A stretch of 64,000 bases of DNA from Kalaharituber pfeilii (lineage: Eukaryota > Ascomycota > Pezizomycetes > Pezizales > Pezizaceae), in assembly GCA_015179045.1 (NCBI GenBank), contig WHUZ01000076.1:62001-126000 (forward strand), written 5' to 3'. A program made the position numbers and the translations under genes. The notes beneath the pieces are model-generated. The model was not told the origin of the DNA, made no database searches, and was given only the letters and a program-made list of their open reading frames with translations. This document shows, piece by piece, positions 1 to 64,000 of this stretch; the stretch's first letter is position 1, and every line of letters begins with the position of its first letter.

Positions 1-35
1 AGCTTCTAGAACCTGACCCCGCATTCTCCTACCTT

Positions 36-350
36 CTAGAACTTGACCCCAGCGAAGAAATTCTCCAAAACATCATACTCCTCCCCATTCTCCGCCTTTC
101 TCTTCCAATTCTTTTCCATGTCGCCCCACTTCTCAAAGCCTTCTGGACGGGTCTTCTGGTTTCTGCATCGGAAAGCGAGATGCTCCCCGGTTTGCACCTC
201 CCCGCACCTGCACTTATCCGACTCAGAACTATATATCTTATAAAATATAGATAGTAGTATTGTCACGGCCCGCTCCTGACAGCCTCTGCACACCAAGCCA
301 CGACCGCCGGCAAGCCATGACCGCCTCCCGCCAACAGCCGGCAAGATCAT
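36..350 (-). pseudogene. LINE-B ORF2 C-terminal relic
   Basis: The minus strand encodes the end of a LINE ORF2: a C-x-C-x7-H-x4-C cysteine/histidine cluster (CRCGEVQTGEHLAFRC) followed by an acidic/Trp-rich tail (EKNWKRKAENGEE). The same layout closes the long LINE-B copy further on (CTCGEAWSAEHVVFRC near 24550) and the fragment at 12717-12948. There is no reverse transcriptase or RNase H portion here, so this is a fragment rather than a gene. The first 55 bases also hold a near-duplicate of a ~19-bp stretch (ccttctagaacttgacccc type). Confidence 0.7.
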
Positions 351-383
351 AGAACCGGCTAGCTATAGGTAGCTAGCAAGCTG

Positions 384-1330
384 CCAGTATAGCCCGCCTG
401 CCAGTACTGTGGTTCACCACTTTCCCGGACACCCCACTTTCCCGGACACATTTACCACCAGAACTGCGCAACTTTCGCACTCAATATCTCAACAACCACA
501 ACAGCATTTGTGAATGCACTTTGTGTAGCTATTAGACACAGTGTAATTCTTGCTATCTAGCACTTTTCTTCATCAAAAATTGTGGTTGCAAAGGGATTAT
601 GGCTTGTCGCATTTTTGTTGGAAGGCTTGGCATTTATTTGTATGGGATCTCCATACAAATGTCACCACCCCCGAATTCTGCATCCTACACCTGCAATCAA
701 TTCATGAAAAAAACTCAGACACTCACATTCAATAGCATCACTCAGTCGGAAACTATGAACAACGTAGTTAGGTAATAACTGTAGTGGTTGTGAAATTATT
801 CACAATATTCATATTTCCCATAGAAACCATTTGTATGAGAACAACGCCCAAAAGTAGATAGTTGTACACCAACTCTACAATTCAACAAATGAAAGTAAAC
901 TAAATGCAGCACCTTACTATACCTCTTCAGGTGATTCTTGACATATACTATCATAGCTATTGTAATTAGCGTTGAAGAGTAGGACTACATTCGAGTCTGA
1001 TGAACATTTTGTATGGAGATCCCATACAAATAAATGCCAAGCCTTCCAACGTAAATGCGACAAGTCATAATCCCTTTGCACCCCCAATTTTTGATGAAGA
1101 AAAGGTGCTAGATAGCAAGAATTACACTTTATCTAATAGCTACACAAAGTGCATTCACAAATGCTGTTGTGGTTGTTGAGATATTGAGTGCAAAAGTTGC
1201 GCAGTTTTGGTGGTAAATTAGTCCGAGAAAGTGGGGTGTCCGGGAAAGTGGTGAACCACAGTATAGCCCGCCTGCCAGTATAGCCCGCCTGCTAGTATAG
1301 TCAGCCTGCTAGTATAGCCTGCCTGCCATG
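384..1330. repeat. 17-bp minisatellite, split by a DNA element
   Basis: Units of the form gccagtatagcccgcct recur at 384-404 and 1262-1330 (with tagtatagtcagcctgc-type variants). The element at 407-1261 sits inside the array, so the two halves were once continuous. Confidence 0.75.
407..1261. mobile_element. Foldback TA-target DNA element (855 bp)
   Basis: Two arms of about 256 bp (407-662 and about 1004-1261) are near-identical reverse complements. They start with ctgtggttcaccactttc and are flanked on both sides by TA (405-406 and 1262-1263). The central ~340 bp has no convincing coding region. A TA target duplication fits the Tc1/mariner superfamily, and the very long arms fit a foldback-type non-autonomous member. 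Superfamily placement rests on the TA only. Confidence 0.85.
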
Positions 1331-2262
1331 AAAACTCTGCCTTCACCACTCTGCTCTTACTACTGCCCTCGTCGCTGCTTCTACCTTTGTATTATGTTTC
1401 GTAGCTAATGAACCTATCATGTATATATAGGCTCTATCTTGCCCTCATGTAAATAGTTCCTTCTCTCCTTGTCTGTTTTCTTGTCTTCTTAATAGACCCA
1501 TATGGTTCCTCGCAGTCCATATGTTCTTGTTATTCTTGTCAATCTCTAGATCTAATTCAGTACCTGATCTTCTCTGCCTTTTTCACCATATCCTGCCATC
1601 GCCGCTGAACTGGAACCGCTGAACTGCTCCTGTCAAGCCTCTCCTGTCAAGTTTGTCAGGCCTCTGCCATTCAGCGCTTACAAAACTACTGTTACCCTGA
1701 ACCGGTCGTATCCCTTGGCAGCACCAGCTCATCGCCGCGTGACAAGTATGCTATTCTACATACTTTCAATAATTTTATAGAGTTCTAGGACTGTCAGAAA
1801 TAAATCTTTACTATATGCTTTGGCTGTGAGAACCCTCTCCACTTATATTTAAGCCTATTGTATTCCCCATTAGCCTGCCTGCTTCTATTACTACCAAATT
1901 GCTGCTATTTCTAAATATTTTCAGTTAGCACTTCTGCTACAATACTCATATTAGTACCAAACTTGGTATATATGATTATGGGCATATGGTGATGTGTAAT
2001 TAAGCACATCAGCACTCTAGCTGGTCTGTGACTAATTTTATAAACAGAGGTTCTCTATTGCCTAATTAGGTATGTCTCAGTACACTACAGCATGTAATCC
2101 TCAGATGGATGCAAACTGAGGTGCCAAAACTACCCACCCATGTATAATTGAGAAGTACCTAAATTCCTGATGTAATTGAACCACTCAGTAATTTGTAATA
2201 GTCTTATTTTCACTTATCCGGTTATGCGCAATATCCCGGTAGAACACAGTACGGTACGCATG
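1331..2262. other. No gene seen; LTR-like stretch possible
   Basis: There is no supported coding region. Around 1420-1500 there is a TATATATAGG box, a pyrimidine-rich stretch and an AATAGA signal, an arrangement resembling part of an LTR, but I could not find matching ends or a target duplication. Confidence 0.25.
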
Positions 2263-2416
2263 ACCAGACGGTACCAGATCAGGCAGAATGAGCTGAATTT
2301 GATAGGTTTGACAGGCCCTATCCGATGGCACGAGAGCAGGCCCGGTCCGATCGCATGAGAGCTGGCTGAATGAGGTGAACTTGACAGGTTTAGCAGGCCC
2401 TACCTACCGCCGCGAG

Positions 2417-2420
<4 letters not shown>

Positions 2421-2454
<34 letters not shown>

Positions 2455-2886
2455 CAGTACTCGCATACCGCCCTAAGGGCTATGGCGAGGGTTTTATTAT
2501 AACAGAAATAAAAACAAGTCAACGTCTAGTTGCATGTAGTGCCCGCGAAACTCCTTCATGGTGCGGGTGGCATGCCCGGTATGTCCTACTTCCGTCCCCT
2601 CTCCGATTCATACCGGTCCGACCTTAACCAACGTCCCCCGAGCCTCACCCTCCCAACCTCGGTCTCCTTCTCCAAGTAAACTACCGCCGAGCTGGTTTTC
2701 TTTCCTTCCTCAATCAGCGTGGTCTTCTTCCTCAACCAGCGAATTCCGGCGATCTTTCCCAATTCCTTATTCGCTGCCTCCAACCATTGTCTGACCTTCC
2801 CTAGGTCCTTCCGTAGGGCGATCCCGTGTACTACGACGCCGGTTTTAAGTCTGGTGGTGGCATCGGGGCTGGTTGGTGGGGAGGTG
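2421..2886 (-). mobile_element. LINE-A insertion, ORF1-only type, 5'-truncated
   Basis: It lies between 12-bp target duplications gccgcgagatga (2409-2420 and 2887-2898). Reading on the minus strand there is the C-terminal part of ORF1 (GIALRKDLGKVRQWLEAANK, ending YESERGRK-stop at 2586). A short 3' UTR with an inner CCCGC/GCGGG hairpin follows, then the LINE-A terminal stem-loop and a poly(A) run. No ORF2 lies between ORF1 and the tail. This is one of five copies in the window with the same ORF1-to-tail junction. Confidence 0.9.
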
Positions 2887-3346
2887 GCCGCGAGATGAGG
2901 TAGAAGGAGGTGAATTTGACAGCATGGCAAGCCCGACCCGAAGGCATGAGATGAGGCAAAATTAGCAGAATTAGACAGTTATTGCTGATGGTGTAGAATG
3001 ATCTGAATTTGACTGGTATGGCGGATCCGACCCGATGGCGTGAGGTGAGGTAGAATAAGCTTAATTTAACCTGTATGGCAGGCCCGACCTGCTGGCATGA
3101 GATGAGGTAGAATGAGCTCAATTGGATAAGTATAGCAGGTGCGGCCTGACGGCATGAGATGAGGTAGAATGAGCTCAATTTGACAGGTATGGCAGATCCG
3201 ACCCACTAGCATAAGATGTAGGAGAATGAGCTGAGGTAGAAAGAGCTGAATTTGACAGGTATGGCAGATCCGACCTGCTGGTGTGAGATGAGGTAGAATG
3301 AGATGAATTTGACAGGTATAGCAGGTACGGCCCAACAGCGTGAGAT

Positions 3347-4160
3347 CAGGAGCAGGGATACACCACCGGCACGAGACAAAGTCCTTCTATCTGGGGGAAA
3401 GGAGCACGGTAAACGACGGCGAACTCATAGCAATAAGCGAGGCATTAAAGTTATCGGGGGAGCTACTAATCGTTACCGACTCACAAACGGCAATTACAAA
3501 GTTACAGAAGATAGCAGGAGGAGGACCCACAGCCGACGGAGCTTCCAACATGGTGAGAAGACGGTGGGAAGAAAGAGCGGCCAGAGGGGACTTAGATCTT
3601 GCTATCATCTGGGTCAAAAGCCACAAGGGAGTCAGAGGCAACACCGAAGCGGACCGAGCCGCGAAGGTCGGCACAGCCTTACAGTGCGAGAACGAGATCG
3701 TGACGGAGGCGGGGATAAGACAGGACTACAAGGCGAGGAGAGACACGGAGAGAAACCAGGCAGAGCTGAACTACCGACCGACACAACGAGCAGACAAGCG
3801 CCGATACCTGGCTACCCTGGCCGGAATTCTGGGGAACAAAGGCCTGAAGGAATGGACATACAAGATAGGGAAGGCGGATTCACCGGAATGCCGGTGGTGT
3901 GGCCAGGCGCCAGAGAGATGGGAACACATACGGAGTGATTGCATTGCCTGGAATCGAAAGAACACGAAAGGAGCAGAAGGTATAAGGCAGGTGGAGAAAG
4001 ACACAAATCTGGTGGAGATATTGGAATGGGCCGGGGAGGACTGAGATAGATAAAGTTTTAGTTTTTATTTCTCCTTTTTTACCATGTATTTAAAACATCG
4101 CCATAGCCCACAGGGCGGCACGCGATTAATGAAATAAAAAAAAAAAAAAAAAAAAAAAAA
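3347..4160 (+). mobile_element. LINE-A insertion, ORF2 3' end, 5'-truncated
   Basis: It is flanked by agcgtgagat (3337-3346 and 4161-4170). It encodes the RNase H end of ORF2 in one open frame to 4044: YYLGERSTVNDGE-like start, TDSQTAI, VKSHKGVRGNTEADRAAK, and a CRWCGQAPERWEHIRSDC cysteine/histidine cluster. The 3' UTR leads into the LINE-A stem-loop with the ATCGC/GCGAT stem variant and poly(A). The first RNase H acidic motif lies upstream of the truncation, so this copy is not functional. Confidence 0.9.
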
Positions 4161-4207
4161 AGCGTGAGATGAAGTGAAGTTGACAGGTATGGCTCGCCTG
4201 ACCCGAG

Positions 4208-4552
4208 GCACTCAGTAGCCACTTTAGCAGCCATTTCGGCAGCCATTTCAAGAGTCTTATTAGTAGTCATTGCCGTAGCCATTTTTCATTATCCCTTTTA
4301 GTAGCCATTTCAGTAGCCATTTCAGCAGCAATTTCAGCGGCAATTTCAGTAGCCATTGAAGTAACTATTTCAGCGGCCATTTCAGCTGTCATTTCATCAG
4401 CTATTTCGGTAGCCGTTTTAGTAGCCGTTTTAGAAGCCATTCAGCGGCCGTTTCATCAGCCATTTCAGTAGCCGTTTCGGCAGCCATTTCAGCAGCCATT
4501 TCAGCAGCCATTTCAGCAGCCATTTCAGCAGCCATTTCGGTAGCCGACAGTA
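4208..4552. repeat. 12-bp minisatellite (agccatttcagc)
   Basis: About 25 imperfect copies of agccatttcagc, purest at 4470-4550. On the minus strand it would read as a WLLK repeat, but no start, stop or codon pattern suggests a real gene. Confidence 0.9.
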
Positions 4553-4949
4553 GGTCTGAGCCAACGCCAGGTCTTGGCATTTTTGTCCTAATTGGGACGA
4601 AAGGCCCTGTGCAGCTTGTAATTGTAACTTTCTGGTTCTGGGTGTGCCGGGAAGGTTGTTTTCTTCCAAGCGCTCGTTCGGTAAACGAGTTTTAGGATGT
4701 AAGTATGTCAAGTGCCGAGGTGCTCACATTATCACAACTTTGATTAATGGTAGACTTCTGCCTAGATTATTGCTCGATAGTTGCAGTATGTACTTGGAAA
4801 AAGCCAGAAAGTTGTAAAAGTATTCGCAAAGTAGACCGCCAAATCGGAACCGCTCAAGTAAGATCGTGATCTCATACCAAGCCTCCATCGCACATGCCAG
4901 CTATCTCTGGCATAAGTAAAATAATGGCATTGATTGAGCAATTCAAATC

Positions 4950-5010
4950 GCCCTGCCATGGCGAACAGCTGCATGCGGGGTCACGTGACAAAAAAAAAAA
5001 AAAAATAAAA
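4950..5010 (+). mobile_element. LINE-B tail-only insertion (61 bp)
   Basis: It is flanked by the 14-bp duplication gagcaattcaaatc (4936-4949 and 5011-5024). The insert is only the LINE-B 3' stem-loop (ccctgccatggcgaacagct, then gcggggtcacgtga) plus poly(A). Confidence 0.9.
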
Positions 5011-5024
5011 GAGCAATTCAAATC

Positions 5025-5886
5025 CCGGTGGCCTCAGTTGCATGTGCAAAAGCCAGTGTTTACAGTAAATAGTCAGATGAGGCGGCTGCTTTAAGCGTTA
5101 TTGAGATGCGGGCTCCAGATTCCATTGCATATGCACGCTTCAACTTTGTATATATTATACGTCGCCAAGGCCAAATGTAGGCACCTGGCATTCGGTCACC
5201 TCTTCCATTTGAACACTCTACCGGTACCTAGGCTCAAAAAAAAATTTCTCTGCAAAGAGAAACTGCGGAACGCCTCCTCTAAAGGTTATGATAGGCTGTA
5301 TTTGATTACACATCTAGTGAGGCAAGATTTGAATTTTCGGAGAATTGTTTGTGCCCTCCTACACTGGCAGCATATGTATACTTGAATGTCACTGTACGTA
5401 TACATGGATTATGAACGTTGGCGTTGACTGACGAAGCCAACCGAGGTGGGTAGACAAATCTGAAGGACCTCCTTCGTAACCAACTCTAAAACTTCCATCG
5501 CAAAGATTCGTAATAAGGAGTACGTCGGATAACTATATCACGGTCGCGGAGCGGAGTAACATGACCACATAGGTTTCTCAACACAGTTAGGTACAGGAAT
5601 GGATATGGTGATCTGTTTATGTAACCTTATGGTTTATTTATAAAACTGCAAACTTAAAAGGCGGTTAGTCGGTGAAGTAAGCCCTTAGTTGCGCGTATGC
5701 GATGTCTTTCATGCTTTCCAATGGACAGATTGGGGAATCTATAATTGAACGTAACTACAGTCTGCGAGCATAATGCTAAACGCTGACGAGCAATTTAGCT
5801 CGTTTGTGGCATACAGGTAAAGAATTGTGATATTCAACGGCAGTCCACATGTCTTTCCTCTATATGGAATGGTAGCGTGGCGACGA

Positions 5887-5920
<34 letters not shown>

Positions 5921-6440
5921 CTCGGTTTCACGTCACCCCGCTTCGCCATTGCGGGGCCTTTTTGCCGAAGTAGTGTGTCGTAAGCAAGAAATTCATATAA
6001 CTGTGCCCTTTTTTTTTCTTGATTTATTCTTTATTCATTCGTTCATTCATTATTCACTCATTTAATTATTTATTTATTTATTTCTTTATTTCTTCGTTCA
6101 TTCTTTGTTCATTCATTCCATTTCTATATATCATCGCTGGCGTGAGTCTATGGAAGTTTTTCACGTGGCTGACTTTATTTGCGTCAACTTGGAAAATTGC
6201 ACACGTGCGCCAACAGGTGTTCCTCACTACGTATCCTTGCCGTGTTCTTGGCTTTTTTGGAAATATATGTGGAACGGAACAGCAGTAACAGCACTAGTAC
6301 TCCAGATTCATGTCGTCTCAGTGTGCACACATTTGTATTCGAAAGTTCGCAGTTTTCCAATTAAATTTCCTGGCGAAACCCCAGGTTGTGGCTGTGGAAT
6401 ACAAAAAAAGGCAACTGATTGGCTCCCAGGCTTCTAATCC
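5025..6440. other. No gene seen; degenerate LINE-B tail and tetranucleotide repeat
   Basis: There is no supported coding region. A long T run at about 5889-5919 is followed by a damaged reverse LINE-B tail (tcacgtcaccccgcttcgcc). From 6019 to 6120 there is a simple attc/attt repeat. Confidence 0.5.
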
Positions 6441-9204
6441 ATGAAAGTGGAGGTTTCATGTATGCCACCTGCACAATCCGCATCTTCGATGCTTCTAGGT
6501 ATAGCGGCAGAACTCCACGTATGTTCGTTGTCACTTACATTTGGTAATGAGAAGGATATAATTATTAATTGTATGCTCACAACACCCTCGACCCAACTCC
6601 TTACCAAAACTGCTTCAAAAAAAATGAGAAGGCTTACAGAGTACGCGTCCCGTCATATCTCCACTCTTAGCGAAAATATCACGGGAACCATCGGAACGCA
6701 ATGGACTTCCTTGACCGGCAACAGAGTACCACTGCCACCTGACACTGCTCCACTTTGCGAAATCTGTGCCGCCCTTGATCTCCACGCAATTCTCCGCAAC
6801 GGGATTCCCACGAAAGAACGTGTCTCACTCGGACAATTAGTTGACATTCTTGCAAAGGGTGCCCCAAAATCAGACCACGGTGCCCCAGCATGCGGGCTTT
6901 GCAAGCTCATTGCGTTGATGTTCATCGATTCATGGCGACTCGACAAGGAATGTGCTCACGTAGACATTTCAGCGGCAGAAGTCTTTCTCAACGCTTCACC
7001 GTGTGCCTCCTTCCACGGTGAGACCCAGCCTCCTGAAAAGAAGCCATATAGGCTTTATTTCACGTTCAACGACAAGCCGACAGAGATATACTTGGTTCAG
7101 GTAGAGAAGAGTTCCCGACTCCTCCCTAATCTGCAACTTCTAGAGGAGGATGCCTGGCGTTTCGGCCGCAAAACAGATTTTCACGGCCGACGAATTGGGG
7201 AAACTCTGGACCCTGCTCTTGTAAAAGAATGGATCTCGACCTGTGAAAAGTTTCATGGAGAGAACTGCAGTCGCGCGTGGTGGAAATCAGACGCAGACAA
7301 GGATAAGCCTAAAATTCCACGGTCAACACGCATGGTGGACGTAGTTGACATGAAACTTGTACACGCGTCACAAGATTGCAGGTATGTTGCATTAAGCTAC
7401 CTCTGGGGGGACGTGGAGATTTCCTATCGAACTGTGACTGCAAATTATCAGGACCGGTGTCAGGTTGGGGCCTAAACTCAGTTGAGCTGCCACCGACCAT
7501 CAGTGACTCTATCCTTCTCGTGCGGTCAATAGGTGAGCGTTACCTTTGGGTGGACTCCTTATGCATCATCCAGGACGATTATGCCGATAAGGGAGAGCAG
7601 ATAGGGGAGATGCATAATATTTACGGTTCTTCTCTACTGACCATCTGCGGTGCGGGGGCGGATTCGGCACGCGCTCCCATGCCGGGCATCCGGCCCGGAA
7701 CCCGCCCCAACGCACAGGTCATTGAGGTAGTGCAAGGCCTACACCTTGCCATTCCGTTGGGAGACCTCAGGGGCACTATTTTGGGGTCTGCATGGGAGAG
7801 TCGTGGGTGGACGTATCAAGAGCGGGTGCTATCCATGCGGCGACTTTACATCACGCCAACCCAGGCCTTCTTCAATTGCATGACCGACATCTGGTGCGAG
7901 GACTCAATCAACGAGCGGAACAGCTTCCCTGGAAAATCCGCATCGTATCCCGACAAGTACACAAGCCTGCCGGGACGTCCGTCGTTCCCCTCCAACAATG
8001 TTTCATCCAAGATAGATTATTATTATTATTACCGCTTCATGGATGCTGTGGCAAGCTATTCAAGACGCAGGCTCACGTTCGAGACGGACATCGTCAATGC
8101 CTTCATGGCCGTGTTGACCATGTTCACGGAGGGCTTTGCTTCAATTTACCCTGACCCTATTTCAGAGTTCCGACCGTTCCAATTCGGTTTGCCTATGTGT
8201 GTGATTGAGCCAACAATTTTGTGGCTACCTCAAGGGAGCTCCCCACTAACACGCCGCACTGGGGTAAAAGACGTCCATACGCCTTCATGGTCTTGGTTAG
8301 GCTGGCGAGGTGGACACACTGCCGTGGGCGAACGTCCTGAACCAGGCCCCATTTCTTTTGATGACGTCCAGGGCTTCATAGCAGGGAAGCCCGGATGCGC
8401 GCAGTCGCTGGTCCAGGAATGGGTCCTTGTCGATGAGGACAACGTGCTACGTAAGCTAAAGATGCTAAAAGAATACAAATTCTCAACAACCCATACCCGG
8501 GCTGAGGAGGCACTCTTTGTCCGGTACAAAGGGCTACCCCAAGCAGAAGAATTTCCGCCACTTCTTGATGTGTTGTCCGATTTACAAAAAGCAAACCCTG
8601 AGCAGTCCTCTAAAGTTCTAGTTCCTGGGACTTTGATCTTCAGGACTTCTTCACTCAGACTGCAGGTCGCCAAGGTTGCGCCAGAGGCTCAAACCGTTCC
8701 CTATACATCTAAGTTCTTTGCGCTCTTTAGCATCACTACCCAATCGAAGGATGGTCAGGTTATCGTTGGCAAGACGTTGCTCCCTGTCGACACACCTTCG
8801 GGTACGGAGTTTGATTTCATTGTGCTCTCCAGAGCTAGTGGTGATTACACTGCCTGCCTTCCAGAACACGAGGTAAGCAATTATTTCTTCTTCCTCTAGT
8901 ACTATAGCTACATACGTAACCCTGGATTTAATTTCAAGGCTTAAGCTGAAAACCTACGGTATTACAGAGGCCGGACGGGCGTCGATATTTTGGATATCTG
9001 TTGAATGTAATGGTCATTCACGAAGCTGCAGGAGATGGACAGAAGTATACAATTGATATTGGTGGTAGAAGATACACACCAGTCGAGCGAGTAAGCATCG
9101 GGGTTGTCTTTGAGAGACGGTGGGTCGAGGCAGCTGCAGCCCTAAGCAACAGCGCTGGCACGACAGGCATAGCTGCAACAGAGAGGCTAGTTTTCTTGCA
9201 GTGA
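6441..9204 (+). CDS. HET-domain protein, frameshifted
   Basis: HET proteins act in fungal self/non-self recognition and can trigger cell death. The HET signature is clear: YVALSYLWG, then YLWVDSLCIIQDD, GEMHNIYGSSLLTICGAGA and SRGWTYQERVLSMRR. The N-terminus has a CEICAALDL cysteine pair. A trinucleotide run near 8017 encodes six tyrosines. An intron at 8873-8967 (gtaagc..acag) joins the last exon (RRYFGYLLNVMVIHEAAG to the stop at 9204), whose sequence matches usual HET C-termini. The start could be 6441, 6573 or 6624. The reading frame changes by one base around 7430-7465, just after SYLWGD: the first frame stops at 7475 and the second resumes at SVELPPTISDSI. No intron of suitable length explains this, so it is either a damaged gene or a sequence error. 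Confidence 0.8.
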
Positions 9205-10084
9205 TATCACAATCTCATTGTACCATTTGGATCTCGAAATTTCAATGCGTTACTGTCTTTTTTATGCCTAGAATATTAGCAATATATACAGGGCCGCACC
9301 TTGTCAGCTCATGCATTTCGGTGTGGTTTCGAACAATGTTGACATGATAGTTTGTATACGGAGTCACCTCAAAATGAACTCTGTGGGGCCGTTATGCAAG
9401 AGTTCATCGCAATATGCCTATTTAGCTAGCGCGAGCAACCTTCCCCCAGTCAGGGCGTATGATTTGCAACATTGCGGATGTTATACCGACGACTATGGAT
9501 CCATTAACACTTGCGGAGTATCCCTGCTCACTAACCCCTTCTTCAATAAAACGGCCTTTATGTAAGAATCATGTAATCTACTAGGTTGACAGGGAGCAAG
9601 GGTGGATACGGCAGCCGCAGGTAGAAGTATCTAAGTATGTAGAGCTTGAGTGGAGATTTTTTTTTTTTTTTTTATTTCACGTGACCCCGCGTGCAGCTGT
9701 TCGCCATGGCAGGCCGAGTGGGGATTGCATACAGCAGTGGAAGGGAGTCTACAATCTATTGCTATCACCGTTGAAGGCTATATCTCAGGAACTGACTGAT
9801 ACCGAGGAAGGCGTAAACAGAGTTAAGTTCGTGAAAGCGGAAGCAGGGGCCGTGCCGGGAGCCAGAGGTCGCGAGTGTTGATCGTGGGAAATAATAAGTT
9901 GTGCAAATTTCTATTTCTATGTTCTTGTACGTAGCCTCTGACTAACTCTCGTCGGCGGGATACCAGTACTGTACTGAACTCCCCCCCCCCAAAAAAAAGT
10001 ACTAATGGAGGTGAGGAGCGAGATGTAAAGCTGTTGGCAGATCAACTCTGCATTCGTCGGTACAACATAGCGCGATGACCATAA
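9205..10084. other. No gene seen apart from a LINE-B tail
   Basis: No supported coding region is present. The only recognisable item is the LINE-B tail at 9658-9715; a C/A homopolymer pair sits near 9982. Confidence 0.5.
9658..9715 (-). mobile_element. LINE-B tail-only insertion
   Basis: A T run is followed by atttcacgtgaccccgcgtg and cagctgttcgccatggcagg, the reverse complement of the LINE-B stem-loop. Flanks gagtggagat and gagtggggat look like a 10-bp target duplication with one change. Confidence 0.8.
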
Positions 10085-11443
10085 TTATGAACGATCCCGA
10101 CCACCGTGGTGTCTTCCTCCCGCCCACCTCCCGTTCCTCTGCCCTCCTCGCTTCTTCTTGCTTTTCGGCTTAAATATACCTAGTGGCCTCAAAAGGAACT
10201 CCAGTATAGTACTGCCCTCTGCCTCCCTCCATGGATAAATCTTGCCCGTCTGATAACTGTAGTCTGCCAAAGATTTCAGATTAGCAAAATGACACAGATC
10301 ATGGAGCCTGTCTATGCGCAGTTGATGTATAAGGTCGTAGATGTTGACGAAAATCCCTTGCAGATCCTATCAACCTCGAGAATTCCGGATTCTGTGAGCC
10401 GTTTTCTTAACTACTTTGAATAGGAGTGCTTTATAGTGAATACATACCGCCTCAGCCTCTTCCGGTGTCGCCGGTATATCACGATCCATAATCAAACATA
10501 ACCGTTCCCATCCTTTGAGTGTCTCATCCCCTCCCCCGCCCTCGCGCATATCGTCTACAGGGACCTTACGCGAATCCCTAACGTTTCGCACCAGTATCAA
10601 TCGTCTTTGTCGCATGAGCTGCCACATGAATTCCTCCCGAGTGGCATTGTAGAAGGAAGGGTATTCGTTGGTACAATCATCTCCTTCCCAATTCTCAACT
10701 TCGGCTAGACGGTAGTATGCATCGATTGGATGTTGTCGGGGATTATACTTGAATTTTGGAAAGTTGTGGAAGAAATCGTCGATGGGTGAAGATTTATTGA
10801 CATCTTCTCGTCTTTCTTTGAGCAGTACTTTAATCTGCACGAAATGGCGCTGAGAAATGGATAGGGGTGGCAAGTCTGGGTAGGTAGAACATCCTAGTTC
10901 GGAATTTGTGGTGGATGAGGATTCAGTAGCTTGCGGTTGCTTGTTTTTAACTTCATTTTTGCATTTATTTGCACAAGCCGCTGCGACACTTGTTTGCTCA
11001 AAGGGTGGTTGCGAAATGGCTTTGGTATTCGAAATAGATCTTCGCTCAGGCGAACTTGGCATGTCGGCGGAGAAGATTACCTGAGCTCGGTCGAGTTGCA
11101 GTGCTGCATCAAACTCATTCTTGAGTCTCTGATATTTGATACCTCCAAACTTCAATTTCCGGTGTGCCACAAATCGAACGAATTCTGCCTCGGCGTCTAG
11201 CACCTCACTGTATGGAGACCGGGAGTGATAGTCGAAATCGGGAAACTGTGTAAAGAACAATGAAATGCGATCCCCTAGGGTTTTGTTCTGTGCTGCCAGT
11301 GCGTCAAGAAAATACCTATAATGCAGTCGTTTTTTTGAAATATTTGTCCACTTCCTCAGCGCAATAACCTTCTCGAACTGGTTGCTGGGTGTGTCGGTGG
11401 GATCATACTTGAGCGGAGGGTACTGGGCAAAAAAGGACTCCAT
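10085..11443 (-). CDS. Hypothetical protein with repeated FF-FP-F-Y motif
   Basis: There are two exons: 11443-10448 and 10366-10085, with an 81-bp phase-0 intron (gtatgt..gatag). The product is 425 aa. Without the splice the frame would stop at 10370; with it the frame runs into a conserved-looking C-terminus (GIFVNIYDLIHQLR and YSYQTGKIYPWREA). Three related modules are visible: FFAQYPPLKYDP near residue 4, FFTQFPDFDYHS near 62, and FFHNFPKFKYNP near 225. Each is followed by a helix-like stretch with a conserved aromatic. Proteins of this type are common as uncharacterised fungal proteins, as far as I recall; no function is known to me. The C-terminus is basic (KPKSKKKRGGQR). No signal peptide or membrane segment is seen. 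Confidence 0.75.
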
Positions 11444-12189
11444 AATCGTACTTGTGTGCTCGAGCTGTGTGTTGACAAATATTGACGGTTGTATATTAAT
11501 TAGCTGGACAAAAACCCTAGCAGAGCGAGACTGGTATCTCTTCCAAGATTCTAACTCAGGAATCGGGCTTCATTATATTCCCCACACAACGCATAGCCTA
11601 ATTGATCCAAGTTGCCACTATCCATTATAACCATCTGCGGAGTGGATTGTGGCCATGCTATTACACAACTATCGGACGTGTTCTTTGGTGCTCGCGCACA
11701 AAAAAACCGTAGACGTTATGCATATCGCACATCTAGCCTATTACGTAGTCGTTGGTAGTTGACAAATGAAACAAGCGCCATTCCTCTGAACTGTGAAGCG
11801 GCGAATCATCGTATGGGTGTCAAGAATGGAACTGCACTACCTAGGGGAACAATCAGCTTTGCCAGCCGGAGCAAACGATATTTGAAGAATAGTAATTCCT
11901 CTCTGACGTGCAGTGCTCAAACAGGAGGTAGCATGGCCAGTGGCTGAGTCCTGTTTGCCACACACTTATATGCGGTTATATCTGCTGGGCCGCTCATGCG
12001 CAGCGCTAGCACAGCCGCCCTTGATCGGCATGGCAAGGATGAGTAGCGCGTTTGATCATACTTTTGGTTGTCACGGAGTTTAGTGGTCACGCAGGTTACC
12101 TTTTTTAGTTGAGCGAACGTAAAGACCATGTGGCTATTTTTCGTTTGCTACACACTGAGATGGATAACATCCACCATCGGCTTTCAATA
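11444..12189. other. No gene seen
   Basis: This is the upstream region of the minus-strand gene ending at 11443. Short open stretches are not convincing. Confidence 0.4.
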
Positions 12190-12647
12190 GAGGGATTTTG
12201 CAACATCCGGGTAAAGTTGTTCGGGTAATTACAAAGCACGATTATTAAGCGCAAAAATAACCGTAACAGCAATAGGGATTTTGCAAGCAACTTGGGATTG
12301 CGACTTGGGTAAAATTCTTGGTACAACCTTAGGAGACTGTGTGATAGCTACACACGCGATACGTATAGTTTGGCTGGCATTACTTGCTTCACGACTTGCT
12401 TGAGAAGGCATTTTTTTCGGCTCTAATGATAGAGGAGTGTCTGAAGATATTATAGACAGAAGCGCGTGTATAAAAAAATGCTTTGTTATGAAATCCAAGT
12501 TTTCTCAAGAAAATGGGTTTAAGCGGTATACTTGCTGTTAATTAACCTGTATATATGCTGTTAACTGCGCCACAAACACTTCATTGCTACAGCAACATTG
12601 CTTAATAATTACCTGAACAACTTTACCCGGATGTTGCAAAATCCCTC
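12190..12647. mobile_element. TA-target MITE (458 bp)
   Basis: Terminal inverted repeats of about 44 bp start gagggattttgcaacatccg and are flanked by TA (12188-12189 and 12648-12649). There is no coding region. The terminus resembles those at 16559-16645 and 17299-17749 (shared ttttgcaa core). Confidence 0.88.
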
Positions 12648-12716
12648 TAATATTTGACCGGAGCAGTTAGGCTAGCGGAACGAACGTACAATTGATGCAA
12701 GTGCAGGTGCGGATGT

Positions 12717-12948
12717 TTTTTTTTTTTTTTTTTTTTTTTTTTGTTTTTTTTGCACATAACCCCGCTTGCAGCACGAAGCCATGGCAGGTTCCCTGGGCAA
12801 GCCCGGAGACAGGCTAAAAGAAAATTTCTAAGTACAGACCTAACCTCCGTTTTCTCCCCCCCGCCCTACTGCGCCCTAAAAAAAAAGAACATCTCCAGTT
12901 CATCCCACTCCTCCCCATTCTCTGCCGTCCGCTTCCAGTTCTTTTCCA
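12717..12948 (-). mobile_element. LINE-B 3' fragment (232 bp)
   Basis: It is flanked by gcaggtgcggatgt and gcaggtgcgggtgt (12703-12716 and 12949-12962). On the minus strand it reads the last residues of ORF2 (LEKNWKRTAENGEE), a 3' UTR, the LINE-B stem-loop and poly(A). It links the LINE-B tail to the ORF2 C-terminus seen at 36-350. Confidence 0.85.
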
Positions 12949-13603
12949 GCAGGTGCGGGTGTGAAAAACAAGAAAAAATGCGTTTTGATTGTAACTATAA
13001 CTAAAATACAAAATATCCCCTGGATCCGTGAACTCTTTCACGTGGAACTGTATATGCCACCAATGCCAAGCCTTTCCTAGTGAGTGTGCCGTATCCTACT
13101 TGCCTCAACTCACGCTTGTAGATCTTGGCATGAGCCTGCTCGCTATCGCTTACCGTCGCCATCTTGTGCGACTCAAATGCGAGTGGGAACAGGAAACCAT
13201 ACAATCATGCACCCTGCCGAGTATAACGGAGATTAATATAAATAAAATAAAGCAGTACTTGTTTCTCAAAGTATGTAGTGATTGTTTTTAGATCTTGTAA
13301 TTTCCTTTTGCAGTAATTTTCTGTTAACGTTCTTAATTTACCGACTGGAAGGGCGACTTCCCACCGCCGACTCGTCGTTGACCAGGTGCCCGCGAACAGT
13401 CCAGAACATATATAGGCCACTTTGGAAACATATTTGAGGGTTGAGACCATAGATCATACACGGAAGGCGTGTTGCCTCTGTCCTAACCAGCTTTGATATT
13501 TTAATTTTCACCTAATTTTCATGAGAAAAGGTTCCCCATTCCCAAATCAGATATGTCTCTATACATTACACTATCTCATCCTCCAATAAGAGCTGGAGAC
13601 ATT
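12949..13603. other. No gene seen
   Basis: No supported coding region or repeat structure was recognised. Confidence 0.4.
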
Positions 13604-13655
13604 TTTTTTTCTTTTATTATCACTACTCACGTGTCGCCCTAGGGGCTATGGCGAG
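13604..13655 (-). mobile_element. LINE-A tail-only insertion (52 bp)
   Basis: It is flanked by the 12-bp duplication gctggagacatt (13592-13603 and 13656-13667). It contains a T-rich run and one reverse stem-loop (cacgtgtcgccctaggggct atggcgag) only. Confidence 0.88.
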
Positions 13656-14804
13656 GCTGGAGACATTCAAAGTCGCCTCCTAGGAAGCTCAGAGGAGTAG
13701 CTGTAAGAATGAGAGTGGAATCTGTCTGTGAGATAGAAGTACTTGTCCCTAATCCCTTTCGGGAAGGTTCAGTCTGGAAACGCTTCGCAGGCCTTACTGT
13801 GGATAGCCAGGGCCACTAGATAGGGTGAGTAAGGGCAGTAGCTTACATCATTACGAGTACCTTTTGGTTGCGGGTGATAGCATAAAGGATTTCCTCAAGC
13901 GCTAATCTCGTTTCATTCTTTAGGGTTCTTACCCCCCATATTTTTAACACTTCCCGCCTCGAGTTCAACTCTTTTCTCTCCCCCTCCTCCTCTGTCTCTT
14001 GTCGCCACCTCTTGAGTTTTTTTCCCGTCTACACTAGGGCCGTAAGAAACTTGTCGTCTCTCGCTTGATCTTGTTTTAACTGAGTTTGTCACTGTCATTC
14101 ACTCTTGCTGCCCACCCAGACAACCCTGTACGCGGGTTCCCTTTCTTTTTGCCCAATGACATTCCCCGTGCTAACAAACTTAAGCGCCAACGGTAACATC
14201 AGTCAGCACTTTATCGGTCTCGCCATTCCCTCCCCACGTGAAGGTTCCTTAGTGACGATACTGAGATCGCACCACGCACCTTCTGTCCGTACTCGGGCAC
14301 CGCTTGGCCTGGCCCCTTCAATCCTCGCTGTCTCACCCACCACGATCCAGACTCTAGTTGTCTCGGGTGCCCTTCAGCTCCATACGCAACCCGGCAGCGT
14401 TGAACCCTACCAACAGTATCGCCATCACGATTGACAGCGCGTGCCACGGCAACGGAACTAGCAATCCACAAGCCACCTGGGGAGCCTACTTCGGTCGTAG
14501 GTCCGATACAGTCAAACGGTGGCGTCCCTAGATCTAAGCACAGATAAAGCAGGTTGCGGAGACTCGGAGTATGTAGCAAGGTCCATGAGTGCCTGCGTGT
14601 TCGGATGGGAGCATAACGGATGGATTGCTGCAAATGGAAAGCCAGTCGTGAATGGATCAGCACCTCGACGAGTTCAGAGAGGACGGTGTCGATGTCAACT
14701 TCTGGAGGGTCGACAGGGACTGGGTTTGTGAGGCTAACTGGCGAATGAAGCTCTATAACCGTGTGAGTACTTTAAGTAGTCTCCAGATGAAAGTGCTAAC
14801 GTGT
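13656..14804. other. No gene seen
   Basis: Open stretches at 14105-14434 and 14211-14663 overlap on opposite strands and show no recognisable domain, so I do not call a gene. Confidence 0.4.
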
Positions 14805-14812
14805 ACTGTAAG

Positions 14813-15643
14813 CAGTGTTCCCAACGGGCCATAGAAATCTAGGCCATGAGGTCCGCCCGCGCCGGTCCAGGCGGCCTGAATGTTTCAGGCCGGCCCAGGC
14901 CGCCCAGGCCGGTCCAGGCCATTCAGGCCATCCAGGCCATTCAGGCCGGTCCAGGCCATTCAGGCCGGTCCAGGCCATTCAGGCTGCAGTGTGAGTTAAG
15001 TTATACAGTAGCTAGCTATATACAGAACGTACTCTAAATTCTACGTATACCTCATTCTCTAATGTTTAGGATTTTGCTTGCTGATTTTACACCGCCAATA
15101 TCGCTTTCCATTAGCCATGCACATCTTCACCATAGTGTCAAATCCAACTTTGTCGCACCAGATTTTTGTAACCCAAATTCCAGAAGACTCGATATCGGCA
15201 TCAGATTGGACTGCATGGAATCGTCGATGCAGGGTCAAAACTTGAACTGCACTATGGAGAGTGAAGAATAGGAGAATACTACTGTAAAGGAATCATCATC
15301 GCCAGTACCGGTGGTTGGAATGTCTGTCTCCCTGCAATACTAATAAGAAATTAGTATATAGTCAAGCGATAGAAAAAAAAAATTACTTACCTGAATACCT
15401 GCGAAAAGGGCTGCTCAATAAAAAAAAGTCTAGATAGTTATCCGAAAATATTGAAAGGTTCATATTAAATCCGTGTCCAAGTAACCTGAAGGTGGCCCCT
15501 GAAATAGCCTCGTAACCAGCCCTCCTGCCCCTGAAATTGCTTGAACGGCCTGAATGGCCTGGACGGCCTGGGCGGCCTGGACCAGCCTGAATGGCCTGGA
15601 CCAGCCTGGGCGGCCTGGGCGGCCTGGCCGGTTGGGAACACTG
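14813..15643. mobile_element. hAT-like non-autonomous element (831 bp)
   Basis: Perfect 8-bp target duplications actgtaag lie at 14805-14812 and 15644-15651. The ends are cagtgttcccaac and its reverse complement, with the CAGTG start typical of hAT elements. Just inside each end is an array of ~10-bp units (caggccnn / nnggcctg) in opposite orientation: about 14840-14990 on the left and 15541-15630 on the right. The centre has no transposase. The hAT assignment rests on the 8-bp duplication and terminal bases. Confidence 0.88.
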
Positions 15644-15663
15644 ACTGTAAGCAGTCTTTCAAA

Positions 15664-15700
15664 CCCTGCCATGGCCAAGTGCTACAAGCGGGGTTATGTG

Positions 15701-15731
<31 letters not shown>
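15664..15731 (+). mobile_element. LINE-B tail-only insertion (68 bp)
   Basis: It is flanked by gcagtctttcaaa (15651-15663 and 15732-15744). It holds the LINE-B stem-loop (ccctgccatggccaagtgct then gcggggttatgtgatt) and a long poly(A). It landed right at the border of the hAT-like element. Confidence 0.9.
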
Positions 15732-15738
<7 letters not shown>

Positions 15739-16159
15739 TTCAAAACCTCAGGCTTCTTCCAGGTAACTTCAAAGAGGTTCAAGAGCATCATGGCGGTTAC
15801 TTTACTTTCCGAATCTTATTTTGTTGCTTAGATTCTGGACAGTATAAGAATTGTAGTGTCATGTTCCATCGGTGACAACTTAGAAATAGCGACAAACCGC
15901 ACTTGCAGAATATATAAAGCTTCACTCTGGATCCCTCCTGCGCACGCGCACATTAGCAAAATCGTTCTGGAGCAATCTCAAACATACTGATTGATGTAAA
16001 CATGCGGCTAGTATCGTCTCTTTTTCGCTTGTAAAATATCTACAAACTCCCCTTTCGTTCATTTTGCATTTCTGACGTTAGTTATAGACGACTTGGCGTC
16101 AGACTGGGCTTCCTCCGCAGCCGAATCTATTTAAGGAGTTGCCACCTCGCCAATCCAAC

Positions 16160-16448
16160 TTTTTTTTTTTTTTTTTTTTTTTTTTACATCACGTAACCCC
16201 GCTTGCAGCGCCAAGCCATGGCAGGGTCCCTGGGCAAGCCCTCGAAGCCCGGAGACAGGCTTAACAAACAAAGAAATTTCTATCTACTTCTAAAACCAGA
16301 TTCCAGAAACCTCCGGACGGTCCTTCCGGTTTCTGCCTCAGGGAGGCTCCACTATATATCTCCACCTCTCCCCCCTCCCCTCTTCTCCACACCTTCGCAC
16401 TTTCCTCCACACCTTCGCAACGCAAACTTTTTTCCCGACCTGGGTCGG
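16160..16448 (-). mobile_element. LINE-B 3' fragment (289 bp)
   Basis: It is flanked by tcgccaatccaac (16147-16159 and 16449-16461). The minus strand ends in the LINE-B stem-loop and poly(A); the rest is 3' UTR-like sequence related to the fragment at 12717-12948 (ccctgggcaagcc box). Confidence 0.88.
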
Positions 16449-16558
16449 TCGCCAATCCAACCGGGAGCGTCCAACATGACCGAAATTCTTAGCACATTCC
16501 TAATTACTGGCAATCGTGTAATTCAAGCTGATATCTCACTCGTTGCCGACAAGTAATA

Positions 16559-16645
16559 GGCGGATTTTGCAAAGTCCGGTTATTGAAATTCCGTTATTTT
16601 CCGGGTAACCATTAGTCATGATAACCGGACTTTGCAAAATCCGCC
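16559..16645. mobile_element. Miniature TA-target element (87 bp)
   Basis: A near-palindrome with 25-bp arms (ggcggattttgcaaagtccg start) is flanked by TA at 16557-16558 and 16646-16647. It is one of the smallest elements in the window and shares the ttttgcaa core with the elements at 12190 and 17299. Confidence 0.85.
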
Positions 16646-16711
16646 TAATACGTGGTAATCAGTTATGCGTTACGTTACGTTGCGTTAGGTAACCCATGTC
16701 AAACAACTAGG

Positions 16712-16774
16712 TCATTTTTTTTCTCTTTTTTTTTTTTCACGTGATCCCGTGTGCAGCTGTTCGCCATGGCAGGG
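16712..16774 (-). mobile_element. LINE-B tail-only insertion (63 bp)
   Basis: It is flanked by caaacaactagg (16700-16711 and 16775-16786). It consists of a T run and the reverse LINE-B stem-loop (tcacgtgatcccgtgtgcag). Confidence 0.9.
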
Positions 16775-17298
16775 CAAACAACTAGGCCTAGATGAGAGGA
16801 TAGTAGCTGATTCCCCCTAAGTTACCAACGTTATCCTTGCATATCGTCACATTCATAACAATCACTATGTCCCGGGTCTCGGAAATGGCCACAATCGAAC
16901 ACGTGGTCACGACCACCATCGAGACTCATGCTATGTCTATGTTACTTAATTCTAATGAGGATGAGGATGACTATGAGCTCTTAGAAGACCTCCTTATTCT
17001 TAATCTGATAGTTTTCTAAATGACAGTGATCTCCATCTATAGGAGCATGGCCGCTGGAAGTCATAGCTTCGATGTTTTAGAAGCTGTAACTGAGGAATAC
17101 AGTATCCCGAGAGTGTGGAGTAGCAGAACGTGGAGTAACTGCATGCGAACTCGCAGCGGACGTTTACTGGCTCATGATGGCAGAACTTGATAGCTTTAAT
17201 GCTTAGATAGGCTATGCTCATGAGATGGTAGATTTATGACGCGCTATGCATATGCACCAGCTGTCCAAAACTTGCTGATTTAGGTTAAAAACCCATTA

Positions 17299-17749
17299 GG
17301 GGTGTTGCACGAACCCTGAAATTTGCGGGTAACTTAATTAGTAATTATGCTACAACCCGGAAAGTGCATGAGGTTTTGCAAGCTAGCCTGAAAACTCAGG
17401 AATTGACCACCGGTACACTACAAAGGAGCGGGTGATTGTGATGCAGGTTGTGGTGTACTAGTAGCAGAATTGAGAGACGGAGTTTGAGAGAACCGTGGTG
17501 GTATCCACGACATCATACTTGGATAGAATTTTTGAGTAGATAGAGGAGCGGCTTGGCTCCTTTTTTCACGTTTTCTTTATGTAAATATCTTCAGAATTGA
17601 GTGTTCTGGGAATTTTACAGTTTAAGGGTCAGTTTTCCGGATTTCGGAAGGAAATTGTTCAGGACTTGGCAGTAATAAATACAGAGTTGCTAAGGCAACG
17701 TATTTGTTTTCCAAACCCTGAAAAAAGTTTGGAGTTTGCAAAACCCCTC
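17299..17749. mobile_element. Degenerate TA-target element (candidate)
   Basis: TA at 17297-17298 is followed by ggggtgttgca; the other side reads tgcaaaacccctc followed by TA (17750-17751). The ends match only partly but fit the ttttgcaa family of 12190 and 16559. No coding region is seen. Confidence 0.5.
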
Positions 17750-17943
17750 TATTGCATTACTCTGTGGTTAGGTAAAATTCGATTGCATATCGCTGTCCTT
17801 ACGCACCGTTACACAAATTCACCACAACCCGACGCACACCACGTCTCGACGCACGTTTTACACCAAAACTGACCGCGCGCGACAACATATATCTCAACCA
17901 CCAGAATAGAAGCTTGTATGCGCTCTTCAGGGGAAATAAATAA

Positions 17944-19389
17944 AACCAGAAGGCAAGAGAAACAAGTGCAATCAATCAAAGGCTCAGAAGGCTGGAAGAG
18001 AGTCTTGCAAGTGTAGTTGTCAAGCTAGGAGTTGCCTCCATCGAGGAAAAAGATGCAGCAAAACGGAAGGAGGAGGAAGTTAAGAAGAGGAACCGTGAGG
18101 TTGAGGCAAGAAGAGCAGCTGAGAAGGCCTTAGCAAAAGCGAAAGCTCTGGAAGAAAAGGATCGGGCCCAACGAAAGAAGTCAGAAAAGGATGCTCAAGA
18201 GGCAGCAGATCGAGAAAAACAAAGATTGGACATAGTGCAGGCTGCGAGAATTGCAGCTGATGAAGCAGATGTGGGACTCAAGAGAAAAGAGCTCGCAGTC
18301 TATGATATAAAGAAGAAAAGTAGCACAGCTGCAGAGATAAAGAAAGCAGAAGAGAAGGCACAGGAAGCTGCTACAAAGGCTTCGGAGGCCAGAGTGGCTG
18401 CAGAACATGCAGAAACAGGTACAACCAGAGCCGAGGGTAGTTCCTGGCAGGTAGTTGGCACTACTAAGATGCGCAAGTGGGTGATGATTTCACTACACAA
18501 GGAGGTATCAGTAGGTACAACAGAGGAAGCAAAACAGAAACAATTAGAAGCAGCAAATACAGCTCTTCGAGCATTAGAACGAGGGGAAAAGAGAAGGCTT
18601 TTCCGAGTAGTAGGTATCAAGGAGAATGCTATGGTTTCGAGGTATGAGAGGAGATGGCGTATCATTGAAGCACCCTGGGAGATGAAAGAAGCAGAAGTTA
18701 TAAGGATACTACAGTGTCAGCTGGAGGCTGCGTTTGGAGGGGACCTACTGAATGTTTGGGCTGAGCAATCAGGGACAGTTCCCCTAATCGCGAAGGGAGT
18801 TCCTGTAGAGGGGCTCTCTAATAGAAGACAGCTGCATGAGGCCCTTGCAGCAGAAAACATAACCACGAGTGGCATTTTCGGAGCGAGATGGCCTGAGAGA
18901 GTTGGTCCGAATGCATGGCAAACAATGAGAACTACAGCAGTCAAGTTTGAGGTAACCAGTGTACAGGAAGCAGAAAGACTAGTTAAGGAGGGAGTGAAGC
19001 TTGGAAATGACCTCCGAAAGGTAGAAGTCTACAAGCCACTAGCAGTGAGAGGGTCTGCACCCACTAAAGGAGGTGCAAGCTTTCTACCAGCACCAGTACC
19101 AACACCAGTATCAGTACCAGCAGCAGCTTTTGAAAGAGCATGCTGGCAGTGTAGCAGAAAGGGACATCAGTGGAGAGAGTGTACACACCAGCCACCGAGG
19201 GCCTACCAAAGTCAGGAACAACAGGGAGTCAAAGTAGCCAGTAGGACATGGCAGTGTGGTGGTATGGGGCACCAGCGAAAGGAGTGTGCAACTGTATCTA
19301 CTAGAGACTCTTTGAAGAGGCCAGGGCTAGGACCAGAGCTGGCGAGCTATATGCCAGCAGGGAAGCGGTCCCGACGTAATGATTACTGA
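17944..19389 (+). CDS. LINE-B ORF1, gag-like RNA-binding protein
   Basis: It is open from 17944 to the stop at 19387-19389. The N-terminal third is a strongly charged coiled coil rich in Lys/Glu/Ala (for example ARRAAEKALAKAKALEEKD). A region near 18920-19040 (VKFEVTSVQEAERLVKEG) looks like the RRM-type fold of LINE ORF1 proteins. The C-terminus has a full CCHC zinc knuckle (CWQCSRKGHQWREC) and a second, damaged one where the first Cys is replaced (TWQCGGMGHQRKEC). No in-frame ATG precedes 18469, so the true start is lost or upstream. It overlaps ORF2 by 11 bases (ATG at 19379), a layout compatible with coupled reinitiation. Confidence 0.85.
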   Translation, partial: NQKARETSAINQRLRRLEESLASVVVKLGVASIEEKDAAKRKEEEVKKRNREVEARRAAEKALAKAKALEEKDRAQRKKSEKDAQEAADREKQRLDIVQAARIAADEADVGLKRKELAVYDIKKKSSTAAEIKKAEEKAQEAATKASEARVAAEHAETGTTRAEGSSWQVVGTTKMRKWVMISLHKEVSVGTTEEAKQKQLEAANTALRALERGEKRRLFRVVGIKENAMVSRYERRWRIIEAPWEMKEAEVIRILQCQLEAAFGGDLLNVWAEQSGTVPLIAKGVPVEGLSNRRQLHEALAAENITTSGIFGARWPERVGPNAWQTMRTTAVKFEVTSVQEAERLVKEGVKLGNDLRKVEVYKPLAVRGSAPTKGGASFLPAPVPTPVSVPAAAFERACWQCSRKGHQWRECTHQPPRAYQSQEQQGVKVASRTWQCGGMGHQRKECATVSTRDSLKRPGLGPELASYMPAGKRSRRNDY

Positions 19390-20609
19390 ACAGAAGCTGA
19401 AGGTGGCATTCCAGAATGTTGGAGGTTCTCTCAGAAATAGTGATATTATTCTGGAATGGGCAAATAGAGAGAAAGTAGATGTGATTTTTATAGGAGAAGC
19501 ATGGGTTGCAGAGAAGAGAGGAGAGTGGGTCACAACAAGGCATCCAGCTTATGAGGTCATCAGCCGAGTTGAGAGTGGCAAGAGAGTAGTGGCCCATGCA
19601 AGGAGAGTGACCCAGGAGTGGAAAGTAATTGAAGAGACGAAAGGGTGGGTCTGGTGTGAGGGAGAAGGAGGTGGCAGAGCTGGAGGAGTATATATCCACC
19701 CAGATATGAATTTGGAGACCTTGGAGGATTGGATGGACAGATGGGGAAGGCTGAGAGGCCCAGGAGGTCTGCAGTCTAGTGCAGTACTACTGGGGGACTT
19801 CAATGCACACCATCCAGCATGGTCCAAACTAGACAAAGGGCCTGACCCAAGGGGAAGGGCACTCAAGGAGGGTTTGGAAGGCACAGGCTGGCTTCTGGAG
19901 ACAAGGAAAGGGGTTTCTACATGGGCGAGAGAGGTAGAAGGGCAGGTCAGAGAGAGTGTTCTAGATCTAGTCTGGAAGTATGGGGAATTTGGATGGCAAA
20001 ACGAAGATCCAGAGTGGTTATGTGGAGACCATGCAGTAGTCTGGGGGACTTGTAATAGCAGCCAAAGCAAAACTGAAATAATAAGAGGAGTGGATTGGGA
20101 TAAGGCAGAAGATTTGATCCAAGAAATCATGCAAAAGAAGGCTTCAGAACAATGGGAGTGGTACCGAAGCCTTGAAGGAGGGACTGCATATGAGAAGACC
20201 TACAAACTGCGACAGAGTCTGAAGAGGGAGATACGTGCATCATCAAGAAGTAAGTTGTGGTGGGATAAGGAGGTAGAAGAGGCAGCGAAGGCAGTGAGGA
20301 AGGAGGGCCGAGGGGGTAAGGGACAGGCAGCCAAAGCATGGGAGAGAGCCAGACTCCTACGGTGGAAAGAGCGGGTTAAAACCCTCAAGTATATCATAAG
20401 GCGAAAGAAAAAGGAGTGCTGGGAACAGTTTACAGAGGAAAACAGCTCTAAGGACCCATGGGATGTGATCCGAGTAGCAAAAGACCCTTGGAAGTTAAGA
20501 GGAAAGATGGGCGACCTTGTAGGTGACAATGGTGATATATGGAGGACAGATGAGGAGAAGGTGAGAGGCCTGGTACAGAGAAACTTTAAACCTCAGGAGA
20601 CGTCGGGTC

Positions 20610-20938
20610 CACCAGCAGCGTCAACCTCGCTGGCAGCGTCAACCTCGCTGGCAGCGTCAACCTCGCTGGCAGCGTCAACTTTACCAGCAGTATCAAATTC
20701 ACCGGTAACGTCAAAAGCAACGTCAAATCCACCAGCGACGTCAATTTCGCTGGCAGTGTCGAATTCGCCAGTGGTGTCGAATTCGCCAGTGGTGTCAAAT
20801 TCGCCAGTGGTGTCGAATTCGCCAGTGGTGCCGAATTCGCCGGCAGTGCTGAATTCGCCGGCAGTGTTGAATTCGCCGGCAGTGTTGAATTCGCAGGCGA
20901 CATCAATTTCACCGGCAACATTGGACCTACCAGTGAAC
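20610..20938 (+). repeat. Coding minisatellite inside LINE-B ORF2
   Basis: Units of 15-18 bp such as gccagtggtgtcgaattc encode repeated SNSPVV, LAASTS and LNSPAV blocks between the endonuclease and RT domains. The frame stays open throughout. Confidence 0.85.
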
Positions 20939-21861
20939 TCAGGCCCGCAGAGCCTGACAGACGAATTGACCTCCAATGTAAAAAAGCTAACTGAGAGGCT
21001 ATACAAGGCACACGCTGGCACCTCGAGCCGTTCAGCCCCAGGGCCTGATGGCATCAGCTATAGATTCATTAAGCTGGTCAATAAAACAGTGCTAGGAGGG
21101 CAGTTAATGAAGGAGCTGGCTACTGAGCTGGCTGCACACAGGATGCCGAAGGACTGGCAATTCAGCAAGGTGATTATGATCCCGAAGTCTGGCAGGGATC
21201 TTACACAAGCAAAGAGCTGGAGGCCTATTCAACTCATTAATTGTGTGGGAAAACTGATGGAGAAGGTGGTCGCTGATGACCTGCAAGAAGCTGGATTGTT
21301 CCATCATGGGCAGTTTGGGGGAGTAAGGGGCAGGTCTGCAATTGATGCCTTATTCCGGGCAGTTGTGAAGAGCCAGAGAGCTCTGGCACGTGGCGGTGGA
21401 GCAGTGTGGATTATGGAGGATGTCAAGGGAGGCTTTGGGAACACACGTTGGGATATGGTCAAGCACTGAGTATAGGGTTCTAAAGCTGAAAAATGGTTGT
21501 CCTGGTTAGAGACCTTCTTCCGGGAGCGAGAGTTTGAGGTGGAATGGGATGGACAGGTGAGGGGCAATGGCAAGTCAAATGTAGGTGTACCACAAGGCTC
21601 GCCTTTATCCCCAGTCGTGTTTCTCATCTACATGGCACCAATTCTAGAAGAGATGGAAACAAAGGTAGCTGCAGCAGTGAGAGACTGTGAGGTGGAGCTG
21701 CCCTCATTTGTAGATGATATGAACTGTGTCATTCTGGATTGGGAAGGAGGAAAAGATATGAGAAGAGTTGGGGAGAGAATTGCAGGAGTAGTCAGGGAGG
21801 TTGCGGAAGCTCATGGTCTACCACTGGAGACCTCAAAAGAGGAGGTCCTAGTCATGGGCAA

Positions 21862-23205
21862 CGGAACCTCTCCGGACAGGCAGATTCTGCCTGCCGCTCC
21901 CGGACCTCATCAGACGATAAACTTTACGCCATGACACTGTTACACAGGTACCAACATTGTGGGGTGGGTATGATCAATTGTTGGTACAGGCATTGTGCAA
22001 GACAAGTTTAATTTGACTAGTGACGTAAGTGCGTACCGGCCCACTGGCTACCAAAAATTGCCCCATGCTGTGATCTACTAGTTTGAATGCATGATTACTC
22101 AATTAAGTAAAAAATGAAAATGGATAAATAATGGAAAAATAGATCTGAATTAATGAGCAGATGAAGAAACAAAAAAGAAATCTTGGGTTTCTTATAGTAC
22201 TTCACTCTGTGATATTACTCCCTTATCAGTTCCTGTCACACTGCTAGTAGGCTTCGTCTTGTGGTGTCTCTTGCTCTTAGGATGTTACATTTGGAGTACA
22301 CCACTCCAGATGCACAAGAGCTTATTCATTTGCATTGCGGAGCATTTTGAGGGTGTGCAATTGAGGTGCAGGTGTAGGTAGTAAAAGCTTCCGGATATCC
22401 TTCAAAGCCTGACAATTTCGAAACTGCTGGATGAGTTGCGCCGCTTTACAGGCTTGAAAGTAAGCAAAGCGCTCTGCTTCTTCGCTAGAAAGATTCGCAT
22501 GATATTGCTCTGTTCAAATAATTTTGTTCACATAACCCCGCATACAAGCTACAAGCCTATGGCGGCGACCAAAAAAAATCACTAGAATATGTGAAGTTGA
22601 TAATCCAGCTGGCGCCGTTTGGCCATGGGTCAATAATCCAGCCGTTTGCAATGATCACGATCGGCAGCTTGAGACATTGACGCTGTACCGTAGGTTCGGT
22701 TGATGTAGTTAATAGCCATCTAGGATGAATTAAAATGATTGGAAATGGGGTCTGCAATTCAAACAATGGTCCAAGCTTCTTGTGACATGGAAGCTTGTAT
22801 TGGTACAGTAAGTAATACTACTCGTTACCAGCATTTAGTGCTGGGCGGCATGCGAGTAATGAAATTAAAAAAAAAAAAAAAATAGTGCTGTAACAGCATG
22901 CCTTGGTTGAAACGCTGTGGCTACATTGCTATTGACCCAAGCCCCCAAGAGAAACGCTGCTGTTTTCCCTACAAAACTGTCCTCTCAAGAGAACGAATAC
23001 CCTGCTGCCACACCAGGTCACTGACCTCTCGCACGGACTATGCCCAGCCTCCATTTTGCATCACTAAATGCTGGAAACAAGTACCAACATTTGATCTACC
23101 TACCCCACAATGTTGGTACCTGTGTCACAATGTCATGGCGTAAAGTTTAGCGTCTGATGAGGTCCGGGAGCGGCAGGCAGAATCTGCCTGTCCGGAGAGG
23201 TTCCG
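21862..23205. mobile_element. MULE-like non-autonomous element (1,344 bp)
   Basis: A 9-bp target duplication catgggcaa lies at 21853-21861 and 23206-23214. The inverted termini are about 104 bp with about three mismatches and start cggaacctctccggacaggc. Joining the flanks restores the LINE-B RT frame (VMGKKAKRRADVE). No transposase is encoded. The 9-bp duplication and long inverted repeats fit Mutator-like elements. It contains a reverse LINE-B tail relic (about 22520-22566) and a tail-only LINE-A insertion. Confidence 0.9.
22844..22882 (+). mobile_element. LINE-A tail-only insertion (39 bp)
   Basis: It is flanked by tagtgctg (22836-22843 and 22883-22890). Only the last ~20 template bases (ggcggcatgcgagtaatgaa) plus poly(A) were inserted, less than a full stem-loop. 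Confidence 0.8.
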
Positions 23206-24685
23206 CATGGGCAAGAAGGCCAAGAGACGGGCAGATGTTGAGAGGTGCAAGTGGCTAGGGGTGATTTGTGACAGTACTCTTGATTTCGACCTCCACTGGA
23301 AAAGCCGGATCGAGAAAGCCAGAAAACTCATGGGTGCACTGTCTGGACTAGGCAACTCTCAATGGGGAATGAGTCCTATCTCATGGAGAAATGCTTATAC
23401 AGGCATGGTAAGGGCAGTGGCCCTTTGGGGGTCCGAAATTGGGTGGAGAGGCCAGAAGCAGTGGAGAGAGGAATTTGAGAGGTTGCAGTATCAAGCACTC
23501 CGCAAATGCACTGGTACAGTTCAAGGGGCAGCGAGAGTAAAGGTCAAGGCCATTGCCGGAGTAGAGAGTGTAACGACGATTCTCGATCAAGGCCATGCAA
23601 GGTATGCACTGAGATCAGTGAGGGACCCTACAGGAGTGGGGGACCTGTGGCCTGAAAGCTTCAGTGGAATGGTAGCGTCAGACCCAGACAGAGAGGGTGA
23701 GAGGGGGAGGGACTGGAGAGACTTCAGCTTGGGTTATGCTACAGACAAAAATGATGGATTTGAGTCAGTAGCTGGAAAGATTGCCAGCACTCTCGAGGTC
23801 GAATGAGGAGGAGAGAGTGTCCTGGGGACGAGATGTACACCTACTGCAGGCAGACATTGAGGTCATTGACCTCAAGCTGTGCAAGGAAGACACCCCAGCC
23901 AAATGGGAAAAGGCCATCAATGAGGCTAAGAGTGACTCGGTAGCTATTTTCACAGATGGCAGCCGCAGTGAGGAAGGCGGTGTTGGTGGCGGATGGTGCT
24001 GGAGGCAGGTGGTAGCAGGTGAGTCAGAAGGGTCCCGGTGGGTAGGGACAAAAGCAACTGTGTGGGACGGCGAGGTCTCAGGAATGAAGAGTGCCCTTGA
24101 AGCAGTTGATGGCAGTGAAAAAGTGCTACTACTCGCAGACTCTCAGGCAGCTATCAGTGCAGTCCAGAAAGCAGGAAAAACTGGCAAGGCAAGGACTGCA
24201 GACCTAGCACGGGTGATAGAGCTGATTGCAGAGAGGCGGCAAAGGCTAAGGGAGGCGGATGCAGTGAAGCTGGCATGGGTCAAGGCCCACGTAGGGATAG
24301 AAGGCAATGAGAAGGCAGATGAGTTGGCCAAAGAGGGGGCCAAGTGCATGAGGTATGATGGGCAGGCTACTGAGGGTGGGCTGCGTCAAGAGTTAGTTCG
24401 AAAAAGAAAAGAGGAGAGGGAGCGTGCAGGGTTTGGGAAGGGCAAATTCGTGAAGTGGGGCAGGAGAGCACTCACAAATTTCACATGGCTGCGGACTGGA
24501 GAAGGCGGAGCTATGTGGAGGAGGATGGTCAGTGGCGAGGAGGTACAATGTACATGTGGTGAGGCATGGAGTGCTGAGCATGTGGTGTTCAGGTGCACCG
24601 AACTGGAGCGACCCCAGAGGAAGGACAAAGATGGGGTGCATGTCACCTGGCAGTCCTGGGAGGACCTAGAGGAGAAAGGGTGGAA

Positions 24686-25506
24686 TTTTTTTTCTTTTTT
24701 TTTTTTTTTTTTTTTATATCAATACTCGCATGCCGCCCAAAGGGCTATGGCGAGGTTTTATTGAAAAGCGAAAAAAGAAGTCGAACCCCAAACTATCTAC
24801 TCCTAACTACATGTAGCGCCCGCGAAACTTCTCCATGATGCGGGTGGCAGTCCCGGTCCCGGTATCTCCTACTTCCGTCCCCTCTCCGACTCGTATCGGA
24901 CCGATCTGAGCCAACGTCCCCCGAGCCTCACCCTCTCAACATCCGTCTCCTTTTCCAAGTATACAACCGCCGAGCTGGTTTTCTTCCCCTCCTCAACCAG
25001 CGTGGTCCTCTTCCTCAGCCAGCGAATCCCCGATATCTTTCCCAATTCCTTGTTCGCGGCCTCCAACCATTGTCTGACCTTCTCTAGGTCCTTCCGTAGG
25101 GCGATCCGTGTATTACGATGCCGGTTTTTCCTTTGGTGGTGGCATCGAAAATGGTTGGTGGGGAGGTGGTGGTGTTCCCGGGGCGGGGAGAGGGGCCCTT
25201 TTTGGTGGTTGCCATGTGGCGCTTGAAGGCCTCCTCCTGGCTCGGAAGCTTTCCCTTGCCCTTTCTGGTGGTGGAGGGTTTTGGCGTGGTGGTGGCGGTG
25301 GTGGCGGCATCGGTGATGGCGGCGGTGGTGATGTCTGCATCGGTGGTGCTCCCATGGACGCGATCTTTTTGGCCTCCTCATCGCTGAGTTGGCGCTTGAT
25401 CTCATACGGTTGGTTGGGAGTTGGAGCCTTCCCCTTTCTTTTCCTCGTACTGGGGGCAGCTCGTTGCTGTGGCTGCAGCGGTGGCGATGGTGGTGGTGGT
25501 GGCCGT
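24686..25506 (-). mobile_element. LINE-A insertion, ORF1-only type
   Basis: It is flanked by gaaagggtggaa (24674-24685 and 25507-25518). On the minus strand: a Pro-rich ORF1 part, then IALRKDLEKVRQWLEAANKE, SSAVVYLEKETDVERVRLGG and the end YESERGRK-stop, a 3' UTR with a CCCGC/GCGGG hairpin, the LINE-A stem-loop and poly(A). The insert lies in ORF2 of LINE-B. Confidence 0.9.
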
Positions 25507-25663
25507 GAAAGGGTGGAAGCAAGAAGGTGTGGAGGGCGACCCGGTCGAGTACTGGTTTGCCTGCCTCGATCTGGGGTAGCCGGGGACGGAGAGCACTGAG
25601 TGCTCAAGATGTGCATGTAGATTCCGTAGTTAGGTGTTCCAAACCTGGCCCGGGTATATGGGT

Positions 25664-25702
25664 CCCTGCCATAGGCTGATAGCCTGTATGCGGGGTTACG
25701 TG

Positions 25703-25706
<4 letters not shown>
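25664..25706 (+). promoter_or_regulatory. LINE-B 3' stem-loop
   Basis: Stem CCCTGC (25664-25669) pairs with GCGGGG (25690-25695), and inside it AGGCT pairs with AGCCT across a GAT loop. It is followed by ttacgtgaatt and poly(A). The same outer stem occurs in every LINE-B tail in the window, so it is a likely recognition site for the element's own reverse transcriptase (inference from known LINEs). Confidence 0.75.
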
Positions 25707-25745
<39 letters not shown>

Positions 25746-26001
25746 GACCGGTGCTGGCATCCTGTGGCAGGTCGAATGGTATACCAATATTCAGAAGGGT
25801 TCACGGGTGCTTTCAACAAGACCTAAGGCGTTGCATATATCAACGCTCTGTATCCTGTATCCGGATATTATTGAAAAGTGAACTCACATTATGTACAAGT
25901 GTATGCGCTTTCTGTATGGAAGTAGCACTACATGCCTTTATGACCATACCAGCGACTACGTGCGCCACACGCAAAGAAGTCAAACTTATACTGTAGTAAG
26001 C

Positions 26002-26059
26002 GACCCTGCCATGGCGAACAGCTGCACGCGTGTCACATGATTTAAAAAAAAAAAAAAAA
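26002..26059 (+). mobile_element. LINE-B tail-only insertion (58 bp)
   Basis: It is flanked by tactgtagtaagc (25989-26001 and 26060-26072). It holds the LINE-B stem-loop plus poly(A). Confidence 0.9.
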
Positions 26060-26072
26060 TACTGTAGTAAGC

Positions 26073-26664
26073 AAGTAATATGAAACAAAGTGAGACCGCG
26101 CACTTCGTATACAGGAATTTCGCATTGTGAGTTCAGATTTGTAAAGGTATTCCTGTCACCGGCATACAGACCTGTATACACCCCAAGAACTGTATATATA
26201 TTGAGCGAATGCTAATAAGCGCATAGTATACAGAAATTAATCTTTTGTTGCTCCTTGGCCGCGTAACCCCAAAACGTTTTTTGACATAAATAATCTCAAT
26301 CCGCACGCTTTCGTTGCCGGATACCTATTCTCTAATTGCTGTTTTCATCTCAATGTTTCGTGATCTCTTGTCTGGGCCCTGAGATATGCTGGCAGCAATG
26401 GTGTGCTACATAGCCCCCACTAATTTGCTCATCTCCCTGTACAATTTTAGGGTCACATGCGATCGGTCGGTCGGCGTGAGGATATGGCGCACATGGGACT
26501 CTACTTTGGATTACGACCAATGACACGGTACCAGAGTGAACACTGGGCGACCCAGACAGGGTGCGGAGAATTCCGGAGACCGCTAAACCATGACGGGAAC
26601 TATATATTCCCGGTTCTCCTCGTATCAATGCAAGGGACTGCAGATCCCACATAAGATGTAGTAG
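26073..26664. other. No gene seen
   Basis: No supported coding region or repeat structure was recognised. Confidence 0.4.
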
Positions 26665-26677
26665 TAAATGCTACCAT

Positions 26678-27083
26678 TTTTTTTTTTTTTTTTTTTTTTA
26701 TATCATTATCGCATGCCGCCTTATAGGCTATGGCGATTTAAGTACATGAAAAAGGAAAATAACAAGGAAGTTACAGTAGAGCCCGCGGTATGTGATGATG
26801 ATGCGGGTGACAGGCCAAAACAAGACAAGTCCTATCTCCTGCCCCGATCTGACTCGTAATTAGATACCCTCAACCATTTCCCTCCCAATCGTACTTTCTG
26901 TATTTCACTTTCTTCCTCCAAGTATCCCACGGCTGAGCTAGTCACTTTTCCCTCGTCTATCAGTGTCTGCTTGCGTCTCAGCCATCTAATCCCAACCGTC
27001 TTTCCTAGTTCTCGGTTAGTTTCCTCCAGCCATCTTTGGACTTTCCCCAGGTCTTTCCTTAGGGCTATTCCATGTACGACGAT
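26678..27083 (-). mobile_element. LINE-A insertion, ORF1-only type, 5'-truncated
   Basis: It is flanked by taaatgctaccat (26665-26677 and 27084-27096). The minus strand carries the ORF1 C-terminus (VVHGIALRKDLGKVQRWLEE, GIRWLRRKQTLIDEGK) ending in a YESDRGR-type tail, then a 3' UTR with a CCCGC/GCGGG hairpin, the stem-loop and poly(A). Confidence 0.88.
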
Positions 27084-27096
27084 TAAATGCTACCAT

Positions 27097-27991
27097 GAAC
27101 GCCCCGATTTTTTGGGTCTGCTTGCCCAGGAGGTGGATGGGAGCGGTGGAGACAGAGGCAGCCTTTGACCGACGTCATGCAGGTTATACTTTATTGGTGT
27201 GGCAGGTAAGAACAAAACAGGGTGTAGGAATTCATAGTCGCGGTAAGCATTGTATTGAAATTTGGGATGGAGTTGATCTGGGTTATTAGATAATACCATG
27301 GAACGGGCGAAGGATTGAACTCCACTGTTTGCTATTCTGTTTCTGACATTAGTAGAGCTGTGTACGGTAATTTTCATCTGATGCTAATGCGTTGTGCGTT
27401 TTCAAGGTATGATGTGTTCACTTGACACTAGTTCATAATGATAATATGATTTGTGTGGACATGCAACACGTGTTGTACTGTATGGAGCACGGGCCCTGAA
27501 GAGGAACCCCTGTGTCTCCGAACTTTCCAACCCTTTTTCTGGACAAATGAGCACATGTCAGGGCCATTTAGTACTTTGCACGGTCTCCATTGAGAGTGGT
27601 GATGGTGACCTCGCCCTCCCGCCAGGGAACGTAAGGCCAGCGCTCGGATTCGGGATAGTATCTGCTTTCGGATCATGGGAATAGAGTACACGCCGAGACA
27701 TCCAGACTAACCACCGGAATACTGGCGTTTTGCGCATCCGCTTGGCAGGCGCCCGGATTGAGTATATACGCGGAGAAAGGTGCGGTCGGGTTTGGCTCTT
27801 TCGCTTCCTCGTCCAATAATCTGTACTTTGGCATGTCGATCCCTTCGTAAGCGAAAAAGCAACCACAGTGGACAAATTCGGATCTATACATAGAGTGAAG
27901 AGGTACTTATGGATCACTACATATATATTAGTATGTTGCCCACGTTTTTGCGGATCGTTCTAGCATAAATTCCAACAAGATACGACCAAGA
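27097..27991. other. No gene seen; upstream region of the FAD oxidase
   Basis: Open stretches on both strands overlap each other and show no domain. The last ~100 bases contain AT-rich TATA-like runs (acatatatatta near 27917) that could belong to the promoter of the gene at 27992. Confidence 0.35.
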
Positions 27992-30423
27992 ATGAAAATC
28001 CCGTACCTCGCCCTGTTATTGCTGCCTGCTGGAGCAGTTCCTGGCTTTGCTCATCCAAGAACTTCGCCCCAGCTCCTCCCAGGCCTTCTTGACCCTATTT
28101 TTGAACTGCCGCTGCCATCCCTGAAAAACGTCCTGTCCCTCGACCTGCTCGGTGACATCATCTCCGGCATCAATCAATATCCCGAAATTGCGGCTGCATT
28201 CCCGGGTCTCAGTGAGGTCCTGTCGGCCGTCAGATCCAACGATATCACGCCGGAGGAGCATATACGTGGGTTATTGCGGGCGATCAGGCAGCATGAGTCT
28301 TACTTGAAGGGGCTATCCGAGCTGGATGCAGCATCACGGGACAAGGTGGAACGTTTTGTGGCGGGCGAGTCCTCAGGAGATATTCTGAGCAAGCGTGATG
28401 GCAGTGCAGAGATAGCGGGGTTTCATATCCCTCCGAGTCCAGCAGCGAAACATCACTTCAAGCACATGGAATCAGCAGGTCAGGATCCGCCATCTCGATG
28501 GTGGCTGAATGCGCGTCAAGGGACGTCGCCCATAATCTACGAAGACGCTGCAGGAACCAAAGTCATGAAAGTGCATGTGTCCGCTGCTTTTTCAAACTGG
28601 GGCTTGACCGTCTCCAACACGCCCTCGTACACCTTCGTCCCAACCACGGTTCTCGGTCTCAGCAACCTGGTCAAATGGGCAAAGAAATCGGGCAAGCGCG
28701 TGCGTGGAGGTGGGTACCGGCACACCTGGGCGGATCTGTATAGTCAGGACGGGGAGGTCTTGGTCTCAATGTTGGACTTGGCCACCGTGACAACGGTGCC
28801 TGACCCGACGGTGCTGTTGCCGAGCCAGACGTTTCCAGGAAACGAGTTGAAGGTCATTGAAATTCTCGATAAAGATATAGGGAAGGCCGGCAAAAAGTGG
28901 GTCAGGATCGGAGCGGCGGTGACGAATGAGGAGTTGAGGAGATGGGCGGTTGGCAGGAGGGAGTGGACGTTGCCTCTGAATATTTTGATGGTTGAGTATG
29001 CACTTCTATGATCACATGATGAGTGGTGAATCTGATAAGCATAACAATGATTCCAGGATCACCTTTGGAGGCTCGACAACGCCTATGTGCCACGGCGGTG
29101 GCATTCGACATCCGACCCTCTCGGACCTCATTCGCTCCGTCGAGTACATCGACGCGAACGGCATGCCACGCACCCTAACTGACCCGACTCTGCTGAAAAC
29201 CGCTGCTGGGTCCCTCGGGCTGCTAGGGATAGTCACCCATGTCACCCTTGAAATGGACAAAATGACGTACGCAATAATGAAGCCAAAGAAGGTACCAACC
29301 ATGTTGGCGATTCCGCCCCCTGTGGAATATATCGAACAGGGAAAGGTGCCGGTACCACTGAGGAAGCCTGGAGTAACGTCAGCGCAATTGGAGGAGGCGA
29401 GGCGAAGGTGGGAGCAGTGTGCGTTGAATGACTATTATTCAGAGTGGTTTTGGTTTCCATACCAGAAGGAGATGTTTGTGCAGTGCTGGTGAGTAACAGT
29501 TCATCCTACCCTCATGCATCCGCTATTGCATTCACTTTTCAACACTAACTTTGGATGCCGCGTAGGAACAACACTGACGATCCCACCGGAGCCAGCGCGT
29601 ACCCAACACCTCCAGATGTCTTCCTCCAATGGATCCAAGGCTGGCTCGGGGGCGTCATGAACGACTCCATCCTTTTCCGCGCGCTCCCAGGGCTCTGGCA
29701 AGCAGTCATTATGGGCAGTCTTGCGCACCATATGCAGCCCCCGCAGCTGCCTGGGGTTAACGAAGAAATCCGCACCACGCTTCCAGACGCCATTCATTTC
29801 CGCCGTGGCACCCAAAACATGCGTGTCCGCGACCTCGAGCTCGAAATCCCGCTACTAGCCTCGTCAGCGGCTCCTACCAGACCTGATTTGAAGCTTGTGC
29901 AGAAGGCGTGGTGGGACGCGATTATTGCGACATATCAGGATCCCAAAGCTCCAATGAGGATGGCACTGGAAATGAGGATGATGGCCGGGAGTCAGATAGT
30001 TCTGGCGCCGCAGAGGGGAACAAGTTAGGCACGGCGAGTATTGAGGTGTTGACGACTATGGCCGCGGTTGCTGATGGCACCTGGCATGGATATGTGCAGA
30101 GAGTGGCGGATTTGTGGATGGGGTTGCGGGACCGGCAGGGGAGGAAGTTGAATATCAGACCACATTGGAGTAAGGAGTGGTGAGTCTTGTTTCTAGTTGG
30201 TTGTGCGTAAACTTACTTATTGGCTGCTAATCTTCGTCATAGGGATGGAATGATTGTTGAAGGCCGCCCGTGGAGGGACCATCTAAAGTACGTATCCTAT
30301 AAGGAGCAGATACCGGAGTTCAAAAAGCAGCTGGCATCTATAGGCGCACAGCAGGGTTGGACTTTGGCCGATGTAGAGGCGCGCTTCTCATGTCCGCTGT
30401 TGGATTTTCTCTTTTTCAAGTAG
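27992..30423 (+). CDS. Secreted FAD-binding (PCMH-type) oxidoreductase
   Basis: Likely a flavin-dependent sugar-lactone/alcohol oxidase of the D-arabinono-1,4-lactone oxidase-like group; the substrate is unknown. Exons: 27992-28995, 29057-29488, 29566-30179, 30243-30423, all with GT..AG introns of 61-77 bp that keep the frame. A signal peptide is present (MKIPYLALLLLPAGAVPGFA). The FAD region has TVLGLSNLVKWAKKSGKRVR, GGGYRHTW and, across intron 1, FGGSTTPMCHGGGIRHPTLS and TAAGSLGLLGIVTHVTLEMD. The C-terminal ALO-like part includes APQRG then NKLGTASIEV and ends near VEARFSCPLLDFL. One base appears missing in a G run at 30014-30017 (PQRG to NKLG changes frame), so it is either a recent null allele or a homopolymer sequence error. 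A LINE-A tail follows the gene. Confidence 0.82.
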
Positions 30424-30472
30424 GGTTTAGTATCTGGTAGGTTTCCCCTAGCAATTCGCAATTATATACCAG

Positions 30473-30572
30473 ATTGGTTCTTGTTTTCCATTAATATCTC
30501 CTTTGTATTTTTCTCTCGCCATGGCCCAAGGGGCGGGATACGAGTAATAATATTAGAAAAACAAAAAGGTAC
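30473..30572 (+). mobile_element. Short LINE-A insertion (100 bp)
   Basis: It is flanked by ataccag (30466-30472 and 30573-30579). It has a variant stem-loop (ctcgccatggcccaaggggc then gggatacgag) and an A-rich end. Confidence 0.7.
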
Positions 30573-30624
30573 ATACCAGCTTACTGTATATAGACAACCA
30601 CATAGGCTGCAATACGTACCACGG

Positions 30625-30664
30625 CGGCATGCGAATAATGATATAAAAAAAAAAAAAAACATCA
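30625..30664 (+). mobile_element. LINE-A tail-only insertion (~40 bp)
   Basis: Partial tail cggcatgcgaataatgatat plus poly(A), with accacgg on both sides (30618-30624 and 30665-30671). The duplication is short, so the borders are approximate. Confidence 0.65.
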
Positions 30665-30671
30665 ACCACGG

Positions 30672-31366
30672 TTTCCTAGAAATAAGACAAATAACTATCT
30701 CGGTAATAAATACTGCACATATCGGTTTAAATAAGACTATGATATATATTGTTTAGGAATACAAGGCACCTTATCTTTATCTAAACTTGGAGGGCGAAGG
30801 AATAGGAAGGTATCAAAATAATGCAATAATTATAGCCTCTACTACACTTTATATATCAAACGTTGTGTCGCGATTGATTACCCCAGAGCACCTTCAAGAT
30901 TGGTTTTGATGTGGAATTGTGGGGTGCAGAGCCTCATTCATACATACATACATACAGAATATGGAGAAGGCGCTGAAAAGGTGGGATTGACATGGCAAAT
31001 AATATCCGGCGACGAATGTGGCTTGTCACATAACGGCACATACGTAAAAAGCATTTTGACCACCGCTTATTTCTTCGATAGTACTAATATCGTAATCAAA
31101 CCTACTCCACTAAGGCTGAAACCTTCTGGACTGACGCGCTATGGAGGATGGATGTAATTGTAGGCGTGGAAGTTCAAATTTATTCTCTCCGCCTAAAAAG
31201 CATGTCTTGGTAAGCTAAATATAAAGCATACACAGCTACACCGCTAATCCTACACCGTAAGCACAACTTTAGGAAAGATATACGACTCTCCGGCTTCCCA
31301 GCGGCAGGCAAGCAACATAGATAGAAGGCACAGCAATTGGAAAGCTCTCATACTGCTTGGGATTCG
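30672..31366. other. No gene seen
   Basis: AT-rich sequence without a supported coding region. Confidence 0.4.
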
Positions 31367-32167
31367 TTACAACTCATCCGCTCTCTCCCACTCCTTCCTA
31401 GTATCTTTTTCCTGCCGCTCAGCACCCTGCATCCGATCATCACCAGAACCAGGACGATCGCCGTAATTCCTAATCTTACACTTCCTCATATCCAGCAAAA
31501 ACCACTGGGCTGCAGCGTTCAACCTCACACCGTTTCCACTACAGATTCCCGCACACTTTGCCAATTCCCCGCATGGACACCCAGTGGCCCCGTTTCGATC
31601 ATAGTCACAATACAATTTCAACGCACAATCCACATAGCACTCCTCCACTGTCTTATTGGGGTCCGTTCTCGCGTTGCTCTCCTCCTCATCGGTGTCCTCC
31701 GCTCCCTGTCCAGTCTCCACCGGGACTGGGGGTTCTGTTGTGCGCATGCTCTGCCGCTCGACCTGGCAATACCTTCTATCCGCGTCCCACAGATGATCCA
31801 GCAGTGAGGTGGAGGTTTCTGCATCCGAATCCGCACATTGTTGCTTGCATCGGGATAAATCGCCGCAGAAACAGTTTAGAGGCCCCGTATCCTCGTAATG
31901 GCAGTGTAAACTGTCGGCGCACTTTTTGTAGCACCGGATGTCGGCATCGTCATGCAGCTTGTGGATGTCATCATGAGCACTGTTAGGTCTCAAGTGGCTT
32001 GTGCGGTGCGGGCGGAAGTGGCTGGTCCCCGTGGTGCGATCCTTGCTAGAGCGGGAATTGGGATCTTCAGTGTGTCGGGAATTCGGTGATGCGGCAGCAG
32101 GGATGAGTTGAGCACTGATAAGCAGTATCAGCTGCAAGATGCAAAAGATGTGCTTCCACGATTGCAT
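31367..32167 (-). CDS. Secreted protein with two 8-cysteine modules
   Basis: The product is 266 aa from a single exon. The N-terminus is a signal peptide (hydrophobic FCILQLILLISAQLI, then AAASP). Two related modules follow. Module 1 starts at CYKKCADSLHCHY with spacing C-x3-C-x5-C-x9-C-x1-C-x5-C-x3-C-x22-C. Module 2 starts at CYVDCALKLYCDY with the same spacing except x20 at the end. Between them is an acidic linker (EDTDEEESNARTD). After module 2 the tail is charged. An even cysteine number and secretion suggest disulphide-bonded modules. I do not recognise the family; a secreted effector or wall protein is possible but unproven. Confidence 0.8.
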   Translation of the reverse strand: MQSWKHIFCILQLILLISAQLIPAAASPNSRHTEDPNSRSSKDRTTGTSHFRPHRTSHLRPNSAHDDIHKLHDDADIRCYKKCADSLHCHYEDTGPLNCFCGDLSRCKQQCADSDAETSTSLLDHLWDADRRYCQVERQSMRTTEPPVPVETGQGAEDTDEEESNARTDPNKTVEECYVDCALKLYCDYDRNGATGCPCGELAKCAGICSGNGVRLNAAAQWFLLDMRKCKIRNYGDRPGSGDDRMQGAERQEKDTRKEWERADEL

Positions 32168-33107
32168 GGTTAAATAATTGTGAAGAGAATAGGGAGTTGA
32201 AATCGGTGGGTGGCGAAAGGTGGAGGATATAAATACAGGTATTTGGTGTTACGCACCCAGATTGACGCCAAAGCTTAGGGTGGTTGCCTGCAAGCATGCT
32301 AATAATAGCTTAGCGCTGGAAAGGGTGCCTGGTTACGAGTCTAAAAGGGTGCTAGACAAAAGCTTTTGATTGACGTTTGGCACGCATTTTGACACCCTAA
32401 TTACAGAATGGTGACAGAAAAATCGGTCCAATGACAAGGTAGTTCGAGTTACCCAAGAGAAGAGAAGTTACACGAAAGCCCCTGCGGTTACACAACTGTT
32501 GTACAGTCTTCCCAGATCTTCCTACTCTTAAGAACTTGCATATACAGACATGGGTAGTCAGCGCGGGGATTGGGCACATTGTTGTGCTTACTCTACAAGT
32601 TTGTTCGAGCACATGCGAGCATACTATGTGCAGCCTGGATTCGTAGATCGCGATCGGTTGGCGAAGGTGCAATCTGAACGATCATCCATGCAGCACACCA
32701 CCCTCCGAATCAACAATGACCCGTTTCGCTTCGGATGGCGCTTGCGCCCACTTATCAAAGGAGGAGGTGAGATATTCAAAGCCAGGTTTGCGGTCAGAGA
32801 TTTCAAGGTTTGCAAAATTCCAACGAATGGAATTTTTACCGGTGGGTAGCGGTAACGCAGCAAAATTCAAGTGGATTCTTGGCGAGAAGAGTATGCAGTC
32901 TAGAACATATCAGCAAGAAATGTCTAAATCCATAGGGCTCTTACCATATCCGATGCGGCATGATGTACACACCGGTAATGCAACGCCGCAAATGCTCAAA
33001 AAAAAGGCGAAAAACGGAGAAGAACGAGTGTCTTGAAGCTGCGAAGCACGGGGGAATTCCATTGCTATTAAATCATGTCTATCCATTCAACTGTCACCGT
33101 ATAAAGC
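32168..33107. other. No convincing gene
   Basis: The promoter region of the cysteine-rich gene lies next to 32168 (AT-rich atataaataca near 32228). Open stretches at 32550-33036 on both strands have no recognisable domain. Confidence 0.35.
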
Positions 33108-33122
33108 TCTTGGGTTACTAGG

Positions 33123-33305
33123 CTTCTTACTAGGCTTTTCTTGATATCTCATGACTTATTCTTTACTTAGGTTTTCTTACTATCTCATGATGGGTTTCTC
33201 CCTACCTGTTAATTTTCCTTTCTTTTTCCTTCCATTTACCTAAAACCTCGCCATACAGTAGCCCATAGGGCGGTATGCGAGTACTGATATAAAAGAAAAA
33301 AAAAA
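33123..33305 (+). mobile_element. LINE-A 3' fragment (183 bp)
   Basis: It is flanked by the 15-bp duplication tcttgggttactagg (33108-33122 and 33306-33320). It holds a 3' UTR and the LINE-A stem-loop with a small insertion in the loop side (cgccatacagtagcccatag). Confidence 0.88.
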
Positions 33306-33320
33306 TCTTGGGTTACTAGG

Positions 33321-34201
33321 GTCACGTGGATGTCTCAGTATGCCCGACATGATCGCAAGCAAACACACACTATAATACAAGTAACGAGTGCTTTGTGAAT
33401 CACTTTTCTCTTCAGCGAAATACTTTCTCCCCAGTGAAAACCATTCCAGTAAAATACTCCTCTTTGGCAAATTATGGAGAATAATACAAAAATACACATG
33501 TATGAATGAAGATTAAAAAAGTATTAAAAGCATGTAACTGCCAAAGGATACGAGAATATATAGGCAAACAAACCAAATACGGTGAAGAGTTGAACGATAC
33601 TAGTATATGGTAATGCGGCAACTGCAATACTAGTAGGCACCGTACATCATTACCACAGCGGAGATGGTACAGAATTTTCCCTACAGCGTGGATAGTGATT
33701 TTTACTTCCGAAAACGGATACCAAGCGAACTAGCAATTCAGGTCCCGACAGTCGGAAGTCACCCATACGATGCTAGGATATTTGATCTGTATCAACTTTT
33801 ACTGATACCTATCTCTTCCTGTTCTTCACTCTTGTTTCCCTTAACATAATGGCAGAATGTTTTCGCTTTCGCTTTTGAAACATCGGGATACATTGGTTGA
33901 TCACTTATTTTGATTTTTCTTTGCTTTTTCTTTCTACTGCGGTCTTACCATTATTCGGAATTGCGTCCATACAAAAGCTCTCCTGTGTTTATATAAGCGT
34001 CCGTCTACTCCAGTACCGTTGCCTTGCATTCAGTCTGTCGCTGCATGCACAGATGGCGGGCCTCGCGTCTTGGCATCTCGCCAAATGGTTCCCATCCCTG
34101 TCGACACAGGGGCAATATTACCGGTGTCAGAACTCGAAGGCGGCAGACGACAACTGCGAGCCCTCGTCCCAGCTAAAGCCGTCGATTCAAGTTCATCAAT
34201 A
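33321..34201. other. No gene seen; upstream of BTB gene A
   Basis: The stretch 34019-34204 is open and in frame with the BTB gene, so a longer first exon (from ATG 34085) cannot be excluded. Confidence 0.35.
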
Positions 34202-34984
34202 ATGGTACGTATCTGAAATATTTTGGAGACACAGCTTAACGCGAGGGAGAAACCTGCTTCACTCCTTCCTCTATCCCTGGCAGACGACTTTTCTACCCCG
34301 CAAAAGCTCACAAAGAATATCTCCACAGGAGCAACCCAAGATCATCGAGCCATACATGTTGGAGAGTGAGATTTTGGAGATTTCGAAGGGCCCCATTAAG
34401 TATAAAGTGCACCGCGCAGTACTTGCTAGCCTAGGGGGGGACTTTGTTGAACCTAACGACATTATGTTTGTACTTCAAAACAATTTTGGCGACCCATATG
34501 TGCTTGGACTCTTCTTACAGTGGGCATATACCAAAGAATATCATGTGTAAGTAATCCATATACCTATGCTCCAGGGAATCGTCAAGATATGAACAAAGAT
34601 GAACTCACACATTATAGTGATCTCAGCAAATTGAGCATCTCCAAGGGGGTGCTCCATGTACACAAAGAGCTATATAGAGTTGCATACTTCTATGGGGTGC
34701 ATGATTTGCAAGACCTATGCTTGCGCAAAGTTGATGCTTGGTTGCAAAAGCACGGAGAAACCCCGCCTGAGCCCGTCGCAGAGGAGGTCCTGGCTGTGAC
34801 CGAGGTTGTGATTAAGTGGTTTCCAGAGTTGGAGGATGCCATAGTAGATTGTCTCTTACGCTACATCTCTTGGACCCTCAAGACGATGCGTCGGCTCAAA
34901 GGATTCAACGACCTCATCGAGAGACGCCCCAAAGTTGGCGTTTTCTTGCTTCAAAATTGCAGACCAGCAGAGAACAGGTCGTAG
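34202..34984 (+). CDS. BTB/POZ-domain protein A
   Basis: Exons: 34202-34204 (the ATG alone), 34329-34546, 34618-34984; the product is 195 aa. Introns are gtacgt..ccacag and gtaagt..ttatag, and all phases agree. The BTB core is ISKGPIKYKVHRAVLASLGG with FLQWAYTKEYHV, then LYRVAYFYGVHDLQDLCLRK as the following helices. Fungal single BTB proteins of this kind mediate protein contacts; partners are unknown. I favour the ATG at 34202 because the neighbouring paralogue has the same ATG-intron-GAGCAA arrangement. A longer first exon from 34085 is also in frame. A tail-only LINE-A copy lies 88 bp after the stop. Confidence 0.78.
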
Positions 34985-35072
34985 AAGGCGAGAGAAAATG
35001 CAAAGGCGGTGGGATGGCCTCAACGTTTACGATATTTCCGGCGTGCTGAATCCCGGTTTAGAAGGTTTCTTT

Positions 35073-35126
35073 CTTTTTTTTTTTATTTATTTCATTACTC
35101 GCGTGCCGCCCTGGGGGCTATGGCGA
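35073..35126 (-). mobile_element. LINE-A tail-only insertion (~54 bp)
   Basis: It is flanked by ggtttagaaggtttcttt (35055-35072 and 35127-35144), an unusually long 18-bp duplication. The insert is a T run plus the reverse stem-loop. Confidence 0.9.
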
Positions 35127-35144
35127 GGTTTAGAAGGTTTCTTT

Positions 35145-35823
35145 GGAGCTCGACGTGTGTGTTCACAAGGGGCACGCAAGGAACTGGGTACCATAGAGCA
35201 GACCTTTCTGCCTTTCTTTTGCTCTCCTATTTCAGTTTATCTCGGGTAGCGTTGTGATGATTGTACCTAGATTGGCCCACGGAAAAGAAAAGGAGGTTAG
35301 TAGGATTCTTTCTTGAATGCTGGATTCGCAGATTTTCTCTTTTAAAATAATATAGCTATATCCGCTGGTCAAAATTGAGGAGAAAGGAGGCCCCGTTCTG
35401 GGTACCTTGCCTCTCTGAAGTTTGAACCCTCCCTGCTAGTCTGCAGCACCATCATGGCAGCACAGGTACCTATATGTAATATGTTCCCAGTCCTCCCCTT
35501 CCAGCTTCTGCTACTACTTTATCTGTTGCTATTGCCTATTCGGTCAAACGAGTCAGAGCCGCTTGCAGCCGGGATCAGTCCTGGCAGGGAGATGTAGAGG
35601 AGTGCTCTGGATGCATCCATTACTATTTTGATTCATTATGTACTTGTATGAAGCCCTGCTTGACATTTGAACTGGTGCTTGGCGGTGCTGCAGGTTCTGG
35701 TCAGGCCACCAGTCTTGGCATGCGGACTTCGTGCAGACACTCCGATCCTTCTTCGACAGCGGGTGGCAAATCTCGATCTTTGGACACGCTTCATTATATA
35801 GAATCAGCTTGGAGAAATAAATC
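35145..35823. other. No gene seen; upstream of BTB gene B
   Basis: No supported coding region is present. Confidence 0.35.
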
Positions 35824-36605
35824 ATGGTAAATGGTGGCCCAACAAGAAAGGAATCATATGCGATGAACATTGATACGAAGCTAACACAAACATCTCAATA
35901 GGAGCAAGCCGGAAATAATATAGTGGCCCGAGAAATGTTGCTGAGCAACATTGTGACCCTCGTTTTAGCGGATGGGAAGCAGTTCTACATTCACGAGAAG
36001 CTGCTCCGATCATTATCAAACCTATTGCAACAGGTTCCGCTCAATCAAGATTTTAGTATGGGTAATTTTGATGAGAGGACTGTGGGTCTGTTTTTGCAGT
36101 GGGCATATGCTAAGGACTACCATGTGTGAGTTTGTACAATTCCTGCCAAAGCACCAGTCTAGAGATGATTGAAAGGGCGCTGATACCTTCGCTCTGAGAA
36201 ATTGATAACAGTGGAAGCCGTGGGGATGTTCTTACGCACACCAAGGTATACATGCTCGCAAACTCTTTCAATATCGACGCTCTGAAAGACACGAGTTTCG
36301 GAAAGCTTCGTACTGCCCTTAAACATATAGCAGAGAGTCGGTCGCAACGTGCGAACGTTCCATTTATGGGAGGAGAGGAAGTGTTATCAGCACTTAGATA
36401 CGCAGTTGAACACTTATCAGAAGCGGCAAACGAGCTTGTGGTGGGGAACGCGCTGGTACTCTATCTCCTCCGGTTCCTCTCATGGGCTCTACCGAGTGTT
36501 CGTCACTCTACTACTTGGAACGGACTTTTGTTGAACTACCCATTCTTAGGAATTGAGTTATTGAACATGGCTAGACCAGCAAAGGTGCTGCAATGGGGCG
36601 AATAA
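35824..36605 (+). CDS. BTB/POZ-domain protein B
   Basis: Exons: 35824-35826 (the ATG alone), 35902-36125, 36212-36605; the product is 206 aa. Introns are gtaaat..caatag and gtgagt..taacag. The BTB core is VTLVLADGKQFYIHEKLLRS with FLQWAYAKDYHV, followed by DVLTHTKVYMLANSFNIDAL. It shares exon structure, intron phases and the GAGCAA start of exon 2 with gene A about 1.6 kb upstream, so the two are tandem paralogues. The C-terminus has an open helix-rich part ending ARPAKVLQWGE. Confidence 0.78.
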
Positions 36606-39019
36606 GTACGCCTAATACAAGAACTGAAATGTTTATGAGCCCGGATGCATGTTGAAAAGCGTATCTGGTATGCTACATTCGCACTGCTTTCGAATGTGGT
36701 ACGACGTACAAGAGCTCTTTTGTTTTATATATCTATATATCAGTGATCGCGTGCCGCCCTGGGGACTATTGTTGAAAATGGTATAGTGCAACGTTCAGTC
36801 TTTCCACCACGTTCTGTTGTTCTATATCATTCTGTAATATTCTACTACTTTCTAATTCTCACATATGTCATGTATTCATTTGTCATACATCATGTATTCT
36901 GGATGTTTCTGTCTCTACGTTCTTTACTCTTGATACTTCTAGTATTCTAGAGTCATGTGAGCATCACGTTACAAACACGTTGCCCCTAGGATCACTATCA
37001 TTATGTCCAATCCTAGCAGTTCATCCATCGAACAGTTGTAAATCATCCGAGGACCCTGAGGCTACTGGTAACTATATCGAAGTTGGGAGATTGGCCTGAG
37101 ACTATAGACTTTGTGTATATATTTGTAGGTATACTGCATTCTAGATGAACTCTGCATGCAAGTTCTGACTATAACTTAATAAACCGGTGTAGGGTGAAGG
37201 AGTAGTGATAGCTTTCCATAATAGTATCTTGATTGCCAGTGATATTGGGTAGGTCATGTCGTACAAGAGGGTCTTTCTGGATGGAGAATAAGTGATTTAG
37301 TCATAGATCTTGATTTTTTTGATTTTCTCATGATTCTGACGAGAGATTCTGATTTAGCGATATAGAATCAGGGTTCTAATATATAATTTTAATATATGTC
37401 ACCTGCAATAACAAACACTATAGGAGAATCCATGAGGTGGAGTGCTAGGTGTTTTCGTGATGAGTGGAGGACTAAACGTACTTTGTATGCCCATTGCTAT
37501 TCCTCAGGCCCTAAGCGGCATCGCAATGTAGAATCCTGGCTGTTTTGAAAACTCCACCTCGATTACCACCTTTACTTAGTCCCCTGAACCTTTACCCTTT
37601 TTCTGCCCTTGGTGGCCATGTCTACTTTAGTAGATCGCAGCCTGGGCATCAAACTGTGTAGCTCTAATGACCGCAATGGGAAAAAAATGGCGTGTCCTGG
37701 AATTGCTTGCATATTATTCTCTAACATTGACAATAAAGTTGTACTGGTATCTCATGCTTCTTACTTGGCGCGAACTTGACTGAGACCTTATTCATCCCCC
37801 TCGAGCCACAAATGAAGGTTCGCGTGCTTGATCTTCTCCGATCCACTGAACGATACCTTGACTAGATTCTTATTCCTCTGGTCTCATATTTGATGAAACG
37901 ACAGCGGAGGGAGTCGAGCCTCGAGAAGATGATTTGGTGATTTCGTGGGATATGCGAAGCCGGCTCGCAAAAATGGACCCGGCTTCCGCTATAGCTGGTC
38001 CTGAGCTCCTTGCAATTTTGAGAACGCTATAGAAGTCGGTCCGCAACCGTAGGTTACTGTGCCGGCGGCGCCACACTTTCCATTCCATCACGGTCGACGT
38101 TTCAGGTAACTCAAGGGAGTGTGGCCGGGTAGGAAAGCGGCGTAGGGTAGTCAGCTCCAGTACGCCGAAGTATGAGTGTTTACTATGCGACGTTAAGCTT
38201 CTCGCATGGAGAAACTAGCGTAAGCGCCTTGATATCGTGCCAAGCGCCCGCTCCGACTGAGTTTGAATGAAAAAATCGCGTGCCCCCCTGGGGGGTAGGG
38301 CAAGGGTGAGTTTGAATTGCACCCCAGTTTATCCAAATATACATCACTGAACTTTGTGGTATAGCTGTAACACAGTGAGTTTTTCTTTGTAATTCCCTGT
38401 CCTATTTCCCAACATTTGCGTATGATTTGAAGGATCTGTACTATTGCTGTAGCCCAGCGATTTGGCCAATCGCTCCCATTGGGATACTTGGCCGGAATAG
38501 AGACGATGCTCGTGGCCATTATGGGGCCAAGGGATCAACATATGCCCATATGGTTGTGTCTTATCATTACCGCATCTCTGGGGCACCACACCTACGGGAG
38601 GGTGTTTCCCCTATGCGCAAAACCTCCATTTGAAGGCTATTCTGGCTACTTTGCAACTGGACATGTCGGTGACAAATAGTTTTGCTTCTGACGGTAATAT
38701 GTGTTCATTACAATACATTTCACTGAATTGCTCAATTCAACTGGTCCTATTACTCTATGCATAGCAAAATGGTATAAAGCAAAGTGAGCCCTTGCAAGAA
38801 ACGGAAAGCCTAGCTTGAGCAAACGGAGACTAGAAACAGCTAGATGAGAAACCTCTGACGCTTCCATTGCTAAGATCTATAATCCCTGAACGGGGCTTAC
38901 ACCACGCAATAGGCGTGAAACTTCACTGACGAAGCATTAGCGACACCCCTTACTTGGAGACTCGGAAGAGTATATCTGTGCCTACCATGGTATGAAAGCT
39001 GCATTAGTCAGCTCTCCCC
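36606..39019. other. Long gene-poor stretch
   Basis: No supported coding region over 2.4 kb. A worn LINE-A stem-loop lies at about 36740-36770 (gatcgcgtgccgccctgggg) and a tail-only insertion at 38269-38306. Confidence 0.4.
38269..38306 (-). mobile_element. LINE-A tail-only insertion (38 bp), decayed
   Basis: It is flanked by tgagtttgaat (38258-38268 and 38307-38317). It consists of a worn reverse stem-loop (tcgcgtgcccccctgggggg). The T run is missing. Confidence 0.65.
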
Positions 39020-39700
39020 CTACCGTGCTTCGAATACACTGAGATCAATTTGAGATTCAACCATGTCCGGTTCAATTCTGCCCAGGCGAATTCGTTCCAA
39101 TAGCCTTTTCACAATTCTGTGATATAATGTCCCGAGCATAGGAGCCAAGTGTTCCCAGAGTACCGTGAAACCAATCTGATTGGTGTCACTGAGATACACG
39201 TCTAGCATCTCTGGCGGCGGCGGCGATGGGGATGATGTTGGAAAGAAAATTGGATCCCTCAGTTCATCAAATTGCTGCATGACCAAAACTGTTATGTCAT
39301 GGAGGCGCCACGGTCCGAGCGTGGTCGCCAGCGCTGTCATTGCTGCAGGAGGATTATAGGTGACCGGGTCTGGAGGTGTACCGTGAACCTCAATGCCGAG
39401 TGCATGAAGAGGGCCATTCAATTGGATCATTCGATGGATGATCTTCGAGACTATGTTGTGAGTCAGCTGCTGCATCATGGAACGCAGCGAATAATCCATC
39501 TCTTCCCTCACGAGCTGGAAAATTAGGGGCTTGAGCCCCTGAACGAGATCGTCTAGCTGCTCTGTACTGGCGGCGATCGGAAATTTGTGCATCATTGTGT
39601 CCCTGAGAAAATTGGCGAGAGTGATGCAGAACCAGGGCTCAATAGTATCATGTTGCAGACTGTGCAAGATTTCTGGAGACAAGCCGTTGAGCGGTTCCAT
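39020..39700 (-). CDS. Hypothetical 226-aa protein
   Basis: A single open frame with an ATG at 39700 and a stop at 39020. The composition is that of a soluble helical protein (MMHKFPIAASTEQLDDLVQG; LRSMMQQLTHNIVSKIIHRM), with a Ser/Pro run (PTSSPSPPPPEM) in the second half. No domain is recognised, no signal peptide or membrane helix is seen, and no intron is needed. Confidence 0.6.
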   Translation of the reverse strand: MEPLNGLSPEILHSLQHDTIEPWFCITLANFLRDTMMHKFPIAASTEQLDDLVQGLKPLIFQLVREEMDYSLRSMMQQLTHNIVSKIIHRMIQLNGPLHALGIEVHGTPPDPVTYNPPAAMTALATTLGPWRLHDITVLVMQQFDELRDPIFFPTSSPSPPPPEMLDVYLSDTNQIGFTVLWEHLAPMLGTLYHRIVKRLLERIRLGRIEPDMVESQIDLSVFEAR

Positions 39701-40091
39701 CGCGGAGAAGGAAGGTGGATGGAGTTTGTGTGCGCTGCAGGGCTGTGGAAATAGAATGGGTGAAGTAGGTTTGCTTTGGTTTATGTCATATGCTGCCGAC
39801 CTCTACATCCTTAAGGAGGAAACCTATTGGGCAGTCATCAACCTTGGCAGCAGCGATTCTTGGCACCAGTGGTGTTTCACCCGGAGAAGCATTCCGTCTC
39901 CGACTCTGAGTTACGACAGATCACTATTTCTAAGTACTTTGCTCGAGAAAGCCGCTTTCCTTTACAGTATCAAAACCTTCGATATATGTCCACTTACCAG
40001 CTAATATATATTACATTTCCTGCTTCTTCCTTGCTGTTATTCTAAAAGATGTTTGCAACAGGTTCTCTTCAATTTCCTAACTTTGAATAAA

Positions 40092-40295
40092 TTAGCAATC
40101 TTCCTTTCCAGATGGATGCGGATTGTGCGGCTTGTCATTCTCTCCCTGCTTGACTGGTGGATTTGCATGATCATCCTGACAACTTACCAGAATTTTGATA
40201 AGCTCTAGGCGGCAAGCCTGCATGCTGCATCGCGTGAGGTTGCCCGGAGTAATTCTGCCGCAGATGGTGCAATGTTTGACGACTTGATGGCACAT
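40092..40295 (-). CDS. Possible small Cys-rich protein
   Basis: 67 aa from the ATG at 40295: MCHQVVKHCTICGRITPGNL with further cysteines (RCSMQACRLE, ILVSCQ). Small fungal proteins starting with an MC-QVV-like sequence and several Cys are familiar, as I recall, but their function is not known to me. A TATA-like ttatttaaataa lies at about 40434-40446. A GTAAGT donor at 40187 could make an alternative end, but the resulting intron would be only 34 bp. Confidence 0.4.
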   Translation of the reverse strand: MCHQVVKHCTICGRITPGNLTRCSMQACRLELIKILVSCQDDHANPPVKQGENDKPHNPHPSGKEDC

Positions 40296-40718
40296 GTCAG
40301 CGAAGTGGTAGGAATGAGCGTATGAACTGCGCACGATCGAGTTTAGGTTCTGGGGAAGCACAATTGATTGAGCTGTTTCTCTACGCGGTAACTGTGATGT
40401 CTGTTATATCTGTTAGGACAACTCTGGTTTGTAGGTTATTTAAATAACCCCTCTATGGCCGGGCATTCCAGGCATCCAGGCAAATCGACTTCATAATCCA
40501 TGGCCACAAGGTTCATGTGGCCATGGCGCCTTGCACGAATATAAACTTCTGAAGAGAAGCGTCACTTTTCCGCGAGTTTGGCGCCCTGTAAATTACTGTA
40601 TGGCCGTGAATCCGAAGCTTCATGTACTATCCTCTTTTGAAGGCGTCAAGCCATCAGTGAAGCTAGTAGAGAAATCATTCTTACGCGTATCATATGAAAC
40701 TTAGGGAAAGGTTCTATT
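40296..40718. other. No gene seen
   Basis: No supported coding region is present. Confidence 0.35.
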
Positions 40719-40731
40719 ATAGGCCATATCT

Positions 40732-40882
40732 TTTTTTTTATTTTTTTTTATATATCATTACTCGCGTGCGGCCCTATGGGCTATGGCGAGGGTTTATTGT
40801 AGATAAAGTAAAGAAAAGAAAAAGAATTAGATACATGTATTTCCCGCGGTACCCCGCTTGTAGCTGTTCGCCATGGTAGGGC
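40732..40882 (-). mobile_element. Chimeric LINE-A/LINE-B tail insertion (151 bp)
   Basis: One pair of target duplications, ataggccatatct (40719-40731 and 40883-40895), encloses both families. Reading on the minus strand: LINE-B stem-loop (ccctaccatggcgaacagct then gcggggta), directly joined to a LINE-A 3' UTR, its stem-loop and poly(A). Both parts are in the same orientation. Confidence 0.85.
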
Positions 40883-41064
40883 ATAGGCCATATCTGGAGG
40901 GGTCACATACACAGGAAGACAATGAAATGTGAGTATTCTAATTCTGTGTAGAATGACATTCAATTTTTGGACCATTCAGAAATAGTTCTTAACACACGTC
41001 CACATGAGGGTTTGTAACTTTGTTCTTTCACACACCTCTAGTCAAGAGCTAAACATCGTCCTGC

Positions 41065-41093
41065 GTTCAAGTAATGATATAAAAAAACAAAAA
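41065..41093 (+). mobile_element. LINE-A tail-only insertion (29 bp)
   Basis: It is flanked by aaacatcgtcctgc (41051-41064 and 41094-41107). The insert is gttcaagtaatgatat plus an A-rich run: about 16 template bases, with no complete stem-loop. It is the shortest insertion in the window. Confidence 0.85.
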
Positions 41094-41547
41094 AAAACAT
41101 CGTCCTGCAGGATAACAACGTGATAGACTGCCGTATGACTGGTTACCAATCGTAATCATACTGGCCAACCTAGTCATTCCGTTGGATGCTCTGCTGGTCA
41201 ATCTCAGAGCAACTTGGACAGAGCACCGTAAGCGTAATAACTACGATTGCTCTACAACCGCTGCCGTTATTTGCGCTGCAAGGTTCCCAAATTTCTCCCC
41301 AGACAATGTCGTCCATTGGACAGCGCTCTATCCATTGTGTACACATCGCTTCTGGGGTCGAGCAGTTGACTCCAAATCTTGGTAATGAGGTAAAAAGATA
41401 AGAAATTTTCAATCAAGGTCTAGTATAAGCAATGGTGTGTGCGCGGTTGTACTGAGGTCTCTTGTACGTTTTTGTTCCCCCTTTGTCTGGGGTGGGACAC
41501 AGTAGGTTATATAGGTTTTGTTGCCCGTAGCTATGGTAAAGTTTGGG

Positions 41548-42506
41548 GCCACTCATCTTAACAGGCCACTCATGACTGGCCCGGGCCAGCCATTTCTTCC
41601 ACACAAAAGTGGATGGCCTGGTCCACCCATGCTAGGACCAATGGCCAGGGCCAGTGGCCCAGATTCCGAGATGAGTGGCCCGGGGCCATCCATTTTTTTT
41701 TTTTTTTTTTTTTTTAGTATCTTCACTCTCTTGCCGCCCTATGGGCTATGGCGAGGGACATCCATATTTGTACTGACTGGCACGGGCTACTCGTCCAGAT
41801 TCCGAATACATACCCTGCATACTGGAGTGAAAATTTTGCATTTAACGCCGCCCCGCTCCTGTTGTATATCTTGGCGACTATACAGATTAAATATATAAGA
41901 CCCTAATCAGGTACAGGGGATCTCGAGATATTTACTATCACTGTATTCACTACACTCCTCCACCACGCCTCCTCTCATTACTCTCCCTCCTTAGCCTTAT
42001 TTAAGATGTCTCCTTAACCTGTTGGATGATCCTTCTTTGGCATCAATAGCATTAGTTACTGACTGCCTGGTGTAATGTGATAACAACTGCCCAAGTTGGC
42101 GAATTATGATCAGGAAACTGTACCTGTCAAGCAGGATGTATAACTCATCGATCTGGCTGCAGAAAGTGCCTACGTACCTGTTCATTCTCTTGTGATCCTG
42201 ATGTGGAATGCCAAAATTTGGCTACAGAAGAATGATGTTGATAGTACTATTCATGTCAGTTAAGAACTCATGTACTGTAAACGGAGTGATGCTTCTAGCA
42301 CTACAAGTATGCATGTCAGTTAAGATATGATGTACTATAAAGCGGCAACATCTCTATTCATGTAACTAATTTCTCGTTTTCGGTCTTTTAACCTTGTAAA
42401 TTGATCACTTGCCCCCTTTAGTGATGAGTAGCCCAGTTACCGACTGGCCCGGGCCACCCATGGGTAGACCGCGTCGTGGCCCGGGTAAGATGGCTAGCCC
42501 CCAACA
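41548..42506. repeat. Candidate degenerate inverted-repeat element
   Basis: Left sequence tggggccactcatcttaaca and right sequence (reverse complement) tgggggctagccatcttacc are similar. Both are followed by ctggcccgggcca-type boxes. No target duplication was found, so the borders are tentative. Confidence 0.35.
41694..41758 (-). mobile_element. LINE-A tail-only insertion (65 bp)
   Basis: A T run and one reverse stem-loop (ttgccgccctatgggctatg) between catccat copies (41687-41693 and 41759-41765). Confidence 0.82.
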
Positions 42507-43608
42507 GTCACAACTGCAATGACGTTGATCCTGGACGCGCAGGTATGGCTAGCCTTGTATGGAAGAAGCTCATACAGCATGGTGCGGGGCCTAGATGCGA
42601 ATTGAATGGCCGGCTGCAAACTTTGCACCACCGAGCGACCGGGTGGAAAACTTAGAATGGTGTGACTACCGCGCTTCCAAAACATTGATATTCAAACAAG
42701 CTTGGGCGTGGAACAGGAAACCCTGCCTTAGCAAACTAAATTGCGGGGAGAATTTGTAAGTAAGTGGAACATGAAGACAACGGTAGTCATGTTCTTAGCC
42801 GCCATTGTGAACGAGAATCCGATTCTCCAGTAGAGTTTTTGGAACATCTCAATGCAATACACATTGAATGGTATATCTGTATAGATAGCCGTTGAATGTC
42901 ATTTGCTATAGTTCGAAAACATCTCATTATGCTGCAGTAGGTGATTACCATTAGCTGTATATGAAGTGCCGGACGTTACGCATCCGCTACAGTAACTTTA
43001 CCGTCTTCACTTGTACAGGGCTTCCTCAGGTTAGCTGCAGCTGGAACTTGGAAAGTGGCAGAAGACAACAGTTCACAGCCAATAGCCCTGTTTCTAGCAG
43101 CGCTGGGAAGGTTTGTGTTTATGGCTATCTGTCACGGGGGTGGTTCGTAGAGTAGGACCCGTAGATAACAGCGTATTCAACAGCGTAAATTTCATTGGTG
43201 AGGAAACTATGGTGAACAGAAAGTTGGATTCATGATATCACTAGATTCAATTTTGAATGTCTCTATTATCTTCTTAAAGGTATAGTATTTTAGTGCATGG
43301 AAAATCTATTTTGGCAACATGTCCAGAAGCCAATCCTCGGTCCTTGGTATGAGCTTGGACCCCCTGACCATAGGGATAAACTATTCCCTCATTCGCACCT
43401 CTCTGACTAAGACACCACGCATACATTCCTCGGAAAAATTAATGACAATAGTTTATAATTCTTATCCTCCCCTCTTTCTCCCCATACAACCTGATATCAG
43501 CGAGCGTTGTGGAGTCTTATTGCTTCTAGAAGATATATATATCTTGGCGTTGGAAGCGCATGAACATAGTTATGGCTGTATAGTGGTGTATCATAATAGC
43601 TTTGTTTT

Positions 43609-43914
43609 TTTTGTTTTTTTATTTATTTCATTGATCGCATGCCGCCCTAAAGGCTATGGCGATGTTTTACGTACAAACTAAACTGAATAACTCATTGCAA
43701 ACAAATACAAACGCAGTCACATAAGTCATAGCAAAACCCAGCATAGGACATAGCTTTTTTTTTTTTTATTTTTTTTTTTATATCATTTATCGCATGCCGC
43801 CCTATGGGCTATGGCGATGTTTAGCTAAAAATAAAAGAAAGTTAAATACAACAGCCGAAACATTCCCGCCAAAAGGCACCAATCCTGACCCTTCACTCCC
43901 TAAGTACATTAGGA
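43609..43914 (-). mobile_element. LINE-A 3' fragment, host of a second one
   Basis: A T run and stem-loop with the ATCGC/GCGAT variant lie near 43610-43662. The outer duplication is best read as atagctttgttt (about 43597-43608 and 43915-43926). It is interrupted by the copy at 43757-43909. Confidence 0.65.
43757..43909 (-). mobile_element. LINE-A 3' fragment (153 bp), nested
   Basis: It is flanked by taggacatagctt (43744-43756 and 43910-43922). It has a T run, a stem-loop (ATCGC/GCGAT type) and a short 3' UTR. Confidence 0.88.
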
Positions 43915-43934
43915 CATAGCTTTGTTTATTGTAG

Positions 43935-44713
43935 CAACTCCTCCACCACCAGTCACCCGGAAGAGAAAAGGCAAGACGCCGTTCCCCGGGGTCCCGTACG
44001 CAATCAAACGCCAACTCAACAACGAGGAAGCCCAAAAGATTGCATCTACCCCCTCGGTTGACTCCTCCGCAGGCCCCACGCCTGCCACCACCACCGGCAC
44101 ACCGGCAGGCGACACGCCCGCCACCACCAAAACTACCACCTCCAAACCGTCGAACTCCAGACGCACACCCCAAGCCAAAATGCCACCAGCACCGTCCACC
44201 TCCTCCCCGCGCCCCCAGACAACGCCTCCACGCCCCAAAGCCAGCCCACACACCTCGACCAAACCCGACAACACCACCAAGAGACAAGGCATTGTCGTCC
44301 ACGGCATAGCCCTGAGGAAAGAGTTAGGAAATGTCAAAAGATGGTTGAAGGCATCAAACCAAGACATGGGCAAGATCCTAGAGATCAGATGGCTGCGGAA
44401 GAAAGCCACTCTAGTGGAGGAAGGCAAGAAGACGAGCTCCGCAGTGGTATATCTGGAGACACAGACGGAAATCGGGAGAATCAGACTCGGAGGAAGGTGG
44501 CTGCGTGCGAGCGTGTAGGAGCCGGACAGAGGAAGGAATTAGTTAGGGCCCGTACATGACTCTCGGCTTTGTCACTCCACCCGCCTCATGTAAAACCACC
44601 GCGGGCACCACATGTATTTAGTCACTTGTTGTTTCTGTTTTCGTTTAATAAAAACCCTCGCCATAGCCCATAGGGCGGCATGCGAGTACTGATATAAAAA
44701 AAAAAAAAAAAAA
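43935..44713 (+). mobile_element. LINE-A insertion, ORF1-only type (779 bp)
   Basis: It is flanked by tattgtag (43927-43934 and 44714-44721). ORF1 is open from the 5' border: a Pro/Thr-rich basic region (VTRKRKGKTPFPGVPYAIKR), then IVVHGIALRKELGNVKRWLK, RWLRKKATLVEEGKKTSSAV and RIRLGGRWLRASV-stop at 44516-44518. The next codons read EPDRGRN-stop, so the usual end has been shortened by a nonsense change. The 3' UTR has the CCCGC/GCGGG hairpin, then the stem-loop and poly(A). There is no zinc knuckle and no ORF2. Confidence 0.9.
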
Positions 44714-44721
44714 TATTGTAG

Positions 44722-45879
44722 GAAAATATATTTTGTGATTGCTCGGCTTTAGATTCGTTATCAAGTTTAAGGGAAAAGGCGAGATAAGAAATGAAAGCCA
44801 ATCTCTCTTCCCCCCGCAATATCTCCGGAGATATCCGGCTTCGCCCCTTAGTATGACGTGTGGTTCACCCCGCCATAATAAAAGATTTTTTCGCAGTCTC
44901 GAACCAGAATAACCCTTTGTGTGTTCGTCCACGGAGCTACGCGTGCGGAGCTGCACTAGGCGTTAGTGCGATTGGAGACTTATCAAATCCGCTAAAGTAG
45001 GTCCATCTTGAAAGACACTGCGGAGGAGTTACTCTCGAAGGTCAGATGAGGGTCTTTTTGTTTTGAAGTAAGTAGGCTGTGAAAAGGGAGGAGAACTTCC
45101 GTCCTACCTATCTCTTAGTGTTATATATATGTTACAGTGAAGAACTTCTACGTTCAGCTCTGGCCAATTCATGTTGGAAGTCCGCACTCTCTGTACTGTG
45201 CAGCCTGGCTATTACCGAGCGTACAGTGGCCGGCCCGACCAGCGCTACCAATAAAGATTAACAACGTGCAGTATTTTTTTTTTTATATATATATATCATT
45301 ACTCGCATGCCGCCTAAACAACGTGCAGTAACTGGTTACTCTAATGTGCCATCGTGGGCCATCAGATGGTCTTCTCTCTCTCGCTTCTTCGTGTTCTGAA
45401 ATGTTATCAGCGTACAGTTCGACCTTGCTACAATAAACCCCGCTATTGTGAAAACCTTGTTATTATGAACACACCGCGCTCTCGGATTTCCCTCCCTGCG
45501 CAATTTGATCTTGCCATAATGAAATCGCGCCAAACAGTGAGGTGAAAAAGAATCCAGAGGAAGGTATTTTTATTTACATACAAATCGTTCTAGCAATAAT
45601 GAAAAGTGGCTAGTGAAATCCATAGAGCACCCCCTGCTACTGCCTTGCCCCTGCGTACCACTAATTCCCGAGCAGCCCAGCAAATAGCTGCTATGTCGCT
45701 AAGTGCTAGAGGCTGGTTGAAACCAAGTTGTGACTGTCTGTCGCTTCCGGGTATAATTGTTGCTGGTATGACTTCAAGGCGAGGAAAAGCTGCTGAAGGG
45801 TAGAAGCAAGACCTGAAAGATCTAGTGGCTGACGAAACGCATCTAAGGCCTCCTTTGATATTTCGGCTCTAATCGTTTC
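44722..45879. other. No gene seen
   Basis: It contains a tail-only LINE-A copy at 45274-45316. Near 45410-45540 caataaaccccgctattgtg-like repeats resemble a piece of a pogo-type terminus, but no second end was found. Confidence 0.35.
45274..45316 (-). mobile_element. LINE-A tail-only insertion (43 bp)
   Basis: It is flanked by aacaacgtgcagta (45260-45273 and 45317-45330). Reverse transcription stopped inside the stem-loop (only actcgcatgccgcct was copied). Confidence 0.9.
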
Positions 45880-46701
45880 TTGCATAACAGTCCACCCTTG
45901 GGCCTTGGTGGCTTGTCCGTCATACCTCAGGCAGCTGGCTCCCTATTTCGCCTGCTCATCAGCTCCCTCATTGCCTTCAATCCCGACATGTGCCTTGACC
46001 CATGCAAGCATCACAGCCCCGGGATCTCTCACCCTCCACCTCCTTTCTGCCACCAGCTCCACCGCATATGCCAGATCTGCAGTCCTAGGGTTTCCGGTCC
46101 TTCCTGCCCTCTTGACAGTGCTGACAACTGCCTGGGAGTCTGCAAGCAGCAGAACCTTCGCATTGACATCAACAGCCTGGAGTGCTCGCCTCATGCCTGT
46201 CCCCTTGCCATCCCACACGGTAGCCTTGGCACCTACCCATCAGGACCTTTCCGACTATCCTGCTACAACCTGTCTCTAGCACCACCCACCTCGCACTCCA
46301 TCTTCTTCAATCTATAAAGATGGCTACCGAATTGCCCTTGGCCCCATTGATAGCTCTCCCCGACTTAGCATCCTCCTTCCCTAGCTTGAGATCGAAGATC
46401 GACCTGTGGTAGTGGGGTGACACTGCGTCCCCATGATATCCTCTCCTCCTCATCCGCCGCGAGCCTGCTTGCAATCCTGCCACCGATTCGAAGCCATCAG
46501 TCCTTTCTGCTCCCCATCCTATGCTGAAATCTCGCTATTTTTTTTTTTTTTTTTATATCATTACTCGCATGCCGCCCTCTGGGCTATGGCGAGGTGCTAA
46601 ATACATGAAATTGAATATATAAGGAAAAGTGAAGAAAATGAAGACTGCTCTGTTCAATGTAGGGGGGAGTCTTCCAGTTTCCAAAGGCCAACTGGTATTT
46701 A

Positions 46702-46800
46702 CTAGTCTGGTTGCACTACCCCTCGTAGAGGGTCTGGTCCAAAACATTGATTTTTTGTATGGCGCTCGGTTCAAGATGGTGTCTTGGCGGACGACACCAA
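46702..46800 (+). repeat. Left terminal inverted repeat (99 bp)
   Basis: It starts ctagtctggttgcactaccc and ends tggcggacgacaccaa. It is the perfect reverse complement of 56218-56316. Near the inner end ggtgtc and gacacc form a 6-bp inverted pair around ttggcggac, a possible protein-binding site. Confidence 0.97.
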
Positions 46801-46926
46801 GTTTTAGTCCACACTTGTACTGGTGGTCTACACCTGCCCTATACAATCACATCACGTCTGGTAATAACAAAACACAAAGAACAACAACACAAAGAACAAC
46901 CTAGGATTATCAATAAATCACACCTC

Positions 46927-49164
46927 ATGCCGAGGGCTCCAAAGAAAAGCACACCAGTGGGAAGGATACCAAAGTCGTCAAATACAGAGCTAGAAGGTAG
47001 CCCGCAGCCAGACCTTGTTTCGCCAGTCGCAGTAAGGATAGAAACCCCAGACACAGATAGGTACAAGATGTGGACAGAGGATTCATCCGCATTTGAAACA
47101 CCCTGTAAACGGCCGCGAACGTCAAGTGGAGCGAAAGAAAGTGGGGTGAAAGAATTAATACCCATGCTGAGCCAACTCAAATGGGTACACCCTGATATGA
47201 AAGGTGATACGGAGGTGGCTTTTACTGCAACTTCCGCAGAACTAGTGGGTTGTGTGAACTTTTATGTGAGGGTCAGCATGTGGAAAAAAAGAGAGATCAC
47301 AAAGGTTGACCGGGATCATTTCGTCCAAGCTGCATTTGGTGTCTCCTCATTTCAGTTAAACCTATCGGAAGCTGATGGGGACTCAAAAAAAATCAACGAG
47401 CCAATTGGAATAATAGTTGCTAGACAAATCGGTCTATATGCTAAGAGCGTTCTCAGAAAATTGAGAATGCATTTTGAGGCACTGTTGCGAATGTTCTTGG
47501 AATGTGAGGAAGCGAATGCTATTGTCAGCTCCATCTTATTCCAAATCAAAGCACGGGGTTCAGAAAGCATCAGGTTGGAACACCCCTGCGTGGATCCTAC
47601 CGAAGTAAAGAATATCTTTATTAAAGATAATTTACGACTTGTTTGCGACGTGTGGCACCCGATTATTGATGTGGTGGAAACCGATTATCTGTTAATAAAT
47701 CCAATGTGGGCGGAACGGTTTGTTAGAGCGACGTGTGAGGCACTCGCGTGGTTGATCACCTACTTTTTCAGATGTGAACGGGCGGAAGAACAAAGATCAT
47801 TTGAGTTGGGGAGATGCCCGGTTAATGCGGAGCAGATTACGGCTTGTATCTTCAAAGGAGACCTGGCGATGATACCGGAGTGGCCTCTAATTCGGAAGCC
47901 AATGAAATGGTCACAAAGGAAAGGAGCATCGACAGTGTACGGTGCACTAAAACATGTGAAGATCCAACGGGATTTGGCAGAGTCATTTGTTGACGATGAC
48001 ATCGACCGTGAAATTCGCCATCCAGAGTCCGGTATTACAGTGCCTAAGGCACCCCAGGGAATGAGAGAGATGTTCGAATGTGAGTCTATGTATACACAGG
48101 CTGATTGGGTGGTCAGTGTATTGCAAGCAAGAGCGCAGGCAATGAGGTCTTTACAAACAGAGACTATGCGGACTGCGAAGGCACTTGAGGAGAAATCAGA
48201 AGCTCTGTTGGATTTCATGAAACAACACAAGTTAAATATGGAGGGGGCTGCATTGAATAAAATGCGAGAAATGAATGCAGAGCGATTCTTGGTGGAAGCG
48301 AAAAAATTATTTATAGAAGCAGAATCAAGAGAGTGTGCACCTGCTCACCTTGGAAGAGTGCCGGCACAAATGATATCCACTACGGAAATATGGGGAGGAT
48401 TTGCGGCATGGGTAGGGTTATGCAAAAAGGAAGGTTACTTTGGGCAGTTGGTGAATGCATATGATACGGGATTGATGGTTGGCAGCAGCGGAGTGATGAA
48501 TCCTATGATGGGGAATTTCGCAGGTGGTTATATGGGAGAAATGGGTATGGGGCGAGATGGGAATTATCTTGGGCATATGGGAATGCATTCAATGCAAAAT
48601 ATAAATGCTACACACATGCAGGGAAATGGCCAAACTGGGATAGGTAACCAAATGATGAATAATATGGGAGGAATGCTGGGAAGTCATCAAATGGGAGGGG
48701 TGCATATGAATGCGCATCATTTAGGGATGCAACAGATGAATGCAAATGGAACGGTGGGAGGACATATGGGAGGACAGCAGTTGGGTATGCATCAAATAGG
48801 AGGACAGCAAATGAGAGGACAGCAAATAGGAGGACAGCAAATGGGAGGACAGCAAATGGGAGGACCGCAAATGGGAGGACAGCAACAAATTGGGAATGGA
48901 GCGCAGAATCAACTACAGATGGGAAATCAACAGCAAATAGGCAATGCAGCACAAATGGCAAATCAAAATATGAATATGGGAAATCAAGTGATGACGAATT
49001 CACAGATGGGTCTAGGAAATCAGATGATGGGGATGGGAAATCAGATGATGGGGATGGGAAATCAAGGAATGGGGAATCAGCAAATAGGAATGGGACAAAT
49101 AGGAATAGGACAAATAGGAATAGGAGCTCAAGGGTGGCGGGTGCTCACATGCAAGGGCAGATGA
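46927..49164 (+). CDS. Unknown transposon protein with Met/Gly/Gln/Asn-rich tail
   Basis: 745 aa from the ATG at 46927 (MPRAPKKSTPVGRIPKSSNT). This start is preferred over an ATG inside the terminal repeat at 46759. Residues 1-90 are basic and disordered (CKRPRTSSGAKES). About 90-510 look folded and helical (LNLSEADGDSKKINEPIGII; LRKLRMHFEALLRMFLECEE; a coiled stretch AKALEEKSEALLDFMKQHK). From about 515 to the end the protein is almost only M, G, Q and N (GGQQMGGQQMGG, NQMMGMGNQMMGMGNQ), as in prion-like condensate-forming tails. The frame ends at 49164, but the same composition continues in another frame to 49664 (ending in a charged EEGVGPEKSMEK segment), so a frameshift probably removed about 165 residues. 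I do not recognise the folded part. Confidence 0.78.
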   Translation: MPRAPKKSTPVGRIPKSSNTELEGSPQPDLVSPVAVRIETPDTDRYKMWTEDSSAFETPCKRPRTSSGAKESGVKELIPMLSQLKWVHPDMKGDTEVAFTATSAELVGCVNFYVRVSMWKKREITKVDRDHFVQAAFGVSSFQLNLSEADGDSKKINEPIGIIVARQIGLYAKSVLRKLRMHFEALLRMFLECEEANAIVSSILFQIKARGSESIRLEHPCVDPTEVKNIFIKDNLRLVCDVWHPIIDVVETDYLLINPMWAERFVRATCEALAWLITYFFRCERAEEQRSFELGRCPVNAEQITACIFKGDLAMIPEWPLIRKPMKWSQRKGASTVYGALKHVKIQRDLAESFVDDDIDREIRHPESGITVPKAPQGMREMFECESMYTQADWVVSVLQARAQAMRSLQTETMRTAKALEEKSEALLDFMKQHKLNMEGAALNKMREMNAERFLVEAKKLFIEAESRECAPAHLGRVPAQMISTTEIWGGFAAWVGLCKKEGYFGQLVNAYDTGLMVGSSGVMNPMMGNFAGGYMGEMGMGRDGNYLGHMGMHSMQNINATHMQGNGQTGIGNQMMNNMGGMLGSHQMGGVHMNAHHLGMQQMNANGTVGGHMGGQQLGMHQIGGQQMRGQQIGGQQMGGQQMGGPQMGGQQQIGNGAQNQLQMGNQQQIGNAAQMANQNMNMGNQVMTNSQMGLGNQMMGMGNQMMGMGNQGMGNQQIGMGQIGIGQIGIGAQGWRVLTCKGR

Positions 49165-49664
49165 TGGGCGGGAATATGATGAGTACACAGATGATGGGGT
49201 CGATGTATCCAGGGAGAAGAGTTTTGCCAGGGCTCCAGGGATTTGGAGATATGCATACTGCGAATCTAGGAAGCGGAAATGGGATAGGAATTGGGGAATG
49301 TCATCATGGGATTGGAGATAAAAATGGAGGAGGAATTGGGACAAATATAGGTGGAGGTGTTGCAGCTTTGGGGAGTGGAGGGAACGTTGGAAGTGGAAAT
49401 GGAGGGGAGACTGGCGCGATGGCTCCAGGCATGATGGGCCCACCGGCAAGACCTGCCATGAGGGAAGTTGGATGTCATAATGAGCAAGGCGGTCGTACGA
49501 GTGACACTGGGGGGAAGCGAACAGGAGAAGAGGGCGTAGGGCCGGAAAAGTCAATGGAGAAGATTGGAATGAGTGTGCTTGGGGGTGATATCAATAGTCC
49601 TTGTGGAGAAGGAGAGAATTGTAGAGAGGGATCGGTCCCGGATAAGATGGTAGAGGGAAATTAG

Positions 49665-50397
49665 CCTCCTTTATGAAGGAGAGGGCCATAGGGCAAAGAG
49701 TCTGGTTGAATTAGCTTACAAGTAGGATTTCTTCGAAGGGGAAAGGCTGAGTCTAGTGGACAGATCTAGCAGAATGTGCTTGGGCATGATCAGATAGTGG
49801 TAACCTCGCATAAAATTGGTGTATAACTGATGATAGAGTGACTTCATTAGCTAAAGAGAATAGACATACATATGCTTCAGTCTGGTTACGAGACTATGCT
49901 TCAGTATACTGAGTCTAGTGATATAATAAGCATTTATCCCCATACTGTCCTAGCACGACGGCATGATGTCCCAACTGCTGAAAGTGGAAGCTGGTGTATA
50001 TGGTTGCAGAGGCAGGAGATGTTTGAAATTCTGCGAGGGTTGCTGTAACGACTCAACTATTACTCAAGAGCTCCCGGCTCCGGTCCTGTACTGGCAACCG
50101 ACATACAATATGCCCTGCCTTGAATGTTCTCTACACTTCTACCCAGTTCCAGTCGCGTCTACCTCTTTCTGTCTGCTTCTCGTATTACCCCTATAGGTTA
50201 TTGTGGAATGAACTGGTCCTGGGGCGGCTCTCTATAAAGGAGGCCCCCCACCCGCATCCCTCTGGGTTCTTCACCTACAACTTGTATTCTCTCTCCAAGT
50301 TGTAGTTTAGCCTCAATAAAATACATTTACCATTTGACAAGTTACCTAGCACCGACCCCCTGTACGCCGTTCCCGCCGACCGCCCAACTGACGCAAA
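49665..50397 (+). promoter_or_regulatory. Upstream region of the helicase gene
   Basis: A TATAAA box lies at 50233-50238, about 165 bp before the helicase ATG, followed by a pyrimidine-rich stretch (ttcttcacctacaacttgta) and aataaaatac at 50315. From 50042 (tgtaacgactcaactattac) the layout resembles a fungal solo LTR that may supply the promoter, but matching LTR ends and duplications were not found. Confidence 0.4.
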
Positions 50398-53300
50398 ATG
50401 AGCACTGAAAATTCCGAATCAACGCCGAAAAACATGTCTTCTTCTCTACAAGAGTGGGAGCAAACGAGAGAGTATTATGACAAAGAGCGACTTCTGAGAT
50501 GTCTCACGAAGGATCGTACCTTGTTCGACCCAAAACCGGCACAACTACGCTTTGCAATGTGCTTGTTCTTCGGACATGATGTATCTTGCGTGGCAGCTAC
50601 AGGATTCGGGAAGAGTTTAGCATTCCAAATGACAACCTTCCTATTGGAAAAAAGAAACCGATCACGACCAAAGAATAAGCAATTTGGCGTAATCATCACG
50701 CCCATTGAAGCACTTGGAGAAGACCAAGTAACACAATGCGCCAAGTTAGGAATACCAGCAATCTCTTTAACAGATTCAGTGATGCACTCAAATCCCAAAG
50801 TTATTGAAGATATTATGAATGGAGAGTTCTTACTAGGTACGTAGGGTCTCAAAGGTCCAACACCCTGGCTAATAATAATACATTTACAGTTTACTTGGCA
50901 CCAGAGAGATTGATGGAAAAGGATAGTCCATTACAAAAATTGATAAAATATCAAAGAGTCAAGATTAAGGAACGAATTGCATTTGTTGTTGTGGATGAAT
51001 GTCACTTGGTAGAGGATTGGTGAGTTCCAAATTGTTCGGTGTCGTCGCACTTGTACCTGGTGTCTTGGGGGGTTGTGTGGGTGTCGTCGCTGGTGTCTTG
51101 GGGGGTTGTGTGGGTGCCGTCGCACTTGTACCTGGTGTCTTGGGAGGTTGTGTGGGTGTCGTCGCTGGTGTCTTGGGGGGTTGTGTGGGTGTCGTCGCAC
51201 TTGTACCTGGTGTCTTGGGGGGTTGTGTGGGTGTCGTCGCTGGTGTCTTGGGGGGTTGTGTGGGTGTCGTCGCACTTGTACCTGGTGTCTTGGGGGGTTG
51301 TGTGGGTGTCGTCGCTGGTGTCTTGGGGGTTGTGTGGGTGTCGTCGCACTTGTACCTGGTGTCTTGGGGGGTTCTGTGGGTGTCGTCGCACTTGTACCTG
51401 GTGTCTTGGGGGGTTCTGTGGGTGTCGTCGCACTTGTACCCGGGTGCCGTCGCACTTGTACCTGGTGTCTTGGGGTACATTTGGTGCCGTCGCCTGCGGT
51501 CCCGTAGCTTGACACCCGCATTGTACTATCCTTCTACCCTTGATACCCACAAAATATTAACGAATTTACTGTTCAATATTGCTAATACTGATTTGAGATT
51601 AGGGGAAATGATTTCCGAACAGATTTCTCAAAATTAGACACTTTCCGCTACAAAATCCCTGGAGTACCCTTTGGAATGTGCACAGCAACAGCTACGCCAG
51701 AGAAACTCAAACGAATTAGGAAGGGTCTTGGGATTCAGAAGACAGCAATCAGTATCGTGGAACCGATCAACAGGACTAATCTATTCTTCGCAGCTCGTGA
51801 GATCCGTGGGGGAGGTGACATTGAAGGAGCTGGAGATCTTGATTTCTTGATTCCCCCATGTAAAGATCAGGGGAGAGAGTATGACCAAAGAGAGATTCCT
51901 CCTACTATTATCTACGTGGATGATAAATTATTGGCTCACAAAATTGTGCAGCATCTGCAATCACTTCTACCTCCTATTACAAATAATCGCCCAGAACCTG
52001 AAAATCGTTGGGATTTCGATCCAAGATCTAGGGCTGAGAAAATTGTAACGGTGTATCATGCTACATTATCTGCTGTCATGAAGGAATATACTCAAGCTGA
52101 TTGGAGGGCAGGCGTCACTCGTATATTGGTTGCAACTTCTGCATGGGGGATGGGAATTAACGATAAACATGTCCATAGAGTTATCCAGTGGAAGGCCAAG
52201 GACATGAATAACTTGGATACATTGATCCAAAGGTTTGGACGATGTGCTAGAGATTCTACTATCCAAGGGTTTTGTCTCTTATTCTACGAGAAGGATTGTT
52301 TCGGAGATCGTTTAATCTCACCTACACCAAGGAAACGAACTGCAGACGGGGAACCTAAAGAGCGCAGAACACCGGCCGAAATTCGCGGTACAATGGAAAC
52401 GGGGCTTTACCGTTTCATAAACACCCCAGGGACTATTAAATGTCGCCGTAAGATTATATTGGGTCACTATGCAGACCAACAATACAATGATGAGACTTTG
52501 TATAATGGCATCTGTTGTGATCTTTGTGGTACCGATCATATCGATAGGTTAGCACCCGAGGTCTTTGATACGGTGGTCTTATTCCGGCCCCCAAATTCAC
52601 GAAGTACCTCAAAATATCCCACCACTCCTAATGAGTTACAATTGTCTCTTCGTTCTATACTTTCGAGTTTGCGCAAAGAGATCCTGCACAAAGAATACCC
52701 AAAGTCAAGATTACATGTAGACTCATGGATTATGAGTACGGAACAGATTCATATCCTCGCCACCAAATGTCGCGGAATTCATTCACCCGCAGATCTCTTC
52801 AAAATCCCAGGCCTCACATTTGACAGAATGTTCAGGAAATATGGTAATTACTCCTCATACATCCGTAATGGCAATATCACTAACTCTTACCAAGCTTCAC
52901 TTATCTTTACCCAAATCCATCATCATATCCAGAGCTATTATGCGGTGCACGAGTCGCAACCCCCATTGTCTCAAACAAATACCAGCCAGCCTTCTCAACC
53001 ACTCAGTGTTGCAGCTGAAGTTCAGACAGCTCTCATAGCATCAATTGCAGAACATCCTGCCAATATATCCGCTACTTCTAGTATGGTAACCGATCCTAGC
53101 AATAATGTATTACCAGCCTGGAAACAATTAAGCGACATGTACTCCCGCGAAACGGTTATTACACTTAAAACACTTTTGCGTACACGCAAACTCCCCGTAA
53201 GTGGACTAAAACCAGTCCTAGTGGACAGACTGATCCAGTTTGATTTGGCACAATTCCTCCCACCTGTGACTGCCTCCTCAACCTCCGCAGCAGTCGATAG

Positions 53301-53553
53301 TATCACTCTTCAAGATCTAACCAACATCCCACAACCTCCACGACGTCGACTACCTCCACAATGCCAGAGCAAACAACATTCTTCAGTACCTCAAACTCCT
53401 CGCCGTAGACAACGGGATAATTCAGTTCAAGCTACTCCTACCCAGGAAAATTTAGAAAATTCACCTCCTACACCAAGGTGGAGACCTGTTCTCGTACCTG
53501 GTGCAAACTTTTCGCCTGCACCTATGACACCCTCGCGATCCCGGCGTTATTGA
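50398..53553 (+). CDS. RecQ-type DNA helicase with SAP motif
   Basis: ATP-driven 3'-5' DNA unwinding is the known RecQ activity. Exons: 50398-50836, 50890-51019, 51603-53553; the product is 839 aa. Visible motifs: Walker A ATGFGKS (67-73), YLAPERLMEK (148-157), DECH (182-185), DFRTDF then CTATATPEK (193-224), TIIYVDDKLLAHKIV (motif IV), ATSAWGMGIND (367-377), QRFGRCARD (399-407). A RecQ-Ct zinc site follows (CRRKIILGHYAD then CCDLC, Cys 470/494/495/498). A C-terminal SAP-like helix pair (TLKTLLRTRKLPVSGLKPVL, about 710-730) predicts DNA binding. The tail is basic and Pro-rich (TPRRRQR). Intron 1 is 53 bp. Intron 2 is 583 bp and filled by a minisatellite; reading into it hits a stop at once. 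In the transposon the helicase may help strand opening or replication during movement (inference). Confidence 0.92.
51047..51478 (+). repeat. Intronic minisatellite (42- and 33-bp units)
   Basis: Alternating long and short units, the short one lacking acttgtacc, make a 75-bp higher-order period within helicase intron 2. Each unit contains tggtgtcttgg (about eleven copies) and most contain ggtgtcgtc. Both words occur in the inner end of the terminal inverted repeat (one on each strand). The tract lacks stops in several frames on both strands, giving spurious long open frames. Confidence 0.93.
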
Positions 53554-53632
53554 TAACTCTAAACTACTTTGCAAATACCAATGTATAGCTCAATCCACAT
53601 TCATGAATGTACTGTTTAATGTCAACTTCTGC

Positions 53633-56105
53633 TTAATTCACAATTCCAATTTCCTCCAAATCTATATCTTCTGGACTCTTCTCTCTACTTCCCAATGACT
53701 GCAAAATGCTAACTCTTGCACAACCTGGGGAACGCATCAAATAATCGTTCCACCACACACCATCCACCATTCTAGCCAATCCTGCCTCCATCATATCCCT
53801 ACACTCATGTACCATACCAGTCCCAGGCGCACCTCTGCCTGCCACAAATTCCGTAACTTTCTCACTCAACAGAAAATCTACCAATGCCAGAATATCTGGC
53901 CCTCGATCTTGCTTGACATGATTTCCAGCTCTTCGACGCAGCCCCATTCCACGTCTCATATCATCCTTAATTCTCATGAAGAAGACCACACATCGACATG
54001 TTACCTCCCTCATGAAGTTATCCAATGTATCTGAACCTCCTGGATTATATATGTCTTTCAAGCTGCGCACAAGCTCTTCCATGAATTCATCCATTCCTAA
54101 CGTCTTTCCCGTCTGTCCCCAAGGATTAATCACCCAATTTGCCCTTACAATTTTTTTCAGTTCTTCTGACCATTCTGCTTCCATACCGACACGGATGTCC
54201 ATCAATGCATCTCCATAATTCATTTGCCGATTTCCAATGAATTGTGGCCCCCACAACTCTAACATCAATTGCATAGCTCCTACATCTCCTCCTCGCATAG
54301 ACTTATAATATGCACGAAACTCCAGTGCTTGTCTGGTGAAAAGCAGTAAATTTTCTAGTATCACATCTCTTTCCTCATAGTCTACAGCCCCTCTCTGTTA
54401 GCGGATCATTAACCTACATAAGAAGAGAATACTGACCTTTCATTTGACATATAGGGACATATGAGTACTCTAGCATACTGTCCAATTTTCCTACTATCTC
54501 CTCGATCTTACATTCCCCCGTCACTATACGACTACGGAAATCATCTATGCTCGCACAATCGCTAGCCCGAACCATAAGAGCAATCAGGCATCCATCGAGA
54601 GCATCCTTGCATATATCCATGCATGCCCATAGGTTTGTAGCGTCCTCATCTATGTATTGCCGCCGTAATTTTTTGTTCATATATTGCAATGACCCTGGCA
54701 CACTCCCATCCCTGGGCCCCAAATGCTTTTTCATGATCATCTTCATAAAATTCATTGCAGTATGCAAAGGACCTAATAATGGCAGAACGAACTTAAAGTC
54801 CTCTCCCGGAACATCACTTTCTCTTAACCGTTGGATACTTTTCACTCTTGAGACCAAGAGATGATCGCCTCCTACTAAATATATTCCTTTCATCAAGTCC
54901 TGGTTCGTATATCCCAAGTCCTTTGACAAGCAACGTTTTATACTTTCCAGATTCCCAGTTGTACTTGCTTGCTCAATAGCCATCAAGTCCAGTGGGTATA
55001 TTTTTGCGCTCTCCATATATAGGACCTCTACTCGTGGTTTCTCGAACAACTTCTCTGTTTTCTGTCCTATTGCTATCCCCCTAACTACCATTCTTTCTAA
55101 CAGCTCCTCCATATAGTACTTCCTATAATGGCACATGAAGTCCAACGCCGCATCGGACGGCGCCAAATCCCTGGGATCTAAACTCACTCTTTTTGTTGCT
55201 GATAACCATTCTCTAGGAATTCGTCGAGTTCCCGGTGGTACACCTACTACCTTCGTGGCAAACCCTCCAGTACTATTATCTATCATGGACATCCTTGTAC
55301 TGCTCCCATCACGTACCCCAACCTTTTGATTGACGTTGTCAATATTAATCTTCATTGGGTACACCGCACTTGTTAATTTTAGATCTTTTCGGAGGTCACT
55401 TGCTAACTTCCGCATGGCTCCTATTAAATGGTTGTAGGAGCAGGTCATACCCAAGCCATGTAAAACCTCAATTCCAGATTTTTGAAGATGACTGGCATGC
55501 AAGAAGACTCCCATTAAAGTCTGGAATGCATTCACCTTTTGGTTCCGTGCATTCAATATACACATGATTGAGCATGTAATAACTTTCTTAACTCCTGACC
55601 TTCTCTTTATTTGGGCTTCCTCAGATGATCCTCTTATAAGTGTTACTCTTTCCAGTATTTTCCACAGAGTAGGTAATGACATCCTTGCCACTTCCTCCAT
55701 ATCATCTAATGATTTGGTTATAGCCCCTTCCGAGTCCTTTTCAATGTCCTTGCGAACATAACGCAATATTGAGCTTTGGTCATCCAGTACATTTTTGATC
55801 TCTTTGTCACATAGACTAATCACGTTGTCCAAGAGCATCTCCTCCGGCACTTTATCCATTAATGGTAGCCATAACGATACAATTTCACATGCTCCAGAGC
55901 GCATAAAATTATTTCGTGAGACTTTAGTTTGATCATTCTCAGTCCATGCATTCAGAAACCCGCGAATACCTCCGAAATGTTGATTGATTTTCTCCATTAT
56001 TTCCACCAGCTTAGGTGCAGCTTCCTCACGTGCAGCTAGAGTTCTCCAATGGGGGGCTGCCTCAACGGGTTTGGGTGGTCGGCCTCTTCTATTTGTATTC
56101 TCCAT
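53633..56105 (-). CDS. DUF6589-like protein, putative transposase, with AT-hook
   Basis: Two exons: 56105-54433 and 54392-53633; the intron is 40 bp (gtattc..acagag) and keeps the frame; the product is 810 aa. The start at 56105 gives MENTNRRGRPPKPVEAAP, where RRGRPPKP is an AT-hook for minor-groove DNA binding. The core resembles the fungal DUF6589 family: MKINIDNVNQKVGVRDG near residue 256, YLVGGDHLLVSRVKSIQRLR near 414, then FVLPLLGPLHTAMNFMKMIM and PGSLQYMNKKLRR. In exon 2, TLGMDEFMEELVRSLKDIY near 660. Asp 256, Asp 414 and Glu about 663 are candidates for an RNase H-fold DDE triad. That role is inferred from motif order and from location in a TIR element, not shown. The family name is from memory. 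The stop lies 79 bp from the helicase stop (convergent). Confidence 0.8.
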
Positions 56106-56217
56106 ATTAGGAAATATTCTCAGGATTGAGCAGGGTTCTCTTCGCAATGAGTGGATAGGTCACGATTTTCAAGGATATTGTTTAGTGTGGTGTTTAGGTG
56201 ATTACAGGTTGCTACTA

Positions 56218-56316
56218 TTGGTGTCGTCCGCCAAGACACCATCTTGAACCGAGCGCCATACAAAAAATCAATGTTTTGGACCAGACCCTCTACGAGGGGT
56301 AGTGCAACCAGACTAG
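56218..56316 (-). repeat. Right terminal inverted repeat (99 bp)
   Basis: It is identical to 46702-46800 in reverse complement and is followed by the target duplication gtattta (56317-56323). Confidence 0.97.
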
Positions 56317-57730
56317 GTATTTACTGTGCTTTTTTTAGGCTCTGTAAGGCTAGCACGGCCTTGTGACCATTTCTGGTCCCCCTGCGCGAATTTCATACTG
56401 TGGGATTGCCCCACTCGCGCTGTCCACAGGCCCTACAACTGTACGAAGGTTGCAGGTTAGGGCAGTCGTTTCACTTGAACCAACTCAGGGCACCACCCAA
56501 GTGAGTACGATACTCTCCCTGCCATAGGCTTGTCACATCGTTTGCACCTTAAGCACCTTCGCTAAGCCCGCAACTTCGGATGAAGCCACTCCGACCGCTG
56601 GCACCGACGTAAGCATCCGTCCTCTCGGACCGTTGGACTCCCCACATGAAATCTCGCTAGTCTCTCCCTTTCTCTCCCTCTTGGTCCGAATCTGTAGCTC
56701 AAGACCTTTGAAGCATTCCCGCCACAAGTCCCCCACCCATGCGAGATCCGTTACTTACTTCAGTGTGTACCTTGCTTGGCCCTGATCTATTATCGTTGTT
56801 ATGCTCTCAACCCCCTGCGATCACCTCCACTTTCTCTCTGCTGCCCCTCTGACAGCTCCAGTGCACTTTCGAAGTGCCTGATATTGTAGCCTCTTAAACT
56901 CCTCGGGATCCCTCCATTGCCTGTGGCCACTCCAGCCAATCTCAGACCGCTACGTGGCTGCCCTTGTCATACCGGTATATGCCTTCCGCCATGAAAGGGG
57001 GCTCATGCCCCACGGCCAGTTCCGCAGTCCTGATAACGCCCCAGGAGCTTTCTGGCCTTTTCAATCCGGCCCTTCCAATGGTGGTCGAAATCAAGAGCGC
57101 GGTGCAAATCACCCCTAGCCATTTCTTCCTCTCAACCTCATTGCGTTCTTGCCAATGACCAGGACCTCCCCCTTCGAGGCCTCAGAGTCGAGTGGCAGGT
57201 CATGAGCCTTAGCTACCTCCCTAATTACTCCTGCAATCCTATCTCAATTTCGCCTCATGCCTTGCCCCCTTTTGGATCCCAGTTCACCGCCACGCAGTTG
57301 ATGTTGATGAATGACAGTAGTTCCAACTCGCACTGAGACTCCCTTGCTGCCTTTTGCTCCATCTCCTCCAATCTTGGTGACATGAAGATTAGAAATGCTG
57401 TCCCCTGTCGCACACCCATATTCGGCTCCTCACTTACCCACCCCACGCAACCTCAAATTCCAGCCCACAAAAGAAAGTCTTGGCCATGGCACCATTTCCA
57501 AGCGGCTGACCCTTGAACAAGCGCCCTGACAACCTCCCACCATGTGTTCCCAATCTGCCCTTGACATCCTCCCGTGACCCCCACAACACCACCGTTCCCT
57601 GCGAGCACTCTCTGGCTAGCTACCACAGCTTCGAACAAGGCATCAATAGCAGGTTTGCTGTTTGCCATGAAGGCAATTTGCTGATATCCAGTATCGCCTA
57701 TAGTCCCAACTTTGGGAGGGACCAGTTGAT

Positions 57731-58138
57731 CTAGGTACGCTCCTATACTCGATACTATGCTAATCTCAATCGTGAATCCCTTTGCAGCCTCTCGTCAAGG
57801 TGCACCTCAGGAACTGCTAGCACACTACAACAACATAAGCTTAGGGGAAAAGCTGCTGCTCAACTTCGACCGGAGCTGAAATAGCGGAGAGGAATATAGA
57901 AAACTATGAAGTTGCAACGAGCATGAGTTTGTTATATTTAGTAGGGGATACATGCAACAATACACACAGAAACAGCAAGATGCTGAAAGGATTGAAGGGC
58001 TGGCGGGGTGCGTTCACAGTCCAACTGCTAAGTTCGTGGTTATTGATAGTTGAGTTGCACCTTACATACTCTTTTATAAGCACATGGAAAGTTCTATCTA
58101 CTACGCTCCAACTTGCCGTCAACTGAGACTAATGAAGA
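57731..58138. other. No gene seen
   Basis: Between the old LINE-B relic and the C-terminal end of the NLR-like pseudogene. No supported feature. Confidence 0.35.
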
Positions 58139-58337
58139 TTATATAGCAAAGGAAATATGGAAACCATTAACAAACACCAATGCGGATACAACACGTCCCC
58201 TACACACACACTCCATTAGCTCCACCAGCCGATCGCCCTCCTCTTCTTCTACCTTCTCTGACGTGTCCTTTAATGCCTGCAACCCCTCCTGGTCATCTCT
58301 CGCACCGAATGCAGATGTCTCCCACATATGTTGGCCG

Positions 58338-59992
58338 AATGACGGACGGAACACCGCAAGGCTCACCCCTCTCACCGGTCCTTTTCCTGGTAGGGGTGGC
58401 CCCACTAGCCAGGAAGGCAGAAGACCGATACTTCACCAGATCGTATGTGGACGACTTTCATAGCGTGATCTCACACCGATCCATGACGCAACTGAGGAAA
58501 GACATAGACAGTCACCGGCAACACCTAACCAGGGAAGCGGAAGAAGAGGGCTTCGAACTGGACCCGCGGAAGGCCGAGACATTGATAATCGGGACCAAAG
58601 GGAAAAGTTACAGACTGGTAGGACTATACGTCGACTGGGAACTCAAATACAATGACCACTTCGAGAGAAGACTACACCTGGGGAAGGCGGCATGGAAGGT
58701 AGCAGCCCGACTCACGCGGATACCACCGAGCAAACGGAGACAGATATACACTAGCATAGCTAGAAACATTGCCACCTACGGTAGTTGGGCCTGGGCCAGT
58801 TACGCCAAAGGGGCACCGGTGGAGAAGAAAAATGAAACAGTTGGAAGGCTGGCAATACACGGTCACCAGAGACATCACCGGGGCCCCATGGGGGACCAGG
58901 AGGGATGTCGTGGAAGGAATAGCCAACTTGGAATCAGTGGAAACGTTCGTATACGGGGAGAGAGACAGGGTGGAAGCCCGAACGATGAGATTTCCACATG
59001 AGCAAATCCGGGATCCACAACCCGACACAAGATACCTCCGAGGCTCATTGTTACATCGGGACCCCCTGCCACTTCACACATTTCCCATTCAGCCGAGCGA
59101 CCTGAGCAAGGAGGAGTGGGGAGAAATCATCCTGAAAGAGAAGGAGGAGGGATGGGAGAGTGTATACACAGACGGGAGCCGGATAGACAACTCTACAGGG
59201 GCAGGAATATACCGGCAGCAGCAGACGGATCAGTCTTATTACCTAGGTAGACAAAGCACCGTGAACGGCGGCGAAATGCTGGCCATCAGTCACGCTCTCA
59301 AGCACGAAGGGGAGATCCTAATCGTCACGGACTCCCGCACCGCCATAACCAGACTGCAAAAGATAGCCAGAGGGGACCCCACGGTAGACGGAGCCTCACA
59401 GGAAGTCCGAGAACAGTGGGAAAGGAGAGTCGCAAAGGGCAACCTGGACCTAGCGATAACGTGAGTCAAGGGGCACAAAGGCGTGAAAGGCAACACGGAG
59501 GCAGACAAGGCCGCCAAAGTCGGTACTGCCCTACAGTGTGAAGACGAAATAGTGACGGAAGCGGGGATACGCCAGGGAGGCAAAGCACTCCGAGCTGAGG
59601 AAAGAAACCGCCTGAAACTTTCATACTGACCACTACAGGAGTTAGACAACCGCCGACTGGTATCGACTCTGGCGGGCATCCTTGGAAACAAAGGACTAAA
59701 CGAATGGAGGTACGGAATAGGAAAAGCGGACTCACCCGAGTGCAGATGGTGCGGGAGGGCTCCTGAGAACTTCACGCACATAACGGCTGATTGTAAACCG
59801 TGGAGGGACAGAATGCCGAAGAACGGACTGATACAGCCAAAGGGGGGGGGGAGAGGTGGCCAAGGTACTACTATGGGCAGGAAAAGAGTAACGGGGGTTA
59901 ACTTCTGAGTTGTTTTTATGTTATTTCATGTTATCTCATTTTGTAACTAAAATATCCTCGCCATAGCCTTACAGGCGGCATGCCAGTAATGA

Positions 59993-60025
<33 letters not shown>
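58338..60025 (+). mobile_element. LINE-A insertion, ORF2 type (1.7 kb)
   Basis: It is flanked by acatatgttggccg (58324-58337 and 60026-60039). It starts inside the RT (DGTPQGSPLSPVLFLVGVAP), with SYVDDFHSVI as the catalytic box and GLYVDWELKYNDHFERRLHL. RNase H follows: SVYTDGSRIDNSTGAG, GEMLAISHAL, VTDSRTAITRLQ and GHKGVKGNTEADKAAK, then CRWCGRAPENFTHITADC. There is a frameshift near 58840 and stops at 59461 and 59628. The 3' end is the LINE-A stem-loop and poly(A). The insertion splits the NLR-like pseudogene. Confidence 0.92.
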
Positions 60026-60027
<2 letters not shown>

Positions 60028-60310
60028 ATATGTTGGCCGTGTCCTCCTCTCCGCACCGTCTACATTCTCTGCCATCCACCTTCTTCAACCTGCACGCTGT
60101 CAACCGTGAAAGTAGATAGGTGATGCCTACTTTCATGTCCATCCCGAGTCTCAGGTGATGAGAATCCTTTGATGAAATGTGCACATGTTGGTCGAACTGC
60201 ATTGAACCAGTTCGTGCCATATGCTGCTTCAAGCTTGCTCCTGCTCTCCCTTGTGGGTAGGCTGTTGAACACCTTTTCCAGTTCCAATCTGGCACTCATA
60301 AATTGCCTTT

Positions 60311-61059
60311 TTTTTTTTTATATCATTACTTGCATGCCGCCCTGAGGGCTATGGCGAGGTTAGTTACAAGGTGAAAGAAAAAGGAAAAAAGATTGAAAAG
60401 GGGAATGGAAAGGAAATAAGGTGAAGGTCCGTCGTTCCGTCTGTAATGATAAGTGAAGAAAGAAAGAAGTAAGGAAATATCCCCCGTCCCTGTCCCGTCT
60501 GTAGTGGGAAGTGAGGAAAGGGAGAAGTAAGGAAATATCCCCGTCCCTGCATCGTCCCGTCTGAAATATGGAAATGTCCCTGAACCCCTTGGACCCTATC
60601 CTCCGTCCCCGATGGGGTCTTCTATGCCCCCGCCCACTCCAGGATGTCTCGCAGGGGATCTCTACCGTGACCCTTCGGTGGGGTGAGCAGGTCCTGCCTA
60701 CTGCCGGGCCACTTCCGTTTCCATGTTCTGCATCTCGTGAGTATGTGCTTGGTGGTTTCCTCCTCCTCCCCGCACCACCGGCATTCTGGGCTGTCTGTCT
60801 TTCCAATCTCGAACTGCCATCTTCGTAATGACTTGCCACCTAGAATTCCTGCCAATGTTGCTGTGTTGCAGCTTCCGAGTCTCGAGAGGGGTTGGTAGCT
60901 GAACCCTAGCCGGTTCCTTTCGGTGGCGCGCTGTTGTTTCGATGTTTGCCGTATCCCGTCCTCCGTTATGGTCTCTACTTGGTAGGGGAGGCATGTGCCG
61001 ATCTTGGCGGCTGTGTCCGCCTCAGTGTTTCCCTTGACTCCTATATGGGACTTGATAAT
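60311..61059 (-). mobile_element. LINE-A insertion, ORF2 3' end
   Basis: The minus strand encodes the RNase H end (KSHIGVKGNTEADTAAKIGT) and the Cys/His cluster CRWCGEEEETTKHILTRC. A 3' UTR with a ~50-bp internal duplication (ccccgtccctg.. ccgtct units) follows, then the stem-loop and poly(A). Flanks ttgccttt (60303-60310 and 61060-61067) form the duplication. Confidence 0.85.
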
Positions 61060-61979
61060 TTGCCTTTGTAAATGGAGGAACCCTAACATAAATTGGCCAA
61101 GTGACCCAGCATTCTCTGGTTGAGTTGCCTGCTGAAGCTGAGCTGCACCAGAGGCCAGCCGGGCCAGGATATGGTGAACCTCAGGATAGTCCTCAAGGTT
61201 CCTAAATCTTTGCTGTATGGATTCGGTTATTTTTATTTCTCTCCATTCCTTGCTCTCAGTGTCTAGCTATTTTTGCAGGAAACTTTTGGGAGAACCAACA
61301 ATCTTGGCCTGTTCTGGATTGCCTGACAATTTGGAGCAGTAGGAATCTACATGATCAAACCAGTATGATGCTGCATAATCTTGAAATGAGAAATAGTCTT
61401 CCATGACAAACTTACGAACTTCGGCTTGTGGTAGAGTACTATTGGAGCAATCAAAAGTGAGATATGTCAGGCAAAGAAGTGCAAGGTTTGATTCTGCAGA
61501 AACCAGATCAATGAGGTTGCTTTTTATCAAGAAACTTGTGGTGATGACTGCGTCAGCTTTAGAAGAGATAGAAGCGCAGGAAAGGGCCTTACAATCTAGC
61601 AGTAGTATGTACAAATTGAACAGTACCATCCATGTTCACTTCTACTAACGAGCCGCAAATGTTACCAATATCATTAATCAATGATGGTTGCTCAAAGTTA
61701 ACAGTGCGGTCCTCCATATCACCAATTGCAAATACACCCTGAATTTCATGTTTTTTGAGAGGCCGTCTCGAGCATGCTATTAAATCAAGGATTTGGCTTG
61801 CCATCACTCTTTGTACGTTGCTGGTGCTGTAGAGATCGATTACAATTCTCTCATAACTATGAGTATCGCACGATGGTTAGCTATTTAATCGCAGCAGCTG
61901 ATGCTTAACTTCATACTCACGCTTTTTCTAGGCCTATTGGATATGTTGTCGGAAGAAACTCCTTTTCCAGCTGAGCCTT

Positions 61980-62135
61980 TTTTTTATTTTTTATTATTTC
62001 ATTAGTCGCATGCCGCCTTACAGGCTATGGCGAGGTTAGGTACAAGATAAAGTGGACAGAAGTAACCGGAAAACATTATGAAAATTAGATGAATAAAGAT
62101 AACGGTCAGTGCTCCCCCCCGCCCTCCTCCAGCAT
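61980..62135 (-). mobile_element. LINE-A 3' fragment (156 bp)
   Basis: It is flanked by agctgagcctt (61969-61979 and 62136-62146). It has a T run, a stem-loop and a 3' UTR. It splits an exon of the NLR-like pseudogene; removal restores TKAQLEKEFLP. Confidence 0.9.
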
Positions 62136-62262
62136 AGCTGAGCCTTGGTCGGCTGGTCATATAGATCCCTCAACTTCAATGCACAATACAGGAACGTTTC
62201 GAGAGTGGTGTCAGTGATATTGTGGTTGATTCAAGCGAAGTAGAGATAGGACATACTGGTAA

Positions 62263-64000
62263 TTTTTTTTTTTTTTTTTTAATTTCATTACTCGCATGCC
62301 GCCCTAAGCGGCGTATTTAAACCACCTCAGGACGAGCGTTTGGAAGCGACTCCATAACCGCAACGTCCCCCCCGGTGAAACCTACATAGATCGAAAGCTC
62401 TCAGCGAGCTGAATCTTTTGATCTAATTTTCAATCCCACATACCCGACACTGCAAATCTCCCCCGAGGGGCGAAATTTCGAGGAATCTTCAGCTCACCAC
62501 CACCGTTGCCACCACACCCCCGCCGGGCCAAGCCCCAATAGGAAGACCTGGATAACTACTGAACAGCCAATAGGATGCCGCCGAGAGGCAAGAAGAAACA
62601 GCGGACCGCCCCCCCTCCGCCGCGGGTCCCTTCCCCCCGCCCCCACCTCCATCCGCCATGAGGGCCCCTTCCCCTCCGCCGCCACCTCCACCCGCCACGA
62701 GGACCCCCTCCCCTCCGCCGGCACCGCCGACACCGGTGGACATCCACCTTACCCCCTTTGACTGGTTACACTCCTGCGAGAGACTGCATCCGACTGATTG
62801 GGAAGAACTGACCCACAGGCTACTTCACAGCTCGAATCCAACGTTCTGGGGCGGTCATTGTAGCACTATGGGGCCTCGGGATGAACGGAGAAAAGCCTAT
62901 TGACGGGTCAATCCTGGCGATCCGCTTCAATGAGGATGCGACAATCCAGACCTTCACAGGGGACTCCACGACCCCCGACCGGACTGGCTGAACCCTCCTG
63001 GCACCGCCACTCCACTACCGCTGCCGACGATGGGGTTCAGCCCCATCATCACCACCCACACAGAACTGGTGGAAGAACCCCCGGCTCCCACGTCGCCACT
63101 GTCACCATCCCCACCCGCGCCCACCCCACCACTGGCCCCCGCTGCGTCCAAGAAACGCAAGGGCAAGACAGCGGCACCATGAGACAAGTACGCCATCAAA
63201 CGTCGTCGAGATGACAGAGAGGCGGAAAAGATCGCGGCATCCAGCGCAGAAACACCTACACCCCCCCGACAGCTGAAAACCCCGCGGCGCCCAGTGCCAG
63301 CACCACCTCGACGCCTATTTCCACCACTTCCACCACCCGCCCGGCGAAAACCCCGACCGGCACCACTAGGACGAAAACGGCCTGGTAGAACACGGAATAG
63401 CCCTCCGGAAGGACCTGAACAAGGTCCGGAAATGGTTGGAGGTATCGAATAAAGACTTAGGAAAGATTGCGGGGATTCGGTGGCTGAGGAAGAAGATGAT
63501 TCTGACCGGGGAAGGCAAGACCACCAGCTCGGTTGTGGTATACCTGGAAGATCAGGTAGGGCTGGATAAGGTGAGACTTCGGGGAAAATGGTTGAAAGCC
63601 AGCCAATACGAGTGGGACAGGGGACGAAATTAGACTGGGACGGAGACCTTTTTTCCTGACGATAATGACATTCTCACTTCCCCTTCACGCAAGAGGTGCC
63701 GGGGATTTCTACTTTTATTATTATTATTGTTATTGACACTTCTTCCCCATCACGCATGGATTTCCGGGGATTTAACTTTCCTTTATTTTGTATTTAACTA
63801 ATATCGCCATAGCCCTTAGGGCAGCACGCGATTAATGATATATATAAAAAAAAAAAAAAAGCCCTAAGGACTATGGCGAGAGTATAGATACAGAGTGGTA
63901 GGAGTAGAGAAGAAAAGGAAAAGAAAGGATAGGAAAAGAAAGAGTATATGAAGTATAAAAAATAAACCCGTCCCTTGTCTACGATGCCTTCTCCACCCAT
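62263..64000 (-). mobile_element. LINE-A copy, interrupted, runs off the window
   Basis: A T run and half of a stem-loop lie at 62263-62308; the other half continues at 63861 (gccctaaggactatggcgag) with 3' UTR-like sequence to the window end. Another LINE-A inserted into the loop of its stem-loop. Confidence 0.82.
62309..63860 (+). mobile_element. LINE-A ORF1-only element, longest copy (1.55 kb)
   Basis: It is flanked by gccctaag (62301-62308 and 63861-63868). It is possibly full length: the 5' end cggcgtatttaaaccacctc is followed about 266 bp later by a likely ORF1 start at 62575 (MPPRGKKKQRTAPPPP). A Pro-rich, frame-broken region follows (62600-63390), then the conserved C-terminal part: GIALRKDLNKVRKWLEVSNK, GIRWLRKKMILTGEGK, LEDQVGLDKVRLRGKWLKAS, ending YEWDRGRN-stop at 63631-63633. 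The 3' UTR is about 160 bp, then the ATCGC/GCGAT stem-loop and poly(A). It lacks a zinc knuckle and ORF2. Confidence 0.85.

Follow-up and report, generated by a model that had tools for sequence, protein, structure and literature searches.

The analysed stretch of Kalaharituber pfeilii DNA, hereafter referred to as the window, comprises 64,000 bp (C335:62001-126000) and was compared with the assembly from which it originates (78.0 Mb, 360 contigs). It harbours an element bounded by two arms (46702-46800 and 56218-56316), which represent inverted repeats with 100% complementarity. The arms enclose three genes: a third gene encoding a protein with a Met/Gly/Gln/Asn-rich tail (46927-49164, plus strand), a gene encoding a RecQ-type helicase with a C-terminal SAP domain (50398-53553, plus strand) and a DUF6589 gene on the opposite strand which encodes the candidate transposase (53633-56105, minus strand).

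The initial annotation described perfect inverted termini of 99 bp and a 7-bp target site duplication, gtattta. The complementarity of the arms is indeed perfect, but the comparison of copies ruled out this combination of lengths. When the genome was searched with the left end, 18 of the 29 matches listed began with query base 2, eight with query base 1 (including the window's own two) and three further in. Since the base preceding TAGTCT differs among the copies and 18 of the 29 listed matches begin at the second base, the true terminus is TAGTCTGG and the terminal inverted repeat (TIR) proper comprises 98 bp. The left TIR, starting with TAGTCTGGTTGCACTACCCC, spans 46703-46800 (plus strand), and the right TIR, deduced from the complementarity of the arms and the comparison of copies, spans 56218-56315 (minus strand). 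The element is flanked by a 9-bp duplication, GGTATTTAC, at 46694-46702 and, in identical form, at 56316-56324. The first base of the duplication is G and its last base is C, which is why the junctions could be read as 99 bp plus 7 bp.

The search for empty sites, which had been suggested for related strains, was conducted in the same genome with the window element and a second element (C57). With 40 of 276 candidates scored, 20 of the 42 genome matches listed for the window flanks, joined at one GGTATTTAC, crossed the junction. Four of the unfilled sites of the window element were read base by base; each contains a single GGTATTTAC and aligns without gaps over 187-193 bp with 99% identity. 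With the joined flanks of the C57 element, nine of the 50 matches listed crossed the junction with an identity of 69-80% (40 of 1843 candidates scored). Because of the 20 listed places that cross its junction, the window element can be placed inside another repeat of which unfilled copies exist elsewhere; this host repeat surrounds the element at 46656-46702 and 56325-56460. The inverted ends and the duplication of fixed length that characterise TIR (class II) elements are thus both present, in the form of the 98-bp TIR and the 9-bp duplication, together with empty sites and further copies, and the window element is a real DNA transposon. Its insertion was probably recent since its ends are identical.

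The third protein carries the Met/Gly/Gln/Asn-rich tail noted in the initial annotation. Its main reading frame stops at 49164, and a stretch of similar composition continues in another frame to 49664 (region 49100-49664), so that the frame change near 49164 may represent a frameshift or an unrecognised intron. Relatives of the gene were detected at C339 and C257. Neither the Pfam database nor the solved structures (E <= 1) provided a match for the third protein.

The helicase gene presumably consists of three exons at about 50398-50836, 50890-51019 and 51603-53553 (plus strand; splice sites judged by eye). The zinc and SAP regions attributed to it previously could be retraced in part: DEAD (E 1.7e-9), Helicase_C (E 2.4e-10) and SAP (E 7e-9) were recognised by Pfam, but the match to the RecQ zinc-binding domain remained under the Pfam cut-off (E 0.093; 13.9 versus 25 bits). 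Among the solved structures, the best matches of the last exon were RecQ5, BLM and WRN. In the helicase pieces of two further elements, C314 and C296, the zinc-binding domain scored better (E 1.1e-4 and 0.011, respectively), though likewise under the cut-off. No SAP domain was detected by Pfam in the scanned pieces of these two helicases; its detection in the window's helicase only is a point against the interpretation given below. Minisatellites occur in the RecQ gene of several elements. That of the window (51038-51478; repeat families D1 and D3) is located in an intron, and others were found at about 6132-6600 in L039 and at 5343-5920 in the C296 element (L048+L049). The minisatellites of the window and of C314 directly follow the exon encoding the DECH/DEAH box, apparently within the same intron.

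The DUF6589 gene is split into exon 1 at about 54438-56105 and exon 2 at about 53633-54394 (minus strand; splice judged by eye). Both exons match PF20231 (E 1.2e-28 and 4.7e-36; 100.5 and 124.8 bits compared to a curated cut-off of 27), and an AT-hook-like RRGRPPK was identified by eye close to the N-terminus, in agreement with the AT-hook protein resembling DUF6589 of the initial annotation.

The combination of the three genes is not restricted to the window. A search with PF20231 (39 of 39 candidates scored) yielded 23 DUF6589 loci after merging, and a search with the window's RecQ exon (68 of 76 candidates scored) yielded 40 RecQ loci. A RecQ match is located within 6 kb of 13 of the 23 DUF6589 loci, including the window, and all 13 pairs are convergent, the chance expectation being about 0.65% per locus. 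A second RecQ query revealed convergent matches at two more loci, in C314 near 148 and 161 kb (by eye). The remaining eight of the 23 loci showed no clear nearby RecQ match in either search, which speaks against the interpretation given below; among these, C235 contains a weak match of 49 residues and C329 is located at a contig end. The flanks of C312 and C58 are identical but oppositely oriented, so that alleles may be present among the DUF6589 loci.

Besides the window element, five more diverged elements possess the three gene positions and both ends: C314 (10,128 bp, duplication CTCGCTACG), C296 (9,616 bp, GCGGAATAA), C2 (9,301 bp, TGGCGAGGT), C57 (12,286 bp, GGTCTAATC) and C35 (10,152 bp, with 8 of 9 bases of the duplication matching). 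The trio is also present at C339, where the left end is not intact. In all seven loci the third gene is followed by the RecQ gene on the same strand and then by the DUF6589 gene on the opposite strand. The predicted co-occurrence of DUF6589, RecQ and third gene within matching inverted ends was hence encountered in this same genome, but with duplications of 9 bp instead of 7 bp. Within this genome the family has split into three or more diverged branches; that all evidence for the recurrence originates from a single genome has to be counted against the interpretation given below.

One copy, and apparently four more, contain the helicase gene in the absence of DUF6589. The C146 copy (L050, C146:533500-542500) comprises both ends, the RecQ gene and part of the third gene, and has neither DUF6589 nor a duplication. 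Near-identical RecQ genes of the C314 type were detected in C298, C336, C43 and C296 (near 139 kb) with a matching end at a distance of 2.5 to 3.3 kb, and the PF20231 search revealed no DUF6589 match near these four. Such copies fit non-autonomous elements that are moved in trans, but they count against the interpretation given below in that they show RecQ to be able to spread without DUF6589 in cis.

The length of the duplication was assessed in 14 long end pairs, counting C23 although its two ends are possibly not partners. Six of the pairs show a perfect duplication of 9 bp (window, C314, C296, C2, C57 and C317), four match at 8 of 9 positions (C35, C293 and the apparently allelic C312 and C58) and four lack a duplication (C79, C360, C146 and C23); the values for C293, C79, C360, C312 and C58 were read from the flanks by eye. 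Of 20 small regions, five belonged to the termini of long copies, the C317 pair accounting for two of these, and 15 remained as candidates for short copies. Eight of these have two exact ends, and all eight fit a duplication of 9 bp (six perfect, two at 8 of 9), where the script retained the pair with the better 9-bp match if several end pairs were possible. No exact end pair was found in the other seven candidates, including L052 with its imperfect left end and no duplication. In the perfect cases alternative lengths of 6-8 and 10-12 bp result in at most five matching bases. The 9-bp duplications have no evident sequence in common across the copies. C339 (L043) contains two insertions with fold-back structure, each about 46-54 bp long, at about 2249-2300 and 9295-9340. 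They consist almost wholly of the element's own ends, are flanked by GTTCTTAGT and GGTTGCAAC (9 bp each, by eye) and represent very small non-autonomous copies.

Comparison of the C57 and C2 elements yielded dN/dS ratios of 0.105 for the main piece of DUF6589 (548 codons) and 0.33 for an N-terminal piece of 279 codons. The RecQ gene gave 0.13 and 0.21 and the third gene 0.21, the main DUF6589 piece thus being under the strongest constraint of those measured. In this element pair the ratios suggest that all three genes are maintained by selection. The comparison of C314 and C146, which is based on few changes, gave a ratio of 0.73 for the RecQ gene, which is thus nearly unconstrained here, and of 0.65 for the third gene; the RecQ value weakens the case for the interpretation given below. 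Synonymous sites are saturated between C314 and C296 so that no ratio could be obtained.

The DUF6589 proteins of the seven loci share an identity of 19-49%, with 86% in the C2/C57 pair; in C314 the open frame extends over 993 aa. Four residues, numbered on the window's two exons placed one after the other, do not vary among the seven proteins, and their order is as expected for a DDE enzyme: D274 in INIDN (55338-55340), D432 in VGGD (54864-54866), H466 in GPLH (54762-54764) between the second Asp and the Glu, and E597 in ILEN (54353-54355), the candidate third catalytic residue (all minus strand). A further invariant Glu (MDEFMEE) is located beyond that of ILEN. Since D449, D593, D620, D685 and E689 are equally invariant, the catalytic residues named here are putative. 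The His motif has the form GxxH in six of the seven proteins and RxxH in one, which differs from the C/DxxH between the second D and E in the hAT/P/MuDR/Kolobok/Dada group (PMC9587614). In six DUF6589 proteins Pfam recognised DUF6589 throughout and, apart from that, a single chance-level match to BCAS2. The DUF6589 profile matched no solved structure at E <= 10, a single-sequence model of the window's exon 1 (no alignment) reached a mean pLDDT of 36.2, too low to be usable, and no relatives were confirmed among viral contigs and prokaryote genome contigs. The terminal sequence follows the DUF6589 group, with TAGTCTGG in the window and C339, TAGTCTC in C314, C296 and C35, and TGTTCTCG in C2 and C57, as would be expected where an element's own protein recognises the ends. 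Among the proteins of the element, DUF6589 is the best candidate for the transposase, in line with the proposal of the initial annotation.

The same element could be explained by an exchange of roles, with the third protein as the true transposase and DUF6589 as an accessory. The position of the third gene is constant in the seven loci, and the ratio of 0.21 suggests selection. However, two sets of third proteins have to be distinguished, {window, C339, C257} and {C314, C296, C57, C2, C35}, between which alignment revealed no significant homology, whereas DUF6589 is recognisable in all seven loci with D, D, H and E and contains the most constrained piece. We therefore consider this exchange quite unlikely, although the lack of significant homology between the two sets also counts against the interpretation given below. 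Long TIRs are usual for Mutator-like elements (MULEs). The window element, its TIRs being long, might accordingly be cargo of a MULE transposase acting in trans, with DUF6589, RecQ and the third gene as passengers; 71 MULE matches were listed in the genome, and the 9-bp duplication is within the range of 4 to 10 bp given for IS256/MuDR (PMC10045372). Passengers of this kind seem improbable in view of a trio whose order and orientation are preserved in diverged elements, of genes that look selected and of ends that differ by DUF6589 group. None of the listed MULE (71) and hAT (29) matches lies within the six complete elements (coordinates compared by eye); hAT elements are dealt with in PMC9674265. 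In the six DUF6589 proteins, moreover, no MULE domain was found at E <= 1.

According to a third alternative, the transposase has diverged and the element belongs to one of the known superfamilies with a helicase, KolobokH or AcademH. AcademH elements possess an Academ transposase and a short duplication, by which they would differ from the window element. They resemble it in carrying a helicase (PMC10799480). KolobokH elements, like the window element, are TIR transposons with a RecQ helicase of their own, which PMC9587614 places downstream of the transposase domain and reports from fungi only, and in Kolobok-1_CCri of a red alga the RecQ helicase is encoded on the strand complementary to the transposase, as in the window. 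The invariant His between the second Asp and the Glu also recalls the C/DxxH families. Kolobok-1_CCri encodes a Kolobok transposase, however, and Kolobok duplications are the 4-bp TTAA (PMC9587614), whereas the present element has a 9-bp duplication of no evident common sequence, a separate convergent RecQ gene, a third gene and a DUF6589 protein, for which Pfam gave no other match above chance level. We thus regard its membership in either superfamily as unlikely. The initial annotation took the RecQ helicase in a TIR element to be out of the ordinary; since KolobokH, Kolobok-1_CCri and AcademH carry a helicase, there are precedents for TIR elements of this kind, and these three were the only cases found in the literature searched. 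Helitrons have no TIR, no duplication and a Rep/helicase, while TIR, duplication and a RecQ-type helicase are found here. Zisupton elements (KDZ, Kyakuja-Dileera-Zisupton) generate 8-bp duplications (PMC12730594) compared to 9 bp in the window element, and no KDZ domain was detected in the six DUF6589 proteins; a genome-wide KDZ search gave no matches, its controls being equally silent. Multi-copy RecQ-like genes of fungi have been treated as subtelomeric (PMC7473861, PMC4522978), and the available text of these reports describes them at chromosome ends and not as TIR elements.

Taking these comparisons together, the window element is likely to be an autonomous-type TIR transposon of an undescribed superfamily, with DUF6589 as the transposase and RecQ and the third protein as its partners. 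DUF6589 would most likely be a very diverged DDE enzyme which binds the TAGTCT/TGTTCT ends, excises the element (cut-and-paste) or copies it (replicative transposition), and joins its 3' ends to target positions staggered by 9 bp; repair of this stagger would then give rise to the 9-bp duplication. RecQ and the third protein would be standing partners that probably assist in opening the ends or in the processing and repair of donor or target DNA.

On a broader scale we find it reasonably probable that a separate and so far undescribed superfamily with 9-bp duplications uses DUF6589 as its transposase and has RecQ and the third protein as standing parts of its machinery, and that many fungal DUF6589 genes and orphan RecQ genes are pieces of it. 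If so, a function would be assigned to a family of unknown function, and the eukaryotic DNA transposons in Repbase, of which 24 kinds are listed (cited in PMC12730594), would gain a superfamily. Genome annotation would have to treat DUF6589 genes, along with a part of the RecQ genes, as mobile-element genes, and a candidate transposase retained together with RecQ would make it testable why some transposons carry helicases. In the openly accessible papers searched, no mention of DUF6589 was found; relative to these papers, the novelty consists in a DUF6589 protein within a transposon.

The surroundings of the insertions share a further feature. The window, C2, C57 and C296 elements are all flanked, at close distance, by a LINE-like tail composed of poly-T, then ACTCGC or ATCGCG, and then GGGCTATGGCGA. 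This may reflect a target preference or merely the abundance of that repeat; the C57 flank bearing the tail gave the 1843 first-look candidates mentioned above.
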